In this document: in pieces, positions 1-64,000 of the stretch
How the letters are laid out: each line of letters starts with the position of its first letter
How positions within the stretch are numbered: the stretch's first letter is position 1
Source of the DNA: Rhizobiaceae bacterium
GTDB taxonomy: Bacteria > Pseudomonadota > Alphaproteobacteria > Rhizobiales > Rhizobiaceae
Reading direction: 5' to 3'
NCBI GenBank assembly: GCA_019635775.1
Contig: JAHBYU010000004.1
Coordinates: forward strand, 124,001-188,000
DNA: 64,000 nucleotides
Translations under genes and position numbers: made by a program
The notes under the pieces: model-generated
Databases searched by the model: none
What the model was told of the DNA's origin: nothing
What the model saw: only the letters and a program-made list of their open reading frames with translations

Positions 1-1005
1 AAGCCCGCCATAGCCGGCGATTTCGTCCGCAAGAAGGCCAACGGCCAGCGCATATTTGTCGGCGTTGTTGTATGCTTTCAACACAAAGAAGTTACGGGTC
101 ATCAGGAAAGCGGGACCGCTGCGACCATCCATGACCTTGAGTTCGGCCTTGTCGCTACCGTTCCTGAAGGACTTGCCGTTTGCGCGCGTCACCCCGATGC
201 TCTGCCACTTGGACAAGGTAAGGGAGCCTGCGGGGAACTTGCGACCTGCCGGCAGGCTGACCTCGTAACCCCAGGTCTTGCCGGTCTGCCAGCCGTTCTT
301 GCGCAACAGGTTCGCGGCCGTGGCCAATGCGTCAGGCACGGAATTCCAGATGTCGCGCTTACCGTTGCCGTCAAAATCGACCGCATAGGCCTGGTAGCTG
401 GTCGGGATGAACTGCGTGTGGCCCATCGCGCCGGCCCATGAGCCGGTGAGGTGGCTTTCGTCGATATCGCCGCTCTGCAGGATCTTCAGCGCCGCGATCA
501 ACTGGGTGCGGGCGAACTTTGCGCGGCGCTTGTCGGCGTAGGCCAGCGTCGCCAAAGACCGCACGACGTTGCGCATCACCTTGTCGTTCTTGAGGATTTC
601 GCCGTAGTTCGATTCCATTGACCAGATGGCGAGCAGGATGTAGCGATCGACGCCGAAGCGCTTTTCGATCCTGTCGAGGGTCGACTTGTATTTCTTCGCC
701 ATCGCGCGGCCCGTCTCGACGGACTGGTCGTGGACGCGGTTGTCGAAATAATCCCATACGGGCGCGGTGAACTCGGGCTGGAAGCGGGCCTTTTCAAGGA
801 CTTCGGGGTCTATCGAGTCAACGCCCCTGAACGCGCGGTCGTAGGTCGCACGCGAAACGCCGTTTTGCGCGGCAGTCTGGCGAAAGCTCGCGACCCAGCG
901 CTCGAAGCCCGCGTCGGCGAGCACGGGCGAGACGAGGAGACCGAGGCCAAGGACCGCTGCCGAGGCAACGCTTGCAAGGCGCCGGACGCAAGGTGTTGGA
1001 CGCAT
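1..1005 (-). CDS. Lytic murein transglycosylase, MltB family (3' end beyond window)
   Basis: Periplasmic lytic transglycosylase that cleaves the MurNAc-GlcNAc bond of peptidoglycan. 335 codons are visible with no stop, so the C-terminus lies left of the window; family members run to about 400 residues and often end in a peptidoglycan-binding domain, which would be the missing part. Residues 1-30 are a signal peptide (Arg-containing start, Ala/Leu-rich core, cleavage near VLADA). The catalytic glutamate is E131 in WSMESNYG, and the SLT_2-type fold continues with GHTQFIPTSY. The start at 1005 has a strong AAGGAGG five bases upstream; an adjacent in-frame ATG at 1008 is too close to it. It is divergent from galU. 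Confidence 0.9.
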   Translation of the reverse strand, partial: MRPTPCVRRLASVASAAVLGLGLLVSPVLADAGFERWVASFRQTAAQNGVSRATYDRAFRGVDSIDPEVLEKARFQPEFTAPVWDYFDNRVHDQSVETGRAMAKKYKSTLDRIEKRFGVDRYILLAIWSMESNYGEILKNDKVMRNVVRSLATLAYADKRRAKFARTQLIAALKILQSGDIDESHLTGSWAGAMGHTQFIPTSYQAYAVDFDGNGKRDIWNSVPDALATAANLLRKNGWQTGKTWGYEVSLPAGRKFPAGSLTLSKWQSIGVTRANGKSFRNGSDKAELKVMDGRSGPAFLMTRNFFVLKAYNNADKYALAVGLLADEIAGYGGL

Positions 1006-1200
1006 CATTTCCTCCTTTGGAACATCAGGAAGACGATTCATCGACTGTGGCGGTTATGATTTGGTTTACCATGGCCTAACGGGGGAACGAAAATGCAATC
1101 TTTGTCTTTTAGGGCGGACACGAATTCGTGAGTCTTTGACTATTTTCGAATTTCGGCATGAAAATGACCTCGCGTAACGAGCAGATCCAAGGGGTAGGAC

Positions 1201-2100
1201 ATGAAACGAGTCCGCAAGGCGGTTTTTCCTGTTGCAGGGCTGGGGACGCGGTTTCTTCCGGCGACCAAGGCGATCCCGAAGGAGATGCTGACGGTGGTCG
1301 ACCGCCCCGTCATCCAGTATGTAGTCGATGAGGCGCGGGAAGCGGGCATCGAGCACTTCATATTCGTGACCGGTCGCAACAAGGGGGTGATCGAGGATCA
1401 CTTCGACATCCAGTTCGAGTTGAACCACACGCTTGCCCAGCGCGGCAAGGACGACCAGCTTGCCAAATTGCAGCGGTTGCAGCCCCAGGCCGGGCAGACC
1501 AGCTTCACCCGCCAGCAGGAGCCGCTCGGCCTCGGTCATGCGGTCTGGTGCGCGCGGGAGCTTGTCGGTGACGAGCCTTTCGCGCTGCTCCTGCCCGACA
1601 TGATCATGCAGTCCCAGAAGAGCTGCATGAGCGAGATGGTCGAGCTTTATGAACACACCGGGGGCAATATCGTCGCTGTGCAGGAATGCGATCCGGCGGA
1701 GGCCCACAAATACGGCATCGTGGGACGCGGCGAGGAAGCGCATAACGGCTTTCGAATCACCGCGATGGTCGAAAAGCCCAAGCAGGGGACGGCGCCGTCA
1801 AACCTGTTCATCAACGGACGCTACATATTGCAACCGGAGATCTTCGCGATACTCGAGAAGCAGGAGCGCGGCGCGGGCAATGAGATCCAGCTGACGGACG
1901 GCATGCTGCGCCTTGAACAGGACCAGCGCTTCTTCGGCTACCACTACCGTGGCCGCACCTTCGACTGCGGCTCGCCGGAAGGCTTTGTGGAGGCCAACGT
2001 CGCGTTTGCACTGGCCAGGTCGGACTTCTCCGCGAAGATGGCGGACGCCATAACGGGACTACTCGAGGAAAAGGCAGGGAAACTCCGCAACGCGAGCTGA
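1201..2100 (+). CDS. galU: UTP--glucose-1-phosphate uridylyltransferase
   Basis: Cytosolic enzyme making UDP-glucose from UTP and glucose 1-phosphate, a precursor for exopolysaccharide, LPS and cyclic glucans. The nucleotidyltransferase signature ([17 protein letters not shown]) lies at residues 13-29, and 299 residues is normal for bacterial GalU (ExoN in rhizobia). About 195 bp separate it from the divergent lytic transglycosylase, room for its own promoter. It converges with the outer-membrane protein gene; a hairpin covers both stop codons. Assignment is secure at the family level; paralogues with the same reaction exist in rhizobia, so the physiological branch (EPS or LPS) is inferred. 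Confidence 0.96.
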
Positions 2101-2118
2101 CGGAATTCGTCAGCGTTG
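2089..2118. terminator. Hairpin spanning the galU and OMP stop codons
   Basis: A perfect 7-bp stem, GCTGACG (2096-2102) and CGTCAGC (2108-2114), with loop GAATT, lies between convergent genes and overlaps both stop codons. Outer CAAC/GTTG bases can extend it with a bulge. There is no long T-run on either strand, so it may be a bidirectional terminator or a 3'-end stabiliser. Confidence 0.5.
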
Positions 2119-3705
2119 CAGTTTCAGGCCGAGGAAAACGCTTGTCGTATCCGTGTCGCGGTCGGGCATGTTGCTCGAGACGTCCTCGTATTCCAGTCTT
2201 CCCGTCAGACCGGCATAGCGGTTGAGCCACCAGGTGAGGCTGGCTTCGGCATTCAGGATCACATCATAGCCATCCGATTCGGCGTAGTTGCGGTATCCGA
2301 AGCCGAGGACGGCGTTGCCGGTGAGGTTTGCCCGCATCTGGCGTTCGATCGCCATGCTGGTGGAATAGAGAACCGAACCGCTTTCACCGGGCGTCGTCGA
2401 TCCTTCAAGAACGGTCGATCCTGAAAAACGCACGTTCGTGCCGCGCTGCGGCGACCACAGTGCAAGCGCCTCCACCGTGGGCGTGGAGAGCGCCGCAAGC
2501 CTGTCGTCGTCGAAATGCTCCGTGATCCAGCCGGCAGCAATCTCGCCGGTGAGTTTCTCACCTGCGTCGAACTCCAGGCCGCCCCGGAAGCCGTAGATGT
2601 CCGCCGATCGCCGGTAGCCGGCGCTGTCGACTTCCTGATCGTACTGGTTGCGGCCAATCTCGGCTGCGACGAAGGGCGTCAGGACGGGGGATACCTCGTA
2701 TCCGGCACGAAGCGTAAGTGAGTAGAGGGTGGCATCGCGGTCCTTCTGCGAAAGGACGCCGCCGCTCTGGAGATCGGCATCGCCGTAGGCTTCGTGGCGT
2801 ATCCCGCCCGTAACGGCGAACCGGGCCTTGCCGGCATCCCGTTCGAGCCCGAGCGTTCCACCGATCCTCTGGGTCATGGGCTCCTCGATCGTGTCTGGGA
2901 TGACGACCGGGGATGCAGCGGATTCAGGTGTCGCCGAATAGAGGAATGTACCCAGTGCGCGGTATTCGGTGCCCAGTTCGATTTCCAGTTCGGCATCGAT
3001 GGCGCCTTCGAAGGGGTTCACCTCCTCGCCGGAAAGCGTCTTGCGAAATGTCCCGACCGCGTCGACGGATGCGCGGTGACTTGACCAGTCGGAGGCCGCG
3101 TTCAACCGCAATCTGGTCTCCGACAGGATTGCCGAAGAGCCACCAACTGATGAATCTGCGTTGGTGGTCGCGGTGATGCCGGTCTCGAGCGTCGGCTTCA
3201 GGATAAAGCTGCCCCAGCGGATGCCGGGGGCCTCGAACGGATTCTGCTCAGGCGGCCTGTTCAGGCCCTCGATCGGCTGAACCCGTTCCGCATCGGGATC
3301 GGCAGGAAGGTTGTCGGGCGAGCCTGACGGTGGCTGGCGCACCGTGCCAGTGGCGAGGTCGTCGGTTTGCGCAGGCGCCTGCCTGCGCCGGCTAGCCGTG
3401 GTATCGTCGGTTTGGCCTGAGGTAGCGACGGTTTCGGCGGGCATCTCCTGTGCGGCAGGGTCCGGAGCGGGCGAATCAACAAAATCGTCACTGCCCGCCG
3501 TGCCTGCCTGCGAATTGACCGACGATGCGGGATTGTCTCCGACAAGCGGGGCAGGATCGGTGCTTTCCTCATACAGGATGCCACGAAGACCATTGGGCTG
3601 CTGCGCGATTGCCACGCCCGAAAAAGCTAGGCCGAGGGCAGCCACCGTCAGCAGCAATGCCTCGGGCTTTCCCGATCCCGGACGCCTGTTTTTTCCCGTT
3701 TGCAC
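2110..3705 (-). CDS. Outer-membrane beta-barrel protein (BBP2-like porin family)
   Basis: Probable outer-membrane barrel of 531 residues. Residues 1-34 form a signal peptide (basic start, long hydrophobic stretch, cleavage after VAIA). Residues 35-155 are a Pro/Ala/Asp-rich low-complexity segment typical of a periplasmic linker. From about residue 165 the sequence alternates hydrophobic and polar residues with many Gly and aromatic positions, as in a beta barrel. The overall look matches the 'putative beta-barrel porin 2' family found in rhizobia near polysaccharide genes; that family call is from memory. The last residue is Arg rather than the usual Phe. Neighbours galU and kdsD belong to envelope sugar metabolism, suggesting an envelope role; substrate unknown. 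Confidence 0.7.
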   Translation of the reverse strand: MQTGKNRRPGSGKPEALLLTVAALGLAFSGVAIAQQPNGLRGILYEESTDPAPLVGDNPASSVNSQAGTAGSDDFVDSPAPDPAAQEMPAETVATSGQTDDTTASRRRQAPAQTDDLATGTVRQPPSGSPDNLPADPDAERVQPIEGLNRPPEQNPFEAPGIRWGSFILKPTLETGITATTNADSSVGGSSAILSETRLRLNAASDWSSHRASVDAVGTFRKTLSGEEVNPFEGAIDAELEIELGTEYRALGTFLYSATPESAASPVVIPDTIEEPMTQRIGGTLGLERDAGKARFAVTGGIRHEAYGDADLQSGGVLSQKDRDATLYSLTLRAGYEVSPVLTPFVAAEIGRNQYDQEVDSAGYRRSADIYGFRGGLEFDAGEKLTGEIAAGWITEHFDDDRLAALSTPTVEALALWSPQRGTNVRFSGSTVLEGSTTPGESGSVLYSTSMAIERQMRANLTGNAVLGFGYRNYAESDGYDVILNAEASLTWWLNRYAGLTGRLEYEDVSSNMPDRDTDTTSVFLGLKLQR

Positions 3706-3854
3706 CGAAGGGGCTCATCCAACGAATGAAGGGCGCTCGACGCGCCATGCTTACCGAACCGTAAATGGGCATGGTTAATGGAGCGTTGAGACACAGGCCG
3801 GCTTGCCTGCCCGACAAGTGGACAGAAGCCCGGCAAAGCGCTAATCGCTACGCC

Positions 3855-4853
3855 ATGCACGCCATGCCGATGAAGAAACAACCTGACCGCGACGCATCGA
3901 TTGCGTCCGCGTTGCGCACCGTCGCAACCGAGCAAGCCGGGATCGCGGCGCTTGCGGAAGCATTGGGCAACGGGCTTTCCGATGCCTTTGCAAGGGCTGT
4001 CGAGCTGATTTCGCCGATCAGGGGCAGGGTTATCGTGACCGGCGTGGGCAAAAGCGGCCACATCGGCAACAAGATCGCCGCAACGCTGGCATCGACCGGT
4101 ACGCCAGCCTTTTTTGTCCACCCGGCGGAGGCCAACCACGGCGACCTGGGCATGATCGCGAAAGACGATGTGATCGTCGCGATGTCATGGTCGGGAGAGA
4201 CGGCGGAACTCAACAGCATCGTTGCCTATTCCCGCCGTTTCTCAATACCTCTGATCGCCGTGACGGCTGGTGAGACCTCGGCCCTTGCGCGTGAGTCGGA
4301 TGTTGTTCTTCTCCTGCCGCGCGTTCCGGAGGCCTGCCCCCACGGACTGGCGCCAACCTCGTCGACACTGCTTCAACTCGTGATCGGCGATGCGCTGGCG
4401 ATCGCGCTGCTGGAAGCACGCGAGTTCACGCCAGATCAGTTTCGCACGTTCCATCCGGGTGGCCAGCTCGGAGCGCGGCTGATGAAAGTCCGCGATGTCA
4501 TGCATGTTGGCGACAGGCTGCCGGTTGCCGCTCTCGGCAGCGCACTGAAGGACGCGATCGTAACCCTGTCGCACAAGCGCTTCGGCTGCGTATGCGTCGT
4601 GGACGATCATGGAGGGTTGGCCGGCATCGTGACCGATGGCGACCTGGCGCGAAATCTCGACAAGAATCTTGGCGCGCTTGCCGTCGAGGACATCATGACA
4701 CGGACGCCGAAAACGATTGATCCCGATACGCTAACCGGCGAGGCGATTGCCATCCTGGACGAGAACCGGATCAGCGCGCTGGTTGTCGTTGAAGACAACA
4801 AGCCGGTTGGCATCGTCCACTTCCACGACCTTCTGAAGGTCGGAGTGGCGTGA
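3855..4853 (+). CDS. kdsD: Arabinose-5-phosphate isomerase, KpsF/GutQ family
   Basis: Converts ribulose 5-phosphate to arabinose 5-phosphate, the first committed step of KDO synthesis for lipopolysaccharide. An N-terminal SIS sugar-isomerase domain (about residues 45-175, containing TGVGKSGHIGNKIA and HPAEANHGDLG) is followed by two CBS domains (about 210-330). The length of 332 residues fits KdsD. The start is uncertain: in-frame ATGs at 3855, 3864 and 3870 are all possible and none has a strong ribosome-binding site; an ATG at 3765 would add 30 residues not expected in the family. The gene is divergent from the outer-membrane protein gene. Confidence 0.9.
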   Translation: MHAMPMKKQPDRDASIASALRTVATEQAGIAALAEALGNGLSDAFARAVELISPIRGRVIVTGVGKSGHIGNKIAATLASTGTPAFFVHPAEANHGDLGMIAKDDVIVAMSWSGETAELNSIVAYSRRFSIPLIAVTAGETSALARESDVVLLLPRVPEACPHGLAPTSSTLLQLVIGDALAIALLEAREFTPDQFRTFHPGGQLGARLMKVRDVMHVGDRLPVAALGSALKDAIVTLSHKRFGCVCVVDDHGGLAGIVTDGDLARNLDKNLGALAVEDIMTRTPKTIDPDTLTGEAIAILDENRISALVVVEDNKPVGIVHFHDLLKVGVA

Positions 4854-4862
4854 GCCACACCC

Positions 4863-6044
4863 ATGCCATCGGCCGATAACGCTCCGGCGGGCGATCTGAT
4901 GACGGACGCTCGCTTCATTCTGTTCCGGGATGACTTCTCCGGCGACGAAGTCTTGTTCGAGCACCCTTCCAGGGTGATTGTGGCCAATTCCGTTGAAGAC
5001 TTTTCCCCCGCGCTCGATGCCGTGCAGAAGGCACACTGGCAGGGCAAATGGGTCGCCGGGTATTTCTCCTATGAAGCAGGGTATCTCTTCGAACCGAAGC
5101 TCGCACCCATCATTCCTGAAGGCCGCCGTACACCGCTGATGGTGTTTGGTGTGTTCGATGCACCTGCAGAGACGCCGCGACATCGGGATCGTCCCTTGAC
5201 CAATGGACCGGTGTTCGGAGTTCGCGCAACGTGGACGCTGGAGGACTATCGTCAACGCTTCGACCGACTGCACCAGCATCTGAGGCAGGGCGATTGTTAC
5301 CAGGCCAACCTGACCTTCCCCGTCGAAGCGAAGTGGACCGGCGATCCTCTGTCGGCTTTCGATGCGCTGGCAGCCAGGCAAGCCGTGAAGTACGGGGCGC
5401 TGGTTGACCTTGGTGGACCCGTCATCCTGTCGCGTTCTCCCGAACTTTTCTTCGACGTGGACAAAGACGGCTGGATCGAAACCCACCCGATGAAGGGAAC
5501 AGCGGCGCGCGGTGCGACGCCTGAAGAAGACGAGGCGCAGAAGCACTTCCTTGCCAACGATCCTAAAAATCAGGCCGAAAACCGGATGATCGTCGATCTC
5601 CTGCGCAACGACATCTCGTTGATTTCTGAGGTCGGGACGCTGGATGTACCGGAGCTTTTCAGCATCGAGAGTTTTGCCACGGTCCACCAGATGGTGAGCA
5701 AGGTGCGGGCGAAGCTTTTGCCGGGATTGGGCATCCGCGATATTTTTGCCGCGCTTTTTCCATGCGGCTCGATCACTGGTGCGCCGAAAATACGCGCGAT
5801 GGAAATCCTGCGCGAACTGGAGACCGCACCGCGCAACGCCTATTGCGGGGCGATTGGCTGGATAGAGCCAGGCGGCAGGATGCGCTTCAACGTCGCCATA
5901 CGCACGATAACGCTCTTCCCCGACGGCGAGGCGGTCTACAATGTCGGGGGCGGTGTGGTCTTCGATTCCACGGCGGAAGAGGAATATGCGGAATGTCTGC
6001 TGAAGGCGCGATACGCGACGGGACGCCCTCCGGCTTCTACCTGA
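4863..6044 (+). CDS. pabB: Aminodeoxychorismate synthase component I
   Basis: Chorismate-utilising enzyme that makes 4-amino-4-deoxychorismate for p-aminobenzoate and folate. It shows the chorismate-binding fold: the active-site lysine in HPMKGTAARG (about residue 210), NRMIVDLLRNDIS (about 240) and CGSITGAPKIRAMEIL (about 300). The Lys in the KGT motif distinguishes PabB from anthranilate synthase. Only 10 nt follow kdsD, and its 3' end overlaps pabC by 52 nt, so the two are coupled. An alternative start at 4899 (MTDARF) would remove a poorly conserved N-terminus. No glutaminase (PabA) partner is seen here. Confidence 0.93.
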   Translation: MPSADNAPAGDLMTDARFILFRDDFSGDEVLFEHPSRVIVANSVEDFSPALDAVQKAHWQGKWVAGYFSYEAGYLFEPKLAPIIPEGRRTPLMVFGVFDAPAETPRHRDRPLTNGPVFGVRATWTLEDYRQRFDRLHQHLRQGDCYQANLTFPVEAKWTGDPLSAFDALAARQAVKYGALVDLGGPVILSRSPELFFDVDKDGWIETHPMKGTAARGATPEEDEAQKHFLANDPKNQAENRMIVDLLRNDISLISEVGTLDVPELFSIESFATVHQMVSKVRAKLLPGLGIRDIFAALFPCGSITGAPKIRAMEILRELETAPRNAYCGAIGWIEPGGRMRFNVAIRTITLFPDGEAVYNVGGGVVFDSTAEEEYAECLLKARYATGRPPAST

Positions 6045-6652
6045 TCGAGACACTCGGCTACCAGCCCGGACAGGGTGCGATCAGAAGGGACCTGCATCGC
6101 TCCCGCCTGGTACGCTCTGCCCGCGAACTCGGCTTTCCGCTCGAACCGCACAAATTCGACAGCACAGTCGACCGATTGGCTGCCGGTGAAAGACCGCTGA
6201 GGCTAAGGGTGACGCTCGATGCCTCTGGGCAGCTGGAAGCGAAGGCGGCGGCTTTCGTTCCCCTCCCTCCCGACGCCGTCTGGCGCGTTGCGATCGCTGC
6301 GACGAGGATTGATAGCGGCAATGCCATGATTGAGCACAAAATCTCTGCCCGTGAGATCTACGAAAAGGCGAGAGCTGAGTTTCCGGCTTCGGAAATCGAC
6401 GAGGTCATCCTCCTCAACGAGCGCGGAGAGGTCTGCGAGGGCACGATTACCAACGTGTTTCTGCATACCGGAGATGCGGCGCTGGCCACACCGGCCCTTG
6501 CCTGCGGGCTTCTGCCCGGCGTCCTGCGTGGCCACATGATCCGGAAAGGTCAGGCCAGAGAGGCGATCCTCACGTCCGGAGACCTGCGCAAGGCAAGTAT
6601 GATCAAGATGGGCAATTCATTGCGGGGACTGATCCGCGCAAGGCTGGTCTAA
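5993..6652 (+). CDS. pabC: Aminodeoxychorismate lyase-like class IV aminotransferase
   Basis: PLP-dependent fold-type IV protein that would eliminate pyruvate from aminodeoxychorismate to give p-aminobenzoate. 219 residues, shorter than Escherichia coli PabC (about 270) but typical for alphaproteobacterial versions. The PLP lysine is in EHKISAREIYEKA, and the cofactor-binding ending NERGEVCEGTITNVF is clear. The chosen ATG lies inside the end of pabB (52-nt overlap), with a purine-rich site just upstream. The reading frame is open further upstream, but that portion only mirrors pabB in another frame. Strict PabC activity versus another class IV aminotransferase rests on the pabB linkage. Confidence 0.87.
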   Translation: MSAEGAIRDGTPSGFYLIETLGYQPGQGAIRRDLHRSRLVRSARELGFPLEPHKFDSTVDRLAAGERPLRLRVTLDASGQLEAKAAAFVPLPPDAVWRVAIAATRIDSGNAMIEHKISAREIYEKARAEFPASEIDEVILLNERGEVCEGTITNVFLHTGDAALATPALACGLLPGVLRGHMIRKGQAREAILTSGDLRKASMIKMGNSLRGLIRARLV

Positions 6653-6693
6653 CGACGCAGGATTGCGGCTGCATCATCGGGGTAGTATCGCCA

Positions 6694-7641
6694 ATGAAGG
6701 AGCAGCAGGCGATCGTGACCCAACTTCCCATCCACACACCCTATGATGGTTCATCCAGACTTTTCACAATTGGATTGAGGCAACTCGATCCGGCGAACTG
6801 GATCGAGATCGACGACACGTTTGACTTCCAGCTCGCCGAAAAGCGCCGAATCCACGTTGAACATGCGAAGGATGTCTTCGTCGCCGAAGACGGAACGCAG
6901 GCAGCGCAGGAAGAGGTGCTGGCGTTGCTGGCGGAATTTCTTCCCGTCCGGTTTCCCGACCGCTATCGACCGGGAACAGCCACGCTTTCCGTTGTCGGGC
7001 ACGAGGCATTGGACCGCCTGAATGAAGAAGCGCTGCCGGCATTGCACAGGGCGTCGCTTCTCGTGCAGGAAGACCTCATCCTGATGCGCCGGGGCAAGCA
7101 GGGCTGGCGGCTTGCGGCCGGTGCGCTTTGCTTTCCGTCGTCCTGGGTACTCACTGAAAAATTCGGCAAGCCGATGTCGACCATTCACAAACCTGTTCCG
7201 GGCTTCGGTCCAGGCACACGCAACGCCGAACTGATCGATCGCATGTTTGACCGATTGCAGGTGGTCCAGCCCGTGGAACGCTTCAACTGGTCGATCCAGC
7301 AGGGAGACGCGCTCTATCATCCGCTTTCAAATGACGGTCGGATCGACAGGGCGACCGGTCGGCCGGTGCGCTTTCCCGATGTGGCGGATGCAGCCAAGGC
7401 TTTCATTCGTGTCGAGCGACAGACCCTTCGGAAGCTGCCGGTGTCGGGAGACATCCTCTTTACAATACGGATCCACATGGATCCGATCGCGCTGCTGAAG
7501 GGGCGTCCGGACCGCGGCACGCTCGCCGGCTCCTTTGCCGCCCAGCTTCTTGACCTCGATCAGGACCAGCTGGACTACAAGGGCCTCGCGGCAGATCGCG
7601 ACAGGTTGGTCGAGGCCCTGACGGAAATAGAAAGGTCATAA
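6694..7641 (+). CDS. DUF3445 protein, haem-dependent oxidative N-demethylase alpha-subunit-like
   Basis: Member of the DUF3445 family. A characterised relative is the alpha subunit of a haem-dependent oxidative N-demethylase, in which a PAS-like fold carries haem at the active site. Family marks are LMRRGKQGWRLAAGALCFPS (about residues 129-148), KPMSTIHKPVPG and the later RVERQTLRKLP with GDILFTIRIHMDP. 315 residues with no signal peptide, so cytosolic. It follows pabC by 41 nt in the same direction. No ferredoxin-reductase beta subunit or folate-transfer gamma subunit lies beside it, so the reaction and substrate are unknown. Confidence 0.75.
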   Translation: MKEQQAIVTQLPIHTPYDGSSRLFTIGLRQLDPANWIEIDDTFDFQLAEKRRIHVEHAKDVFVAEDGTQAAQEEVLALLAEFLPVRFPDRYRPGTATLSVVGHEALDRLNEEALPALHRASLLVQEDLILMRRGKQGWRLAAGALCFPSSWVLTEKFGKPMSTIHKPVPGFGPGTRNAELIDRMFDRLQVVQPVERFNWSIQQGDALYHPLSNDGRIDRATGRPVRFPDVADAAKAFIRVERQTLRKLPVSGDILFTIRIHMDPIALLKGRPDRGTLAGSFAAQLLDLDQDQLDYKGLAADRDRLVEALTEIERS

Positions 7642-7668
7642 AGGAAGGACCGCTTTTCGGTCCTTCCT
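7642..7668. terminator. Bidirectional terminator-like hairpin after DUF3445 and ilvD
   Basis: An 11-bp perfect stem, AGGAAGGACCG (7642-7652) with CGGTCCTTCCT (7658-7668) and a CTTTT loop, sits between two convergent genes immediately after the first stop codon. There is no clear T-run on the plus side and only a short TTAT on the minus side. Confidence 0.65.
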
Positions 7669-7690
7669 CCGTGCGTGACGGATACCGTGG

Positions 7691-9526
7691 CTATTCAGGC
7701 ACGACCCGCACCGCGCCCTTGTCGGCGCTGGTGGCGAAGGCGGCGTAGGCGCGCAGGGCGGTGGTGACGTTGCGCTTGCGCTTTTCAGCCGGCTTCCAGC
7801 CCTTTTGATCCTGTTCGGCGCGACGAGCCTGCAGTTCGTCGTTGTCGACAAGCAGGTTGATGGTCCGTCCCGGAATGTCGATCTCGATCAGATCGCCGTT
7901 TCGCACCAAACCGATTGTGCCGCCCAGCGCCGCCTCCGGCGAGGCATGGCCGATGGACAGACCGGACGTGCCGCCTGAGAAACGTCCATCCGTCAGGAGC
8001 GCGCACGCCTTTCCGAGCCCCTTCGATTTCAGGTAGCTGGTCGGGTAGAGCATCTCCTGCATGCCGGGCCCACCCTTCGGTCCCTCATAACGGATGACGA
8101 CCACGTCGCCGGCCTTCACCTCGTTGGAGAGGATGCCCTTCACCGCCGCATCCTGGCTTTCATAGACCACGGCCGGGCCGGTGAACTTCAGGATCGACTC
8201 GTCGACGCCGGCTGTCTTCACGACGCAGCCGTCGAGCGCGATGTTGCCTTTCAGGACGGCGAGCCCGCCATCCTTCGAGAAAGAGTGTTCGGCAGAACGG
8301 ATGACGCCTTCGCGACGGTCGAGATCCAGCTCGGCCCAGCGATTGGACTGCGAGAAGGCTTGCGTGGTGCGCACTCCGCCGGGTGCTGCCATGAAGAAGT
8401 TGCGCACACTTTCGGAGTTCGTCCTCGTGACGTCCCAGCGGTCGATCGCGTCGCCCATGGTGACGGCGTGGACGGTCGGTTCGTCGCGGTTGATCAGGCC
8501 CGCGCGGTCAAGTTCACCAAGAATGCCCATGATGCCGCCTGCGCGATGCACATCCTCGACATGGACGTCGTTCTTGGCCGGAGCCACCTTGCAGAGCACG
8601 GGCACGCGAAGCGACAGCGCGTTGATGTCGTCCAGCGTGAAGTCGACCCCGCCTTCATACGCAGCGGCAAGGATATGCAGCACCGTGTTTGTCGAGCCGC
8701 CCATGGCAATGTCCAGCGCCATCGCGTTCTCGAAGGCCTTCTTCGTGGCGATGGAGCGGGGCAGGGCGGTTTCGTCGTCCTGCTCATAATAGCGGCGGGC
8801 CAAATCGACGACCAGATGCCCGGCCTCGACGAAAAGACGCTTGCGGTCGGCGTGGGTGGCGAGCGTCGAGCCGTTGCCCGGCAGCGAGAGGCCGAGCGCC
8901 TCGGTGAGGCAGTTCATCGAGTTGGCGGTGAACATGCCGGAGCAGGAGCCGCATGTGGGGCAGGCGTTCTGCTCGACTGCCAGCACTTCCTCCTCGGTGT
9001 ACTTGTCGTCGGCCGCGTAGACCATGGCGTCGATCAGGTCGAGCGCCTGCAGCTTGCCCTTCACCATCGCCTTGCCGGCCTCCATCGGACCGCCGGAAAC
9101 GAAGACGGCGGGGATGTTGAGACGCATGGCGGCGTTGAGCATGCCCGGCGTGATCTTGTCGCAGTTGGAGATACAGACCATGGCGTCGGCGCAATGGCCG
9201 TTAACCATGTACTCGACGGCATCGGCGATGATTTCGCGCGACGGAAGCGAATAAAGCATACCGTCATGGCCCATCGCGATGCCGTCATCGACCGCAATCG
9301 TGTTGAACTCCTTGGCGACGCCGCCGGCAGCCTCGATCTCCCTCGCCACAAGCTGGCCCAGGTCCTTGAGATGGACGTGGCCAGGCACGAACTGCGTAAA
9401 GGAGTTCACTACGGCGATGATCGGCTTGCCGAAATCGCCGTCCTTCATGCCGGTGGCGCGCCAGAGTCCCCGCGCACCGGCCATGTTGCGGCCGTGGGTG
9501 GTGGTACGAGAACGATAGGCAGGCAT
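7691..9526 (-). CDS. ilvD: Dihydroxy-acid dehydratase
   Basis: Fe-S enzyme that dehydrates 2,3-dihydroxy-isovalerate and 2,3-dihydroxy-3-methylvalerate to the keto acids of valine and isoleucine synthesis. 611 residues, full length for the long IlvD form. Family signatures are [14 protein letters not shown] and the cysteine-rich [19 protein letters not shown], which carries cluster ligands, plus the C-terminal [16 protein letters not shown]. The start has GAGG seven bases upstream. It is a single gene flanked by terminator-like hairpins on both sides. No leader peptide or attenuator is visible in the roughly 90 bases upstream. Confidence 0.97.
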
Positions 9527-9611
9527 GGCGTTTCCTCGAGGTTCTGCGGCCTCCGGGTAGTTGGATTCCGGCCGTTGCCTGCGTCATTAATACGAAAGCG
9601 GCTGAAGGGCA

Positions 9612-9645
9612 ACAAAAAACCGTACCGTACGGTACGGTACGGTTC
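9612..9645 (-). terminator. Intrinsic terminator made of CCGTA/TACGG repeats
   Basis: A 20-bp perfect palindrome (9619-9638), extended by one more ACGGT unit, forms a strong hairpin. Reading the minus strand, it is followed at once by GGTTTTTTG. It sits just downstream of the SRPBCC gene stop (9656), so it should end the arsR-SRPBCC transcript before ilvD. Confidence 0.8.
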
Positions 9646-9655
9646 GCAAATCCGG

Positions 9656-10108
9656 CTATGCCCGGACCCGTCGCCCATCGGAGACGAGAAAGCTCTCCAG
9701 GCCGCCCAGAAGTTCGTCCCAGCCATGGCGGCGACCTTCAACGCCGTCGCTCGGAGGAATGATGCACATCTGCTCGGTGAAGGTGAGACGGGTGCCTCCG
9801 TTGTGATCGGCGAACCGGACGGTCGCGAGAGACACAGTGTGGATTCGCCCGTTCATAGCCATTGAATAGGCCATGACGATCCGCTCGTTCTCGACAATCT
9901 CGAAATAGCGGGTCTCGTTGACGTGTTCGCCCATGTCGTTCTTGAACGAAGTGCCTTCCCGACCACCGACGACGAAATCCATGCTGTGGACTTCGCCGCC
10001 GAACCATTTTGCTTTCTTTATCGGGTTCGACCATGCCGACCAGACGTGTTCCCGGCAGTTGGGGTAAATCCGTTCGATGGTAAAATTTTCGTGCGCGACA
10101 GCGTTCAT
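9656..10108 (-). CDS. SRPBCC/AHSA1-domain protein
   Basis: 150-residue START-like (SRPBCC) protein of the activator-of-Hsp90-ATPase subfamily: FTIERIYPNCREHVWSAWSN at the start, KKAKWFGG, then beta strands and the closing helix GWDELLGGLESFL. These proteins bind hydrophobic ligands; ligand and role here are unknown. It overlaps the upstream ArsR-type regulator by 4 nt (10105-10108), an arrangement seen in many proteobacterial genomes, so the regulator probably controls this gene and itself. A clear intrinsic terminator follows. Confidence 0.88.
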   Translation of the reverse strand: MNAVAHENFTIERIYPNCREHVWSAWSNPIKKAKWFGGEVHSMDFVVGGREGTSFKNDMGEHVNETRYFEIVENERIVMAYSMAMNGRIHTVSLATVRFADHNGGTRLTFTEQMCIIPPSDGVEGRRHGWDELLGGLESFLVSDGRRVRA

Positions 10109-10434
10109 TGCGTATCCCTTTCCAGAAATTTGCCGAGTGCATCGAAACGCCCTTCCCAGATGCTTCGATGCGCAACGATCCAGTCCTCCACCGAACGCAT
10201 CCGCTCTGGCGCCAACTCGACGGTACGGACGCGTCCAAGCTTGCTGGATCGGATCAGCCCCGCCTGCTCAAGCACCTTCAGATGTTTGAGAAAGGTTGGC
10301 CCTGCCATTTCGAAAGGCTCGGCCAATTCGGACACCGACGCCGGGCCTCTCGCCAGCCGGTCAACAACCGCAAAGCGGGTCGGGTCGGAGAGCGCTCCGA
10401 ATATCGTGGACAGGTCGGCCTGATAGGTAGTCAT
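10105..10434 (-). CDS. ArsR-family winged-helix transcriptional regulator
   Basis: 109-residue ArsR-fold repressor. The helix-turn-helix covers about residues 30-65 (ARGPASVSELAEPFEMAGPT, then FLKHLKVLEQAG) followed by the beta wing (RSSKLGRVRTVEL). No metal-binding cysteine pair of the arsenic or cadmium sensors is present (no Cys in the protein), so it is not a classical metalloregulator. It is translationally coupled to the SRPBCC gene. Two copies of TTGGCTATCT lie immediately before the start codon and 51 bp further upstream, fitting autorepression. Confidence 0.9.
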   Translation of the reverse strand: MTTYQADLSTIFGALSDPTRFAVVDRLARGPASVSELAEPFEMAGPTFLKHLKVLEQAGLIRSSKLGRVRTVELAPERMRSVEDWIVAHRSIWEGRFDALGKFLERDTQ

Positions 10435-10495
10435 TTGGCTATCTTATGCGCCGGATCGGACCGCGAGTCAATAACAGGTAGCCGATTGGCTATCT
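10435..10495 (-). promoter_or_regulatory. Candidate ArsR operator: paired TTGGCTATCT repeats
   Basis: TTGGCTATCT occurs at 10435-10444, touching the arsR start codon, and at 10486-10495. The distal copy is half of an inverted repeat TAGCC-N4-GGCTA (10479-10492), the shape expected for a dimeric winged-helix repressor. Both lie where the arsR promoter must be. Confidence 0.6.
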
Positions 10496-10603
10496 ATTAG
10501 CTGCCTGCCGGCTCTGAGAATCCGTGGCAGTGACCCTTTATTATGACATGACCTTGTGCTTTGAGCTTTGTGCAGTGCCAACAACTAAGGAGTGCTGCCC
10601 AAA

Positions 10604-12049
10604 ATGGCGGAACAAAACTGGCCCGTTTACGGAGAGATCACTGGTCCTGTGGTGATGATCGGTTTCGGTTCGATCGGGCGCGGAACGCTTCCGCTTATCG
10701 AGCGCCATTTCAAGTTCGACAAGTCGCGCATGGTCGTGATCGACCCCAACGATGCGGACAAGGCCTTGCTTGACGAGCGGGGCATCACCTTCGTCAAGGA
10801 GGCTGTGACCAAGAAGAACTACAAGAAGCTGCTCAAGCCCTTGTTGAAGAACGGCGGCGGGCAGGCGTTCTGCGTCAATCTCTCGGTCGACACCGGATCG
10901 GTCGATCTGATGCGTTTCTGCCGTGAACTCGGTGCGCTCTACGTCGATACGGTCGTCGAGCCCTGGCTGGGTTTCTATTTCGACGGCGAAAAGGACAACG
11001 CCGATCGGACCAACTATGCCTTGCGCGAGACCCTGCTTGCCGAGAAGCGCAAGCATCCCGGTGGAACGACGGCGGTCTCAACCTGTGGCGCAAATCCCGG
11101 AATGGTCTCGTGGTTCGTCAAGCAGGCGCTCGTCAACCTGGCGACGGATCTCGGGTTCGATTTCGAAGAGCCGGCGCAGGATGATCGCGCCGGCTGGGCG
11201 AAGCTGATGAAGAAGGTGGGCGTCAAGGGCATCCATATTGCCGAACGCGATACGCAGCGCACCAAGAAGCCGAAGCCGCTCAACGTGTTCTGGAATACCT
11301 GGTCGGTGGAGGGATTCATATCGGAAGGCCTGCAGCCGGCGGAACTGGGCTGGGGTACGCACGAAAAATGGATGCCGAAGAATGCGCGGAAGCACAAGGA
11401 AGGGTGCAAGGCGGCGATCTATCTGGAACAGCCCGGCGCCAATACGCGGGTCCGCACATGGTGCCCGACCCCCGGCGCCCAGTACGGCTTCCTTGTAACG
11501 CACAACGAGGCGATTTCGATCTCCGACTTCTTCACGGTGCGCGGCAAGGATGGAAAGGTGAAGTATCGGCCGACATGCCACTACGCATATCATCCGGCCA
11601 ACGACGCGGTCTTGTCGCTGCACGAGATGTTCGGTGCGGGAGGCAAGGCGCAGCCCGTGCACCATGTGCTCAACGAGAATGAGCTGGTCGACGGCGTGGA
11701 CGAGCTTGGCGTGCTTCTCTATGGCCACGACAGGAACGCATACTGGTACGGCTCAAGGCTTTCGCTGGAAGAGGCGCGCAAGCTTGCGCCCTACCAGAAT
11801 GCAACCGGCATGCAGGTCACATCGGCCGTGCTGACCGGAATGGTCTGGGCGCTCGAGAACCCCGAAGCGGGGATCGTGGAAGCGGACGAGATGGATTTCC
11901 GCCGTTGTCTGGAAATCCAGCTTCCCTATCTTGGACCGGTAGAAGGACATTACACCGACTGGACACCGCTTGAGGGGCGCCCGGGTCTTTTCCCCGAGGA
12001 CATCGATGAAGACGATCCCTGGCAGTTTCGCAACGTTTTGGTTCGCTGA
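10604..12049 (+). CDS. hss: Homospermidine synthase
   Basis: NAD-dependent enzyme that makes sym-homospermidine, a main rhizobial polyamine, by aminobutyl transfer from putrescine (or spermidine) to putrescine. 481 residues with an N-terminal Rossmann motif (GFGSIGRGTL, residues 19-28), the family segments VDTVVEPWLGFY and CGANPGMVSWF, and a conserved C-terminal half. AAGGAG at 10588-10593 supports the ATG at 10604. The substrate putrescine would come from the ornithine decarboxylase 32 kb downstream in this window. A terminator hairpin follows the gene, which is probably a single transcription unit. Confidence 0.96.
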   Translation: MAEQNWPVYGEITGPVVMIGFGSIGRGTLPLIERHFKFDKSRMVVIDPNDADKALLDERGITFVKEAVTKKNYKKLLKPLLKNGGGQAFCVNLSVDTGSVDLMRFCRELGALYVDTVVEPWLGFYFDGEKDNADRTNYALRETLLAEKRKHPGGTTAVSTCGANPGMVSWFVKQALVNLATDLGFDFEEPAQDDRAGWAKLMKKVGVKGIHIAERDTQRTKKPKPLNVFWNTWSVEGFISEGLQPAELGWGTHEKWMPKNARKHKEGCKAAIYLEQPGANTRVRTWCPTPGAQYGFLVTHNEAISISDFFTVRGKDGKVKYRPTCHYAYHPANDAVLSLHEMFGAGGKAQPVHHVLNENELVDGVDELGVLLYGHDRNAYWYGSRLSLEEARKLAPYQNATGMQVTSAVLTGMVWALENPEAGIVEADEMDFRRCLEIQLPYLGPVEGHYTDWTPLEGRPGLFPEDIDEDDPWQFRNVLVR

Positions 12050-12075
12050 TCGTTAGACGCCGAGGCTCCGGAAAG

Positions 12076-12113
12076 AAGGCGCGGCCGACAAAGCCGCGCC
12101 TTGATTTCGTTCT
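12076..12113 (+). terminator. Intrinsic terminator after hss
   Basis: A 10-bp GC-rich stem AAGGCGCGGC / GCCGCGCCTT (12076-12085 and 12093-12102) with a 7-nt loop is followed by the T-rich GATTTCGTTCT, 27 nt after the hss stop codon. Confidence 0.75.
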
Positions 12114-12171
12114 CAAATCACGCGATTGAGAAAGCGGGTCGGAAACGATGATTGTTCCCGGAGGGACAAAT

Positions 12172-12552
12172 ATGACGATTGCACGCAACGTGTTCTCGGC
12201 AGGCGCAGTTGTCGGCCTGTCCTTCATTCTTGCCGGTTGCCTTGGCGGAGGCGGCGGCACGGGCGGTGGCACACGGCCAGCGCCTTCCGGTGTCGAGGGC
12301 ACCTGGATCGACGCCCAGGGGACGGGACTTTCGACCATTTCGGGCGGCACTTTCAGCACCGTTGCCACTGATACCGGCCAGAAGCTTGCCGAGGGCAGCT
12401 ATCTGCTCAGCTCTCCGACATCGGTGCAGATCACTGGCACGTCCTTGATCCGGCAGGCTCCGATCTCCTTCAATTGCTTGCTGGTTTCGGGCAACCAGTT
12501 GAACTGCACCAGCTCTGCAGGCCAACAATTCGTCCTGACGCGCCGCGCATAA
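12172..12552 (+). CDS. omp10: Omp10-family outer-membrane lipoprotein
   Basis: 126-residue lipoprotein. A signal peptide ends in the lipobox ILAGC, with Cys23 the lipidated residue, followed by a Gly-rich linker. The mature part (GVEGTWIDAQG, LAEGSYLLSSPTSVQI, LNCTSSAGQQFVLTRR) closely resembles Brucella Omp10 as I remember it (GIEGSWVDPNG, KLAEGNYLYLSP, LNCTSSAGSRFSLTRR). Two internal cysteines probably form a disulphide. The function of Omp10 is not settled; in Brucella it is a surface-exposed antigen. The chosen start has GGAGGG nearby; an ATG at 12148 precedes that site and is not used. Confidence 0.85.
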   Translation: MTIARNVFSAGAVVGLSFILAGCLGGGGGTGGGTRPAPSGVEGTWIDAQGTGLSTISGGTFSTVATDTGQKLAEGSYLLSSPTSVQITGTSLIRQAPISFNCLLVSGNQLNCTSSAGQQFVLTRRA

Positions 12553-12766
12553 CGCCGGACACCTGACACCAGATAGCTGCCAGACCGCTCCGTGCGAGCG
12601 ATCGGGCAAGAAGCGTCCGATCCGGGCGCGCGAACGCTTACGGGATGCGCTGTTTTCGCTTGCAAGTGTCAATATCGGGTGTGAACATCGGCTGCCGCTT
12701 GGCCCTGGTGGGCCGCAGACGGGTACTGGAAAAATCATCAGGATTGCACTTTTCGGGAGACGTCAG

Positions 12767-14686
12767 ATGAGAAAATTTGCCGCTGTTGCAGCGCTTTCGG
12801 CCTCGGCGCTTGGTCTGTCGGCCGGTGTGTCCTTTGCCGACTACACTCTGACCATTCTCCACATAAACGACTGGCATAGCCGCATCGAATCCAACAACAA
12901 GTACGAATCGACATGCTCGGTTGAGGAAGAGGGCAAGGGCGAGTGCTTCGGCGGCGCCGCGCGCCTCGTGACGGCTGTCACCGACCGACGAAAGGCTCTG
13001 GAGGGCCAGAACGTTCTTTTGCTCAACGGCGGCGACAATTTTCAGGGATCGCTCTTCTATACGACCTACAAAGGCAAGGCGGAGGCCGAATTCCTGAACC
13101 AGATGAGATTCGACGCCATGACTGTCGGCAACCATGAGTTCGACGATGGCGAGGAAGCGCTGGTTCCGTTCCTTGAGGAAATCACCTTTCCCGTCCTGTC
13201 GGCCAATGTGCATCCTGACGCGCAATCCAAGGTGGGAGATCGCATCAAGCCTTCGATCGTTCTTGATATCGGCGGACAGAAGATCGGCATCATCGGCGCG
13301 GTGACGACCGATACGCCCGAGATTGCTTCGCCCGGACCGAACATTGCGATCGAAGACGACATCAAGACCATTACGGCCGAGGTCGAGAAACTTAAGGCGG
13401 ATGGCGTCAACAAGATCGTCGCACTGACACATGTCGGCTATCCGCGCGACAAGGAAATGATCGCCAAGATACCCGGCGTCGATGTCGTGGTGGGCGGACA
13501 TTCGCATTCACTGCTGTCGAACACCGACGAAAAGGCCGAAGGCCCGTATCCGACGATGATCGACAATCCTGATGGTTACAAGGTGCCGGTGACCCAGGCT
13601 GCTTCCTACTCCAAGTATCTCGGAGAATTCACCGTGACCTTCGACGACAATGGTGTCGTCAGGGAAGCAAAGGGCGACCCGATCCTGCTGGACAATTCGA
13701 TTGCGCCTGATGCCGCAGTTCTCGCCCGGGTGAAGGAACTGGCCGGACCGATCGAGGAACTCAAGGCAAAAGAGGTCGCCGAGACCACTGCGCCGATTGA
13801 CGGCAGCAGGGAAAATTGCCGCGCGCGTGAATGCGAAATGGGCAACCTTGTCGCGGACGCCATACTCGACCGCGTGAAAGGGCAGGGCGTGACAATCGCT
13901 TTCCAGAACGGCGGTGGGCTGCGCGCATCGATCGACCAGGGGGTTGTCACCATGGGCGAGGTGCTGACAGTGCTGCCCTTTCAGAATACGCTCGCCACCT
14001 TCCAGCTCAGCGGCAAGGATGTGTTGGCGGCGCTGGAAAACGGCGCGAGCCAGCTTGAGGAAGGCGGCGGGCGCTTCACCCAGGTGGCTGGCCTGAAGTA
14101 TTCGTTCGACGGCTCTGCACCGGTCGGAAACCGCATCAAATCCGTGGAGGTGATGGAAAACGGCGCATGGGTGCCGCTTGATCCTGAAAAGACCTATCTC
14201 GCCGCAACGAACAATTTCATGCGCAAGGGCGGTGACGGGTACAAGGTGTTCGCGGACAACGCCCAGAACGCGTATGACTACGGCCCGGGCCTCGAGCAGG
14301 TTGTTGCCGACTACCTGTCCGCCAACCGGCCATACACTCCGAAACTCGATGGACGGATCGTCGCACTCGCCGCGACTGCCCCCGACGAGCCGGAGGTTGC
14401 CGCAACGCCGCCTGCAGCGGCCGAGCCCGTCCTGCCAGCGCCTCCTCCCGGTTCGGCGGACATAGCAGCCACGCCACCCACCATCGATGTCATGCCGGAG
14501 CCTGCCGACCGGGCAGAGCCGGTCGAGAACACGCATACGGTGGCTGCCGGAGATACGCTTTGGGACATCGCCCAGAAAGTCTATGGCGACGGCGCCAAAT
14601 GGAAGCTGATCGCGGAGGCCAACCCGGACGTGAAAGCGGGCAAGCTCGTGGTTGGTTCGTCATTGAAAATTCCGCCAGCCGGCTGA
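12767..14686 (+). CDS. Secreted 5'-nucleotidase/UDP-sugar hydrolase with C-terminal LysM domain
   Basis: UshA-type periplasmic enzyme that dephosphorylates nucleotides, and in some members splits UDP-sugars, for scavenging. Signal peptide 1-24, metallophosphoesterase domain about 26-300 (ILHINDWHSRIE, NGGDNFQGS, GNHEFDDG near 121, VGGHSHS), substrate-binding 5_nucleotid_C domain about 340-520, a Pro/Ala-rich linker about 530-585, then one LysM module (HTVAAGDTLWDIAQKVYGDG, from residue 588). LysM binds peptidoglycan, so the enzyme is probably held in the wall layer. Two cysteines early in the mature part (CSVEEEGKGEC) may form a disulphide. A strong terminator follows. Confidence 0.92.
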   Translation: MRKFAAVAALSASALGLSAGVSFADYTLTILHINDWHSRIESNNKYESTCSVEEEGKGECFGGAARLVTAVTDRRKALEGQNVLLLNGGDNFQGSLFYTTYKGKAEAEFLNQMRFDAMTVGNHEFDDGEEALVPFLEEITFPVLSANVHPDAQSKVGDRIKPSIVLDIGGQKIGIIGAVTTDTPEIASPGPNIAIEDDIKTITAEVEKLKADGVNKIVALTHVGYPRDKEMIAKIPGVDVVVGGHSHSLLSNTDEKAEGPYPTMIDNPDGYKVPVTQAASYSKYLGEFTVTFDDNGVVREAKGDPILLDNSIAPDAAVLARVKELAGPIEELKAKEVAETTAPIDGSRENCRARECEMGNLVADAILDRVKGQGVTIAFQNGGGLRASIDQGVVTMGEVLTVLPFQNTLATFQLSGKDVLAALENGASQLEEGGGRFTQVAGLKYSFDGSAPVGNRIKSVEVMENGAWVPLDPEKTYLAATNNFMRKGGDGYKVFADNAQNAYDYGPGLEQVVADYLSANRPYTPKLDGRIVALAATAPDEPEVAATPPAAAEPVLPAPPPGSADIAATPPTIDVMPEPADRAEPVENTHTVAAGDTLWDIAQKVYGDGAKWKLIAEANPDVKAGKLVVGSSLKIPPAG

Positions 14687-14709
14687 TCTCCGTTCGCGGA
14701 ATGCGCCCG

Positions 14710-14740
14710 AGGCCCGTTCGTTAAGCCGAACGGGCCTTTG
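14710..14740 (+). terminator. Intrinsic terminator after the nucleotidase gene
   Basis: An 11-bp stem AGGCCCGTTCG / CGAACGGGCCT (14710-14720 and 14727-14737) with a 6-nt loop is followed by TTTGCG, 24 nt after the stop codon. The T-run is short but the stem is very stable. Confidence 0.75.
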
Positions 14741-14864
14741 CGTATGTGCTTCCTTGCCTGTAAGGCTTCAACTTCAGGGAATATTAGCCAGCGAGGGTGC
14801 GGCCAGAGGCAGCATTGAAACTGCTGCCCGCTTCACTATTTTCGCCACGGCGAGAGAGAACGGA

Positions 14865-15908
14865 ATGAATACCGACACCCAAAAGGCATCGATGCTCCCG
14901 GCCGGCCATCCGCCGATAAAGCCGCGCCGGACCGGCGTACTCCTAGTCAATCTCGGTACGCCTGATGGCACCGACTACAAATCAATGTGGCGATACCTGC
15001 GCGAATTCCTGTCTGATCCGCGCGTGATCGAACTCAACAAGGCGATCTGGTACCCGATCCTCTACGGCATCGTTCTGACGACGCGGCCGAGCAAATCCGG
15101 TGCGAACTATCGGAAGATCTGGAACACCGAGAAGGACGAGTCTCCCCTGCGCACCTACACGCGCAGCCAGGCCGAGAAACTGGCGGCGGCACTGGCGGAC
15201 CTGCCTGACGTTCGCGTGGAATGGGGCATGCGTTACGGAAACCCCTCCACCCGTAGCGCGGTGCAGAGCCTCTACGACCAAGGCTGCGATCGCATCCTGA
15301 CCTTTCCGCTTTACCCGCAATACTCGGCCACCACCACTGCTACGGCGAACGACCAGCTTTTCCGAGCGCTTATGAAGATGCGGCATGCGCCTGCGGTTCG
15401 ATCAGTGCCGCCATATTATGACGAGCCGGTCTATGTCGATGCGCTGGCGCGCTCGATCGAGGCGAGCCTTGCCAAGCTGGATTTCGAGCCAGAGGTCGTA
15501 ATTGCCTCCTACCACGGCATACCGAAACCCTACTTCGAAAAGGGCGACCCCTATCATTGCCATTGCCAGAAGACGACGCGACTGCTGCGCGAGAAGCTGG
15601 GATGGGATAGCAAGAAGCTCATCACCACGTTCCAGTCGCGCTTCGGGGCGCAGGAATGGCTGCAGCCCTATACCGACAAGACGGTCGAAAAGCTGGCGCA
15701 TGAGGGAGTCAAGTCGATTGCCATCGTCAATCCCGGCTTTTCCGTCGATTGCATCGAAACGCTGGACGAAATCGGCCGCGAGGTGCGTGACGAGTTCCTG
15801 CACGCGGGCGGCGAGAAGTTCGCGCATATCCCCTGTCTCAACGACAGCGCCGAAGGCATGGATGTGATCGAGGCGTTGGTGCGCCGCGAGTTGCAGGGCT
15901 GGGTCTGA
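14865..15908 (+). CDS. hemH: Ferrochelatase
   Basis: Inserts ferrous iron into protoporphyrin IX, the last step of haem synthesis, at the inner face of the cytoplasmic membrane. 347 residues from the chosen ATG. Signatures are GVLLVNLGTPDG near the N-terminus, SASYHGIP-type ASYHGIPKPYFEKGDPYHCHC with the metal/porphyrin histidine, and the closing NPGFSVDCIETLDEI. An in-frame ATG at 14754 would add 37 unrelated residues, so the later start is preferred. No Fur or Irr box was recognised in the 120 bp upstream. The next gene starts 51 nt after the stop, across a hairpin. Confidence 0.95.
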   Translation: MNTDTQKASMLPAGHPPIKPRRTGVLLVNLGTPDGTDYKSMWRYLREFLSDPRVIELNKAIWYPILYGIVLTTRPSKSGANYRKIWNTEKDESPLRTYTRSQAEKLAAALADLPDVRVEWGMRYGNPSTRSAVQSLYDQGCDRILTFPLYPQYSATTTATANDQLFRALMKMRHAPAVRSVPPYYDEPVYVDALARSIEASLAKLDFEPEVVIASYHGIPKPYFEKGDPYHCHCQKTTRLLREKLGWDSKKLITTFQSRFGAQEWLQPYTDKTVEKLAHEGVKSIAIVNPGFSVDCIETLDEIGREVRDEFLHAGGEKFAHIPCLNDSAEGMDVIEALVRRELQGWV

Positions 15909-15920
15909 GCGGAACCGCCG

Positions 15921-15950
15921 CCCTCCCACCGCGTTGAGCGCGGCGGAGGG
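15921..15950 (+). promoter_or_regulatory. Hairpin enclosing the ribosome-binding site of the FAD oxidoreductase gene
   Basis: CCCTCC (15921-15926) pairs with GGAGGG (15945-15950) and CCGCG (15929-15933) with CGCGG (15939-15943), leaving a small internal loop. GGAGGG is the only good Shine-Dalgarno for the ATG at 15959, eight bases away, so the structure could hide it. It could also act as a weak terminator after hemH. Confidence 0.5.
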
Positions 15951-15958
15951 AAGATTTC

Positions 15959-17194
15959 ATGCGTCGCAAACTAGACCTGCGAACCGGCCGTCCTGTCTGG
16001 TTCGCCTATCGTGCGCCATCGGTTACCCCTGAACGGCTGGACCGCGACATCAGGACCGATGTTGCGGTGATCGGCATGGGCATCAGCGGAGCGATGATGG
16101 CCGAGGCGCTTACCGCTGCCGGCCTGGACGTCGTCTGCCTTGACCGGAGAGGCCCAATGAGAGGGTCGACTCCGGCGACGACTGCGCTGGTCCAGTTCGA
16201 GATCGATCAGCCTTTGACAAGACTGTCGCGCATGATCGGGCGAACCCAGGCGGAGCGCGCCTGGCGACGCTCCCGACTCGCAGTCGAGAGCCTTTTTGCC
16301 TGTGTCGCCGAACTCGGTATCGAATGCAGGATCGAGCGTCGCAACTCCCTCTATCTGGCCGGCGACGAACTTGGTGCAAGCGATCTAGCCATGGAGGCGG
16401 CGGCCCGGCGCGCGGCTGGAATATCGGCCCATTACCTGACACGACAGGATCTGGCAGACAGGTACGGCATCGAACGGGACGGCGCGATCCTCAGTCACGG
16501 CAACATTGCACTCGATCCCAGAATGCTCACAGCCGGACTACTCAGGAAGGCGGCCGAACGCGGCGCCCGGTTCTTCGCGCCAACCGAGGCGACAAGGATC
16601 GCCGGCAGCCGGGAAGAAATCAGCATTGAAACGAAAGAGGGGCCGACGATAACCGCGCGCCATGCCGTGCTGGCAACCGGCTACGAGTTGATGGATATCG
16701 TTCCGGCCACGGAACACAGCATCATCTCGACATGGGCCATCGCCACAAGGCCCCAGCCGCAAAAGATATGGCCCGAGGAGGCGTTCATCTGGGAGGCGTC
16801 CGATCCCTATCTGTACATGCGCAGCACGAGCGATGGCCGCGTCATCTGCGGTGGCGAGGACGAGGACTTCGAGGATGAGGACAAGCGGGACGCCTTGATC
16901 GACAGGAAATCATCAAGGCTGGCCGAGAAACTGTCTCGCCTTTTTCCCAAGCTCGACACGACGCCGGAATTTGCCTGGGCAGGCTCCTTCGGCACGACAT
17001 CCACGGGCCTGCCCCATATCGGCACCGTCCCCTATCATCCCAGGATTCATGTCGTCATGGGGTATGGCGGTAACGGGATAACCTACTCCCGGATCGCTTC
17101 CGAGATCGTTGCGTCGGCGCTCTCCGGCAATGCCGACAGCGATGCAGACCTCTACGCGCTCGCCCCAAGGGCGAAGAAATCCAAGAAACCCTAA
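15959..17194 (+). CDS. FAD-dependent oxidoreductase, D-amino-acid/glycine oxidase (DAO) family
   Basis: 411-residue flavoprotein of the DAO superfamily. The FAD-binding Rossmann motif VIGMGISGAMMAEAL sits at about residues 37-51, preceded by an N-terminal extension (VWFAYRAPS) common to membrane-less relatives. Later blocks ARHAVLATGYE and the C-terminal GYGGNGITYSRIA match FAD contacts. The protein lacks a signal peptide. The amine substrate cannot be read from the sequence; neighbours (hemH, SPFH protein) give no hint. Translation may be controlled by the hairpin that covers its ribosome-binding site. Confidence 0.85.
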   Translation: MRRKLDLRTGRPVWFAYRAPSVTPERLDRDIRTDVAVIGMGISGAMMAEALTAAGLDVVCLDRRGPMRGSTPATTALVQFEIDQPLTRLSRMIGRTQAERAWRRSRLAVESLFACVAELGIECRIERRNSLYLAGDELGASDLAMEAAARRAAGISAHYLTRQDLADRYGIERDGAILSHGNIALDPRMLTAGLLRKAAERGARFFAPTEATRIAGSREEISIETKEGPTITARHAVLATGYELMDIVPATEHSIISTWAIATRPQPQKIWPEEAFIWEASDPYLYMRSTSDGRVICGGEDEDFEDEDKRDALIDRKSSRLAEKLSRLFPKLDTTPEFAWAGSFGTTSTGLPHIGTVPYHPRIHVVMGYGGNGITYSRIASEIVASALSGNADSDADLYALAPRAKKSKKP

Positions 17195-17292
17195 AGCCGG
17201 TCGATAACCAATCCGCCACAGTATGATTGTATAGCCGTAATCATGTCATAAATGATTCTGGCGGCTATGGCCGTTCCAATGGGGGTAAGCAA

Positions 17293-18249
17293 ATGTTCTC
17301 AGGCTTCGACATCGTCATACCGGTGCTTGTCATTCTGGTTTTGCTGGTTCTGTTCGCCGGCATCAAAACAGTTCCGCAGGGCTACAACTACACCGTCGAA
17401 CGATTTGGCCGATATACCCGAACGCTTACGCCCGGCCTCAACATCATCATTCCTTTCATCGACCGCCTTGGCGCCAAGATGAACATGATGGAACAGGTCC
17501 TCGAAGTGCCCACGCAGGAAGTGATCACCAAGGACAACGCCATCGTTTCAGTCGATGGCGTATCGTTCTTCCAGGTGCTGAATGCCCCGCAGGCCGCGTA
17601 TCAGGTATCGGGTCTGCAGAACGCCATCCTCAATCTAACCATGACGAATATCCGTTCCGTCATGGGCTCGATGGACCTCGACGAACTGTTGTCAAACCGC
17701 GATGCCATCAACGAGCGGCTGCTCAGAATCGTCGACGAGGCCGCGCATCCGTGGGGCATCAAGATGACGCGCGTCGAGATCAAGGACATCAACCCGCCGC
17801 AGAACCTTGTCGAATCCATGGCCCGGCAGATGATGGCGGAACGCGACAAGCGTGCGCAGATCCTCGCCGCGGAGGGCCTGAAGGCAGCGCAGGTTCTCGA
17901 AGCCGAGGGGCGCCGTGAGGCAGCGTTCCGCGACGCTGAGGCACGCGAGCGCGCCGCCGAAGCCGAGGCACGGGCAACCCAGATGGTCTCCGAGGCCATC
18001 TCGAAGGGCGACGTCCAGGCGATCAACTATTTCGTGGCCCAGAAATACACCGAAGCGCTGGCGCAGATCGCCTCCGCCAGCAACAGCAAGATCATCATGA
18101 TGCCACTGGAGGCGTCTTCGCTTGTCGGTTCGCTTGGTGGGATCGGTGCGATCGCCAAGGAGGTTTTCGGCGACGGCCCGTCGGGTGGCCAGCGCGGCGG
18201 ACGGACCGCGCCGCGTCCTCCATTCGTTCGACCCGAAGACAACCAGTAG
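17293..18249 (+). CDS. SPFH/Band 7 membrane protein (stomatin/QmcA type)
   Basis: 318-residue membrane-anchored SPFH protein that would form flotillin-like assemblies and work with an NfeD partner. An N-terminal transmembrane segment (about residues 6-28) is followed by the band-7 domain ([20 protein letters not shown]), then an alanine/glutamate/arginine-rich coiled coil (about 185-250) and a basic Pro/Gly tail. The start at MFSGFD gives the usual short cytoplasmic or periplasmic N-terminus. An ATG-less extension upstream is not family-like. nfeD follows 9 nt later, the classic pair. Confidence 0.92.
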
Positions 18250-18258
18250 GCCACGGCC

Positions 18259-18723
18259 ATGATCGTGCGCTTTTTTTCCGAACTCGGGCCATGGAACTGG
18301 ATGGCGCTGGGTTTCGTCCTGCTCATCCTCGAGATACTTGTGCCCGGCGTTTTCCTGCTCTGGATTGGTCTGGCGGCGCTGATCGTGGGCGCCGTGTCGC
18401 TGATGCTATGGGATGCCGGTTTCTGGGTCTGGCAGGCGCAGGTGGTCGTGTTCCTGGCGCTTTCCCTTGCCTGCGCATTTGCCGGCAAGAAGATCGCCAA
18501 GGGAAAGGACAACGAGTCCGACCAGCCATTGTTGAACCGGCGCGGCGAACAACTGGTCGGGCGTCTTGCCACGCTGAGCGAACCGATCGTCGACGGCCGG
18601 GGCCGGGTCAAGATCGGCGATACGATGTGGCGCGTGTCCGGCCCCGACCTGCCCGCGGGGGCGAAAGTCCGCGTCAAGGCGGCGACGGATCTCGACCTGG
18701 AGCTTGTCGTGGAGGCCGCCTAG
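18259..18723 (+). CDS. NfeD family membrane protein
   Basis: 154-residue short NfeD-type protein, partner of the SPFH protein. Two to three transmembrane helices in residues 10-75 (MALGFVLLILEILVPGVFLL, AALIVGAVSLML, VVFLALSLACAFA) are followed by an OB-fold domain (about 90-150: LVGRLATLSEPIVDGRGRVKI). It is the membrane-anchored OB form without the serine-protease domain of long NfeD. It is co-transcribed with the SPFH gene and ends 7 nt from the convergent oligoendopeptidase gene. Confidence 0.92.
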   Translation: MIVRFFSELGPWNWMALGFVLLILEILVPGVFLLWIGLAALIVGAVSLMLWDAGFWVWQAQVVVFLALSLACAFAGKKIAKGKDNESDQPLLNRRGEQLVGRLATLSEPIVDGRGRVKIGDTMWRVSGPDLPAGAKVRVKAATDLDLELVVEAA

Positions 18724-18730
18724 GCGCGTC

Positions 18731-20560
18731 CTATTCCAGGGCTTCAAGCTCGTCGATCAGGCCGCTGATGACGCCCAGCCCGATCTGCCAGAATTTGGGA
18801 TCGGAAGCATCGAGCCCGAAAGGCTTGAGCAGTTCGGTGTGATGCTTCGTGCCGCCTGCGCGCAGCATCTCGAAATACTTGTCCTGAAAGCCATGCTCGG
18901 CATTCTGGTAGACCGCGTAAAGCGAGTTCACGAGACAGTCCCCGAAAGCGTAGGCATAAACGTAGAAGGGCGAATGGATGAAGTGGGGGATGTAGGTCCA
19001 GAAAGTCTCGTACCCCTCCCGCAGACGTATAGCCGGGCCGAGGCTTTCCTTCTGCACCTCCAGCCAGAATTCACCGATCTTGTCGGATGTCAGTTCGCCT
19101 TTGCGCCGCTCTGTGTGGATCTTGCGCTCGAATTCGTAGAACGCGATCTGGCGAACGACCGTGTTGATCATGTCCTCGACCTTCTGCGCCAGCATCGCCT
19201 TTCGCTCCCGGGGGTCGGTCGTGCTGTCGAGCAGGGAGCGGAAGGTCAGCATCTCGCCGAAAACGGATGCGGTCTCGGCAAGCGTCAACGGGGTTGAGGC
19301 CATCAGCGCGCCTTGTCCGCCGGCAAGCACCTGATGCACCCCGTGGCCAAGCTCATGTGCAAGCGTCATCACGTCGCGCGGCTTGCCCATGTAATTCAGC
19401 AACACATAAGGATGGACGGAAGGGACAGTCGGATGCGCAAAGGCGCCCGGCGCCTTGCCTGCCCGGACCGGCGCGTCAATCCAGTTGCGATCGAAGAAGG
19501 TGCGCGCGATGTCCGCCATTTCCGGCGAGAAGCTTCCATAGGCCGACAGCACGGTGTCCCTCGCCTCATCCCAGCCGATCACGGCCTGCGGGGTTTCGGG
19601 CAGGGGCGCGTTGCGATCCCAGTGGTTCATCTGCTCCATGCCGAGCCAGCGCGCCTTCATCGCATAGTAGCGGTGCGACAGGCGGGGATAAGCCTCCCGC
19701 ACGGCCGCGGCCAGCGCGTCGACGACGTCGCGCTCGACCCTGTTGGCAAGATGGCGCGAGTCCGCGATGTCGCCGAACCCCCGCCAGCGGTCGGAAATTT
19801 CCTTGTCCTTGGCAAGCGTGTTGGTGATCAGCGTAAACGTCTTCAGATTCTTGCCGAATGTCCTGGCGAGCGCCTCGGACGCCTCGCGACGCGTGTCCCC
19901 GTTCGCATCCTGCAGACGATTGAGGGTTTGTTCGAGGAGCAGTTCCTCGCCACCGACGTCGAAACGCAGTTCCGTCATCGTCTCGTCGAAAAGCCGGTTC
20001 CATGCGCCCCGGCCGGTTACCGACTTTTCATGAAACAGCTGCTCTACCCGATCTTCGAGCTGATAGGGCTTGTCCTTCCTCAGGTCGATCACCCAAGGGC
20101 GGTAGTGACCGAACAATGGATCCTCGTCGAGCGCCCGTTCGATCAGGGAATCGTCAATAAGGTTCAGCTCAAGCGGGAAAAAGAGAAGGTGAGCGGATAC
20201 ATCCGTCATCTTCTCCTGCACGTCGCCATAGAGCTTTGTCCGCTTCGGGTCCGATGTGTCGCCGGCGTAGACCAGGCCTGCATAGGAAACGATCCGGCCC
20301 AGCAGCTCTTCGAGCTTCTCGTAGTCCTGCAAGGCAACGCCGAGTTGGCCGTCACGTCCCTTTTGGGCGGCTTCCGCCAGCTTCCCTTTCCAGCGTGTCT
20401 CGAAGGCCACGGCGTCGGCGCGGGCGCGCTCCATATCGGCAAGCAGTTCCGGTGCGTCGATGGCGGGGTAAAGATCAGCCAGATTCCATTGCGGAAGCGC
20501 ACCCAGCGCCATCTGTTCCGCTTCTGAACCGCCACTCTTCTGCGCTGACAAAATCCGCAT
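18731..20560 (-). CDS. pepF: Oligoendopeptidase F, M3 family
   Basis: Cytosolic zinc metallopeptidase that degrades oligopeptides. 609 residues, normal for the M3B clade. The zinc site is HELGH at residues 402-406 (LAHELGHGVHQ), with the third ligand expected about 25 residues on (TASVFGEMLTFR). The N-terminal helical region and C-terminal FIHSPFYVYAYAFGD are family-typical. It has no signal peptide. The start (MRILSAQ) could instead be the internal ATG sixteen residues in (MALGALPQWNL), which also looks like a genuine N-terminus. It is convergent with nfeD with almost no gap. Confidence 0.93.
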   Translation of the reverse strand: MRILSAQKSGGSEAEQMALGALPQWNLADLYPAIDAPELLADMERARADAVAFETRWKGKLAEAAQKGRDGQLGVALQDYEKLEELLGRIVSYAGLVYAGDTSDPKRTKLYGDVQEKMTDVSAHLLFFPLELNLIDDSLIERALDEDPLFGHYRPWVIDLRKDKPYQLEDRVEQLFHEKSVTGRGAWNRLFDETMTELRFDVGGEELLLEQTLNRLQDANGDTRREASEALARTFGKNLKTFTLITNTLAKDKEISDRWRGFGDIADSRHLANRVERDVVDALAAAVREAYPRLSHRYYAMKARWLGMEQMNHWDRNAPLPETPQAVIGWDEARDTVLSAYGSFSPEMADIARTFFDRNWIDAPVRAGKAPGAFAHPTVPSVHPYVLLNYMGKPRDVMTLAHELGHGVHQVLAGGQGALMASTPLTLAETASVFGEMLTFRSLLDSTTDPRERKAMLAQKVEDMINTVVRQIAFYEFERKIHTERRKGELTSDKIGEFWLEVQKESLGPAIRLREGYETFWTYIPHFIHSPFYVYAYAFGDCLVNSLYAVYQNAEHGFQDKYFEMLRAGGTKHHTELLKPFGLDASDPKFWQIGLGVISGLIDELEALE

Positions 20561-20721
20561 CCAAAAGCCTTCCGATTGGGAGCCGGGAAAAGTCTAAAGA
20601 CTTCGTTCACCGGCTTTTTTGAAGCGTTGTTTAGACGCCTGTGCCAAGTTGATCCAGAATCGAGAGCGCACCTTACCTATCCGGTGCACTCTTCACCTGA
20701 CTTCTGAAATAGCGGTTCCTC

Positions 20722-22200
20722 ATGACAGGTTCCATACTCATAGTCGATGACGATCCGGTTCAGCGCCGACTGCTGTCGGCTGCTGTCACCAAATTCGGCT
20801 ACGAGGCGCTGCTTGCGGAAGGCGGGGAAGCCGCGCTCTCGGCGCTTGAAGGCCGGGGTGGAAGCTCGATCTCGGCGATTGTGCTGGACCTGTCGATGCC
20901 CGGCATGGACGGCATTGCGGTGCTTCAGGCGCTGCGCGACAGGGAGATAGACATTCCCGTCATTGTCCAGACCTCGCAAGGCAGCATCGACACCGTAGTG
21001 CTTGCGATGCGCAACGGCGCGTTCGATTTTGTCGTCAAGCCGGCGTCGCCCGAACGATTGCGGCTGGCGATTGCCAACGCCTTTAAAGTCGAGGCGATGG
21101 AGGCCGACGCCCGGCGCACGACACGACGGGGAGGGGTCATCACCTTCCGGGACATCGTCACGAAAAGCCCTGCAATGGACAGGGTGATCCGGCTTGCACA
21201 GAAGGCGGCCGCTTCCGATATTCCGATCCTCATTGAAGGTGAATCCGGCGTCGGCAAGGAACTGGTCGCCCGGGCGATACAGGGTTCGGGCGAGCGCCGG
21301 TCCAAACCCTTCGTGACCGTCAATTGCGGCGCCATCCCGGACAATCTGGTCGAATCGATCCTGTTCGGCCACGAAAAGGGGTCCTTCACAGGCGCGACGG
21401 AAAAGCACGCAGGCAAGTTTGTCGAAGCGCATACCGGAACCCTTTTCCTCGACGAAATCGGCGATCTTCCGCTTGACGTTCAGGTTAAACTCTTGCGCGC
21501 CGTGCAGGACGGCGAAGTCGACCCGGTCGGCGGGCGTTCCACCGTGAAGGTGGACATCCGGCTGATTTCGGCGACCCATCGCGACCTTTTGCAGCAGGTC
21601 AAGGACGGAGCTTTCCGGGAGGATCTTTTCTACCGCCTGAACGTCTACCCCATCATGGTGCCGCCGCTGCGCGACCGTCGCGCCGACATTCCGCATCTTG
21701 TGCGGCACTTCATGGCGAAGGTGCCGGCGGGGAAGGGCGGTGTACCGCCAGTCAACTCGATTTCCGAACGTGCCCTTGCGATGCTTCAGTCATATGACTG
21801 GCCCGGCAATATTCGCCAACTCGAAAACGCCGTCTTCCGTGCTTCCGTGCTCTGTGAAAGCGACGTGCTCACCGAAGAAGAGTTTCCGCAGATCCGCGCC
21901 CAGGTGGAGGGTTCCGTGGATCTTGATCGACCGCGTGTCCCGGCTACGCCTGCGGCGGAGCCATCGGACGAGGCGCCGTTCGCCGCGTCACCATCGTTCG
22001 GAGTCATCCGTGCGCTGGACGAGCGCGGCAATGTGAGGACGCTTGCCGATGTCGAACTCGAGATGATCAAGCTTGCCATAGAGCACTACCACGGGCAGAT
22101 GAGCGAGGTCGCGCGACGGCTGGGGATTGGGCGTTCGACGCTCTACAGAAAGCTCAAGGAATATGGTATCGAGCCCGATGGGGGCAGGTCCGCTTCGTAG
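20722..22200 (+). CDS. Sigma-54-dependent response regulator, NtrC type
   Basis: 492-residue transcriptional activator that needs RpoN. The receiver domain (about 1-120) has the acidic pair D9-D11, the phospho-acceptor D56 in VLDLSMPG and K-containing FVVKPAS. The AAA+ domain (about 145-385) has Walker A GESGVGKE, the sigma-54 contact loop GSFTGA (one change from the standard GAFTGA), and Walker B LFLDEIGD. A Fis-type helix-turn-helix lies at the C-terminus (MSEVARRLGIGRSTLYRKL). No sensor kinase lies beside it, so the signal is unknown. The loop change Ala to Ser occurs in other family members. Confidence 0.93.
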   Translation: MTGSILIVDDDPVQRRLLSAAVTKFGYEALLAEGGEAALSALEGRGGSSISAIVLDLSMPGMDGIAVLQALRDREIDIPVIVQTSQGSIDTVVLAMRNGAFDFVVKPASPERLRLAIANAFKVEAMEADARRTTRRGGVITFRDIVTKSPAMDRVIRLAQKAAASDIPILIEGESGVGKELVARAIQGSGERRSKPFVTVNCGAIPDNLVESILFGHEKGSFTGATEKHAGKFVEAHTGTLFLDEIGDLPLDVQVKLLRAVQDGEVDPVGGRSTVKVDIRLISATHRDLLQQVKDGAFREDLFYRLNVYPIMVPPLRDRRADIPHLVRHFMAKVPAGKGGVPPVNSISERALAMLQSYDWPGNIRQLENAVFRASVLCESDVLTEEEFPQIRAQVEGSVDLDRPRVPATPAAEPSDEAPFAASPSFGVIRALDERGNVRTLADVELEMIKLAIEHYHGQMSEVARRLGIGRSTLYRKLKEYGIEPDGGRSAS

Positions 22201-22502
22201 CCAAAACCATCGCCGGATGCCGATCGGGGCTCACTTCTTTGGCCGCTGGGGTGGCAGGCCTCGGCATGTTTCCCGCGCAATTTGATTTAAACGCTCGGTT
22301 TACCAAGAATGGACCTGGCCGATTTGAACCAGATTGTTGCCACGGTGTTACCGCATTTCGGCTTCAATAAGCGAGGATTAACCATTAAGATCGATATTCG
22401 GGTGTCATTCCACCGCATCCGTTCGTCATCTCCGGGGACAAACGGCAGCCTGCAAGGCCATTTGATTTGACGACAGCAGACCGAAACAGTGCGCAGCGGC
22501 TC
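22201..22502 (+). other. Intergenic region upstream of the DUF882 gene
   Basis: About 300 bp with no recognisable gene. It is locally AT-rich around 22280-22400, where the promoter of the next gene is probably placed. One octamer TTAACCAT (22378-22385) resembles a CtrA half-site but could be chance. I see no terminator with a T-run after the response-regulator gene and no structured RNA. Confidence 0.5.
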
Positions 22503-24149
22503 ATGAATACCGCGATCTGGCCGAAATGGCTTTCCGGCATCCTGCTGGCGTTATGCATGACGGTCATGGCAGCGCCGGCCGAGGCCGAAACCCGCACACT
22601 CAAGCTCTATTTCATCCACACCAAGGAACGCGCCGAGATCACGTTCAAGCGCAACGGGCGCTACGACCAGGCCGGCCTTCGCAAGATCAACAATTTCCTG
22701 CGTGACTGGCGGCGTAACGAGCCCACCAAGATGGATCCGCGCCTGCTCGATACGGTCTGGGAAGCCTATCGCGCCGTTGGCGCCAAGGACTATATCCATG
22801 TGGTGTCCGCATACCGGTCGCCGGCGACCAATTCGATGCTGCGCAAGCGCTCGAAGGGCGTGGCAAACAAGAGCCAGCACATGCTCGGCAAGGCGATGGA
22901 TTTCTACATTCCGGGCGTATCGCTAAAGAAGTTGCGCGACGCGGGCCTGCGTGCCCAGGCAGGCGGCGTCGGCTACTATCCGCGCTCGGGTTCGCCTTTC
23001 GTCCATATGGATGTCGGCAACGTGCGCCATTGGCCGCGCATGAGCCGCCAGGAACTGGTCGCCGTCTTCCCCAATGGCAAGACGCTGCACGTGCCGTCCG
23101 ACGGCAAGCCGCTGCCCGGTTTCGAGCAGGCCCTCGCCTCATACGAATCGCGCAAGAAGAGCGGAACGACCGCGCTTGCGCTGGCCTCAGCCGCGCCTGA
23201 GAAGAAGGGCAGGTCCGGCGGACTGCTGTCGGCGCTCTTCGGCGGTGGCGCCGACGAGGAGGAGGACAACAATGACGACGGCGGCCGTGCCGTTGTGGCC
23301 GAGGCTGCTCCAAAGCCATCCGCGGACATCCGCATCGTGCCGCCTGAGGATGCCAATCCGGCCACCATACCGTTCGAGACCGCGGCTGAAGAGCCAGACG
23401 ACACGCCGCAGACCATTCTCGCGGCCCTGCCGGCCCGTGAGGTTCCGCTTCCGCTGTTCGCACCGAGGCCGCAGGTCGACGTCGGTGTAGCGGATGCGGG
23501 CGTGTCTGCCGGCATTCCCGATCCTGCCCAGCCGGATACGATACCGTTTGGCATGGCGTCCGCGCTTCCCGAGGAGAGCGAGACCGAGGCGCTTGCCGAT
23601 GCTGAAGCTGCCGTGCCGCTGCCAAGCTGGCGTCCGGACGAGGAGAACGCACAAGGCGGCTCGACCCTGCTCGCGCTGGCTCCGCCGGAACCCGACTTCA
23701 GGCCGGATTCTCCGGATTTCAGTGTCGCAAGCCTCATTGCGTCCGAGGAAGACGCCGTAGGTGCGGCGACCAGCGGGAAGGGTGAGCGCCTCGCGGCAGT
23801 TACCCGTACTGCAGCCCTTGCCGATGGCATGCTGGACGTTGCTCCTGCTCCCTCCGCCGCCAAGGCCAAGACGACAACCAAGGCAGACCGTGCCCGCACC
23901 ACGAACGCCGAACCCAAGAAGCCTCAGGTCGTTGCGGCTCAACCCGAGGCGGCGCGCTGGGCTATGGGAGCCAATCCCGAGCTTGCCTACGATGCGACTG
24001 CCGCGTCCGTTGCCCATCTGATGGTCAGGACGGCACCGAGCGAGGTCTACGCAACCGGCTTCCAGCGCGACACCATCGTTGCCGACGCCACACGGTTTAC
24101 CGGCAAGGCGGTGAGCTTCATGCCGGTCGCACGCTTCCAGACGAACTGA
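22503..24149 (+). CDS. Secreted DUF882 (YcbK-like, M15-type) protein with long disordered tail
   Basis: Probable peptidoglycan-modifying protein. From the ATG at 22503 a signal peptide of 28 residues ends at APAEAE. The DUF882/M15-like domain (about 30-185) has the zinc-site pattern SAYRSPATNSMLR, SQHMLGKAMDFYIPG (His and Asp ligands) and FVHMDVG. Residues about 200-500 are Ala/Pro/Glu-rich and low in complexity; a short ordered C-terminus follows (TGFQRDTIVADATRFTGKAVSFMPVARF). A TTG at 22467 in the same frame has a better-placed AAGG and would add 12 residues. The role is inferred from the domain; the tail probably spans the periplasm. Confidence 0.85.
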   Translation: MNTAIWPKWLSGILLALCMTVMAAPAEAETRTLKLYFIHTKERAEITFKRNGRYDQAGLRKINNFLRDWRRNEPTKMDPRLLDTVWEAYRAVGAKDYIHVVSAYRSPATNSMLRKRSKGVANKSQHMLGKAMDFYIPGVSLKKLRDAGLRAQAGGVGYYPRSGSPFVHMDVGNVRHWPRMSRQELVAVFPNGKTLHVPSDGKPLPGFEQALASYESRKKSGTTALALASAAPEKKGRSGGLLSALFGGGADEEEDNNDDGGRAVVAEAAPKPSADIRIVPPEDANPATIPFETAAEEPDDTPQTILAALPAREVPLPLFAPRPQVDVGVADAGVSAGIPDPAQPDTIPFGMASALPEESETEALADAEAAVPLPSWRPDEENAQGGSTLLALAPPEPDFRPDSPDFSVASLIASEEDAVGAATSGKGERLAAVTRTAALADGMLDVAPAPSAAKAKTTTKADRARTTNAEPKKPQVVAAQPEAARWAMGANPELAYDATAASVAHLMVRTAPSEVYATGFQRDTIVADATRFTGKAVSFMPVARFQTN

Positions 24150-24191
24150 TCCGCACATACGGCGTGTGGGGCCAGCGCCGCAAGGCGCGAC

Positions 24192-24331
24192 GCCCCTTCG
24201 ACAAGCTCAGGACTCGGGCTTGCGGCCTGTGGCCGGAGGGCAGCCATTCTCGTTGCCACGCCTGCCGAAGCATCTGGCCATTTCAAAGAGCGTTTCTCGT
24301 CCTTGTGGTTCGACAGGCTCACCATGAGGAC
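24192..24331. repeat. REP-like palindromes containing TTCGACAAGCTCAGG / TTCGACAGGCTCACC
   Basis: Two related units: CCTTCGACAAGCTCAGGACT near 24195-24214, and GTCCT...AGGAC (24299-24331) in which GTCCTtgTGGT pairs with ACCAtgAGGAC around TTCGACAGGCTC. Sequences of this shape are scattered through intergenic regions of many Mesorhizobium-like genomes. They may bind to protect or terminate transcripts. Confidence 0.6.
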
Positions 24332-24501
24332 GGGTCGGGAAGCGGGGCACGAGGCCTTGCCTCTTATGATTGTATGTACGTGGCCGGTTTCCGGCGCCCC
24401 GCCGGCGTTCTTGCCCTGAAGGAGGACACGGCCGTTGCCGCTGGTCTCCAGCAGGGCCCGGATCTGGGGGTTCATCACCCAGCCGCGCTACCGTTGGAGC
24501 A

Positions 24502-24535
24502 TGATTGCGAAACCGGTTGCCCGCTTTCGCAATCA
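24502..24535. repeat. Rhizobial interspersed palindrome, GCATGATTGCGAAA type
   Basis: A perfect 11-bp stem TGATTGCGAAA (24502-24512) and TTTCGCAATCA (24525-24535) encloses CCGGTTGCCCGC. It resembles the abundant rhizobial intergenic palindrome with a GCATGAT arm and a CCGGTT loop. Confidence 0.65.
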
Positions 24536-24734
24536 GCCCCGGCGCGACCGATCCGGCGCCGTCGCCCTACCTGATCCCCGGTCCGGACCCGGTTCCCGCA
24601 AGAGCGATGCGAGGGAGTATGCGTGAGGATGAAACGGCGTGGATAAAACGCGCTGACTTTCTTTCGCGGCGAAGCAAAATCAAAGGCTTGGCGGTGATGG
24701 CTTTCCACGCTTGCGCCGAGGCGGGAGGCTGACC

Positions 24735-25376
24735 TCAGGCCGGCACGAGTCGGCTTGCGCCGCGCGCAAGCGATTCAATGACATCCCATTTCCCCTCGCG
24801 GATCGCGTCGTCCGGCGCGACCCAGGAGCCGCCGACGCACACAACGTTGGGTACGGCGAGATATTCCTCGGCATTGTGCGGGGAGACGCCGCCTGTCGGG
24901 CAAAAGCGCGCTGCTGCAAGCGGGGATGCCAGCGAGCGAAGGAACGTCGTTCCGCCAGCCTGCTCGGCAGGGAAGAACTTCAGGAAATCGATGCCGGCTT
25001 CCAGGGCAGTCATGATCTCGCCCGGCGTAATGGCGCCCGGCAAAAGCGGGACGTCGCTGTTTGCGGCGGCGGCAATCAGGCTCGTGGTCAGCCCTGGGCT
25101 TACGATGAATTTCGACCCGGCCGCGACGGCCTCGTCGAACTGTTTCGGATTGAGCACGGTGCCGGCGCCAACGATCGCGCCGTCGACGTCCTTCGCCACG
25201 CGGCGGATGCACTCCAGCGCGTCGGGTGTCCGAAGCGTGATTTCGATCATTCTCAGCCCGCCTGCGACCAGCGCCCGGGCCAATGGCACCGCGTCGTCCG
25301 CGTGCTTGATCTTGATCACCGGGATAACCGGTTGGCCGGCGAGGAGCGAAAGAAGTTTTTCGGTTTTGCCGGACAA
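24735..25376 (-). CDS. eda: 2-dehydro-3-deoxy-phosphogluconate (KDPG) aldolase
   Basis: Class I aldolase of the Entner-Doudoroff pathway, splitting KDPG into pyruvate and glyceraldehyde 3-phosphate. 213 residues. The catalytic glutamate E45 (MIEITLRT) and Schiff-base lysine K133 (FLKFFPAEQ) fall at the same numbers as in Escherichia coli Eda. CPTGGV near the C-terminus is the phosphate-binding loop. It may also act on KHG. No edd or kdgK gene lies beside it, so it stands alone here. Confidence 0.96.
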   Translation of the reverse strand: MSGKTEKLLSLLAGQPVIPVIKIKHADDAVPLARALVAGGLRMIEITLRTPDALECIRRVAKDVDGAIVGAGTVLNPKQFDEAVAAGSKFIVSPGLTTSLIAAAANSDVPLLPGAITPGEIMTALEAGIDFLKFFPAEQAGGTTFLRSLASPLAAARFCPTGGVSPHNAEEYLAVPNVVCVGGSWVAPDDAIREGKWDVIESLARGASRLVPA

Positions 25377-25520
25377 GAAAGCTCTCCGTTTCGATCAAAA
25401 AAGGGGAATTCAATCGGTTAGCAGAAGGGACGGCCCGAGTCCATCAAGCGTGGCCGGATCACCGCGCAGTTGCAGGGGGCCGATCACTCTCGTGAGCATC
25501 GGGGGTCATTGACAGGCTGC

Positions 25521-26420
25521 TCATGCCTTACCGCTATTGGCCGGCAGAAACCCCGACAACCAGCGCCAGATGCGTCGGTACCAGGCGTCGAATGGCATGG
25601 CGTCCGTCATCGCCTGCCGTGTCAGCGGCCCTGCAATGCCATCCACTTTCAGGCCGTGGTCGCGCTGGAAGGCACGCAGCGCTTCCTCGGTCTGGCGGCC
25701 AAAAACGCCATCACGGCCGAGCGGATAGCCAAGCGCCGAAAGCGCCTGCTGAAGGTTTCGCACGTCTTCACCCCTCGAACCGCTGCGCACCGCAGGCAGG
25801 TTCGTGCGACTGGCCGGCGGGGCTTCGTCCCCGGTGCCGGCCAGGTGTCTGGAATAGGCCGCAGCCAGCTTCGTGTCGTAGGCATGCTTTCTGTACCCGG
25901 GGCCGTTATAGGCTCTGGCGAAGGCCTGCCAGTCGTGGCGCTTCAACACGTCCGCAAGACCCGCCTCGGCGATGTAGCGTGTCATCAGGCGGGCCTGGCC
26001 CGCCGCGCCGGACCGCGCTTCCCTCACAAGCGCGTCGACATCGGGGAAGCCGAGCCATTGCCAGTGCGCACCCATCACCTGCCCGAGACCCCAGGAAACG
26101 GACTCCCATGCGGCAGCACGGTCGATCGCCGCAGCACGCTCCAGCATGCGCCAGCGCGCGGCCTGGGAGGAGGGGTTGGCGATCGCGCCGGCCTGGGGAG
26201 ACGCCAGCCCCGCATCACGTGCGATGACGCGGTCTTCCGCCGACAGCCTGCGATCGAAATAGTGACCCTCAAAGCGGATAAGGGGTTCCTGTCGGCCCTC
26301 CACGGTTGTGAAAGCCACGCCGCCGCTTTCGACCTCGGCCACTGCCAACAGCGCCGCGGGTTCCATACCTGCGTCTGATGCGACCTTGCTGATCTCCCGT
26401 ATCGTCGATGTCTTGAACAT
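25521..26420 (-). CDS. N-acetylmuramidase with peptidoglycan-binding domain
   Basis: 299-residue cell-wall hydrolase. The N-terminal N-acetylmuramidase domain (about residues 15-190, formerly DUF3380) has the acidic motif AVAEVESGG with E31 the probable catalytic residue, GLGQVMGAHWQWLGFPDVD, and ARAYNGPGY. A PG_binding_1 domain (about 213-270: GSRGEDVRNLQQALSALGYP, DGVFGRQTEEALRAFQ) follows. The tail WYRRIWRWLSGFLP is aromatic and could touch the membrane. There is no signal peptide, as in phage endolysins. GGGAGC nine bases upstream supports this start. No other phage genes are nearby, so it looks like a domesticated lysin. Confidence 0.85.
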   Translation of the reverse strand: MFKTSTIREISKVASDAGMEPAALLAVAEVESGGVAFTTVEGRQEPLIRFEGHYFDRRLSAEDRVIARDAGLASPQAGAIANPSSQAARWRMLERAAAIDRAAAWESVSWGLGQVMGAHWQWLGFPDVDALVREARSGAAGQARLMTRYIAEAGLADVLKRHDWQAFARAYNGPGYRKHAYDTKLAAAYSRHLAGTGDEAPPASRTNLPAVRSGSRGEDVRNLQQALSALGYPLGRDGVFGRQTEEALRAFQRDHGLKVDGIAGPLTRQAMTDAMPFDAWYRRIWRWLSGFLPANSGKA

Positions 26421-26511
26421 GCCGAATTGCTCCCTTGTCGGAAGCCAGCATCGCCGCACCGGCCCGGACGTGGATAAAGTGCGGACGGGAAAATGTCCGA
26501 TCTTTCGTGCC

Positions 26512-26527
26512 GATAGAATTTTCTATC
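26512..26527. promoter_or_regulatory. Perfect palindrome GATAGAA-TT-TTCTATC, possible operator
   Basis: A 16-bp perfect inverted repeat lies in the divergent gap between the muramidase gene and trhO, 77 bp before the trhO start. Its size and symmetry fit a dimeric repressor site. No regulator gene is adjacent. Confidence 0.4.
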
Positions 26528-26603
26528 CGTTAAATGTATGAAAACAAACGGCTTTCTGAAATGTTCTTGAAATGAGGCGCGTTCGTCTGTACCTGCGTGG
26601 GCG

Positions 26604-27533
26604 ATGAACCTGTCCCTGCAGAAAGACGACTTTCGCGTCGCGGCGCTCTACCGCTTCGCGCGGCTCGAGCGCCATGAGGATATGCGCTCGCCGCTCGCTG
26701 CCTTCTGTTGCGAACGGGGAATAAAAGGAACGCTGCTTCTGGCGCGCGAGGGTATCAACGGGACCGTCGCGGGCAGTCCGCAGGCGATTGCCGAGCTTGT
26801 CGCCCATCTTCAGGCTATGCCGGAGCTTGCCGGTCTCGACGTCAAATATTCGCATGCCGCGGAGATGCCCTTCCATCGCATGAAGGTACGGCTGAAGCGC
26901 GAGATCGTGACGATGGGCGTCGAGGATATCGATCCGCTTGAAGGTGCCGGCGCCTATGTCGAGCCGGGAGAATGGAATCGCCTGATTTCCGATCCCGACG
27001 TCGTGGTGGTCGACACGCGCAACGACTATGAGGTGAAGCTAGGCACGTTCGAGCGCGCCATCGATCCGGAGACGGCGACGTTCCGCGATTTTCCGGCATG
27101 GGTGGACCGCAACCGCAATCTGCTGTCGGGCAGGAAAGTGGCGATGTTCTGCACAGGCGGCATACGCTGCGAGAAGGCGACCGCCTATGTCCGGTCGCTC
27201 GGGATCGAGGAGGTGTTTCACCTCAAGGGCGGGATCCTCAAATATCTGGAGGACGTTCCCGCCGCCGAAAGCCTTTGGCAGGGCGAGTGCTTCGTCTTTG
27301 ACGAGCGCGTCTCGGTCGCGCACGGCCTGGAAGTGGGGGCCGCCGAACTGTGCCGGGCATGCCGGCGTCCGCTGACCCCGGCAGACCGGCTGTCGCCCAA
27401 ATTCGTGGAAGGAATTTCCTGCGCGGCCTGTCACAACGAACGAAGCGACGAAGACCGCCGACGCTACGCCGAGCGCCACAGGCAGGTGCAGATCGCCGAG
27501 GCGCGCGGCGCCGAACCGCACATCGGAAGCTGA
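26604..27533 (+). CDS. trhO: tRNA uridine-34 hydroxylase TrhO (rhodanese family, YceA)
   Basis: Oxygen-dependent tRNA U34 hydroxylase that leads to 5-methoxy- or carboxymethoxyuridine in the wobble position. 309 residues: N-terminal acylphosphatase-like domain (about 1-95, [11 protein letters not shown]), central rhodanese domain (about 120-220) with the catalytic C183 in [12 protein letters not shown], and a C-terminal cysteine cluster (CRACRRPL and CAACHNER) that may hold zinc. The active-site loop CTGGIRC is characteristic of this family rather than thiosulphate sulphurtransferases. Confidence 0.93.
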
Positions 27534-27625
27534 CAGGGACGCTGACAGGGCGGAATTTTTCGCGGCGTCATTGCAATGTCGCCGGCTGCGCCTACTTCAC
27601 ATGAACCCGCAACGTGGAGGCCCTG

Positions 27626-28405
27626 ATGTTCGACCCCAAGAAACTGCTCGATGACCTGCTCGGTTCACAGGTCCCCGGTACGCAAGGCACCGTACGCGAC
27701 AAGGCCGGCCAGGCCGCGCAGCTTGCCAAGGACAATCCGCTTGCAACCGGTGCGCTCGTGGCGGTTCTGCTCGGCACGGGGGCGGGGCGCAAGGTGACCG
27801 GTTCGGCGCTGAAGATCGGCGGCCTGGCTGCCGTGGCCGGGCTCGCCTACAAGGCATACCAGAACTATCAGCAGGGCCAGCAGCCCGGCGCCACGCAGGA
27901 AGGCGCCCAGCAAGGCCAGCCCGAACTTCTTCCCCCGCCTTCGGACGACGCGTTCAACCCCGCGCAGGCGCCGCAGGGCGAAGAAGAGTTCAGCCTTTCG
28001 CTTGTTCGCGCGATGATCGCGGCCGCCAAGGCGGACGGCCATATCGACGACGAGGAGAAGCAGAAGATCGGCGACCGTCTGGCGCTTGCGGGCCTCGGCC
28101 CGGAGGCGGAAGCCTTCCTGCGTGACGAACTGGAAAAGCCGCTCGACCTCGACGAACTCGTATCGCTTGCACATACGGAAGCGCAGCGGGTCGAAATCTA
28201 CACCGCCTCGCGGCTGACCATCGATCCGAACACGCGGGCGGAGCGTGGCTATCTCGATCTCCTCGCCGGCAGGCTGCAATTGCCGGACGCACTGGTCGAT
28301 CACATCGAGGCTACTGTTTCGGCGTCGAAGGAGCCGGTTACCGTCGATGCGTCAGCCGGAACATCGGTGCCGCCGATCCCCCGGCCCAATCCCACGCGCT
28401 GGTGA
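27626..28405 (+). CDS. DUF533/TerB-like inner-membrane-associated protein (YebE type)
   Basis: 259-residue protein with an N-terminal Gly/Ala-rich hydrophobic region (residues about 35-80, GALVAVLLGTGAG and KIGGLAAVAGLAY), a Gln/Pro-rich linker, and a C-terminal TerB-like helical domain (about 125-225; RAMIAAAKADGHIDDEEKQK, an acidic motif that can bind metal). The molecular role of YebE-type proteins is not known. GGAGG five bases before the ATG fixes the start. A CtrA box lies 20 bp after its stop codon and belongs to the RNA downstream rather than to this gene. Confidence 0.85.
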   Translation: MFDPKKLLDDLLGSQVPGTQGTVRDKAGQAAQLAKDNPLATGALVAVLLGTGAGRKVTGSALKIGGLAAVAGLAYKAYQNYQQGQQPGATQEGAQQGQPELLPPPSDDAFNPAQAPQGEEEFSLSLVRAMIAAAKADGHIDDEEKQKIGDRLALAGLGPEAEAFLRDELEKPLDLDELVSLAHTEAQRVEIYTASRLTIDPNTRAERGYLDLLAGRLQLPDALVDHIEATVSASKEPVTVDASAGTSVPPIPRPNPTRW

Positions 28406-28424
28406 GCGGGAGCGGAGCTCGCTG

Positions 28425-28440
28425 TTAACTTTTCGTTAAC
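28425..28440 (+). promoter_or_regulatory. Full CtrA-binding box TTAA-N7-TTAAC
   Basis: TTAA (28425-28428), seven bases, TTAAC (28436-28440) is an exact match to the alphaproteobacterial CtrA consensus. It lies just downstream of a gene end and 20-30 bp before the start expected for the small RNA, the position of an activating site near -35. Confidence 0.75.
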
Positions 28441-28460
28441 CAGTCGAGCGCATGATTCTG

Positions 28461-28537
28461 GCCAGTCGGATCGGCTCCTCCTCCTCCCAAGCCCGGTCCG
28501 CAAATTGGGGGCGGTCGCCAATGACCGCCCTTTTTGT
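28461..28537 (+). ncRNA. Candidate CtrA-controlled small RNA with anti-Shine-Dalgarno loop
   Basis: About 75-80 nt, no start codon with ribosome site. Hairpin 1: CGGATCGG (28467-28474) pairs with CCGGTCCG (28493-28500) over 8 bp including one G-U pair, and its 18-nt loop is almost wholly CTCCTCCTCCTCCC, the complement of ribosome-binding sites. Hairpin 2 is an intrinsic terminator (28509-28535). A full CtrA box stands upstream. Loops with CCUCCUCCC are the known hallmark of the rhizobial alpha-r14/suhB-motif small RNAs, and CtrA-controlled RNAs have been described in Sinorhizobium. The exact family and 5' end are inferred. Confidence 0.72.
28509..28537 (+). terminator. Intrinsic terminator of the small RNA
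   Basis: Stem GGGCGGTC / GACCGCCC (28509-28516 and 28523-28530), 6-nt loop, then TTTTTGTC. It is a textbook Rho-independent terminator, 104 nt after the DUF533 gene and 77 nt before the next gene. Confidence 0.92.
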
Positions 28538-28611
28538 CGCCAGTTCCCTACAGCGCTTGCCTGATCATCCGCTATCTGCGATTGCGGTCTGCGGAACCGG
28601 AGGATCAATGC

Positions 28612-29391
28612 ATGTCTGACACAAGGGCCGCGAACGGCAAAACGGCGATCGTCACTGGGGCGGGAACGGGCGTGGGCAAGGCCACGGCGACGCTGCTGCT
28701 GGCCGAAGGCTGGAACACGGTTTTCGTGGGACGGCGCAAGAACCTTCTCGATGATGCCGTCACGGAGGCGGGCAGGAACGCGGCCAAGGGCGCGCGTGCG
28801 CTTGCGGTCGGCTGCGACGTGTCCAATCCAGCCGAAGTCGACCGCCTCTATGCCGAGGTCGACAAGGCGTTCGGCCGCGTGGATCTCGTCTTCAACAATG
28901 CCGGGGTGGGCTTCAAGACCTCGACCATCGACGAGGTGCCGGTTGACGTGTGGAACGATGTCGTGTCGGTCAACCTGACAGGCTCGTTCCTCGTCGCGCG
29001 CGGCGCGTTCGCGGCCATGCGCCGGCAGTCGCCGATGGGTGGGCGCATCATCAACAACGGGTCGATTTCCGCGCATGCGCCGCGTCCCGGTTCGGTCCCC
29101 TACACGGCCACGAAGCATGCCATCACCGGCCTGACGAAGACCCTTGCACTGGACGGCAGGCCGTTTGACATCGCCTGCGGCCAGATCGACATCGGCAACG
29201 CCCTGACCAACATGGCGGCGTCTATGACGACCGGCATGCCGCAGGCCAATGGCGAGATGGCCACCGAGCCGGTGATAGACGTGCAGCGTGTCGCCGAATC
29301 GGTGGTCTACATGGCCAGCCTGCCGCTCGACACGAACGTGCTGTTCATGACGGTGATGGCAACCAAGATGCCCTTCGTGGGACGGGGATAG
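28612..29391 (+). CDS. Short-chain dehydrogenase/reductase
   Basis: 259-residue classical SDR with the cofactor motif TGAGTGVGKA (about residues 15-24), NNAGVG, and the catalytic Ser (NNGSISAHAP), Tyr and Lys (YTATKH). Arginines after beta-2 (VGRRKN) suggest NADP preference. The substrate is unknown; the closing part (NMAASMTTGMPQANG) matches rhizobial SDRs annotated only as oxidoreductases. GGAGG nine bases upstream fixes this ATG. Transcription should start after the small-RNA terminator. Confidence 0.88.
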   Translation: MSDTRAANGKTAIVTGAGTGVGKATATLLLAEGWNTVFVGRRKNLLDDAVTEAGRNAAKGARALAVGCDVSNPAEVDRLYAEVDKAFGRVDLVFNNAGVGFKTSTIDEVPVDVWNDVVSVNLTGSFLVARGAFAAMRRQSPMGGRIINNGSISAHAPRPGSVPYTATKHAITGLTKTLALDGRPFDIACGQIDIGNALTNMAASMTTGMPQANGEMATEPVIDVQRVAESVVYMASLPLDTNVLFMTVMATKMPFVGRG

Positions 29392-29414
29392 TCGGAAGCG
29401 CCTGACGGATCCCG

Positions 29415-30245
29415 TCAGAACATGAAGGATGCAACGGCCGGATCGGGCCCGGTGCGTCCGCCCGGCCTGTCCATGCCGACAATGGCCTTCATGTCGTCGG
29501 CATCGAGCTGGAAGCCGGCGACATCGAAATTGGCGACGATGCGGTCGCGGTTCGATGATTTCGGAATGACGATCAGCCCTTCCTGAAGGTGCCAGCGGAT
29601 GATCGTCTGGGCGACGGTCCTGTCGTGCTTGCGAGCGATTGCGGCAAGCGCCGGGTCGTCAAGCAGTCGGCCGCTGCCGAGCGGGCTCCAGCTCTCGATC
29701 CTGATCCCGTGCCGGGCGTGGTAGTCGCGTACCTTGCGCTGCTGGAAGGCCGGGTGCAGCTCGATCTGGTTGACGGCGGGCGTCACGCCGGTTTCGCCGA
29801 TGATGCGATCGAGATGGTCGGGGTTGAAGTTGGATACGCCGATCGACCGGATGCGACCGGCATCGCGCAGCTCGACAAGTGTCTTCCACGCCTCGACATA
29901 GCGGTCCCGTGCCGGCAACGGCCAGTGAATCAGGAAAAGATCGAGCTGATCGATGCCGAGCTTGCGCATGGTGGCGTCGAACGCGCGGAGCGCCGCGTCC
30001 CGTTCGTGCGCGCTGTTGCGCAGCTTGGAGGTGATGAACAGGTCCGAGCGCGGGACGGGGGCCGCGCACACCGCCTCGCCGACGCCTTCCTCGTTTCCAT
30101 ATCCCTCGGCCGTGTCGATGGAGCGGTAGCCGGCTTCAATGCCCCAGCCGACCACCTTTGCCGTGGAGGCGGGATCGACCTGCCATACGCCAAGACCCAA
30201 CTGGGGGATGGAATTGCCGTCGTTGAGCGGTATCCGGTCGATCAT
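29415..30245 (-). CDS. Aldo/keto reductase
   Basis: 276-residue (beta/alpha)8 NADPH-dependent carbonyl reductase. Catalytic residues are the Asp and Tyr of SIDTAEGYGNE, the Lys of FITSKLRN and the His of FLIHWPLP; the NADPH signature IPKSSNRDRI is near residue 240. It is closest in style to the 2,5-diketo-gluconate reductase (DkgA) group. The ATG at 30245 has AAAAGG nine bases upstream; a nearby ATG at 30251 is too close to it. Convergent with the upstream SDR, and its start faces the aminotransferase end. Confidence 0.9.
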   Translation of the reverse strand: MIDRIPLNDGNSIPQLGLGVWQVDPASTAKVVGWGIEAGYRSIDTAEGYGNEEGVGEAVCAAPVPRSDLFITSKLRNSAHERDAALRAFDATMRKLGIDQLDLFLIHWPLPARDRYVEAWKTLVELRDAGRIRSIGVSNFNPDHLDRIIGETGVTPAVNQIELHPAFQQRKVRDYHARHGIRIESWSPLGSGRLLDDPALAAIARKHDRTVAQTIIRWHLQEGLIVIPKSSNRDRIVANFDVAGFQLDADDMKAIVGMDRPGGRTGPDPAVASFMF

Positions 30246-30351
30246 GTCCATTGCCTTTTCGCGGTGATAGTCGATCCTCACGCAGACACATCTAGGGCCG
30301 CGATCGGTCGATACAACCACACATCAATGGTTCAGGCCGGCAAGCGCCCGG

Positions 30352-31545
30352 TCATGCAGCCTGATTTTGCAGGAAGGCTTTCATCCGCTCCAGCGCGCGC
30401 AGGATGTTTTCTTCCGAATTCGCGTAGCTGAGGCGTATGTAGCCTTCGCCGAGAATGCCGAAGTCCGGCCCGCCAATGAGCGCGACGCCTGCATTCTCAA
30501 GCATCTCCGAGGCAAGCTTCTTTGCCTTCCATCCCGTCCCGGAAATATTCGGGAAGGCGTAGAAAGCGCCCTTTGGCGTGATGCAGGAGACGCCCGGCAG
30601 GTCGTTCAGTCCCTCGACGACGATCTTTCGGCGATTGTCGAAGGCGCGCATCATCTTCTCGACGTCGTCCTGAGGGCCATCGATGGCGGCGATGCCGGCA
30701 AATTGCGACGGCGCATTGACGCACGACCAGCAGTTGACGGCCAGCTTGCGGACCTTGTCGTAGAGATTTCCGCCCTGTTCGCCGTTCGGCCAGATCGACC
30801 ATCCCATGCGCCAGCCGGTCATCGCCCATGTCTTCGACCAGCCGTTGAGCACGATCAGGCGGTTACGGATCTCGGGGTATTTCAGCAGGGAGGTGTGCTG
30901 TTCTCCGTCATAGGTCATCACGTCGTAGATCTCGTCCGACATGATTGCGACGTCGGGGTGGTTTTCCAGCCCCTTCACGAGCTTGTCGATCTCCGCTTTC
31001 GGAGTGACGCCGCCGGTCGGGTTGGCCGGCGAGTTCAGGATGATCAGCCTCGTGTTGGGCGTAATGAGGGCGAGCGTCTCCTCAGCCGAAAAGGCGAAGC
31101 CGTTTTCCTCCCGGATCGGGATCGGGACCGGTGTTGCCCCGGTGAACTCGATCATGGAACGGTAAATGGGGAAGCCGGGATCGGGATACATGATCTCCAC
31201 GCCAGGCTCGCCGAACATCACGATCGCCGCATACATGGTCGGCTTTCCGCCGGGCAGAATCATCACGTTTTCGGGGGAAACCTCGACGCCCGTCATCGTC
31301 AGCGTGCGACGCACGACCGCCTCGCGCGTCTGCAGCAGGCCGGTGGCCGGGGTGTAGCCGTGATGGCCGTCGCGCAGCGCCTTTATGGCCGCTTCCACGA
31401 TATGAGCGGGCGTCTTGAAGTCCGGCTGGCCGATGCCGAGGTTGATGATGTCCTTGCCCTGGGCGGCCAGCGCGGTGGCGCGGGCGAGCACGGCGAAAGC
31501 ATTTTCTTCGCCAAGCCGGTCGAAGGCGGCGACTGTGTGGAGCAT
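30352..31545 (-). CDS. Class I/II PLP-dependent aminotransferase
   Basis: 397-residue fold-type I aminotransferase of the aspartate family. The PLP-binding lysine is K238 in NGWSKTWAMTGWRMGW; NSPANPTGG and SDEIYDVMTYDG line the cofactor site, and LSYANSEENI near the end holds the substrate-carboxylate arginine region. Substrate range (aspartate, aromatic or branched amino acids) cannot be set from sequence. It is divergent from the acetyltransferase at 31.6 kb, and its start is preceded by GGAGG-like AGGAAAAA. Confidence 0.9.
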   Translation of the reverse strand: MLHTVAAFDRLGEENAFAVLARATALAAQGKDIINLGIGQPDFKTPAHIVEAAIKALRDGHHGYTPATGLLQTREAVVRRTLTMTGVEVSPENVMILPGGKPTMYAAIVMFGEPGVEIMYPDPGFPIYRSMIEFTGATPVPIPIREENGFAFSAEETLALITPNTRLIILNSPANPTGGVTPKAEIDKLVKGLENHPDVAIMSDEIYDVMTYDGEQHTSLLKYPEIRNRLIVLNGWSKTWAMTGWRMGWSIWPNGEQGGNLYDKVRKLAVNCWSCVNAPSQFAGIAAIDGPQDDVEKMMRAFDNRRKIVVEGLNDLPGVSCITPKGAFYAFPNISGTGWKAKKLASEMLENAGVALIGGPDFGILGEGYIRLSYANSEENILRALERMKAFLQNQAA

Positions 31546-31627
31546 TTTTCCTCCCGATCTGGCGCTAAAACAGCCCGCGTGTTTTTGTGAGCCTTACGCC
31601 ACAAAGTCAATTGGAGCGGACGCCGTC

Positions 31628-32311
31628 ATGGTCGAAGTGTTGAAAAACTGGTCTCTGCGCCAACGACCCGAGCGCAAGCTGCTGGAAGGACGTTATGTGC
31701 GGCTGGAGCCGCTCTCGGCCGCAAGGCACGGGGACGGACTGTTCGAAGCAGCGTCCCAGCAGGGCGAGGCCGACCGGTTTCGCTGGCTGCCGGATCATGT
31801 GCCGGAGAGCCGGGAGGGCTTCCAGCCCTGGCTGGAAAAGGCCGAGGCCAGCGACGATCCGCTTTTCTTCACCGTGATCGACAAGGCTTCTGGAAAGATC
31901 GCCGGACGCCAGACCCTCATGCGCATAGACGCGGCCAATGGGGTGGTCGAGATCGGCAACATTCTGTGGGGGCCGATCGTCGCCCGGAAGCCGGCGGCAA
32001 CGGAGGCGCAGTACCTGTTTGCGGACTACATATTCCATGAACTCGGCTATCGCCGCTACGAATGGAAATGCAACAACCTCAATGAGCCTTCCAAGCGTGC
32101 GGCCGAGCGTTTCGGATTTTCCTTCGAGGGCATCTTTCGCCAGCACCTCGTCGTGAAAGGCGAGAACCGCGACACCGCATGGTATTCCATCATCGACAAG
32201 GAATGGCCGGCGCTGCGGCAGGCTTATCAAGACTGGCTCGATCCCGCCAATTTTGATAGCGATGGGGTCCAGAAAAGGCGCCTGGAAGATTTCCGCAAGC
32301 CTCCGGCGTGA
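31628..32311 (+). CDS. GNAT-family N-acetyltransferase, RimJ/RimL type
   Basis: 227-residue acetyltransferase. The strand EGRYVRLEPLSAARHGDGLF opens the fold, and the acetyl-CoA region near residues 125-175 includes EAQYLFADYIFHELGYRRYEWKCNN and NEPSKRAAERFGFSFEG, the hallmark of RimJ/RimL-like N-acetyltransferases. These modify ribosomal proteins, other protein N-termini, or small amines; the target is unknown. The chosen ATG follows GGAG by about eleven bases. The cation exporter gene starts 30 nt downstream, so they may share a transcript. Confidence 0.88.
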   Translation: MVEVLKNWSLRQRPERKLLEGRYVRLEPLSAARHGDGLFEAASQQGEADRFRWLPDHVPESREGFQPWLEKAEASDDPLFFTVIDKASGKIAGRQTLMRIDAANGVVEIGNILWGPIVARKPAATEAQYLFADYIFHELGYRRYEWKCNNLNEPSKRAAERFGFSFEGIFRQHLVVKGENRDTAWYSIIDKEWPALRQAYQDWLDPANFDSDGVQKRRLEDFRKPPA

Positions 32312-32341
32312 AACGTAATATCGTTCAGTACGGGGTCTGCA

Positions 32342-33346
32342 TTGGCTTCTTCGGACACGCATGGCCATGGACACGATCATGACCCCCACGAGGATGGCTC
32401 CCACGGCCATGGGAAGCATGATCACGGGAAGCACGACCATTCGGGCCACAATCATGGACCCGGTCATGTGCATGGCGGGACCGACAAGAAGCGCGTCCTG
32501 ATCGCGGCACTGCTGACGTTCGGCTTCATGTTCGCCGAGGCGCTGGGCGGCCTGCTGACGGGTTCGCTCGCGCTCCTTGCCGATGCCGGCCACATGCTGA
32601 CCGATTCCATATCGCTGGGGCTTGCCTGGTACGCCTTCCACCTTGCGGAGCGGAAGGCGACGGCGCGCCTGACCTACGGCTTCGACCGGGTGAAGACACT
32701 GGTCGCCTACACAAACGGCATTGCGATCTTCGCTGTCGGGGCCTGGATCGTTGTTGAGGCGTTTCACCGCCTGAACGAACCGTCCCCGGTGCTCGGCGGC
32801 CCGATGGCCTTGATCGCTGTGCTGGGCCTTGCGGTCAACATCGCGGCCTTCTTCGTGCTGCATGGCGGCGACAGGACCAGCCTCAACATGCGCGGCGCGA
32901 TCCTGCATGTCATCGGCGACCTGCTCGGTTCCGTTGCGGCACTTGTGGCGGCCGCCGTCATCATCTTCACTGGATGGACGCCGATTGATCCCATTCTCTC
33001 CGCCTTCGTGGCGCTTCTTCTCTTCCGCAGCGGGTGGTCGCTGGTGCGCGAATCCGGCCACCTGCTGCTTGAAGGCGCTCCCGAAAGCCTCGACCGGGAT
33101 GCCATCGCGCGCGACCTCGAGGTCAGCGTGGCTGGCATAAGCGACATCCACCACATGCATGTCTGGTCGCTGGACGGTTCGAAAAACATCGCGACACTGC
33201 ATGTGCGGCTCGCGGACGGCGCTGAGGCTGGCAAGGCGGTCGCCGCGATCAAGTCGCGACTCGCCAAAAAGCATGGTATCGAGCATGCGACCGTCGAGCC
33301 GGAAACCGGCGGCTGCGCCGACGAGGCGCATCTCCATTCGCATTGA
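32342..33346 (+). CDS. Cation diffusion facilitator (zinc-type metal/proton antiporter)
   Basis: 334-residue CDF exporter of the inner membrane. Residues 7-48 are extremely His-rich (repeated HGHDH, HGKHDH), probably metal-buffering. Six transmembrane helices follow, with the transport-site motifs ADAGHMLTDS (helix 2) and HVIGDLLGS (helix 5), whose H-x3-D pairs suit zinc. A cytoplasmic C-terminal domain (HHMHVWSLDG) and a second His tail close it. No ATG exists before the first helix; translation must begin at a rare codon, most likely TTG at 32342. It is followed 19 nt later by the SDR gene. Confidence 0.92.
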   Translation: MASSDTHGHGHDHDPHEDGSHGHGKHDHGKHDHSGHNHGPGHVHGGTDKKRVLIAALLTFGFMFAEALGGLLTGSLALLADAGHMLTDSISLGLAWYAFHLAERKATARLTYGFDRVKTLVAYTNGIAIFAVGAWIVVEAFHRLNEPSPVLGGPMALIAVLGLAVNIAAFFVLHGGDRTSLNMRGAILHVIGDLLGSVAALVAAAVIIFTGWTPIDPILSAFVALLLFRSGWSLVRESGHLLLEGAPESLDRDAIARDLEVSVAGISDIHHMHVWSLDGSKNIATLHVRLADGAEAGKAVAAIKSRLAKKHGIEHATVEPETGGCADEAHLHSH

Positions 33347-33365
33347 GCAGACTTTCGAGGGAAGC

Positions 33366-34124
33366 ATGGCAGGCAGATTGAAAGGCAAGATCGCCGTCGT
33401 CACGGCGGCGGGGCAGGGCATTGGCCGCGCGATCGCCGAGGCCTTCGTGCGGGAGGGCGCAACCGTCTACGCGTCCGACATTTCGCGCGACAAGCTGGAA
33501 GGGCTGGCCCGCGCCAAGAAGGCCAAGCTGGACGTGCTTTCCACCAAGGCGGTGGATGCCTATGCCGCCAAGATCGGGCCGGTGGACGTACTCGTAAACG
33601 TGGCCGGCTATGTGCATCACGGCACGGTGCTGACCACCAGCGAGAAGGACTGGGATTTCTCCTTCGACCTCAACGTGAAATCCATGCATCGCACGATCAA
33701 GGCGTTCCTGCCGGGTATGCTGGAGCGCGCGAAGGAAAGCGGCAAGACAAGCTCGATCGTCAACATCGCGTCGGGCGCTTCCTCGGTGCGCGGCATTCCA
33801 AACCGTTATGCCTACGGCGCCAGCAAGGCGGCCGTGATCGGACTGACCAAAGCGGTCGCAGCCGACTTCATCCGCGACGGCGTGCGCTGCAACGCGGTCG
33901 CGCCGGGCACCTTCCGCTCGCCGTCATGGGAAGACCGGGTCGAGACGCTCGGCAAGGAGTGGGGCAGCAAGGACAAGGCGCTCGAAATGTTCGTGCAGCG
34001 CCAGCCGATGGGGCGCGTTGCCGATGCCGCGGAGATCGCGCCGGTCGTGGTCTACCTTGCGTCGGACGAGGCTGCTTTCACCACCGGGACGGTGATGAAC
34101 GTCGATGGCGGGTTTGCGCTTTAG
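33366..34124 (+). CDS. Short-chain dehydrogenase/reductase (DHRS6/2-keto-3-deoxy-fuconate dehydrogenase-like)
   Basis: 252-residue SDR: TAAGQGIGRAIAEAF at 13-27, ASDIS after beta-2 (the Asp points to NAD), NVAGYVHHG, catalytic Ser in NIASGASSV, and YAYGASKAAV with Tyr and Lys. The segments KDWDFSFDLNVKSMHRTI and MGRVADAAEIAPVVVYLASDE look like the DHRS6 and 2-keto-3-deoxy-L-fuconate dehydrogenase group, so a hydroxy-acid or sugar-acid substrate is plausible. GAGGGA directly upstream sets the start. No sugar-transport genes adjoin it. Confidence 0.88.
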   Translation: MAGRLKGKIAVVTAAGQGIGRAIAEAFVREGATVYASDISRDKLEGLARAKKAKLDVLSTKAVDAYAAKIGPVDVLVNVAGYVHHGTVLTTSEKDWDFSFDLNVKSMHRTIKAFLPGMLERAKESGKTSSIVNIASGASSVRGIPNRYAYGASKAAVIGLTKAVAADFIRDGVRCNAVAPGTFRSPSWEDRVETLGKEWGSKDKALEMFVQRQPMGRVADAAEIAPVVVYLASDEAAFTTGTVMNVDGGFAL

Positions 34125-34125
34125 G

Positions 34126-34332
34126 ATGACAAGGGACAACCGAAATTCGCTGATCGCCGCGGCCATCCTCCTGGCGGTCTTCGGCCTTGGCGCATTCTAC
34201 ATGCCGACAATCATGATCGCGGTCGGCAATATTTCCACCGTGGCGGCCGGGCTGATAGCGGTCCTGTTCGTGCTTGCCTTCTTTGGCGTGTTCTGGCTGC
34301 GGGGTCGCAGCCAGCGCAATCGGCACGACTAG
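34126..34332 (+). CDS. Small two-helix membrane protein, unknown function
   Basis: 68 residues: a basic N-terminus (MTRDNRNS), two hydrophobic helices (about 10-30 and 36-57) and a basic C-terminus (RGRSQRNRHD). The topology is therefore a hairpin with both ends in the cytoplasm. The ATG overlaps the region just after the SDR stop codon (1-nt gap), so it is probably translated from the same message. I do not recognise a family. It ends 5 nt from the convergent NicO gene. Confidence 0.65.
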   Translation: MTRDNRNSLIAAAILLAVFGLGAFYMPTIMIAVGNISTVAAGLIAVLFVLAFFGVFWLRGRSQRNRHD

Positions 34333-34337
34333 ACCGT

Positions 34338-35408
34338 TTAGGCCGGGAGCAGCGTTGCGCTGAGCATCAGGAGCCCAAGCAGGAACACCATCGCGGCGCC
34401 GCCGATCTCGATCGCAGCATGGACGCGATTGCCCATGCGCCCGTCGCCGGCAAATGCGACGGCCCAGTTCTTGGCCGTTACGGCGATGGTCGCGAGAATC
34501 GATACGGTAATCGCCGTGCCGACGGCCATGGCGATCACCGAGAGGACACCGCCGGCCCAAAGCCCGTTGAGGAATGCAAAGGTCAGGACGATGAGCGCGC
34601 CGGAACAGGGCCGCATGCCGACGGCAGCAACCGCCGACCACGCCGTCTTCCAGCTGAAACGATCTCCCGACAGCATCGCCGGATCGGGAAGGTGGCTGTG
34701 CCCGCAGCTCGCGCAGACCTTGCCCGGAACATGGCCGGCAGGATTTTCAGCGTCGTCGCACCGGAAGGCGCTGGTGGACGACAGCGCGCCGGCCTGCGCC
34801 GCCGAAAGGCTGTAGGCGGGGTTGACGCCGAACATCGCTCGCAAACGCGGCGAAAGCTTCTGCCAGAGAAGCCATGCGCCGAACAGCATGATCAGGGCAT
34901 AGCTGGCGACTTCCAGGAACCATGTCGCATCCGTCATCCTGACCGATGTGCCGCGCAGCACGAGGAAGACCAGCGCGATCATGGCAATGGCCACGGCGGC
35001 CTGCAGGAAGGCCGAGACAAAGGACAGCATCACGCCGCGCCTGAGGGCGACCTCGTTGGCCAGCATGTATGAGGATATCACCGCCTTGCCGTGGCCGGGT
35101 CCCGCCGCATGAAAGACACCATAGGCAAAGGAAAGTCCCACCAGAACCCAGATGCCGCTGCCGTCGCTGCGCATGGCCTTGAGCGAGCCGGTCAGGGCAC
35201 GGTAGAAATGCTGTTGCTGGACGTTGATCCAGTTCAGCAATCCGGCAAACAGCCCCGTCGAGGGAACGGCAGTCTCGGCCGTGCCGATGCCGAGCGAACT
35301 CTGCGCATGGGCGTGCGCAATGAAATGCGTCGCGACATAGGCCAGCGCGAGCGCGCCGAAGACGATCCGGACAGTGGTCTTTTTCATGTCCCCCGGGGGC
35401 AGTCTCAT
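34338..35408 (-). CDS. NicO/RcnA-type nickel/cobalt transporter
   Basis: Multi-span membrane transporter of the NicO family, 356 residues. A signal-like first helix is followed by six or more segments; the family site is in helix 2 (GVFHAAGPGHGKAVISSY, with the HAxGPGHGK motif). A Cys/His-containing cytoplasmic stretch (CASCGHSH) could bind metal, and GMRPCSGALIVLTFAF is the second signature. The ATG at 35408 overlaps the DUF1007 stop by 4 nt (ATGA), favouring it; an ATG at 35387 has GGGGGA but only 2-nt spacing. DUF1007 plus NicO is a frequent pair for divalent-metal transport. Confidence 0.85.
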   Translation of the reverse strand: MRLPPGDMKKTTVRIVFGALALAYVATHFIAHAHAQSSLGIGTAETAVPSTGLFAGLLNWINVQQQHFYRALTGSLKAMRSDGSGIWVLVGLSFAYGVFHAAGPGHGKAVISSYMLANEVALRRGVMLSFVSAFLQAAVAIAMIALVFLVLRGTSVRMTDATWFLEVASYALIMLFGAWLLWQKLSPRLRAMFGVNPAYSLSAAQAGALSSTSAFRCDDAENPAGHVPGKVCASCGHSHLPDPAMLSGDRFSWKTAWSAVAAVGMRPCSGALIVLTFAFLNGLWAGGVLSVIAMAVGTAITVSILATIAVTAKNWAVAFAGDGRMGNRVHAAIEIGGAAMVFLLGLLMLSATLLPA

Positions 35409-36052
35409 GTCGTGCAGTTGAGTTCGAGGCGCGTGGCGAAAATCTTGCTGAGGTCGGTCCCGGTGGGGTCGGTGAAGAAATCCTCGGTGAGGGACGCCTG
35501 GTTCTGTGCGATGGCTTCGTCCGGATCGGGACGGATGACAGTGCGGGTGCAGGCTGCGGGCATGCCCTTTACCGCCATGTTCTCGTCTTCGGTGTATTCG
35601 ATCGCCGTATAGAAGGTCGGATCGTAAACGCCGAAATCGACCTTGCCCTTCAGCGGCAGAGGGGCCTTCGGCTCGGTCTCGAACATGATGATAAGTTGTT
35701 CATTCTCGAAATTCGCCATCAGCCGGGGCGGCGGCTTCATGGCCACGTCCTTGCCGTCGAGCGTCACCATCTGGAAGTAGTTGAAGTCGGCAAGCGAGTC
35801 GTAGACCGTCTTCGAGACTTCCTGCAGTTCCGAATCGTCGAGCTTGAGGTCGCCGTTCTGGTCAAATTCCACCAGCACGGTTGAGGAGAAAAGATCGTCG
35901 AAGCGCCAGAGATGGCGAAGCGACTGCACCGTGGCGTCCGGATTGACGACAATGTCGAGCCGGGCCTCGGCAAAGACATGCGGATGGACCTGCGCCGGCA
36001 CGGTGGATGCGAGCAGCAACGCAAATCCCAAAACCTGTCTGGTCGGCCGCAT
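35405..36052 (-). CDS. DUF1007 family periplasmic protein
   Basis: 215-residue exported protein; residues 1-22 are a signal peptide. After cleavage it begins HPHVFAEARLDI, the Ala/His-rich start typical of DUF1007, which may bind metal. An EF-hand-like loop DQNGDLKLDDSE (about 65-76) could bind calcium. A C-terminal cysteine (LNCTT) and an earlier Cys suggest a disulphide. It is translated just before NicO with a 4-nt overlap and probably delivers or senses the metal that NicO carries. Start chosen at the ATG with AAGGGG upstream; an ATG five codons earlier is possible. Confidence 0.82.
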   Translation of the reverse strand: MRPTRQVLGFALLLASTVPAQVHPHVFAEARLDIVVNPDATVQSLRHLWRFDDLFSSTVLVEFDQNGDLKLDDSELQEVSKTVYDSLADFNYFQMVTLDGKDVAMKPPPRLMANFENEQLIIMFETEPKAPLPLKGKVDFGVYDPTFYTAIEYTEDENMAVKGMPAACTRTVIRPDPDEAIAQNQASLTEDFFTDPTGTDLSKIFATRLELNCTT

Positions 36053-36140
36053 CGTCCCCTTCGCCATCCTCGACTGTCCAAATAGCATGTAACACTATCA
36101 CAAACTGGCAAAATTGGGACGGTCGGCCGCTTTCCCTTCC

Positions 36141-37037
36141 TCAGTTTTCGGACTTGCGAAACCACTGGACCAGGAAATCGACAAACACCCGGACCTTGGC
36201 GGGCAAATAACGCCGATGCGGATAGACGGCGAAGATCCCGCCACCCTTGGGTATCCAGCTATCCAGAACGGGGACAAGTCGTCCGGCCTGGATATCCGGT
36301 TCGGCAATGAAGTCCGGCAGGACTGCCCAGCCCAGCCCGGAAACGGCCGCGGCGCGCGTCGCCATCGGGCTGTTGACCTCGATGCGACCGCTGACGGGGA
36401 CGGTAAAGCCCTGGCCGTTTTCCCCGACAAAGGGCCAGTTGGAGAGCCACCGTCCGTTGGTATCCACGACACAGGGCTTCGTGGACAGATCCTGCGGGCG
36501 CTCCGGCATGCCGTATTTCTCGATTACGTCAGGCGAGGCGCAAATGCGCACGGCAAAGGGAGAGAGCCGGCGAGCGATCAGCGACGAGTTCTCAAGCCGG
36601 GTGATTCGAATGGCAAGGTCGAAGCCCTCCTCGACGAGGTCGACGAAGCGGTCGTCGAGATTGACCTCCAGCACGATCTCGGGATGGGCGACCGCGAAAT
36701 CGATCAGCGCCTGCCCGATCGGCGCATCGGCGAAGGTGCGGGGGGCGGAGAGCTTGATGCGGCCGCGAACGTCGCCGGACGATTCGCGCACCGCGTCTGC
36801 AAGGCTGTCTACCTCGCGCACGATTTCGGAGGCGCGCTTGTAGTAGGTGTGCCCTGCCTCCGTCATGGAGAACTGCCGGGTGGTACGGTTGAGGAGCAGC
36901 GCGCCGAGTTCGTCCTCGAGTTCCCGGACATATTTCGAAAGCAGGGCCTTGGAGCGGCCGATCTTGCGCGCCGCAGCTGAGAACCCCTCTGCCTCGACAA
37001 CATCGATGAAGGCGCGCATGCGCGTCAGCGTGTCCAT
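36141..37037 (-). CDS. LysR-family transcriptional regulator
   Basis: 298-residue regulator. N-terminal winged helix (residues 1-65: TRMRAFIDVVEAEGFSAAAR, KIGRSKALLSKYVRELE, LLNRTTRQFSMTEAG) and a periplasmic-binding-like effector domain (about 90-295: GRIKLSAPRTFAD). It resembles CrgA/DsdC-type LTTRs. The start lies 2 nt after the amidase stop, so the two genes form one unit, and the regulator may respond to the amidase substrate or product. The reading frame is open far upstream, but that stretch mirrors the amidase gene and is not part of the protein. Confidence 0.92.
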   Translation of the reverse strand: MDTLTRMRAFIDVVEAEGFSAAARKIGRSKALLSKYVRELEDELGALLLNRTTRQFSMTEAGHTYYKRASEIVREVDSLADAVRESSGDVRGRIKLSAPRTFADAPIGQALIDFAVAHPEIVLEVNLDDRFVDLVEEGFDLAIRITRLENSSLIARRLSPFAVRICASPDVIEKYGMPERPQDLSTKPCVVDTNGRWLSNWPFVGENGQGFTVPVSGRIEVNSPMATRAAAVSGLGWAVLPDFIAEPDIQAGRLVPVLDSWIPKGGGIFAVYPHRRYLPAKVRVFVDFLVQWFRKSEN

Positions 37038-37039
37038 GC

Positions 37040-38239
37040 TCAGCCCTTCCCTTCGAGTATCCGGCGACCAAGCCGGATGAGCGCCAGGTCGCTTCCGGCC
37101 GGGCCAAGCAGCGATATGCCGAAGGGCGCGCCATCCACCGAGCCGAGCGGCAGGCTGATCTGTGGGAAGCCCGACAGGCCCGACCAGCACAAGAGGCGGA
37201 TCGCCTGTTCGCGGAAGGCGCCTTTCTCGTCCGGCGGTGCATCGCTTCTTGGGGCGGCGCAGGGCACGCTTGGGAGCACCAGCAGCCTGTCGTCGCCGAC
37301 GAGTTCGCCAAGCGCGGCGCGAAACGCATCGCGCAACGCCGTATCGGTCGCCACCTGTTCCGGGGTCACCGTCCTGCCGAAGGCGAAACGATCGTACACC
37401 GCCTGGCCCATCCGCCTTCCGGGGTGCGAAATCCATTCGCCATGCGCTGTCCATGCTTCGCTGGCCTGAAGGCGGCGCGTGGCCCAGTAGAGTTCGTCGA
37501 TGCCGAAGGGTGGCTGCCTTGTCGCGCGTATCGGTCCGAGGACGCGTTCGACCGAACGTCTCATGCGGTCGTAGGCCGTCGCTTCCGCAGGTCCGGAAAC
37601 CAGTTCGTCCAGCGCGGGCAGGGAGACGAGCCTCAGCTTTTCGGCCGATGCAACCTTTGGTGCCTCCGGAAGCAGCAGGCTTCCGATCTTCTCGTAGATG
37701 TCGGCGTCGCGGGAAAACCAGCCGAACGTGTCGAAGGAGGGCGCAAGCGGCATCGTGTGATCCATCGGGATCAGCCCGTGCGTGGTGCGTAGCCCGATCA
37801 GGCCGCAAAAGCTTGCAGGCGCCCGCACCGAACCGCCGGTGTCCGAGCCCGTTGCGATATCGACCAGCCCGCCGGCGACCGCCGCGACCGAGCCCGAGGA
37901 CGACCCGCCCGTCACCCTGCCGGGAGCGGCTGGATTGACCGGAAAAGGAAAATGCACATTCTGGCCGATCATCGAGAAAGCAAGCTCTTCGGTCTGTGTC
38001 TTGCCGACAAAGCGCGCTCCGGCATCGAGCAGCTTCTGCACGGGGCTGGCGGTCGTATCCGCCACATGACCCTCGGCATAGCGATCCGGATTTCCCCAGC
38101 CCGAGACGTATCCCCGGACGTCAAAGATGTCCTTCACGCCAAGCGTAAGGCCGGCCAACAGGCCGTCTTTGGCGCTTTCGACCGGAACGTCGGGATGGGT
38201 GATAAAGGCATTCAGCGGGTCGCGCGTGGTCAGATCCAT
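37040..38239 (-). CDS. Amidase, amidase-signature family
   Basis: 399-residue amide hydrolase with the Ser-cisSer-Lys triad: K36 (LGVKDIFD), S113 in GGSSSGS, and nucleophile S137 in GSDTGGSVRAPAS. Length and layout match small cytosolic amidases that act on aryl or aliphatic amides (indole-acetamide-type hydrolases included); the substrate cannot be deduced. It is followed by the LysR gene with 2-nt spacing. Upstream is a region with a strong hairpin. Confidence 0.92.
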   Translation of the reverse strand: MDLTTRDPLNAFITHPDVPVESAKDGLLAGLTLGVKDIFDVRGYVSGWGNPDRYAEGHVADTTASPVQKLLDAGARFVGKTQTEELAFSMIGQNVHFPFPVNPAAPGRVTGGSSSGSVAAVAGGLVDIATGSDTGGSVRAPASFCGLIGLRTTHGLIPMDHTMPLAPSFDTFGWFSRDADIYEKIGSLLLPEAPKVASAEKLRLVSLPALDELVSGPAEATAYDRMRRSVERVLGPIRATRQPPFGIDELYWATRRLQASEAWTAHGEWISHPGRRMGQAVYDRFAFGRTVTPEQVATDTALRDAFRAALGELVGDDRLLVLPSVPCAAPRSDAPPDEKGAFREQAIRLLCWSGLSGFPQISLPLGSVDGAPFGISLLGPAGSDLALIRLGRRILEGKG

Positions 38240-38526
38240 CGTTCAATTTCCCGATACGATGCCGGGAGAATTGTTCAGTATCTGGAAATTTTCAAGCCGT
38301 TACAGCCAATGCGGCGGGATTTTCCGGAGGACGCGCAGATCCGTCAGCGGATACGGCCCAGGCGATCGAGTCGATGGCCTTTCCGGAGCCTTACCCCTGA
38401 ACACGCGCTGACAAGAGACTGCTTAGACGCGGGCGACAATGGCGCGGCTATTGCCGCGCCATTGTGGAGCAATGTGTACATGCAATGTGCTCTGAACCTT
38501 CCGGTCTGCCGAGCACACAGCAAGCA
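38240..38526 (-). other. Intergenic region upstream of the amidase gene
   Basis: 287 bp with no gene. It holds the hairpin at 38436-38465 and, nearer the amidase start, the promoter expected for the amidase-lysR unit. An AT-rich patch at 38240-38300 (TTCAATTTCCCGATACG, TTGTTCAGTATCTGG) is the likely promoter area; no operator was recognised with confidence. Confidence 0.45.
38436..38465. terminator. Perfect 13-bp hairpin with TATT loop
   Basis: ACAATGGCGCGGC (38436-38448) and GCCGCGCCATTGT (38453-38465) pair without mismatch. It lies 62 nt past the end of the small secreted protein gene (minus strand) and about 200 nt before the amidase start. No T-run follows on either strand. It is a plausible Rho-independent-like transcript end or RNA-protecting structure. 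Confidence 0.55.
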
Positions 38527-38829
38527 TCAGGGAACCGGCTGGTAGAAGCAGGGCTTCCCGCGGGCCTGGAACTGGCTGCCCATTGGCGTGATCGACTTGT
38601 CCTTGGCTCCGACCCACTGGGCCCACTTGTTACCGTACTTCGCGGCAACCAGTTGAACCCACATCGCCTGGGCAACCTGCGCCGACGGTCCATTGATTGC
38701 TTCGAATGCGCGCTTGCAGTCACCCGGCTGTGGCCCAGCCGCCTTCAACTGCGCTGCCGTTGCCGCGCCGGCGATCAGGGTTGAAAGAACGATAGCGGTG
38801 CCTATTCCGTACAAAGACTTCATGGTCAT
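38527..38829 (-). CDS. Small secreted protein of unknown function
   Basis: 100 residues. The first 25 or so form a signal peptide (MKSLYGIGTAIVLSTLIAGA, cleavage after ATAA). The mature 75 residues contain two cysteines (PGDCKRAFEA and KPCFYQP) that could make one disulphide, and a helix with several Trp residues (AMWVQLVAAKYGNKWAQWVG). I do not recognise the family. AGAGAGG seven bases upstream supports the start at 38829. It lies alone between a hairpin and the sensor-kinase pair. Confidence 0.75.
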   Translation of the reverse strand: MTMKSLYGIGTAIVLSTLIAGAATAAQLKAAGPQPGDCKRAFEAINGPSAQVAQAMWVQLVAAKYGNKWAQWVGAKDKSITPMGSQFQARGKPCFYQPVP

Positions 38830-39002
38830 GTCATTTCCTCTCTGGTTGCGGACAAACATCGCTTGTCCGCTTTCTGGTCTCGATGAGCGGTTCATTCCGC
38901 CAGCATCGCCGTCACTTGACGATGAGAGGAGTATGCAGTCGCGTTGCATCCCGCTGATTGCGCGTTGCAGACGCACATATTTCAATTGTTTCGGAGATTG
39001 TT

Positions 39003-40604
39003 TCAGTCGTGCCGCGGCGGGAAGTCCGCGACCAGCCTCACAACGTCGGATGGGGTAAATGGCTTTTCAAGAAACGGGCGGCTGGATTCGGCAAGAAAAC
39101 GACCAGCAGCCGGGCCAAGCGCATCGCCGGTGACAAACAGGACGCGTTGGGTAAGCGGCGGATGGTTCTCCGCGATCCAGCGAAAAAGGGCAGGGCCATC
39201 CACGTCAGGCATGCGAAGATCGCAAACCACCGCATCGTATCGGCCTGCAGCCGTGGAGATCAGCTCTTTCGCCAACGCTCCGCTTGCGGCCAGATCGACC
39301 TCGTAGCCTTTTTTGACCAGGCCTTCAGCGACCAAGCGGGCGAGGTCAATCTCGTCATCGACGACAAGGGCTCGTAGCGCGGCTTGGGGTGCAGGGGGTT
39401 CGTCCCGCCCGTTCGCGGCCTTGCCATTCGTCGTGGCAGGGGGGTCCTCCGCAACGGGCAGCACGATCTCGAAGGCAGCACCGTTGAGCCGTGACTCTGC
39501 CAGTCCCAACCGACCGCCTTGAGCTTCGGCAAGGCCACGTGAAATGGAGAGGCCGATTCCGGTGCCCACGCCGAGCGGCTTTGTCGTGAAGAACGGATCG
39601 AATATCTGGGCCTTGATCGACTCCGGCACCCCCGGCCCGCTGTCGTCAACGACAACACGGGCCAGTCCGTTTTCATCGACATAGGCGCTGATTTCGATGA
39701 CACGCTTTCCATCAGTCTCCTGCAGAGCCTGATTGGCATTGACGATCAGGTTTACGACGATCTGCTGCAACTGGTCCGGATCGACGAATACCGGGGGCAT
39801 GTCATGCTGATAGTCGTGGTAGACGATTACGCCGTTGCTTCTGAGGCCATAGGCGAGAAGTTCCACGGCACTGTCGAGCAGGGGCGCGACCGCGACGTTG
39901 CGCTTCTCGGCCTTGTGTTGCCTGGCTATCGCCATGAAAGATCGCACCACGCGGGCGCAGCGCTCGGCCGCTGCCTGAATCTGGCTTGCGCGCTTGCCTG
40001 CCGGCTCCAGCGAGACGCTGTCCGCAAGCTCTTCCTGCAAAAGCGTCGCCTGGCCGAGTACGATCGACAATGGGTTGTTCAACTCATGCGCCACGCCCGC
40101 GAGAAGGGATCCGATGGCAGCGAGTTTTTCGTTCTGGTGCAGTGCTTCGCGTTGGCGTTGAATTTCGGCTGCGGAAGCCTTTGCCATCGAGAGGTCGCGC
40201 AGGTTGGCCGTGAAATACCGCCCCTCGGGAAGAGTCACCTCCGTGATTGCCAACTCGATCGGCAGTATCGTGCCGTCCTTGCGCCGCGCCTCCATTTCGA
40301 CGCGGCGTCCAAGGACATGCGGAATACCGGTAGCGCGGTACCGGGCCATTCCGGCCTCATGCGCCTCCCGGTAATTTTCGGGGACGATCAGTTCGCCGAT
40401 CGATCGACCAAGTGCCTCGCTTTTCGGGTAGCCGAAGGTTGTCTCGGCGGAGGCATTCATGGTGACGACGCGCCCTTGTTCATCAACCACGATCACGGCG
40501 TCGAGCGCCGAATCCACAACAGCGGCGTAAATGACGGCGTCACGCTTCAGGGCGTCGAGGTGAGAGCCTCGCTTTTGGGGGATGATTTTGCGCCCGCCCC
40601 GCAA
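39003..40604 (-). CDS. Hybrid sensor histidine kinase (PAS, HisKA, HATPase, receiver)
   Basis: 533-residue soluble kinase, no transmembrane segment. PAS domain about 25-140 ([20 protein letters not shown]), dimerisation domain with H173 in [12 protein letters not shown], ATPase domain about 270-385 (N-box [26 protein letters not shown]), and a C-terminal receiver about 410-525 with D462 in [12 protein letters not shown]. It lies 6 nt after the OmpR-type regulator, its probable partner; the attached receiver could pass the phosphate on or act as a brake. The start is a TTG (40604) with a weak ribosome site. The signal is unknown; the PAS domain could hold a cofactor. Confidence 0.9.
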
Positions 40605-40610
40605 CCGTGT

Positions 40611-41339
40611 TCACCGGGGTGGTACGTAAACATAGCCGACGCTGCGCACCGTTCGGATCACCTGCGGTCGGGCCGGGTTGGGCTCGACGCGTTTGCGCAG
40701 CCGCGTGACCCGGATATCGATCGCGCGATCGCGGCAACCGGAACCGTGTTCTGATGCGTCGCCGAGAAGCATGTCCCGGCTGAGGACGCGGTTGGGGTGT
40801 TTTGCAAAGGTTTCCAGCATCTCGAATTCGGTCGCAGTTACCGAGATTTGCCTGCCTTCCGGGTCCACGAGATTGCGTGCATCGAGATCCAGAAAGGCCT
40901 CGCAGAAGGGGACGACTTTGCTCTTCGAGAGCGCTTGTGTCGGTCCATGCGTCGAACGTACGCCCGCACCCTTCGAACGACGCAACACCGCCCGCACACG
41001 CGCTGAGAGTTCGCGCAGGTCGAACGGCTTCGTTACATAGTCGTCAGCGCCAACTTCAAGTCCGACCACCCGGTCAATCGGATCAGCAAGGGCCGTGAGC
41101 ATGACAATCGGCAAAGGTCTCCTGGCCTGCAGCCTGCGTACGACCGAGATGCCGTTTTCGTCGGGAAGATTGACGTCGAGCAGGATTAGATCCGGGGTCT
41201 CAATCTCCAACGCACGGTCGAGTTCAGAACTGCTCTCACAGCAGCCGACGCTGTAACCTTCGCGGCCGAGATATTCCGACACCATCGAAAGAACATCGGG
41301 TTCGTCATCGACGACCAGTATGGAGGCACTCTGAAGCAC
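40611..41339 (-). CDS. OmpR-family response regulator
   Basis: 242 residues: receiver domain (about 5-120) with the acidic pair DDEPD, phospho-acceptor D55 in LILLDVNLPDENG and K-containing VTKPFD, then a winged-helix DNA-binding domain (about 145-240: SVTATEFEMLETFAKHPNRV, DIRVTRLRKRVEP). The start is taken as GTG at 41339, with AAGGAG nine bases upstream; an ATG at 41369 lacks a ribosome site and would add ten residues. It is transcribed with the hybrid kinase that follows. Confidence 0.9.
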   Translation of the reverse strand: MLQSASILVVDDEPDVLSMVSEYLGREGYSVGCCESSSELDRALEIETPDLILLDVNLPDENGISVVRRLQARRPLPIVMLTALADPIDRVVGLEVGADDYVTKPFDLRELSARVRAVLRRSKGAGVRSTHGPTQALSKSKVVPFCEAFLDLDARNLVDPEGRQISVTATEFEMLETFAKHPNRVLSRDMLLGDASEHGSGCRDRAIDIRVTRLRKRVEPNPARPQVIRTVRSVGYVYVPPR

Positions 41340-41439
41340 TGTGGCGGTCTCCTTGCACGCTGACTTCATGAGTGAGTCTGACTCCCGTCAGGTTCACCGT
41401 ACGCCGCTTTTTTCAAGCCAGGACCGGGTTGCATCGGCA

Positions 41440-41485
41440 AATTTGACGGAGTATCTATTTCACGGAATTATGTTTCTGTCAAATT
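41440..41485 (+). promoter_or_regulatory. Promoter and inverted-repeat operator of the TetR gene
   Basis: AATTTGACGG (41440-41449) and CTGTCAAATT (41476-41485) match in inverted orientation at nine of ten positions. The first arm contains TTGACG (41443-41448), a -35-like box, with AATTAT 17 bp on as a possible -10, so a bound repressor would block the tetR promoter. Confidence 0.45.
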
Positions 41486-41494
41486 GAGACCTTG

Positions 41495-42097
41495 ATGCCA
41501 CGCGAATACCGGATGACCAAACGTGCCGACGCCAGTCGGGAGACGCGTGAGCGGATCATGAATGCCACGATGCAACTGCATGACGAGAAGGGTGTGGCAC
41601 GAACGACTTTCGCCGATATCGCAAAGCGTGCCGGGATCGGACAGGCGACACTTTATCGTCATTTCCCCTCGGTCGGCGATCTGGTGCAGGCCTGTGGCGG
41701 CCACGTCTGGGTCGAGATGCGGCCATTGACCCCGGACAATGCGGCCGTAGCATTCAAAGGGCTGACTGACCCGACCGCCCGCCTGGAGAAACTGGTGGAC
41801 GAGGTCGATGCCTTCTTCAGCCGCGGTGAACTGAGGCTTCATCTCGCGGGTCGCGACCGGGAACTGGTCCCGGAACTCGATCAGTTCCTTAGCGCGGTGG
41901 AGGCCGGGATATCGGCCTATGTTGGCGAGGCACTTGCACCCATGAAGCTATCGAAGCAGTCGATCGCGGCCGTCAACGCCGTGATGAGCTTTCCCATGTG
42001 GCAGCAGCTACGCCGGATGAAACTGCCAGCCCAAAAGTCCAGGCAGTTAACGATCAGACTTATCAGCTGCGCCATTGGCGCCGCGCAAGACCTGTAG
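41495..42097 (+). CDS. TetR-family transcriptional regulator
   Basis: 200 residues. The helix-turn-helix lies at about 15-60 (RERIMNATMQLHDEKGV, TTFADIAKRAGIGQATLYRHFPS), followed by a helical ligand domain. No structural gene is coupled to it; the neighbours are the divergent response regulator and, 0.4 kb downstream, the ornithine decarboxylase leader, so its target is open. ATGs at 41495 and 41513 are both possible; neither has a strong ribosome site. Confidence 0.88.
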   Translation: MPREYRMTKRADASRETRERIMNATMQLHDEKGVARTTFADIAKRAGIGQATLYRHFPSVGDLVQACGGHVWVEMRPLTPDNAAVAFKGLTDPTARLEKLVDEVDAFFSRGELRLHLAGRDRELVPELDQFLSAVEAGISAYVGEALAPMKLSKQSIAAVNAVMSFPMWQQLRRMKLPAQKSRQLTIRLISCAIGAAQDL

Positions 42098-42235
42098 CCT
42101 GGGCTCGGCCGTCGAAAGATGTCATCGGCCGCAAATTTTTTATTGATTGCGACAGAACGAATCTCTATATCCGCGCTTGCCCAAAGTCGCACGTGCCTGT
42201 GGGTGTCCGCCGGTCCCTCGAATGGCGAGGAAATC
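42098..42235 (+). other. Spacer after tetR, promoter area of the odc leader
   Basis: About 140 bp, locally AT-rich (AAATTTTTTATTGATTGCG near 42131-42150), likely to hold the end of the tetR message and the promoter of the leader RNA. No gene and no clear operator were found. Confidence 0.4.
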
Positions 42236-42598
42236 GGTAAGGTAACCGGAGCTAACCCCTCCGGTCGGTTTAGCGGCCAACCGCAAAACCGAGGACATCT
42301 TGAAGCAACGACGGTGCGGGCCTTTCTGGTTCTCTTCCGGTTGTCCAAAGACCGGGGTTACTGAAGAGGCACACCTTCATTGCCGGCAGTGCGGAACGGG
42401 ATCTCCCAATCCAAGCCAAGGCAGACAAAGCGGATCGTGGCCGGGCTGGCCATTATCCATCGCCGCGAGACGGCGTTCCACGGTTTCGGCGACTCCAAAG
42501 GCCGGCTCCGGGGATAGTTGTCCCGCCTTTGTTTGACCTCCATGACGCGTGGCCGAGCGCCCGCGTGCATGAGCATGCTTGCGCGCCCCGAAGGCGCA
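42236..42598 (+). ncRNA. Structured leader of ornithine decarboxylase, speF-motif candidate
   Basis: Some 360 nt before the decarboxylase start hold successive clean hairpins: ACCGGAG/CTCCGGT (42245-42265); CGGTTT-a-GCGG with CCGC-a-AAACCG (42266-42291); CCGGT/ACCGG (42337-42355); CGTGG/CCACG (42436-42482) enclosing CGCCG/CGGCG (42461-42475); and GCGCC/GGCGC (42583-42597) beside the ribosome site. A conserved RNA motif named speF precedes this gene in alphaproteobacteria, so this is its most likely identity. Boundaries, ligand and mechanism are inferred. Confidence 0.55.
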
Positions 42599-42610
42599 CT
42601 GGAGAGACCG

Positions 42611-43744
42611 ATGGCTACCCAGCGCATTCACGACTTCCTCGCCACCCGACGTCCGGACGGCCCATGCCTTATCCTCGACCTCGACGTGGTGCGCGACAAT
42701 TACCGCGCCTTCGAAAAGGCGCTGCCTGAGTCCAAGATCTACTACGCGGTGAAAGCGAACCCCGCGCCGGAAATCCTGCGCCTGCTCGCTTCGATGGGAT
42801 CGTCCTTCGACACCGCGTCGGTTGCCGAAGTCGAGATGGCGCTTGACGCGGGAGCGACGGCGGACCGCATCTCCTTCGGCAACACAATCAAGAAGGAGCG
42901 CGACATCGCGCGGGCCTTCCAGCTCGGCATTAGCCTCTTCGCGGTCGACTGCGTGGAAGAGGTGGAGAAGATCGCGCGTGCCGCTCCCGGCGCACGCGTT
43001 TTCTGCCGCGTGCTGACCGACGGCGAGGGCGCCGAGTGGCCGCTGTCGCGCAAGTTCGGCTGTGTCCCGGCCATGGCGGTGGACGTCCTGCGTCACGCCA
43101 ACGCACTCGGGCTCGACGCCTATGGCGTATCCTTTCATGTCGGCTCGCAGCAGTGCGACCTGTCGGCATGGGACCGCGCGCTGGGTGACGCAAAGAAGGT
43201 TTTCGCCACGCTGGCCGACGAAGGCATCGTGCTGCGGATGGTCAATATGGGCGGCGGCTTCCCGACGCGCTACCTGAAGGACGTGCCGGTGGCGCAGGCC
43301 TACGGTCAGGCGATCTTCGAGGCGCTGTCGAAGCACTTCGGCAACCGTATCCCGGAGACCATCATTGAGCCGGGCCGCGGCATGGTTGGCAATGCCGGCG
43401 TCATCAAGTCGGAAGTCGTGCTGATCTCCAAGAAGGCCGACAATGACAATGTTCGCTGGGTGTATCTCGACATCGGCAAGTTTGGCGGCCTGGCCGAGAC
43501 CATGGACGAGGCAATCCGCTATCCGATCGTGACGCCGCGCGACGGCAGCGAGGTTGCGCCGTGCGTGCTTGCCGGTCCGACCTGCGATTCCGCCGACGTG
43601 CTCTACGAGAAGACGCCCTATCCGCTGCCGCTGTCGCTCACCATCGGCGACGAGGTTCTGATCGAGGGGACGGGCGCCTACACGACCACCTACTCGGCGG
43701 TTGCCTTCAACGGCTTCGAACCGCTGCGATCCTACGTCATCTGA
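42611..43744 (+). CDS. Ornithine/lysine decarboxylase, PLP fold type III
   Basis: 377-residue eukaryotic-type ornithine decarboxylase that makes putrescine (and, in relatives, cadaverine). The PLP lysine is K48 in YYAVKANP; GVSFHVGSQ, the Gly-rich phosphate loop MGGGFP, EPGRGMVGNAG, and the active-site cysteine in GPTCDSADVL complete the site. GGAGAG seven bases upstream supports the ATG at 42611; an ATG at 42542 is in frame but lies within the structured leader. The product feeds homospermidine synthase, encoded 31 kb upstream. Confidence 0.94.
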   Translation: MATQRIHDFLATRRPDGPCLILDLDVVRDNYRAFEKALPESKIYYAVKANPAPEILRLLASMGSSFDTASVAEVEMALDAGATADRISFGNTIKKERDIARAFQLGISLFAVDCVEEVEKIARAAPGARVFCRVLTDGEGAEWPLSRKFGCVPAMAVDVLRHANALGLDAYGVSFHVGSQQCDLSAWDRALGDAKKVFATLADEGIVLRMVNMGGGFPTRYLKDVPVAQAYGQAIFEALSKHFGNRIPETIIEPGRGMVGNAGVIKSEVVLISKKADNDNVRWVYLDIGKFGGLAETMDEAIRYPIVTPRDGSEVAPCVLAGPTCDSADVLYEKTPYPLPLSLTIGDEVLIEGTGAYTTTYSAVAFNGFEPLRSYVI

Positions 43745-43767
43745 CGGGAAATCCCGTCGGATGACGT
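43734..43767. terminator. Long hairpin covering the decarboxylase stop codon
   Basis: ACGTCATC (43734-43741) pairs with GATGACGT (43760-43767), continuing through a T-G wobble into GACGGG/CCCGTC (43743-43748 and 43753-43758) with an AAAT loop: about 15 continuous pairs. The stop codon TGA is in the left arm. No T-run follows, so it may protect the 3' end or slow release rather than terminate. Confidence 0.55.
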
Positions 43768-43836
43768 GCGCGGACGCCGGTGTAAACCGGCTTCCGCAAC
43801 CTTGTGACCACATGCTGCTCGCAAAGGATCAGGACC

Positions 43837-44418
43837 ATGCAAGCCGTTGAGATCGCCGGGAGCGTGCCGCTCCCTTTCATTGTAGCCACCGATAGCGATC
43901 GCCACCCGCAAGCGCGCGAGGCGCTGCTCAATCGCGCCATGGGCGCGAAGTGGAAGCGCAAGTCCTCGCAGAAGCTGCGGCGCGGCCGCCGGCCGTCGGA
44001 AGGGCTGGCATTCGTCGCCTATGACGAGGCTGGCGGGCTGGTCGGCACCGTGCGCCTGTGGGATGTAGCGCTGGGCGACGGCGTGACCGGCGATGGCCGG
44101 GCCGCGCTTCTGCTCGGCCCGCTGGCAGTCGACCCGTCTTGCAAGAGCGCCGGCATCGGCAAGGCGCTGATGCAGCATGCCGTCGCAGAAGCGGCGCGCC
44201 TTGGTCACACGGCGATCCTGCTGGTCGGCGACGCGCCTTACTATGCGCGCTTTGGCTTCTCGGCTGACAAGACCGAGAACCTCGCCATGCCGGGTCCATA
44301 CGAACGGGATCGTTTCCTGGCGCTCGAACTCGTGCCCGGTGCGCTCGACGGCGCGCGCGGCGTTCTCAAGGCTGCCGGCCGCAAGCAACGGGCCGTGCGC
44401 GCGGCACAGGCGGCCTGA
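43837..44418 (+). CDS. GNAT-family N-acetyltransferase
   Basis: 193 residues. The acetyl-CoA site is LGPLAVDPSCKSAGIGKALM (about 98-117), followed by GHTAILLVGDAPYYARFGFS, which marks the YhbS-like acetyltransferase group. It follows the decarboxylase by 92 nt, across the hairpin, an arrangement I recall from other rhizobia, so a polyamine or amino-acid acetylation role is plausible but unproven. AGGATCAGG lies before the ATG. Confidence 0.85.
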   Translation: MQAVEIAGSVPLPFIVATDSDRHPQAREALLNRAMGAKWKRKSSQKLRRGRRPSEGLAFVAYDEAGGLVGTVRLWDVALGDGVTGDGRAALLLGPLAVDPSCKSAGIGKALMQHAVAEAARLGHTAILLVGDAPYYARFGFSADKTENLAMPGPYERDRFLALELVPGALDGARGVLKAAGRKQRAVRAAQAA

Positions 44419-44425
44419 CTTGCGC

Positions 44426-44457
44426 TGGAGCACGTCGCAATACTGCGATGTGCTCCA
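44426..44457. terminator. Bidirectional terminator-like hairpin
   Basis: TGGAGCAC (44426-44433) with GTGCTCCA (44450-44457), a G-T wobble, then TCGCA/TGCGA, gives about 14 pairs and an ATAC loop. It sits between the convergent acetyltransferase and SCP2 genes. No T-run on either side. Confidence 0.6.
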
Positions 44458-44472
44458 CGCTGTCGCAGGCTA

Positions 44473-44757
44473 TCAGCCGATCAACTGGCTGAGCGCCATG
44501 GCGACGGACATGTCGCCTTCGATCTTGATCTTGCCCGTCATGAAAGCGCTGGTCGGGCTCAGTTCACCGGAAATCAGATCCTCCAGATCCGACAGCGAAA
44601 GCCTGATCGTGCAATCGGTGTCCTGATCCGTGGTGGACACGGTCGCGCCGTCTATCACGAGCACGCCGTCGCCGCCGGTGTCGAACTTCACCGAGCGTTC
44701 GAAGCCGGCGCTTTCGACCTTCGGCTTTATCTGGTCAGCGATTTGCTGGATGCCCAT
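44473..44757 (-). CDS. SCP2 sterol-binding-domain protein
   Basis: 94-residue stand-alone SCP2 fold: GFERSVKFDTGGDGVLVIDG, the acidic strand TDCTIRLSLSDLEDLISGEL, and FMTGKIKIEGDMSVAMALSQL, the classic lipid-binding closing motif. Such proteins bind acyl-CoA or other hydrophobic ligands in the cytosol. It is a single gene. A 14-bp palindrome TGACGT-TT-ACGTCA lies 87 bp upstream and could link it to the branched-chain/fatty-acid regulon. Confidence 0.92.
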   Translation of the reverse strand: MGIQQIADQIKPKVESAGFERSVKFDTGGDGVLVIDGATVSTTDQDTDCTIRLSLSDLEDLISGELSPTSAFMTGKIKIEGDMSVAMALSQLIG

Positions 44758-44841
44758 GAAAATCTCCCGTAACTGTCTCGCACGGGCAAGCCCGCAACCT
44801 TTGGCGACAAGATAGCGGGAAAGCGCGGGACCTCAAGCCCG

Positions 44842-44858
44842 GTTGACGTTTACGTCAC
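44842..44858 (-). promoter_or_regulatory. LiuR-like palindrome upstream of the SCP2 gene
   Basis: TTGACGTTTACGTCA contains the perfect inverted repeat TGACGT-TT-ACGTCA (44844-44857). As I remember it, the LiuR (MerR-family) operator of branched-chain amino-acid and fatty-acid degradation in proteobacteria looks like this. It sits in the gap between the end of the flagellar cluster and SCP2, in promoter range of SCP2. Confidence 0.5.
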
Positions 44859-44882
44859 GTGAAGCGATCGACCGGCGCGTTC

Positions 44883-45431
44883 TCAGTGCGCGGCGGGAGG
44901 CGAGGCGGCTGCGGGTTCCTTGAAGTTCTTCGACATTTCGCTGGCGGTGGTGCCTGCCTGAAGGCGCCGGCGGATGGTGTTGTCCCTGATCTCTTCCTTG
45001 GACAGGAAATCGACCTGCTCGATCAGGACTTCGTGGACAAGGTCTTCCCCGACCTTCTCGTTGATCCTGTTGCGTATGCCTGCCCGGAAGGTTTCAAGAT
45101 CCAGCGTCTCGGGGCCGACGAAGTCGAGGTCGGGATTGCCGTAGACGTAGGAATAGACCTGGTCGATGATCAGCGACTCGGCAGGCACGGACAGCGCGGC
45201 GAGCTTCGAGGGTTCGATGGTGTAGACAAGCCGGGTGAGGAAATAGCCGGCTATCTGGCCGTCCCTGACAACAGGCACGGAGACGATCTCCGTCTTGATC
45301 GAATCGAGACCGCCGAGAAAGGGCGGCGGCGGAGGCGCGTCAATCTTCGCGGACGCGGTCTGGAAGGAATAGAACACAGCGCCGATCGCCACGGCGCACA
45401 GCCAAAGCGCGGCGACGATGAACTTGATCAC
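44883..45431 (-). CDS. Conserved flagellar-locus membrane protein, FliL-like layout
   Basis: 182 residues: one N-terminal transmembrane helix (about 3-22), a short Pro-rich linker (DAPPPPPFLGG) and a periplasmic domain. Single helix, linker and periplasmic beta-rich domain recall FliL, but similarity is too low to name it. It is the last gene of the flagellar cluster, overlapping the previous gene by 4 nt. The rhizobial clusters I recall end with a protein of this kind, role not established. Confidence 0.6.
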   Translation of the reverse strand: MIKFIVAALWLCAVAIGAVFYSFQTASAKIDAPPPPPFLGGLDSIKTEIVSVPVVRDGQIAGYFLTRLVYTIEPSKLAALSVPAESLIIDQVYSYVYGNPDLDFVGPETLDLETFRAGIRNRINEKVGEDLVHEVLIEQVDFLSKEEIRDNTIRRRLQAGTTASEMSKNFKEPAAASPPAAH

Positions 45432-45838
45432 CGGCCGTACCCGAACTCGACGGCGGAATAGGTGCCGTCGTTCTCCGCTTTCTGGATCACGTTCTGCATG
45501 AGGTTCGCCACCTCGTTGACCGCCGAGAGATGCGCGCGGATCGCCGCCTCGTTGTCGGCCAGCTTCTCGCGCAGGCGGATGAGGCCGTCGCGATGCTCTA
45601 CAGGCACGGCACCCTCGCGCGCGCCCTTCAGAGCACGGGTCAGTTCATAGAGATAGCGGCTCTTGCGCGCATTGGACGCCTTGATGTCGAAATGAATGTC
45701 GGTCCGGATCGAGACAGTCTCCTCGCCGATCGCTTCCTCGATACGGCCGATCAGGGCGCCCAGATTGATGGTTGGCGCGGCTGGCTCCGCTACAGGGCGA
45801 AGGGTGAGGGACTGGCTGGAGGGAGAATAGATCGACAT
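45428..45838 (-). CDS. Probable FlgN-like export chaperone
   Basis: 136 residues, mostly helical and charged, with a long coiled-coil-like C-terminal half (RLREKLADNEAAIRAHLSAV), as in FlgN, the chaperone for FlgK and FlgL. The match rests on size, helix content and position in the flagellar operon behind a FlgJ-like gene, so it is tentative. It begins 3 nt after the flgJ stop and overlaps the next gene by 4 nt. Confidence 0.55.
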   Translation of the reverse strand: MSIYSPSSQSLTLRPVAEPAAPTINLGALIGRIEEAIGEETVSIRTDIHFDIKASNARKSRYLYELTRALKGAREGAVPVEHRDGLIRLREKLADNEAAIRAHLSAVNEVANLMQNVIQKAENDGTYSAVEFGYGR

Positions 45839-45841
45839 TTA

Positions 45842-46420
45842 CTACCCACGCTTTGGTTGCGGTTGGACAGGAGCTTCACCGAAGGGGTCATCACCGGTCA
45901 GCAGTTCTGAAAGCAGGCGTTGCATGCTGTCGAGCACGGCCGGCGCTATCGCGCCGGGTTTTGGCTCGGCGGTGGAGGATCCGGCTGCATCGACGGGGTC
46001 GGCCGGCATTGCCGAAGCCTCGGCGGCCGATTGGGCGGCAGTCCCGGCGTAATGACCGCCGAGCATGCGGTCTGCAATGCCGATGCCGCCGCGCTCGGAC
46101 ATGACGCCGGCCATTTTCTCGGCAAGCATCGATTTCCACATGTCGCCGGCCATGCCCTCGCCGTAAACGGCCGCGCCGTCCCTTGGCAGCATGTTCTGGA
46201 TGAATGTCTGCAATACCATCGCCTCGAACCGCCTGAAGCTCTCAGGCGATGCCGCCCTGGCCGGTGGCTCGCCGGGCGATGACGACGTGCCGACACTGAA
46301 TTCGGTCGAGGAGGTTTCGCCGGCCCGCCGCGCGGTCTCCGCGCGCGCAGATGCGATCTCCGGCAGCGCCGGCGTGCGCATCAGGTCGATCCCGATCTGG
46401 CTCGGAGAGGCGATGGGCAC
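45842..46420 (-). CDS. flgJ: Rod-binding protein FlgJ/CheL-like, without muramidase domain
   Basis: 192 residues. The rod-binding domain (about 65-140) is clear: SFRRFEAMVLQTFIQNMLP, GEGMAGDMWKSMLAEKMAGV and GIGIADRM. The muramidase part of enterobacterial FlgJ is absent, as in other alphaproteobacteria, so wall digestion must come from another enzyme. The first codon is taken as GTG at 46420, with AAGGAC eight bases upstream, giving VPIASPSQIGIDL, which lines up with the usual start of rhizobial members; a TTG at 46453 has no ribosome site. Confidence 0.8.
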   Translation of the reverse strand: MPIASPSQIGIDLMRTPALPEIASARAETARRAGETSSTEFSVGTSSSPGEPPARAASPESFRRFEAMVLQTFIQNMLPRDGAAVYGEGMAGDMWKSMLAEKMAGVMSERGGIGIADRMLGGHYAGTAAQSAAEASAMPADPVDAAGSSTAEPKPGAIAPAVLDSMQRLLSELLTGDDPFGEAPVQPQPKRG

Positions 46421-46503
46421 TATGCCGTCCTTGTGTTCCTCATGCCCCGACAATGCCGCAAGAAGCTTGTGGCAGCCTGACTTTCATGGCCGTTCGGCGC
46501 GAT

Positions 46504-46896
46504 CTAGCGTGGTCGCACGGGCTTGTGGCGCTGGCCGATGATCTCCAGCCGTTCGCGGTCGCCTTGCTCCCTCTCATAGGAGGAGCGGGCTTCCCGGTAG
46601 TTGCGCTCGACCATGTTTGTCCGAACGGTCGCAATGGCGACCTTGCCGGCCTCGGCAGCGGCAGCCTTGAGGTTGGCGTCCTCGCGCGACAGCGCCGACC
46701 CGATGCCTCGATGATAGACGTCCGGGAACAGGCCGGAGAGCGAATCCTCCGCGTTGAACCGCTCCACCAGTTCGTCGGCATCCTTCCTGGCTGCAATCGA
46801 CTGGGAGACGAAACCGGCATGACGCAGTTCGTGCATGGCCTTGAGCTGTTCCTGCAGGACGAGGAGCTTCTTCAGACGCTGCATGCGCGTGGGCAT
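46504..46896 (-). CDS. FliJ-like coiled-coil flagellar protein
   Basis: 130 residues, strongly helical and charged throughout (MQRLKKLLVLQEQLKAMHEL at the start, KVAIATVRTNMVERNYREAR later), the profile of FliJ, the export-ATPase stalk and chaperone-escort protein. FliJ sequences diverge widely, so the call is from size, composition and flagellar context. Its ATG comes 2 nt after the fliR stop, with GGGAGA upstream, and 83 nt precede flgJ. Confidence 0.6.
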   Translation of the reverse strand: MPTRMQRLKKLLVLQEQLKAMHELRHAGFVSQSIAARKDADELVERFNAEDSLSGLFPDVYHRGIGSALSREDANLKAAAAEAGKVAIATVRTNMVERNYREARSSYEREQGDRERLEIIGQRHKPVRPR

Positions 46897-46898
46897 GT

Positions 46899-47651
46899 CT
46901 ATCTCCCGATGGTGATGTCGATGAAGCCGTCGGCAAACAGGCTGAGCATGGTGCCGACCGCGAAGTAGAAGATGATGAGCCCCGCGCCGATGACGAAGGG
47001 AAGCGAGATGAAGTAGACCGGAATCTGCGGCACCAGCTTGTTCACGAAGCCGATAGTCAGGTTCACCAGCAGCGAATAGGCGATGAAGGGACTTCCAAGT
47101 CGCAGCACGACAAGGAACGATTCCGAGAGCGTATCGGTGACGTCCACCAGCGCGGCCTGGGGATTGAAGAGAACGTCGAGCGGCGCGACCTGATAGGACG
47201 TCACCAGCGCCTTGATGATCTCGTGATGGAAGCCCAGCGAGAAAAGAAGCATCAACGCCGAAAAGGAGATGATCGCGCCAAGCGCAGACTCCGGCTCGCC
47301 GCTTTCGACGCCGGGGCCGGACATTCCGCCATAGCCGATCAGCATCGCTATCGCCGAACCGATGAATTGCAGCGCCAGTATGTAGAAGCGCGCAAGCAGG
47401 CCGATGAGCGCTCCGATCAGTATTTCGGAGGCTATGCGCGGCACGAGCACCGCGGGTCTGCGATCGGCATAAGGGTAGATCTGGTCCCACAGGAGCAGCA
47501 GCAGCCCGGCCGTGATCGAAAGCGCGAGGAAAAGGCGGATCTGCATCGGCACGCGCGCGCTGGACAGGCCGGGCATGACGAGAAAGCACGCGCCTATGCG
47601 ACAGAAGGCAAGGAACGCGGCGATGACCGCGCCTTCCAGGGACGCGGTCAT
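46899..47651 (-). CDS. fliR: Flagellar type III export protein FliR
   Basis: 250-residue membrane protein of the export gate, with FliP and FliQ. Five to six transmembrane helices are visible, with the family motif GYGGMSGPG in the middle. The start ATG overlaps the flhA stop by 4 nt (47648-47651), so translation is coupled. Confidence 0.93.
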
Positions 47652-49735
47652 GAGATGGTGCCGAGGATTCCCAGTTCCACGCCCTTGGCGATCTCCACAT
47701 GCGACAGGACGGGCAGCGTCGGGAAAAGCCGCTCGATGATCATCCGCACATAGGGGCGTGCGTCGGGGGCGGTGACGAGAACAAAGCGTTCGCCGGCGTC
47801 GAGATGGTTTCGGATCGCCTTGGAGGCTTCCAGTCCGAATTCCTCGAGCTGGCGCGGATCGATATCGAACTCGCGCACCTCGCCCTTGGCATCGCGCTTG
47901 AGCGCCTGATGAAACGCCATGTCCCAGCGGTTGCCGAGGCGCAGCACCTTGAGCACGCCAGCCTCCGAAAGATCGCCGCAAATCTGCTGCGCCATGCGGA
48001 TTCGGACATGCTCGACGATCTGCTCGGTGCGTCGGACATGCGGGGCGATCTCGGCGATGGCCTCGATGATGAGATGCAGGTTGCGGATGGATACACGCTC
48101 GGCAAGCAGCAGCTTCAGCACGGCCTGAAGGCCGGGATAGGTGATGTGCGACGTACAGATTTCGTCGGCGAGCTTCTTGTATTCAGGGTCCTGCCGATCG
48201 AGCAGCGCCTTCATGTCCTTGTAGGACAGCAGCTGCGGCAGGTTGTTGCGGATCACTTCAGACAGATGGGTGAGCAGAACCGACATGTTGTCGGCGAACA
48301 TGTATTGTTCACGCTTCAGGTCTTCGGAGAACATCTCCGGCACGGACCATGCGCGCATGCCGAAGGCTGGTTCGCGAACTTCCTCTCCGGGGATTTCGGG
48401 AGGCTCGCGATTGCCGAGCAACACCATGACTTCGCCGACGCGCATGGCGTGTTCGGCGACGACGGTTCCATGCACCTTGATCTGGTAACTCTTGGACGGG
48501 ATGCCGAAATCGTCTGTGAGCTTCACCTCGGGCACGACGAAGCCGTATTGCTGGGCGAACTTCTTGCGCATCTTCGACATGCGGAAGGCAAGCTCCTGAT
48601 GCGCAACGACGAGCTTGGTGGAAAGCTGCTTGCCGATCAGGAGCTCGATCTCTGCGGTCTGCAGGGAAGCCTTCACGGAGTTCTTTTCCTCGTCGGCCTT
48701 GGCAGCTGCCACCTGCTTCTTTTCGGCCTCGGCGGCCGCGGCGCGACGCTTGTCCTGCTGGGGAATGGCATAGGCCAGCGCGCCCATCGCGCCTGCAAGC
48801 ACGACAAAGGGCAGCATGGGCAGGCCGGGCATGAGCGATAGCAGGAGGAGCAGCAGCGCGGCAACATAGAGCGCGCGCGGATAGGCGCCGAGCTGGCCGA
48901 AGACCGCCTGTTCGGCAGATCCGCGCGTGCCACCCTTCGAGACGAGCAGGCCGGCGGCCAGCGAGACGATCAGCGCCGGTATCTGGGTGACGAGACCGTC
49001 GCCCACCGAAAGCTTGATGAAGACGTCGGCCGCATGGGACAGCTCCATACCGTGGCGGAAATAGCCGATGATGACCCCGCCCACGATGTTGATGAAGGTG
49101 ATGATGAGGCCAGCGATTGCGTCGCCGCGCACGAATTTCGAGGCGCCGTCCATCGAACCGAAGAAAGAGCTTTCCTCTTCCAGCTCGCGGCGGCGTAGCT
49201 GGGCTGTCTTGTCGTCTATGACGCCGGCGGAGAGATCGGCGTCGATCGACATCTGCTTGCCGGGTATCGCGTCGAGAGTGAAGCGCGCGCCGACTTCCGC
49301 GATGCGGGTCGCGCCCTTGGTGATGACGATGAAGTTCACCACGATCAGGATCATGAACACGATCAGGCCGATGACGAAGTCGCCGGACATGACGAGGTTT
49401 GCGAAGCCCGAAATGACATAGCCGGCGGCGTGGGTGCCCTCGTTGCCGTGGGACAGGATCATGCGCGTCGTGGCGATGTTGAGCGAGAGACGCAGCATGG
49501 TGGCGATGAGCAGGATCGTCGGGAATGACGAGAAATCAAGCGGCCGCTGGATCCACAGTCCGACCATCAGGATAAGCACGGCGAGCGCAATGGAGAAGGC
49601 GAGGCCAATGTCGATCATGAAGGCGGGGATGGGCAGAAAGAGCACCGACAGGATGACGACGATGCCCAGCGCGAAGAACACGTCCTTGCCCATGCGGGAG
49701 GCCGGTGCAATTCCGATGGATTCCGTAATCGCCAT
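47648..49735 (-). CDS. flhA: Flagellar biosynthesis protein FlhA
   Basis: 695-residue export-gate component, full length. The N-terminal half holds eight transmembrane helices (first at about 20-60) and the conserved FHIPEP region ([35 protein letters not shown]); the soluble C-terminal domain (about 340-695) docks chaperone-substrate complexes. The chosen ATG is the one in MAITESIG, family-like. It lies opposite the promoter of a TetR gene across a 184-bp gap; in other rhizobia fliQ precedes it directly, so it must now have its own promoter or be reached by read-through. Confidence 0.96.
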
Positions 49736-49862
49736 GTTTCGTCCAGGTGCAAGCGTCCCGCGTCGGGCGCAGGCTGCGGCAGAATAGGTCGGCAAGCTTG
49801 TGCGAGGGTGGGGAGGGACGCCCCAGAGCTTGGGACCAAAGCAAGACCGGCGTAGCGTCCGA

Positions 49863-49919
49863 TTGACAATCTAGGTCGTTCGTCCTAGAGATATCCTCCA
49901 GACTAGGACAAGTGACCTA
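49863..49919 (+). promoter_or_regulatory. Promoter and two palindromic operators of the TetR-yciI operon
   Basis: TTGACA (49863-49868) and TAGAGA (49886-49891) with 17-bp spacing form a good sigma-70-type promoter. Operator 1 (49870-49889), TCTAGG-TCG-TT-CGT-CCTAGA, fills the spacer and -10; operator 2 (49904-49919), TAGG-ACAAGTGA-CCTA, ends at the start codon. Both share TAGG...CCTA arms. Strong autorepression is expected. Confidence 0.7.
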
Positions 49920-50510
49920 ATGATTTTGATTTCCACGCGCGACAGGATCGTCGAACGGGCCGACACGCTGTTCTACGAAGGTGGGTTCGAGGCGACATCC
50001 TTTGCCGATATTGCGGAAGCCGTCGGAATCTCGCGGGGAAATTTCTATCATCATTTCAGGACGAAGGACGACATCCTCGATGCCGTCATCGACCGTCGCC
50101 TAGAACGGACACGCGGCATGCTCGAAGGCTGGCAAGGAGAAGGAGCGAACCCGCGCGAGCGAATCCTGTCCTTCATCAACATGCTGATCGCCAACAGGAC
50201 GAAGATCATGGCGTTCGGGTGTCCTGTCGGAACGCTCTGTTCGGAGCTGGCGAAACTCGATCACGCCGCGCATGCGCGGGCAACCGACATACTGGGTCTT
50301 TTCCGCGACTGGCTGACCGCCCAGTTTCGCACGCTCGGCGCAGGCGACCGATCCGAGCCGCTGGCGCTTCACCTGTTGTCGTGGTCACAAGGCGTTGCCG
50401 TCATGGCGGCGGCCTTTCGCGACGAAGCCTTCATTGGCAACGAGGTTGCCGGCATGGAGGCCTGGCTGGTGTCCCTGACGGAAAATTCGTTCAAGACTAA
50501 GGAGCACTGA
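49920..50510 (+). CDS. TetR-family transcriptional regulator
   Basis: 196 residues. Helix-turn-helix at about 5-50 (RDRIVERADTLFYEGGFEAT, FADIAEAVGISRGNFYHHF) and a ligand-binding helical domain containing FGCPVGTLCSELAKLD, typical of the AcuR/YxaF-like group that often senses reactive small molecules. Two cysteines (C96-type positions in GCPVGTLC) could be sensors. It is coupled to the yciI gene (TGATG overlap). The gene block lies inside the flagellar cluster, facing away from flhA. Confidence 0.9.
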   Translation: MILISTRDRIVERADTLFYEGGFEATSFADIAEAVGISRGNFYHHFRTKDDILDAVIDRRLERTRGMLEGWQGEGANPRERILSFINMLIANRTKIMAFGCPVGTLCSELAKLDHAAHARATDILGLFRDWLTAQFRTLGAGDRSEPLALHLLSWSQGVAVMAAAFRDEAFIGNEVAGMEAWLVSLTENSFKTKEH

Positions 50511-50803
50511 TGTTTGTCACCTTCCTGAAATTCGCGGAGAACCGGTCGGCGGCCCCGCAGTTCATGGCCGCGCACAATGACTGGATCGCGCGCGGGTTTG
50601 CAGACGGCGTGTTCCTGTGCGCCGGGTCTCTCCAGGCGAACGCCGGCGGGGCAATCCTGGCGCATGGAGAAAGCAGGGCCGACCACGATGCACGCATCGC
50701 GGCCGATCCCTTCGTGGAGCATCGGGTGGTGGCTGCCGAAACCCACGAATTCGATCCGAAACGAACAGTCGCCGCCCTCGATTTTCTCAAGGCGGCGACC
50801 TGA
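50510..50803 (+). CDS. YciI-like protein
   Basis: 97-residue YCII-related dimeric alpha+beta-barrel protein: FVTFLKFAENRSAA at the start, HNDWIARGFADGVFLCAG in the middle, and the conserved DPFVEHRV with its His-Asp active-site pattern. The family includes small dehalogenase-like and chloro-muconolactone enzymes and proteins of unknown role. Its start codon overlaps the tetR stop by 1 nt, so the regulator and this protein are made together. It converges with the acyl-CoA dehydrogenase gene. Confidence 0.85.
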   Translation: MFVTFLKFAENRSAAPQFMAAHNDWIARGFADGVFLCAGSLQANAGGAILAHGESRADHDARIAADPFVEHRVVAAETHEFDPKRTVAALDFLKAAT

Positions 50804-50851
50804 TCTCGACTGCAGACACCTCCGCCGAAAGCGGTCGGGGGTCTGACGTCT

Positions 50852-52006
50852 TCAGAACACCTTGTCGACGGGCAGGCCCAGCGCCATTGACCCGGTGTAG
50901 GCTGCCTGAGGTCCCTGTTGCAGCGGGTGGAAGCGCGCTCCTTGTACGTCACGGAAGCGACGTTCCAGCCCGGCCGAGCGGTAGAAGCCGGCGCCGCCGG
51001 CAAGTTCCAGCGCCAGTTCGACAGTGTCGATGGCGTTTCGGGCGACCTGCGTGCGGCCGATCATGATCTCGTTGACCGTTTGAGCCGACGGCGCGTTCTG
51101 CTCCACGATGGAGAGCATGTGGCGGTGCGCGATCTGCGCCAAGCGAAGGGAGGTCTCCATGCGCCCGGCAAGGTTGATCATGTGCTGGTTCGCAGGCTTC
51201 TTCCTTGCAAGATCAATGGCGATATCGCGCGCGCTTTCGGCGACGCCGAGATAGGCGGCGTAGATCAGCGGGAATGCGATGGTCGCGATGATCTGGAACA
51301 ACGGGTGCCATTCGCCGCTGTTGCGGGCGACCGCGATATTGGCGTCGGGAATGAACAGGCCGTCGATGACCACGTCGTTGGAGCCGGTGCCGCGCATGCC
51401 GAGCGTGTGCCAGGTGTCTTCCACCCTGACCTCGGCAGCTTTCATGGGAACGCCGAAATGCAGGACCTTGGCGGGCGTCTCGCCCTCAAGGACCGCGCCG
51501 GTCATCAGTATGTCGCCGGCTTCGGCCCCGGAGGTGAACACCTTGCGGCCGGTGATGCGGTATCCGCCATCCACCTTCTGGGCCTTGCCGGAACCTGCGA
51601 TCCAGTCAGATCCGCCGCTGGAAAGCAGGATGATCCTCTCGGCGGCGATGCGCTTCAGGAGTGGCTCGACCGCAGCAACTTTCTGGTGCCGCCAGCGCCA
51701 GGCGGGGATCGCCACCTGATGAGTGTGCATGGAGAAGGCAAGGCCGGTCGAGCCGCAAGCCTGCGCGATGATGCGGATCATGTCGGCGAGTTCCGCCACG
51801 TCCGCGCCGCGGCCACCGAGTTCAACGGGGACGCCAGCCTCGACGAGGCCTGCTTCCTTCAGAGCCTTGTAGTTTTCCGCCACAAAACGATCGTCTGCGT
51901 CCGCAGTGGCCGCGCCTTCAGCAAAACCTGGCGCGAGCCGTGAGGCGATATCGGCGACAGTCTCGATTGTCGCCTCGGTTCGTTTCAGTGCATGGGGAGT
52001 GCTCAT
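50852..52006 (-). CDS. Acyl-CoA dehydrogenase family flavoprotein
   Basis: 384-residue member of the acyl-CoA dehydrogenase superfamily: N-terminal helical domain (FVAENYKALKEAGLVEAGVP), beta domain (AFSMHTHQVA, DWIAGSGKAQKVDGGYRITGRKVFTSG) and C-terminal helical domain (GGAGFYRSAGLERRFRDVQGARFHP). The end resembles the flavin-dependent monooxygenase (DszC/HpaB-like) side of the family as much as true dehydrogenases, so it may oxidise something other than acyl-CoA. AAGGAA six bases upstream sets the start. It is divergent from the HxlR regulator. Confidence 0.88.
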   Translation of the reverse strand: MSTPHALKRTEATIETVADIASRLAPGFAEGAATADADDRFVAENYKALKEAGLVEAGVPVELGGRGADVAELADMIRIIAQACGSTGLAFSMHTHQVAIPAWRWRHQKVAAVEPLLKRIAAERIILLSSGGSDWIAGSGKAQKVDGGYRITGRKVFTSGAEAGDILMTGAVLEGETPAKVLHFGVPMKAAEVRVEDTWHTLGMRGTGSNDVVIDGLFIPDANIAVARNSGEWHPLFQIIATIAFPLIYAAYLGVAESARDIAIDLARKKPANQHMINLAGRMETSLRLAQIAHRHMLSIVEQNAPSAQTVNEIMIGRTQVARNAIDTVELALELAGGAGFYRSAGLERRFRDVQGARFHPLQQGPQAAYTGSMALGLPVDKVF

Positions 52007-52204
52007 ATCACGTTCCTTGTGGTATATCGGGAGCGAGAAAATCTCCCTGTCCGGCGACATCGTCCAGTTCAGGAAATGTACTGGCGTCGCGAAACCGGTT
52101 CGGTTTTCGTGATCGGACGAATGTAACAGCATCGAAACTCGATCCGGCAACAAGCCGATACATGAACATGCCAAGAAGTGGTCTTCTATCGACAAGGGTG
52201 GATC

Positions 52205-52897
52205 ATGCCGGAACATAGCGGATACGGACAGTTCTGCCCTGTTGCCATGGCAGCCGAAGTATTCTGTTCGCGATGGACGCCTCTCGTCTTGCGCGAGCTG
52301 ATGGCTGGAACCTCACGCTTCAACGATTTGCGGCGCGGATTGCCGCGCATGTCGCCTGCCTTGCTGTCGAAGCGGTTGAAGGAGCTTGAGAAGGCCGGCC
52401 TCGTTTCGGTATCGCGCAGCCGCGGCGGGGCGGTGGAATACGTGCTGACGCCGGCAGGCGAGGACCTCAAGGACGTGGTGAGGGGGCTTGGCACATGGGG
52501 ATCGCGCTGGGTGGAATCCCAGCTTTCGCTCCGCAATCTCGATCCAACGCTGCTGATGTGGGATATGCGAAGGCGGCTCGTACCCGACCCGCTGCCGCCT
52601 CGCCGCTGCACGATTCAGTTTCAGTACCCCGAGTTGACGGCGTCCAAGAAGAACTACTGGCTGGTGGTGGAGAAGGGGGACGTCGATCTCTGCTATGCCG
52701 ATCCGGGATATGACATCGACCTGCTGGTGCGATCACCGCTGAGAACGCTGACCGCCGTCTGGATGGGCGTGGCGAAGCTGGGGAACGAGATCAGCGCGGG
52801 GACGATCGAACTTGACGGCGATCCGGCGATTGCCGGTGCGATCCGCGACTGGCTGGGGCTCAGTCCGTTCGCGAAGCAGGAACGCAAGGTGGCCTAG
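52205..52897 (+). CDS. HxlR-family transcriptional regulator
   Basis: 230 residues, long for HxlR. The winged helix is at about 15-100 (CPVAMAAEVFCSRWTPLVLR, SRFNDLRRGLPRMSPALLSK, RLKELEKAGLVSVSRS), with the single Cys near the N-terminus typical of redox or aldehyde-sensing members. The extra C-terminal SCP2-like domain (about 130-220: DVDLCYADPGYDIDLLVRSP, TIELDGDPAIAGAIRDWLGL) may bind a hydrophobic ligand. AAGGGTGG precedes the ATG. It faces the acyl-CoA dehydrogenase-like gene across a shared 198-bp promoter region and probably regulates it. Confidence 0.88.
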   Translation: MPEHSGYGQFCPVAMAAEVFCSRWTPLVLRELMAGTSRFNDLRRGLPRMSPALLSKRLKELEKAGLVSVSRSRGGAVEYVLTPAGEDLKDVVRGLGTWGSRWVESQLSLRNLDPTLLMWDMRRRLVPDPLPPRRCTIQFQYPELTASKKNYWLVVEKGDVDLCYADPGYDIDLLVRSPLRTLTAVWMGVAKLGNEISAGTIELDGDPAIAGAIRDWLGLSPFAKQERKVA

Positions 52898-52918
52898 CAG
52901 ATCAGAGCGTCAGGGTCG

Positions 52919-53185
52919 TCAGAAGCCGGTCTGGATGCGCTCGAAGATCACGTTGGTGAAGGCCGAAATCTGGGCGCCCATGAAGGGTCCCGTGAAGGCA
53001 ACTACCAGCAAGATGGCGACGATCTTCGGCACGAAGGTCAGAGTGATTTCCTGAATCTGGGTGAGCGCTTGCACGAGCGCGATGCCGACGCCTACCAGCA
53101 TGGCGGCGGCAACGGCAGGGCCGGACGCTACAAGCACGGTCCAGATGGCATACTGCACGATGTCGAGAGCGTCGGCTTCATTCAT
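52919..53185 (-). CDS. fliQ: Flagellar type III export protein FliQ
   Basis: 88-residue export-gate protein with two hydrophobic helices (about 12-40 and 52-75) and the conserved ALTQIQEITLTFVPK stretch. Full length. It is transcribed with flgD (24-nt gap). The stop lies 21 nt from the convergent HxlR gene, which begins the inserted block. Confidence 0.95.
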   Translation of the reverse strand: MNEADALDIVQYAIWTVLVASGPAVAAAMLVGVGIALVQALTQIQEITLTFVPKIVAILLVVAFTGPFMGAQISAFTNVIFERIQTGF

Positions 53186-53209
53186 GGTGACTGTCTCGCG
53201 CCGGGCGGA

Positions 53210-53620
53210 TCAGGAGATGCTGACGCCTGGTCCGACGACCACTTCCTTGCCGTTGTCGAGCACCGCCACTATCCCGTCGGAATAGAGCCGGACTTCGCTG
53301 ACAGTGCCGGTTATGGAGCCGTCATTCGACGTCAGCGTGCGGCCGATGATGGCGTCGGCCTGGGCCAGCGTAGAGGACTGGAGCATCTGCTCCAGCTTCT
53401 GGTTGATCTGCACCGACTGTTCGACATTGCTGAAGGACGCAAGCTGCGCCATGTACTGGGTGGAATCCATCGGGTTGGTCGGATCCTGGTTCTTCATCTG
53501 CGCGACGAGGAGCTTCAGAAAGGACTGGTAGTCAACTTGCGTCTTGGACGCAGCATCCGACTGGCTGCTCGAGTAGGTCGGGGCGGATGTGCTGGTGCCC
53601 GCGGGGTTCACCACGCTCAT
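53210..53620 (-). CDS. flgD: Flagellar hook-capping/assembly protein FlgD
   Basis: 136 residues; the short alphaproteobacterial form. The scaffold region is clear: DYQSFLKLLVAQMKNQDPTN, PMDSTQYMAQLASFSNVEQS (about residues 30-70). The C-terminal part is a small beta domain, without the longer fibronectin-like region of enteric FlgD. The ATG overlaps the flbT stop by 4 nt (TCAT on the plus strand at 53617-53620). Confidence 0.94.
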   Translation of the reverse strand: MSVVNPAGTSTSAPTYSSSQSDAASKTQVDYQSFLKLLVAQMKNQDPTNPMDSTQYMAQLASFSNVEQSVQINQKLEQMLQSSTLAQADAIIGRTLTSNDGSITGTVSEVRLYSDGIVAVLDNGKEVVVGPGVSIS

Positions 53621-54063
53621 AGCGCTGCTCCCGCCGCCATCTGGGGCCTTTGGGCGAACGGCACGTCGTCATTGTCGCCAAGCGCCTGGCGTTCCAGCGG
53701 GTAGAGGCCGCGGATCGCCTTGAGCGCTTCGTAGACATGACCCTCGGAGACCATGCGGTCTATGTGCTTTAGCGTGCCGGTTATCTCATGGTCGCTGAAG
53801 CTGGCAATCATAAGGGGCAGGGAGCGGCGGAACATCTCATAGGCGTCGTCCGCACCGTTGGGGTTCATCAGCATGACCTGAAGGATGAAATAGAGCTGCC
53901 GCAACGGGGTCGTTGCCTGGTCCATCTGCAGGACGTGGCTTTCGAGCAGGAACTGGACGTCGTTCAGCAGTTCCAGCGTAACCTTGCGGTCGACCTTGAT
54001 GACCGCCCCGTTGAGATAGATCTTTTCACCGGGCTTCAGCGAAATCTTCAGCGTGTTCTTCAT
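53617..54063 (-). CDS. flbT: Flagellin mRNA regulator FlbT
   Basis: 148 residues. FlbT binds the flagellin mRNA leader and represses translation until the hook is finished in Caulobacter; in Brucella it acts as an activator. The family start MKNTLKISLKPGEKIYLNGA and VIKVDRKVTLELLNDVQFLLE are clear. The chosen ATG overlaps the flaF stop by 4 nt; the frame is open upstream only as a mirror of flaF. No flagellin gene is in the window, so its target lies elsewhere. Confidence 0.94.
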   Translation of the reverse strand: MKNTLKISLKPGEKIYLNGAVIKVDRKVTLELLNDVQFLLESHVLQMDQATTPLRQLYFILQVMLMNPNGADDAYEMFRRSLPLMIASFSDHEITGTLKHIDRMVSEGHVYEALKAIRGLYPLERQALGDNDDVPFAQRPQMAAGAAL

Positions 54064-54407
54064 TGGATCCCGTCCCTGATGATTTGCGATACCTCGATCA
54101 GTCCATCGAAGTTGTCGGAGCGTCCCTGGCGGACGTCCTCGGCTTCGCGCAGCAGCCACAAGCCGATCGAGATGAGATTGGCCCGCAACTCCTTCGGCAA
54201 CGCGTTGTCGGGGCTGCCGAGATCCTCGACCAGCGCACTCCAGACCCGGTTCAGGAAATGAATGGCCTCGATCGCCTCCATCGAATCGGTTCCCACGGCA
54301 CGGGCGGCAACCAGCAGGTCGATCGACCGCGTCAGGAGCTGACGCTCGCGATCCTTGGCTTCGGCGACCGAGTCGGTCTGGATGTCGGCGTAGGAAAACT
54401 GATACAT
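54060..54407 (-). CDS. flaF: Flagellar regulator FlaF
   Basis: 115-residue, all-helical flagellin-secretion regulator and partner of FlbT. Family marks are YADIQTDS near the start, LLTRSIDLLVAAR and LRANLISIGLWLLREAEDVR. It is coupled to flbT by a 4-nt overlap and starts 13 nt after flgL. Confidence 0.93.
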   Translation of the reverse strand: MYQFSYADIQTDSVAEAKDRERQLLTRSIDLLVAARAVGTDSMEAIEAIHFLNRVWSALVEDLGSPDNALPKELRANLISIGLWLLREAEDVRQGRSDNFDGLIEVSQIIRDGIQ

Positions 54408-54420
54408 GAAAGGGGTCCTG

Positions 54421-55467
54421 TTATCCTAGGAAGCGCAGCAGGCTAAGCTGCTGGATCCGGGCGGTGATCGCGTAGGAAGTCTCCAGTTGCGAAAGAAGGT
54501 CGCTGACGCGGCTGGCCGCTTCGTACGGGTCCACGCCTTCCGTATCGATGAGCAGCCGCTCGAACAGGTCCGACTGCACCTTGATGCGCTCGCTCGCAGC
54601 GTCAACGCGTTGTTCGATGATACCGGTTTCCGACTGGAGCGAGGCGAGCGAGGCGATCGCCTCGCCGACAACGCCCACCATCTTGTTGACGAGGGCCTCG
54701 CGCGCCGCAACGCTGAGATTGGCGTCGAAGAGATCCCCGATGGAAGCCGCGGCCATGGCAAGCTTGCGGATGGCGTCGTTGTTGCCGCTGACGGAGGTGG
54801 ACGTCGTTTCGTTGAGCGCGATACGGCTGACGATGGTCTGATCCGTCGCGTTCGACCAGTTGGCCTGCCAGTCCGCTCCGAGGAACTGCGGCTCCAGCGC
54901 TGTGGTCATGAAGGTTTCCATGTCGGCGGCAGAGATGCCGGCAGCTGCCGGATCGGTCTGCGCGAAGCCGAAATGTGTCTGGAAGGCCGTGTCGAAGGCG
55001 GCCTTCGAGGCCGAACCCGCACCGAAGCCTTCGAGCGGCTTCACGTCGGTATTGATGCCGGCGAAAATATACTCGCCGTTGATGGGTGTGTTCAGTATCG
55101 AGGTGAGCGTCGACAGTGCGGTCTTGCCGGCGTCGCGAGTCACCGATGGTGCGGCATCGCCCGAAGCGCTGGCCGTCAGCACACCAAGAAGTTCCTCGGC
55201 TATCCCGGTCATCCCGGCAAGCGCGTCCTGCGTCGCCTTCAGGCGCGCAGACACGATGCCGTTGGAATCGACGATGCCGTTGAGGCGTTCCATGTCGCGC
55301 GCGAAGGTGACCGTCTGCGCGGTGCGCGCGCCGAGCGCGAGGCCGCTGTCGAAGACCTTGCCGGTGTCGCGTTCCTTCTGCGCCTTCACGAGCTCGACCT
55401 GGGTGCGCATCGTCGAATAACGCAGCGATTGCGAGCTTGAGAGGGTGGAAACGAGGGAGGTCTTCAT
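54421..55467 (-). CDS. flgL: Flagellar hook-filament junction protein FlgL
   Basis: 348 residues. Second junction protein between hook and filament. The flagellin-like N-terminal helix (VSTLSSSQSLRYSTMRTQVE, with AQKERDTGKVFDSGLALG) and the C-terminal helix (TSYAITARIQQLSLLRFLG) frame a variable centre. It has the ordered D0-D1 ends typical of junction proteins. It starts 5 nt after the flgK stop. Confidence 0.92.
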   Translation of the reverse strand: MKTSLVSTLSSSQSLRYSTMRTQVELVKAQKERDTGKVFDSGLALGARTAQTVTFARDMERLNGIVDSNGIVSARLKATQDALAGMTGIAEELLGVLTASASGDAAPSVTRDAGKTALSTLTSILNTPINGEYIFAGINTDVKPLEGFGAGSASKAAFDTAFQTHFGFAQTDPAAAGISAADMETFMTTALEPQFLGADWQANWSNATDQTIVSRIALNETTSTSVSGNNDAIRKLAMAAASIGDLFDANLSVAAREALVNKMVGVVGEAIASLASLQSETGIIEQRVDAASERIKVQSDLFERLLIDTEGVDPYEAASRVSDLLSQLETSYAITARIQQLSLLRFLG

Positions 55468-55472
55468 CGCGT

Positions 55473-56930
55473 TTACCCTACCGCGCCGAGGAGTGCGGCG
55501 AACATCTCGTCCACCGTTCGGATAAGACGCGAGGACGCTTCGTAGGAATGTTCGAGATCGAGCAGAAGCGACATCTCCTGATCGATGTTGACGCCGGTCT
55601 CGTTGGACAGCGCCTCGGCGGTGCGAACAGCAAGCGCCTCCTTCGTATCGGCCGCAGTGGAGGCGGCCTTGCGCAGTCCGTCGAACCAGCCGATCGAGGC
55701 GGTGGAATAGTCGCCGAGCGTGGACGAGGTCTCCAGTCCGGTAGAGGGATCAAAGACCATCGGCGCTTCGAGACGATCGCCGTAGGACAGGAGGAGGCTG
55801 GAGTAAGCAGCGTTGCCGCTTGTGTTGTGAACGTAGCCTGCCCCGTTTGCGCCGCCGTCGCGCAGCAGTTCGGGATTGCCGCCCTGCGCGGAGTCGATTG
55901 CAGGGTTGAGGCGTATCTGGCCGGCCAGGCCAATCACGAGCGTGCCGGCTGCGGGGACGGCCGGCGCACCGGACCAGGTGAAGAGCCCTGCCTGGTCCGG
56001 AAGGACGCCGCCGGGCGAGGTTTCGGCAAAAGCGGTGATCAGGCCGCGCGCGATCTCGTCGAGCTGGCCCTGCATGGTGACGGTGACACTGTCGCGCAGC
56101 TGGATCATGCCCGCGATCCGCCCGGACGCATCGGTGTTGCCGCCCGTGCCCGCAGCGATAGGCACGCCGTCTATGTAAACCTTCGAGCCTGTCGTGCCCG
56201 GCGCATAGACACCGCTTGGCGTGAAGCTCACCGTTCGCGGCACCGTCTCGAACAGCATGGAGCCGTCCTTGGTGAGCACAACCAGATCATTGTCCGCGCG
56301 CGTGTAGGTGGATACCGGAACGTATTCCGCGATTTTCCTGACGATGGCGTCGCGCTGATCGAGCACATCGGATATGTCGCGGCCGGTTCGCGTGCCGGTG
56401 ACGACCGCGTTGTTGGCCGTTTCGAGCTGCGCGAGAAGATTGTTCAGGTCGTTGACGGCGGTGCCGATCTCCTGATCCGCCGCAGTACGGAAGCTCTGGA
56501 TGGCCGATGTGCCGTCGTTGAGCGTGCGCACGACCTGACGCGCGGCGTCCAGCGTGTTTTCTGCCAAGTTCCTGTTGGATGGCGAGGCGGAATAAAGCTG
56601 CATAGCCTCCTGCAGCTTCCCGATCGCGGTTGCCGGCGAGGTGGAGTTGTCCACCCCGTTGACCATCAGGTTAAGCCGCTCCATGCCATTGAAGAGCGTG
56701 CTCTGGCCGTTGAACGCGGACAGGGCGGCCAGGTTCTGGCGAAAGAGCTGCTCGTTGGCGGCGCGCTGGATCTCTACGGCGCGTGTGCCGGGCGAGGCGG
56801 TGGTGACCGCCATGCGACGGCTGTAGTCGGGATTGTTCGCCTCCAGGACGTTGCGGGAAACGACACTGGTCTGCCGGGCAGTGTTCCTGAGCGACGACTG
56901 CGCAATATTGAGGGCAGAGGATAGCGACAT
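55473..56930 (-). CDS. flgK: Flagellar hook-associated protein FlgK
   Basis: 485 residues. First hook-filament junction protein. N-terminal SLSSALNIAQSSLRNTARQT with NVLEANNPDYSRR is the flagellar rod/hook signature, and the C-terminal LDLEHSYEASSRLIRTVDEM closes the D0 coiled coil. It is secreted through the export gate without a signal peptide. It follows flgE by 36 nt. Confidence 0.94.
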   Translation of the reverse strand: MSLSSALNIAQSSLRNTARQTSVVSRNVLEANNPDYSRRMAVTTASPGTRAVEIQRAANEQLFRQNLAALSAFNGQSTLFNGMERLNLMVNGVDNSTSPATAIGKLQEAMQLYSASPSNRNLAENTLDAARQVVRTLNDGTSAIQSFRTAADQEIGTAVNDLNNLLAQLETANNAVVTGTRTGRDISDVLDQRDAIVRKIAEYVPVSTYTRADNDLVVLTKDGSMLFETVPRTVSFTPSGVYAPGTTGSKVYIDGVPIAAGTGGNTDASGRIAGMIQLRDSVTVTMQGQLDEIARGLITAFAETSPGGVLPDQAGLFTWSGAPAVPAAGTLVIGLAGQIRLNPAIDSAQGGNPELLRDGGANGAGYVHNTSGNAAYSSLLLSYGDRLEAPMVFDPSTGLETSSTLGDYSTASIGWFDGLRKAASTAADTKEALAVRTAEALSNETGVNIDQEMSLLLDLEHSYEASSRLIRTVDEMFAALLGAVG

Positions 56931-56966
56931 GCGAAATCAGGGATTTCCGTTCACGTTCGGATACCG

Positions 56967-58220
56967 CTACCTCTTCAGGTTGACAAGGACATCCATCAGG
57001 TCGGCTCCGGTCTGGAACACCTTGGAATTGGCTGTGTAGTTGCGCTGGGACTCGATCATGCTGGTGAGTTCCTCGGCGATATCGACATTTGAGTTCTCAA
57101 GCGCGCCGGAAACGACGGAACCGAGACCGTTTGAACCGGGGAAGCCCATCTGCAGATCGCCGGACTCGGCGCTGAGCGTGAAGACATTGCCGGGCAGCGT
57201 GGTCAGCTGGTCGGGGCTCTGAACGTTGGCAAGCGGAATGCGATAAAGTTCGAGGAACGAACCGTTCTCGTAATAGGCATAGACCGTGCCGTCCTCGGCG
57301 ATCTCGACACTCTCGATGCCGCTCGGCGCGTTGCCGTTGGCGACGACCGAAAGCTCAGTGTAGCCCGTTCCCAACTGCGTCATGCCGTCCAGCGCTATGT
57401 TGAACGTCTGGCCACCGGGAACACCTATGTTGAGGCCGCCCGCGGGCGACGTAAGCGCGCCGGTGGTGGCGTCGAAAGTCAGGGTCGCCGTGGCGAGAGG
57501 GCCGCTCGAATAGGGGAATGGTGCACCGGGCGCAGCGCCGGACTGATCGTAGACGGCAACCTCCCACGTGTTGGCGGCGGTCTTGGTGTAGTGAAGGTCG
57601 AGCATCACCTCGTTGCCGAGATTGTCATAGACGACGAGGGAGCTCTTCTGCGTTGCCACCGCGTTTGGATCGTTGGACGAAGGCAGCGGCCCGCTTGCGA
57701 TGTCGGCGCCGGCAGGCAGATTGGCCTTGAAGGTGCCCTGCGTGGATGGCGTGGCGATCAGGCCCTGCTGCGCGATCGATACGCGCTCCAGACCGCCGAA
57801 GCCGTTGGCGGTGGTGGCCGGCGGGCCGGCGGCGAAGCTGTAGCCCATGAGGTAGAAGCCGGCGGCGTTGATGAGATTGCCGTTGCCGTCGGGCACGAAG
57901 GAGCCGGCGCGCGTGAGGAACGGTGTGCCGTTGGCGTTTTCGACCACGAAAAAGCCGTTGCCCTTGATGGCCAGGTCGCTGCCGGAATTCGTGTAGCGAA
58001 GATCACCCTGCTGAGAGATCGCGGTGCGGACCGTGGTGTTGACGCCCCCTGACTGGTAGTTGCCGCCAGTGGACGGAATGATCAGCGAGGAAAACTCCGT
58101 CGAGGAGCGCTTGTAGCCGGTCGTGCTGGAATTGGCGATGTTGTCAGCGACGGTGGACAGGCGGTTTGCCTGCGCATTCATACCGGAAACGCCGGTACGC
58201 ATCATTCCGTAGAGACTCAT
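56967..58220 (-). CDS. flgE: Flagellar hook protein FlgE
   Basis: 417 residues. Hook structural protein, with N-terminal rod/hook motif (MSLYGMMRTGVSGMNAQANR, TVADNIANSSTTGYKRSS) and the C-terminal D0 helix (NVDIAEELTSMIESQRNYTA). The centre carries the FlgE core domain (ALTSPAGGLNIG). The regulator gene rem ends 106 bp upstream, so the flgE promoter lies in that gap; FtcR, the Brucella counterpart of Rem, activates flgE. Confidence 0.95.
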   Translation of the reverse strand: MSLYGMMRTGVSGMNAQANRLSTVADNIANSSTTGYKRSSTEFSSLIIPSTGGNYQSGGVNTTVRTAISQQGDLRYTNSGSDLAIKGNGFFVVENANGTPFLTRAGSFVPDGNGNLINAAGFYLMGYSFAAGPPATTANGFGGLERVSIAQQGLIATPSTQGTFKANLPAGADIASGPLPSSNDPNAVATQKSSLVVYDNLGNEVMLDLHYTKTAANTWEVAVYDQSGAAPGAPFPYSSGPLATATLTFDATTGALTSPAGGLNIGVPGGQTFNIALDGMTQLGTGYTELSVVANGNAPSGIESVEIAEDGTVYAYYENGSFLELYRIPLANVQSPDQLTTLPGNVFTLSAESGDLQMGFPGSNGLGSVVSGALENSNVDIAEELTSMIESQRNYTANSKVFQTGADLMDVLVNLKR

Positions 58221-58326
58221 CGTGGCTTCTCCCCACTTTGCACTGCACCGGAGAGCAGGATAGACGAGCGGACTTGTGCGAAGCTGGCGGGGCTACCGGG
58301 CGAGGGCGACCGGAGGCCTGTCGACA

Positions 58327-58995
58327 TCAGCCGACGAGCCGGTATCCAAGGAAGCGCTTGGAATCAATCGGGTCGAAACCGAGCTTTTCGCGCAGTTTCT
58401 TGCGGAGCTTGGAGATGTGGCTTTCCACCACGTTTTCCTCGACCTCGTCGTCGAAAACTCCGTAGATCGCGTTGAAGACCTGCGTCTTGGTCACCCGGCG
58501 GCCGCGATTGGCAGCGAGATATTCGAGGATTCGGCGCTCGCGGCGCGGCAGCGGCATCGTTTCGCCGTCGATCTCAGGTTCACGCCCGTCCATGAAGATG
58601 CGCATCGGCCCGACTTCGACATATTGCTGTTCTTCCTGCACGCGACGGCGGATCGCCGTTATGCGCGCCAGAATCTCGCGGATGTGGACCGGCTTGCGGA
58701 TGACATCGTCCACGCCGGACTCGAAAAGCATAAGCGTGTTTTCAAGCGAGTGATGCTCGCTGAGCGCTATGACCGGCGCGCTGGTCCTGTCCCTGATCTT
58801 CCTGGGGGAGACAGTCGACTTGTCGCAATCCCCTATAAGGATGGCTCGAACCGACTGTATGTCCTCGTCGGCCGCGCTCGAAACCCACTCGCCGAATGCG
58901 TTCGATCCGAACGATGCGGTGGCTACGCCCTCACGGTCAAAAAGTGAATTATATCCTTCTTGTACGAGCTCTCGCTCGTCTACGATAACTATCAT
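58327..58995 (-). CDS. rem: Flagellar regulator Rem/FtcR (OmpR-type orphan response regulator)
   Basis: 222 residues. Growth-phase activator of motility genes in Sinorhizobium (Rem) and of flgE in Brucella (FtcR). The receiver (about 1-118) is atypical: the first strand has a single DE pair (D6-E7) and the phospho-site region reads ILIGDCDKS instead of the usual LLDxxxP; K101 is kept. The winged helix is at 130-220 ([40 protein letters not shown]). No kinase is linked. It may be autoregulated from the 149-bp gap after fliK, which contains an AT-rich promoter-like stretch. Confidence 0.93.
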
Positions 58996-59144
58996 CGGCC
59001 CGCCCTCCGAATCAGAATTAATCTCTGATGCGAAAGGCGTAACGCGGGCAGTGAATCCTGCCTAACCGCTAGATTTTACCTGCAATTTTTCGGGAAGCAA
59101 AAAAAGCTGCCTTTCGTAGGGTCATCCGGCCGGCGGAGATGGCC

Positions 59145-60515
59145 CTAAATATAGACGCCGCCTGCATTTTCCTTCTGCTGCGTGGCCGCGTTCTGCCGTC
59201 CGCCGCGTCCTGCATTCGAGCCTTCGCCGGATGAAGATTGTCCCCCCGAGCTCGCGTTGCCGCCATTGGGCGATCCCTGGCCAAACTGCTCGGCGGATCG
59301 ACCCTGCTGGGTGGTCACCGGGCCGGCGTCCGCGCGCTGGACACCGGTGGCGGTGCTCGACGGCTGGAGCACGGTCACGCGGTCGACGTCGTAGCCGAGG
59401 TCCCGCAGTGAATTGACGATCGTGTCGCTGTCGGCGGCGAGCTGCCGATACGCTTCCTGGTTTTCGACCTTGAGTTCGATGGACAGCTGTTCGCCTGCGA
59501 AACGCAGGGTTGCGGTCACCATGCCGAGTTCGGCCGGGTGAAGCTGGAGCTTGAGCGATTGGGCGGACATATGGGCCGAAGGCTGAAGCGTCTCGAAGGA
59601 GATCTTCGGCGCCCCTGTCTCGAGTATCTCGCTGGATGCGATGGAATCGACGAGGACGAGGGCTGTCGAAGTGGCAGGCGCGGGAATGTTCTGCTGGCCG
59701 ACGACCGTTACCCGTGCCGCCGCCTTTGTTCGGTCGGGTGCGGCGTCGGTCATCGGTTCTGACTTGGCGCCGCGGCTGGATGACGGGGTGACCTCGATAG
59801 CGGCAGCGACCGGCTCGAAGCGAATGGTTTCGTCCTGACGGGCCCTGCCCATCGGAACGAAGCCTGCAATGCGCGGCCTGTCTTCTTGCGGACGCGTGGC
59901 GGCATCCTTGCCAGTCTGGTCGTCGGCGGTCCGGGTCGGGGCTCGCCTCAACGGCAGCTCGACACTGTCCGGCCCGGCGGAGTGAGCGATAGCTGGAGCG
60001 ATGGGAACTGCTGCATTCGCCGAAGCCGCATGAGCAGGAACCTGCGCATTGTCGTGTTTCAGGGCGGATGCCGTTTCCGGTTCCTCCGTGGTTCTGGTTT
60101 CGTTGGGCGTGCCAACGCGTTCCCTGGCTGCAACCTGCATCGACGGCGTGGCGACGGAAGTTCCATCGGTGAGGGACGCGCTGTCGTCCGGCGTTTCACC
60201 ATCGTCTTTTGCGGGCATCTGGACCGCACGCTCCGAGACGGAGACGCGGCTGGCGCGATTTGAGGCCGGCCCGGCTTGGTTCTCGGCCATTTCGCTTTCG
60301 GGACCCTTGGCAAACCCAGGCCATGCCGTCCGGAGAGCGGAACCAGGCGTAGGCACTGTGGCGTTCGAGGGGCCATTTCCGTTGGTCTTGCCGAGAAAGC
60401 CGCCCAGAGCCTCTGCGAATTCAGGCCCGCCGGCGCGGCCACGCGGCATCTTGCCGTCGGGCGGTGTCTTGGGTGACAGCATCTGGGGCAACGCCTGCTT
60501 CACGCCACTCGTCAT
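59145..60515 (-). CDS. fliK: Flagellar hook-length control protein FliK (MotD)
   Basis: 456 residues. Molecular ruler that sets hook length and switches export specificity; called motD in older rhizobial papers. Residues 1-310 are Pro/Ala/Thr/Asp-rich and disordered; the export-switch domain (about 320-410) contains LKLQLHPAELGMVTATLRFA and QLSIELKVENQEAYRQLAAD. A Gly/Ser/Gln-rich tail ends the protein. It overlaps the motC stop by 4 nt. Confidence 0.92.
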   Translation of the reverse strand: MTSGVKQALPQMLSPKTPPDGKMPRGRAGGPEFAEALGGFLGKTNGNGPSNATVPTPGSALRTAWPGFAKGPESEMAENQAGPASNRASRVSVSERAVQMPAKDDGETPDDSASLTDGTSVATPSMQVAARERVGTPNETRTTEEPETASALKHDNAQVPAHAASANAAVPIAPAIAHSAGPDSVELPLRRAPTRTADDQTGKDAATRPQEDRPRIAGFVPMGRARQDETIRFEPVAAAIEVTPSSSRGAKSEPMTDAAPDRTKAAARVTVVGQQNIPAPATSTALVLVDSIASSEILETGAPKISFETLQPSAHMSAQSLKLQLHPAELGMVTATLRFAGEQLSIELKVENQEAYRQLAADSDTIVNSLRDLGYDVDRVTVLQPSSTATGVQRADAGPVTTQQGRSAEQFGQGSPNGGNASSGGQSSSGEGSNAGRGGRQNAATQQKENAGGVYI

Positions 60516-61858
60516 TTCGGCATTTCTCCAATCATCTTGTCAATCTCGGCCAGCCTGGCGCGCGTGGCCGCCACCACCGCCTCCGCTCGTTCCACGCCTG
60601 TGTCTACCGCCCTGCCGGAGCCGAGCGTGGCGCTGCCGGGTGTTGACTCGTTCCCGCGATCCGAAGCAACGGACGCCGGAATAACGGGAGCCGGACCCAC
60701 CTTGCGTACCCTGGACTCTCCATGTGCAGGGTTGGGCGCCGCCATCTCGGCGGGAGTCGATGTCAGTTCGGAAGCGATCACGCTAGCGGCATCGAGAAGC
60801 TGTCGGTCACCTTCCGAGAGGCTGCCGCGATCGATGGCTCCAAGCTTGTGCAGCACCTCGTCCACATTGCCCGAAGTCACCGAGGACAGGCTGGAATAGA
60901 GTTCGGCACGTGGATCGTCCGCAATCTCCTCGGCCTGCGTCGCTGCGAAGGCAGCAAGCTCCACCAGCCCATTGATCGCCGCGCGCCGCGCTATGCGAAG
61001 ATAGATCACCTTCTGCTGCTCTTCATCCATGAGGCCGACGAGTTCGACGACCGCCTTGCGGTCAACCGTCTCTCGAAGCTCCACGATGCCGGCGACGAAG
61101 GCGTCGGCGAACTGACTGGCATAGGGCGAGCGGAGATACGAACGGACATATTGCTCCGACAGCCTGACAAAGCGGGCTGCCTCGCCCAGCCGGGTCGCCA
61201 CCGCGATCGACCGGCGCAACGCCGCCTCCTCCACCAGTGTGCCCGGGGCCAGCAGGCGAGCCTTGTCGAGCAACGCCAGAGCGTTCGCAGGCTCCACATC
61301 CGACAGCATCGACCCCTTGATGAGCGAGACATATATTGCGACATCCGGCGGATAGGACATGGGATCGACGGAAGCGAAAGCGTCGATTGCCTCTTTCGGC
61401 TTGCCATTCACATAGAACAGGATTTTTTCGCCGAGCCTGCGGTTCGGATCGTCCTTGCCCAGATGAGGCAAGGCTTTCTCCAGCGTGGTCGGATTGCCTC
61501 CGGACATTGCATAGATCACCAGCGCGCGGCGGTTCATCTCGTTTTCGAAACGTGCGCTTTCGCGCGTCGCGAAGCTTTCGTCGGCCATGGTGATCAGCTT
61601 GCGCTGCATCGGCTGCGACGCGTGGTCGCCTGCTGCGAGACGGTCCTGAACAAGTTCGAGCGAGCGGACGATCTGGTACGGCTGGAGCGCGGCGTGCGAC
61701 CCTTCGGTAGCCGTTGCGTCCCCGTTGCGCACTTCGCCACTGGATACGACGTGGGAAGGCGCTTCGGCGGCCAGTGCGCGATTGCCTGCGCCTGCCGCGA
61801 GCAATCCAACAATCACACCGCATCCCGCAACAGTAATGTCCAAGCGCGCGCGGGCCAT
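60512..61858 (-). CDS. motC: Periplasmic motor protein MotC
   Basis: 448 residues. MotC is exported and, in Sinorhizobium, binds the periplasmic part of MotB to help the stator work. A signal peptide covers about residues 1-31 (MARARLDITVAGCGVIVGLL, cleavage near RALA), followed by alpha-helical repeats (ALVIYAMSGGNPTTLEKALP, HLGKDDPNRRLGEKILFYVN) over most of the length. The C-terminus is Ala/Thr-rich and charged. It begins 2 nt after motB and overlaps fliK by 4 nt. Confidence 0.92.
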   Translation of the reverse strand: MARARLDITVAGCGVIVGLLAAGAGNRALAAEAPSHVVSSGEVRNGDATATEGSHAALQPYQIVRSLELVQDRLAAGDHASQPMQRKLITMADESFATRESARFENEMNRRALVIYAMSGGNPTTLEKALPHLGKDDPNRRLGEKILFYVNGKPKEAIDAFASVDPMSYPPDVAIYVSLIKGSMLSDVEPANALALLDKARLLAPGTLVEEAALRRSIAVATRLGEAARFVRLSEQYVRSYLRSPYASQFADAFVAGIVELRETVDRKAVVELVGLMDEEQQKVIYLRIARRAAINGLVELAAFAATQAEEIADDPRAELYSSLSSVTSGNVDEVLHKLGAIDRGSLSEGDRQLLDAASVIASELTSTPAEMAAPNPAHGESRVRKVGPAPVIPASVASDRGNESTPGSATLGSGRAVDTGVERAEAVVAATRARLAEIDKMIGEMPK

Positions 61859-61860
61859 CG

Positions 61861-63102
61861 CTAGCCTTCGATCTCCAGCAGGATATCGATCCGCCGGTTT
61901 GAGGCGGAGAGCGGGTCTGCCTTGTCCTTGAGCCTGCGATCCGCGTGGCCCGCGACCGTGGTTATGCGGTGTTCGTCGATGCCGCCACGCACGAGCATGT
62001 AGTAGGCCGAGTGCGCCCGGGCCGTTGACAGCCGCCAGTTGTCATATGTCTCATTGCGGAAGGGGCGTGCGTCGGTGTGGCCCTCTATGGAAAGCGTGCC
62101 CTTCTGTTCGGAGAGTATCTTGCCGATCTTCTCCATAGCCAGCACCAGGTCACGCCGCGGGACCGCAGATCCGATCTCGAACATTCCGAAATCAAACTGG
62201 TCGGTGACGGAGACCACAACGCCTGTCTGGTCGGCAACCACGGTCATGCCTTCGGCCAGCTTGCTGTCCGGGCCGAGCGCCGTTGCAAGTTTCTGGCGAA
62301 TGTCGTCGGCAACTTTTGCGGCAGTTGGTGATACATCGCCGTTCGGGGCCTGGATGTCTTCACGCTGCTGCGGGCTTGGGGATGCTGGTGTGCCGGTTGC
62401 TTGAGCGGTCGCGAGCGGTTCGAGCGGCGCTGCGTCGGGACTGGCTTGCTTGATGTCGGGGGAAGCCGGCAGGCCGGTTCCGGAAGGCTGTTCTCCCTCG
62501 GCCGTGTTGCCCCGCAAAACCATCTGCTCGGACCAGAAATCCGGAGCGAACGGGTCACGATAGGCCTGGCCGCCGGATGCGCCGGTGGAAGGGCCCGCGT
62601 CCTGCGCACCACCGTCGCCCTTGGCGCTCACATTCTGCAGAAGGCCGGTTTCCTCCGCGATCTCGGACAGTACCGCGTAGGGATTGGCGAACAAGTGCTC
62701 GTCGGTGTGGGTCTCGTTGAGATCCTTGTCGGCCACTTCCTTGTTGGAGACTTCCTTCGCGTTTCCCTTGTTCTGCTCGCTGGCGTTGGTGTTCGGCGAA
62801 GTCTGGCTGATATCGGTGATACCGGCCGCATTGGGGCCTTCGCCCAGATCCTCAAGACCCTTCTTGGACGAATTGCGGTCGATAAGCTTGACTGGGTTGA
62901 AGTAGCTGGCCACGGCGGCCTTGGTCTGCTCGTTGGCGGCATTGATGAGCCACATGACGAGAAAGAAACACATCATCGCAGTCATGAAGTCCGCGAAGGC
63001 GATCTTCCACACGCCGCCGTGATGGCCTTCGTCGTGATCGTGGTTGCGCCGTACGATGATGATTTCCTGGCGAGGTTCCTCGCCTGCCGTCAGCACGCTC
63101 AT
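61861..63102 (-). CDS. motB: Flagellar motor stator protein MotB
   Basis: 413 residues. Proton-channel stator, with MotA. The cytoplasmic N-terminus (1-31) carries an unusual His/Asp cluster (HDHDEGHH), then one transmembrane helix (about 34-55) with the proton-binding D38 in FADFMTAMMCFFLVMW. A long disordered linker (60-270) leads to the OmpA-like peptidoglycan-binding domain (about 285-410: IEGHTDARPFRNETYDNWRL). The ATG overlaps the upstream FliH-like gene by 4 nt. No motA is in this window. Confidence 0.95.
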   Translation of the reverse strand: MSVLTAGEEPRQEIIIVRRNHDHDEGHHGGVWKIAFADFMTAMMCFFLVMWLINAANEQTKAAVASYFNPVKLIDRNSSKKGLEDLGEGPNAAGITDISQTSPNTNASEQNKGNAKEVSNKEVADKDLNETHTDEHLFANPYAVLSEIAEETGLLQNVSAKGDGGAQDAGPSTGASGGQAYRDPFAPDFWSEQMVLRGNTAEGEQPSGTGLPASPDIKQASPDAAPLEPLATAQATGTPASPSPQQREDIQAPNGDVSPTAAKVADDIRQKLATALGPDSKLAEGMTVVADQTGVVVSVTDQFDFGMFEIGSAVPRRDLVLAMEKIGKILSEQKGTLSIEGHTDARPFRNETYDNWRLSTARAHSAYYMLVRGGIDEHRITTVAGHADRRLKDKADPLSASNRRIDILLEIEG

Positions 63103-63710
63103 TCGAGTATTTCCGAGAGGATCGCCGCCCATTCGGAGAGGCGCGTTTCAAAAAGGTTGCCGTCGATCGTGACGGAAAGATCAAAGCCGGGGGTCTCGAT
63201 GAAGGCGAAATGTCCGGCCTGTTCGCCTAGCGCCGCCTGCAAGCCTTCATAGAGCGATTGGGGCGCGCATATCTCGGCGCGGAATGTCTCGCGCTCTGCA
63301 ATCGCCTCGCGGATTGACGCGGCCAGTCTCTCCAGCGAGCGCTTCAACAACTCGTCGCTCATGAACGAGCCCAGAATACGCGCAACCGTGACGGAGGCTT
63401 CCTGCCCGATTTCTTCCTCCAGTCGCGCAAGCCGCTTCGAGATGGTCTCGCCCGCGGTTTGGCCGATCTGCCGCAGGATCGAATCCGTCTGTGCGGCATG
63501 CTGGGCGCGCAGCTCCTCGAGTTCCGCTGCATGGGCGAGAGCAAGACGTTCCTCAAGCGCCGCTTCCGCCTTTGCAACCTCGGCCCGAACGATCTCGTCG
63601 ATCGAAGGCGGGGGCGGGGACATGGGGATGGGATTTGAAACGGCGTTCGCGGCCAGCTGGGGCCGCGCGCCAAAGTCCTGCAAGACGTCGGAAAGTGCAA
63701 ATGTCCTCAC
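63099..63710 (-). CDS. FliH-like flagellar export regulator
   Basis: 203 residues: a Pro-rich N-terminus, a long Ala/Glu/Arg coiled coil (about 35-115) and a C-terminal globular domain (LGEQAGHFAFIETPGFDLSV). This layout fits FliH, the ATPase regulator, but similarity is too weak to name it without a search. The start is GTG at 63710, overlapping the fliF stop (GTGA) with AGGAG upstream; an ATG at 63734 would extend into fliF. It overlaps motB by 4 nt. Confidence 0.65.
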   Translation of the reverse strand: MRTFALSDVLQDFGARPQLAANAVSNPIPMSPPPPSIDEIVRAEVAKAEAALEERLALAHAAELEELRAQHAAQTDSILRQIGQTAGETISKRLARLEEEIGQEASVTVARILGSFMSDELLKRSLERLAASIREAIAERETFRAEICAPQSLYEGLQAALGEQAGHFAFIETPGFDLSVTIDGNLFETRLSEWAAILSEILE

Positions 63711-64000
63711 GCGGCCTGCTCCTGATGTGCCCATTTGCGCAGGATCAGAGCAGTGCGTTCCTCATTGAGATCAACCATGCGCGCGAGGCGGTCCTGAGGG
63801 GCCGGCCTGATCTTCTGGCGCAACTCGTCGAGCGGGGTCGGCCCGGCGATTGCCGGCGGCGCCTCGGCCGGCTCAGGGCCAGGAAGCGAGTTCTGGACTT
63901 CCTCGAAGCTCGGACCAGCGATGGCGGGTTTTGCCTGACCACCGATCGCCGCAACCATCGGCCTCAGGCCGAAGAAGGCGACGAGGAAAACCACCACGAT
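63707..64000 (-). CDS. fliF: Flagellar MS-ring protein FliF (5' part beyond window)
   Basis: The last 97 codons or so of a large protein whose start lies right of the window. The segment shows the second transmembrane helix (VVFLVAFFGLRPMVAAIGG), a Pro-rich linker (AIAGPTPLDELRQKIRPAPQ) and the C-terminal cytoplasmic tail (LARMVDLNEERTALILRKWA), which is the FliG-binding part of FliF. Order fliF, FliH-like, motB, motC, fliK, rem matches the Brucella and Mesorhizobium type of locus. Confidence 0.88.
   Translation of the reverse strand: MVVVFLVAFFGLRPMVAAIGGQAKPAIAGPSFEEVQNSLPGPEPAEAPPAIAGPTPLDELRQKIRPAPQDRLARMVDLNEERTALILRKWAHQEQAA

Follow-up and report, generated by a model that had tools for sequence, protein, structure and literature searches.

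Locus architecture

Between genes for a DUF533 protein and a short-chain dehydrogenase (SDR), positions 28425–28535 of the window (the whole 64-kb stretch of DNA that was analysed) hold a perfect CtrA box, a hairpin with CUCCUCCUCCC and an intrinsic terminator, in this order and on the same strand as both neighbours (Table 1). The box reads TTAACTTTTCGTTAACC, as a sequence-only reading of this DNA had proposed under the motif TTAA-N7-TTAAC, and the terminator noted in the same reading is likewise present, with stem arms GGGCGGTC and GACCGCCC and five T after them. Its third element, a hairpin of 8 bp with an 18-nt loop, can be read (28467–28474 paired with 28493–28500, the loop at 28475–28492 holding four TCC units that end in CCC), but the alignment of the family prefers a longer stem and a 13-nt loop of the same hairpin. 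The further description of the locus as a gap with no open reading frame is literally untrue, because a 272-aa minus-strand frame (28300–29118) spans the element, a 64-aa frame ends inside the box at 28439, and the SDR gene has a possible TTG extension starting at 28534.

Table 1. Features of the small RNA locus and its neighbours (window coordinates)
Feature	Position	Strand	Details
Upstream neighbour, DUF533 protein (PF04391)	27614..28405	+	
CtrA box, TTAA-N7-TTAACC	28425..28441	+	overlaps the expected -35 region
Putative -10 element, CATGAT	28451..28456	+	role suggested; majority consensus of alignment A2
Predicted small RNA, ~70 nt	28463..28535	+	start placed from the -10 element, end from the terminator
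Hairpin 1	28468..28499	+	stem 28468-28476 with 28490-28499, bulged C at 28493; folding and covariation
Loop CCTCCTCCTCCCA, anti-Shine-Dalgarno	28477..28489	+	13 nt, predicted unpaired
Intrinsic terminator	28509..28535	+	stem 28509-28516 with 28523-28530, then TTTTT
Downstream neighbour, SDR (PF00106)	28612..29391	+	

Within the window, TTAA-N7-TTAA occurs this one time, with 0.04 occurrences expected and the motif present in 4 of 100 shuffled sequences. The segment 28460–28535 folds at -34.3 kcal/mol (z -2.71, with 2 of 200 shuffles equally good); folding energy is modest evidence by itself, since the fold that includes the leader (28442–28540) reaches a z of only -0.64, with 50 of 200 shuffles as good. 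The loop motif is not rare alone (TCCTCCTCCC with at most one mismatch occurs six times in the window, where 5.0 occurrences would be expected), and what counts is the combination of elements together with their conservation. No sigma-70 site came up in a general promoter scan, and a simple terminator scan of the window missed the terminator at this locus and listed another site at 28405–28423. In alignment A2, described below, the majority consensus of the relatives around the putative -10 element is GCGCATnnTT.

Relatives, spacing and covariation

At E 0.01, a DNA similarity search matched 15 of the 61 relatives; on inspection the element was recognised in L001, L010–L018 and L021, and L019, L020, L022 and L023 were set aside as DNA matches that are not the element. 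Genomes were also scanned with a pattern consisting of the loop and the terminator only, leaving the box unused, and at least 118 stretches were returned, 80 of which were taken as loci. We dropped L031, L038, L055, L058, L059, L061, L073, L093 and L098 (Novosphingobium) as chance matches, none of them with a box, and left out L043 (which ends 29 nt upstream of the loop) together with seven duplicates. The final set comprises 74 distinct loci, 11 of them added from the DNA searches and the rest among the pattern matches listed; L001, L011, L015, L017 and L021 were reached only by a DNA query containing the box, so that 69 loci were collected box-free. Genera represented among the matches listed are Mesorhizobium, Nitratireductor, Chelativorans, Aquamicrobium, Pseudaminobacter, Aquibium, Aminobacter and others, and at two Mesorhizobium loci (L025 and L079) the element is identical to that in genomes of the window's own genus.

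Among the matches listed, all 74 distinct loci have the box in the 70 nt before the loop, 58 of them in perfect form and the others with a single mismatch (74 of 83 loci if the nine chance matches are kept); within the box-free subset of 69, it is perfect at 54 and carries one mismatch at 15. As a control, 4154 windows of 70 nt were drawn at random from these loci; none contained a perfect box, and 0.17% held one with a single mismatch. Some of the boxes are weak, as at L077 (TTAACTTCTTCTTAG). Box and loop lie 51–57 nt apart, and the second landmark spacing is 11–18 nt; both shift by single bases between relatives, so no reading frame is kept through the element, which argues against a small protein. 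Two overlapping TTAA-N7-TTAA boxes with a common half site lie upstream of the RNA at L051 and L085 (both Chelativorans) and at L069 (Nitratireductor luteus).

The stem and the terminator covary. In alignment A1 (70 distinct core sequences) the proposed pairing is formed in 97.5% of cells, and seven pairs show double changes, amounting to 36 cells compared with 10.0 in shuffles (none of 500 reaches the observed value) and 1–14 in slid versions; pair 17–40 of the upper stem, for instance, is seen as GC, GU, AU, CG and UA, with 5 cells unpaired and 7 gapped. Five terminator pairs are invariant (the GGGCG/CGCCC core), as is CTCCTCCCAAGC in most rows, and these say nothing because the search pattern demanded them; with the loop and terminator core required in this way, their constancy in A1 is in part a product of the search. 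Similarly, CCTCCC is present in 58 of the 58 rows of A2, all of which came from searches or a model rewarding CCTCCC. Remoter members found with the model have other stem sequences that are still able to pair (CATGCC/GGCATG in L197 and L198, for example), and some relatives, such as L033 and L039, have no T run behind the terminator stem.

The comparison in relatives that the sequence-only reading had suggested as a check thus found box and loop kept and the stems covarying, which supports its idea of an orphan small RNA gene with a CtrA box and an anti-Shine-Dalgarno loop. On this comparative evidence the locus is a real, conserved small RNA gene, its parts retained in the same order and at near-constant spacing. 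That box, TCC repeat and terminator came together by chance might be argued from the abundance of TCC repeats in this GC-rich window, but conservation, covariation and the box statistics refute it.

Both neighbours are on the same strand and often conserved: among the matches listed, DUF533 lies directly upstream at 46 of the 68 loci with enough sequence, and SDR directly downstream at 47 of 61. The element could accordingly be read as a leader or attenuator of the SDR gene, or as the 3' end of the DUF533 message, and not as a trans-acting RNA. We consider this very improbable, since at least 13 loci with neither neighbour adjacent keep the box, the loop and the terminator stem, and the terminator stops before the SDR start.

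A covariance model of the element (R1) matched 165 of 394 genomes of the window's family at E 0.001; 107 of these genomes reach at least 42 bits and the remaining matches at most 39.0, the box having been examined in part of them. For this check 40 places were fetched, mostly from the low-score end. At 42 bits or more the box (at most one mismatch) is present in 20 of 21, the exception being L195 at 43.4 bits; below 42 bits it is present in 6 of 19 (L197, L198, L203, L204, L211 and L214). The other 13 low-scoring places have no box within 300 nt upstream, except for AT-rich L205 with two one-mismatch sites, and seven of the 13 (L199–L202, L205, L208 and L209) resemble alpha-r14, with at least two CCTCCC units. 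A second model that includes the box (R2) separates the two groups over 28 sources, one scoring at least 43.6 bits and the other at most 32.9, with L197, L198 and L203 in its training set, L204 near-identical to training rows, and L211 and L214 outside it.

Relation to known small RNAs

At gathering scores, Rfam models found only an ar45 small RNA and a speF leader in the whole window and nothing at the small RNA locus. No gathering score was reached by the RNA in the window or at 13 other family loci scanned, so it probably lacks annotation in most of these genomes. The ar45 small RNA (160 bits) and, 9 bases further on, the speF leader (97 bits) lie on the same strand at 42179–42483 (+).

The sequence-only reading had assigned the loop to alpha-r14 and suhB as though the two were one family. 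Rfam separates them, describing suhB as mmgR, and its models place the RNA in neither: the alpha-r14 model (RF02344) gives 28.3 bits against a cut-off of 58.8, and the locus is absent from the 19 matches of the suhB model (RF00519) up to E 10. The suhB/mmgR RNA is also an alphaproteobacterial small RNA and carries a CCUCCC-like stretch; the window's genome has its suhB copy (69.2 bits, gathering score 41) at a different place on the same contig.

With alpha-r14 (NfeR1) the RNA shares a CCUCCUCCC hairpin loop, an intrinsic terminator and presumed pairing with Shine-Dalgarno sequences, and the same motif is part of cuckoo-type RNAs according to the Rfam description of CcsR1. It could therefore be a member of one of these groups that lost hairpins, has a CtrA box by chance and serves the same general stress role, and this we regard as rather unlikely. 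The alpha-r14 model does align the loop and the terminator, and with the CcsR1 model one relative (L051) scores 28.9 bits; on the other side stand the score below the cut-off, the single anti-Shine-Dalgarno hairpin plus terminator where alpha-r14 has three CCUCCUCCC hairpins (PMC10746234), the retention of the box at every one of the loci listed, and its absence from the alpha-r14-like low scorers described above. Moreover, four true alpha-r14 copies above the cut-off coexist in the window's genome with no box within 250 nt upstream, the same being true of the sub-threshold copies L006 and L007, so that two kinds of anti-Shine-Dalgarno RNA, one boxed and one box-less, stand side by side in a single genome. 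Two of the four (L002 and L003, G000:C1:777490-777773) are arranged in tandem and two more are on other contigs. CcsR copies also differ in their setting, being transcribed together with a DUF1127 gene under an RpoH promoter (PMC10253847), whereas the window RNA adjoins DUF533 and SDR, and no DUF1127 gene is found among five nearby genes (DUF533, SDR, rhodanese, aldo/keto reductase and aminotransferase).

GspR of Sinorhizobium, which the sequence-only reading gave as a small RNA under CtrA control, belongs to the CtrA network in the reverse sense: it represses ctrA mRNA (PMC5928217; PMC7143759). No known promoter signature lies upstream of it, and the terms CCUCC and anti-Shine are absent from the main text of the first report (PMC5928217). 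A published table of M. huakuii small RNAs contains, in its accessible part, suhB entries and unknown ones (PMC5596092).

BjrC1505 (RF02356) is similar in another respect. Its Rfam consensus seems to include a CtrA-like box, reading UUuACggccuAUUaacc from position 8, one letter off TTAA-N7-TTAA, and two loci above its cut-off in two other families, L256 (box with one mismatch) and L257 (perfect), show the box at the 5' end together with a CCUCCC loop and a terminator. It differs by extra hairpins and other stems: the window RNA reaches 14 bits against a cut-off of 50, and the GAGUGG/CCACUC hairpin of the BjrC1505 consensus is absent there.

In the literature surveyed, the closest idea is that of Caulobacter CcnA. 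This noncoding RNA has a predicted CtrA site, is less abundant in a ctrA-ts strain and carries a C-rich loop (CCCC) that pairs with GGGG in the leaders of ctrA and gcrA (PMC8959179). Compared by description only, the two RNAs differ in that CcnA lies at the replication origin and has CCCC in its loop, not CUCCUCCUCCC (PMC8959179). The available text of that report gives no clear homologue in S. meliloti and homologues in other alphaproteobacterial families except Rickettsiales (PMC8959179). Taken together, the best reading is that the window RNA would be a new, CtrA-wired variant of the anti-Shine-Dalgarno class.

CtrA control, candidate targets and wider reach

In Caulobacter, full TTAA-N7-TTAA motifs are associated with activation by CtrA when their 5' base lies close to -35, and the CtrA-bound promoters regulated through the cell cycle include those of six noncoding RNAs (PMC4287350); for S. 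meliloti the consensus used is TAA-N7-TTAAC (PMC3616915). The 5' base of the box in the window falls at about -38 relative to the predicted start at 28463, so a conserved TTAA-N7-TTAA stands near -35 as in CtrA-activated promoters, given this start. Genes for both CtrA (83% identical to the Caulobacter query) and GcrA are present in the genome. The promoter is very probably activated by CtrA, judging by these sequence features. The opposite arrangement, in which CtrA represses the promoter and the RNA is produced in the absence of CtrA, appears improbable: a class of half-site CtrA motifs does act in repression in Caulobacter, but in that bacterium a full palindrome near -35 is the layout linked to activation (PMC4287350). 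Our literature search, with most subscription papers outside its scope, found no published link between this RNA and CtrA.

From the sequence and from precedent in Caulobacter and Sinorhizobium, we infer transcription, activation by CtrA and repression of targets, and consider a CtrA-driven, free-standing anti-Shine-Dalgarno small RNA gene the likely reading of the locus. Phosphorylated CtrA would bind the box over the -35 region and turn on a promoter with the -10 element CATGAT, giving an RNA of ~70 nt from about 28463 to 28535. Its single anti-Shine-Dalgarno hairpin would keep UCCUCCUCCC open for purine-rich ribosome-binding sites of the GGGAGGAGG type, and such pairing would keep a set of messages from being translated while CtrA is active. 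An anti-Shine-Dalgarno role has been described for the CCUCCUCCC motif of NfeR1 (PMC10746234) and of SmelA075/SmelA099 (PMC3927594), and the window RNA is probably a translational repressor through its loop. Because this loop is common to the alpha-r14 copies, it leaves the specific role of the RNA unexplained.

The sequence-only reading had envisaged broad repression with several targets inside the window, for which the support is thin: of 52 crude gene calls, 4 have GGAGG ahead of the start. Neither the extended complement of the loop, TTGGGAGGAGG, searched in four genomes of the genus, nor the start regions of ctrA and gcrA yielded a conserved target. The former pattern gives one site per genome outside the small RNA, in unrelated places, and was put down to chance. 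The start regions of ctrA and gcrA, the genes targeted by CcnA (PMC8959179), give no long pairing with the loop, so these two look weak as targets of the window RNA and are not supported; the ctrA leader has AAAAGGGGAATAGA before the ATG in all four genomes. The window's genome also has a second, divergent GcrA-domain gene (L277, G000:C3:89746-90162), for which a pairing of -25.4 kcal/mol is predicted ~100 nt upstream of the assumed start.

Rhizobial anti-Shine-Dalgarno RNAs such as NfeR1 are regulators of nitrogen metabolism and symbiosis. By joining such a loop to a CtrA site, the conserved gene described here offers a small, testable object for post-transcriptional action of CtrA. To look beyond the family, R2 was run over 397 genomes of the order and gave 21 matches at E 0.001. 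Ten of them, scoring at least 92 bits, are clear members from two genera of the window's family; three weaker matches fall in a third genus of the family and eight weak ones lie outside it (29–37 bits). The BjrC1505 loci L256 and L257 described above belong to the weak matches. At L249, in another family, a suhB/mmgR copy above the cut-off has a perfect TTAA-N7-TTAACC upstream, and in one genus of the window's family two alpha-r35-like RNAs (L251 and L252, 49.0 and 40.7 bits, cut-off 45) lie directly behind a perfect TTAA-N7-TTAACC. These weak loci are a lead only, since the model that picked them rewards the box. An order-wide pattern (box, 33–63 nt, CCTCCC, 22–50 nt, CTTTT) matched 12 of the 397 genomes, 8 of 21 in the window's family and 4 of 376 outside, and a control with GGGAGG matched 0 of 21 and 2 of 376; 4 against 2 of 376 is no clear enrichment outside the family, and the order-wide idea thus rests on single loci. 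We therefore put forward only tentatively, as a doubtful generalisation, that CtrA-driven anti-Shine-Dalgarno RNAs may be a recurring cell-cycle output across this alphaproteobacterial order, represented by the window RNA in the Mesorhizobium group, by BjrC1505 and by single mmgR/suhB and alpha-r35 cases. If so, they would be a functional counterpart of CcnA, through which CtrA would lower translation of a set of messages per cell-cycle phase.

Other weak R2 matches, such as L248, L250 and L258, were not convincing. L250 has an anti-Shine-Dalgarno hairpin, GGGTCCTTTCCTCCTCCCAAAGGACCC, and a terminator-like stem with no CtrA box, and may represent a separate invention of the loop.
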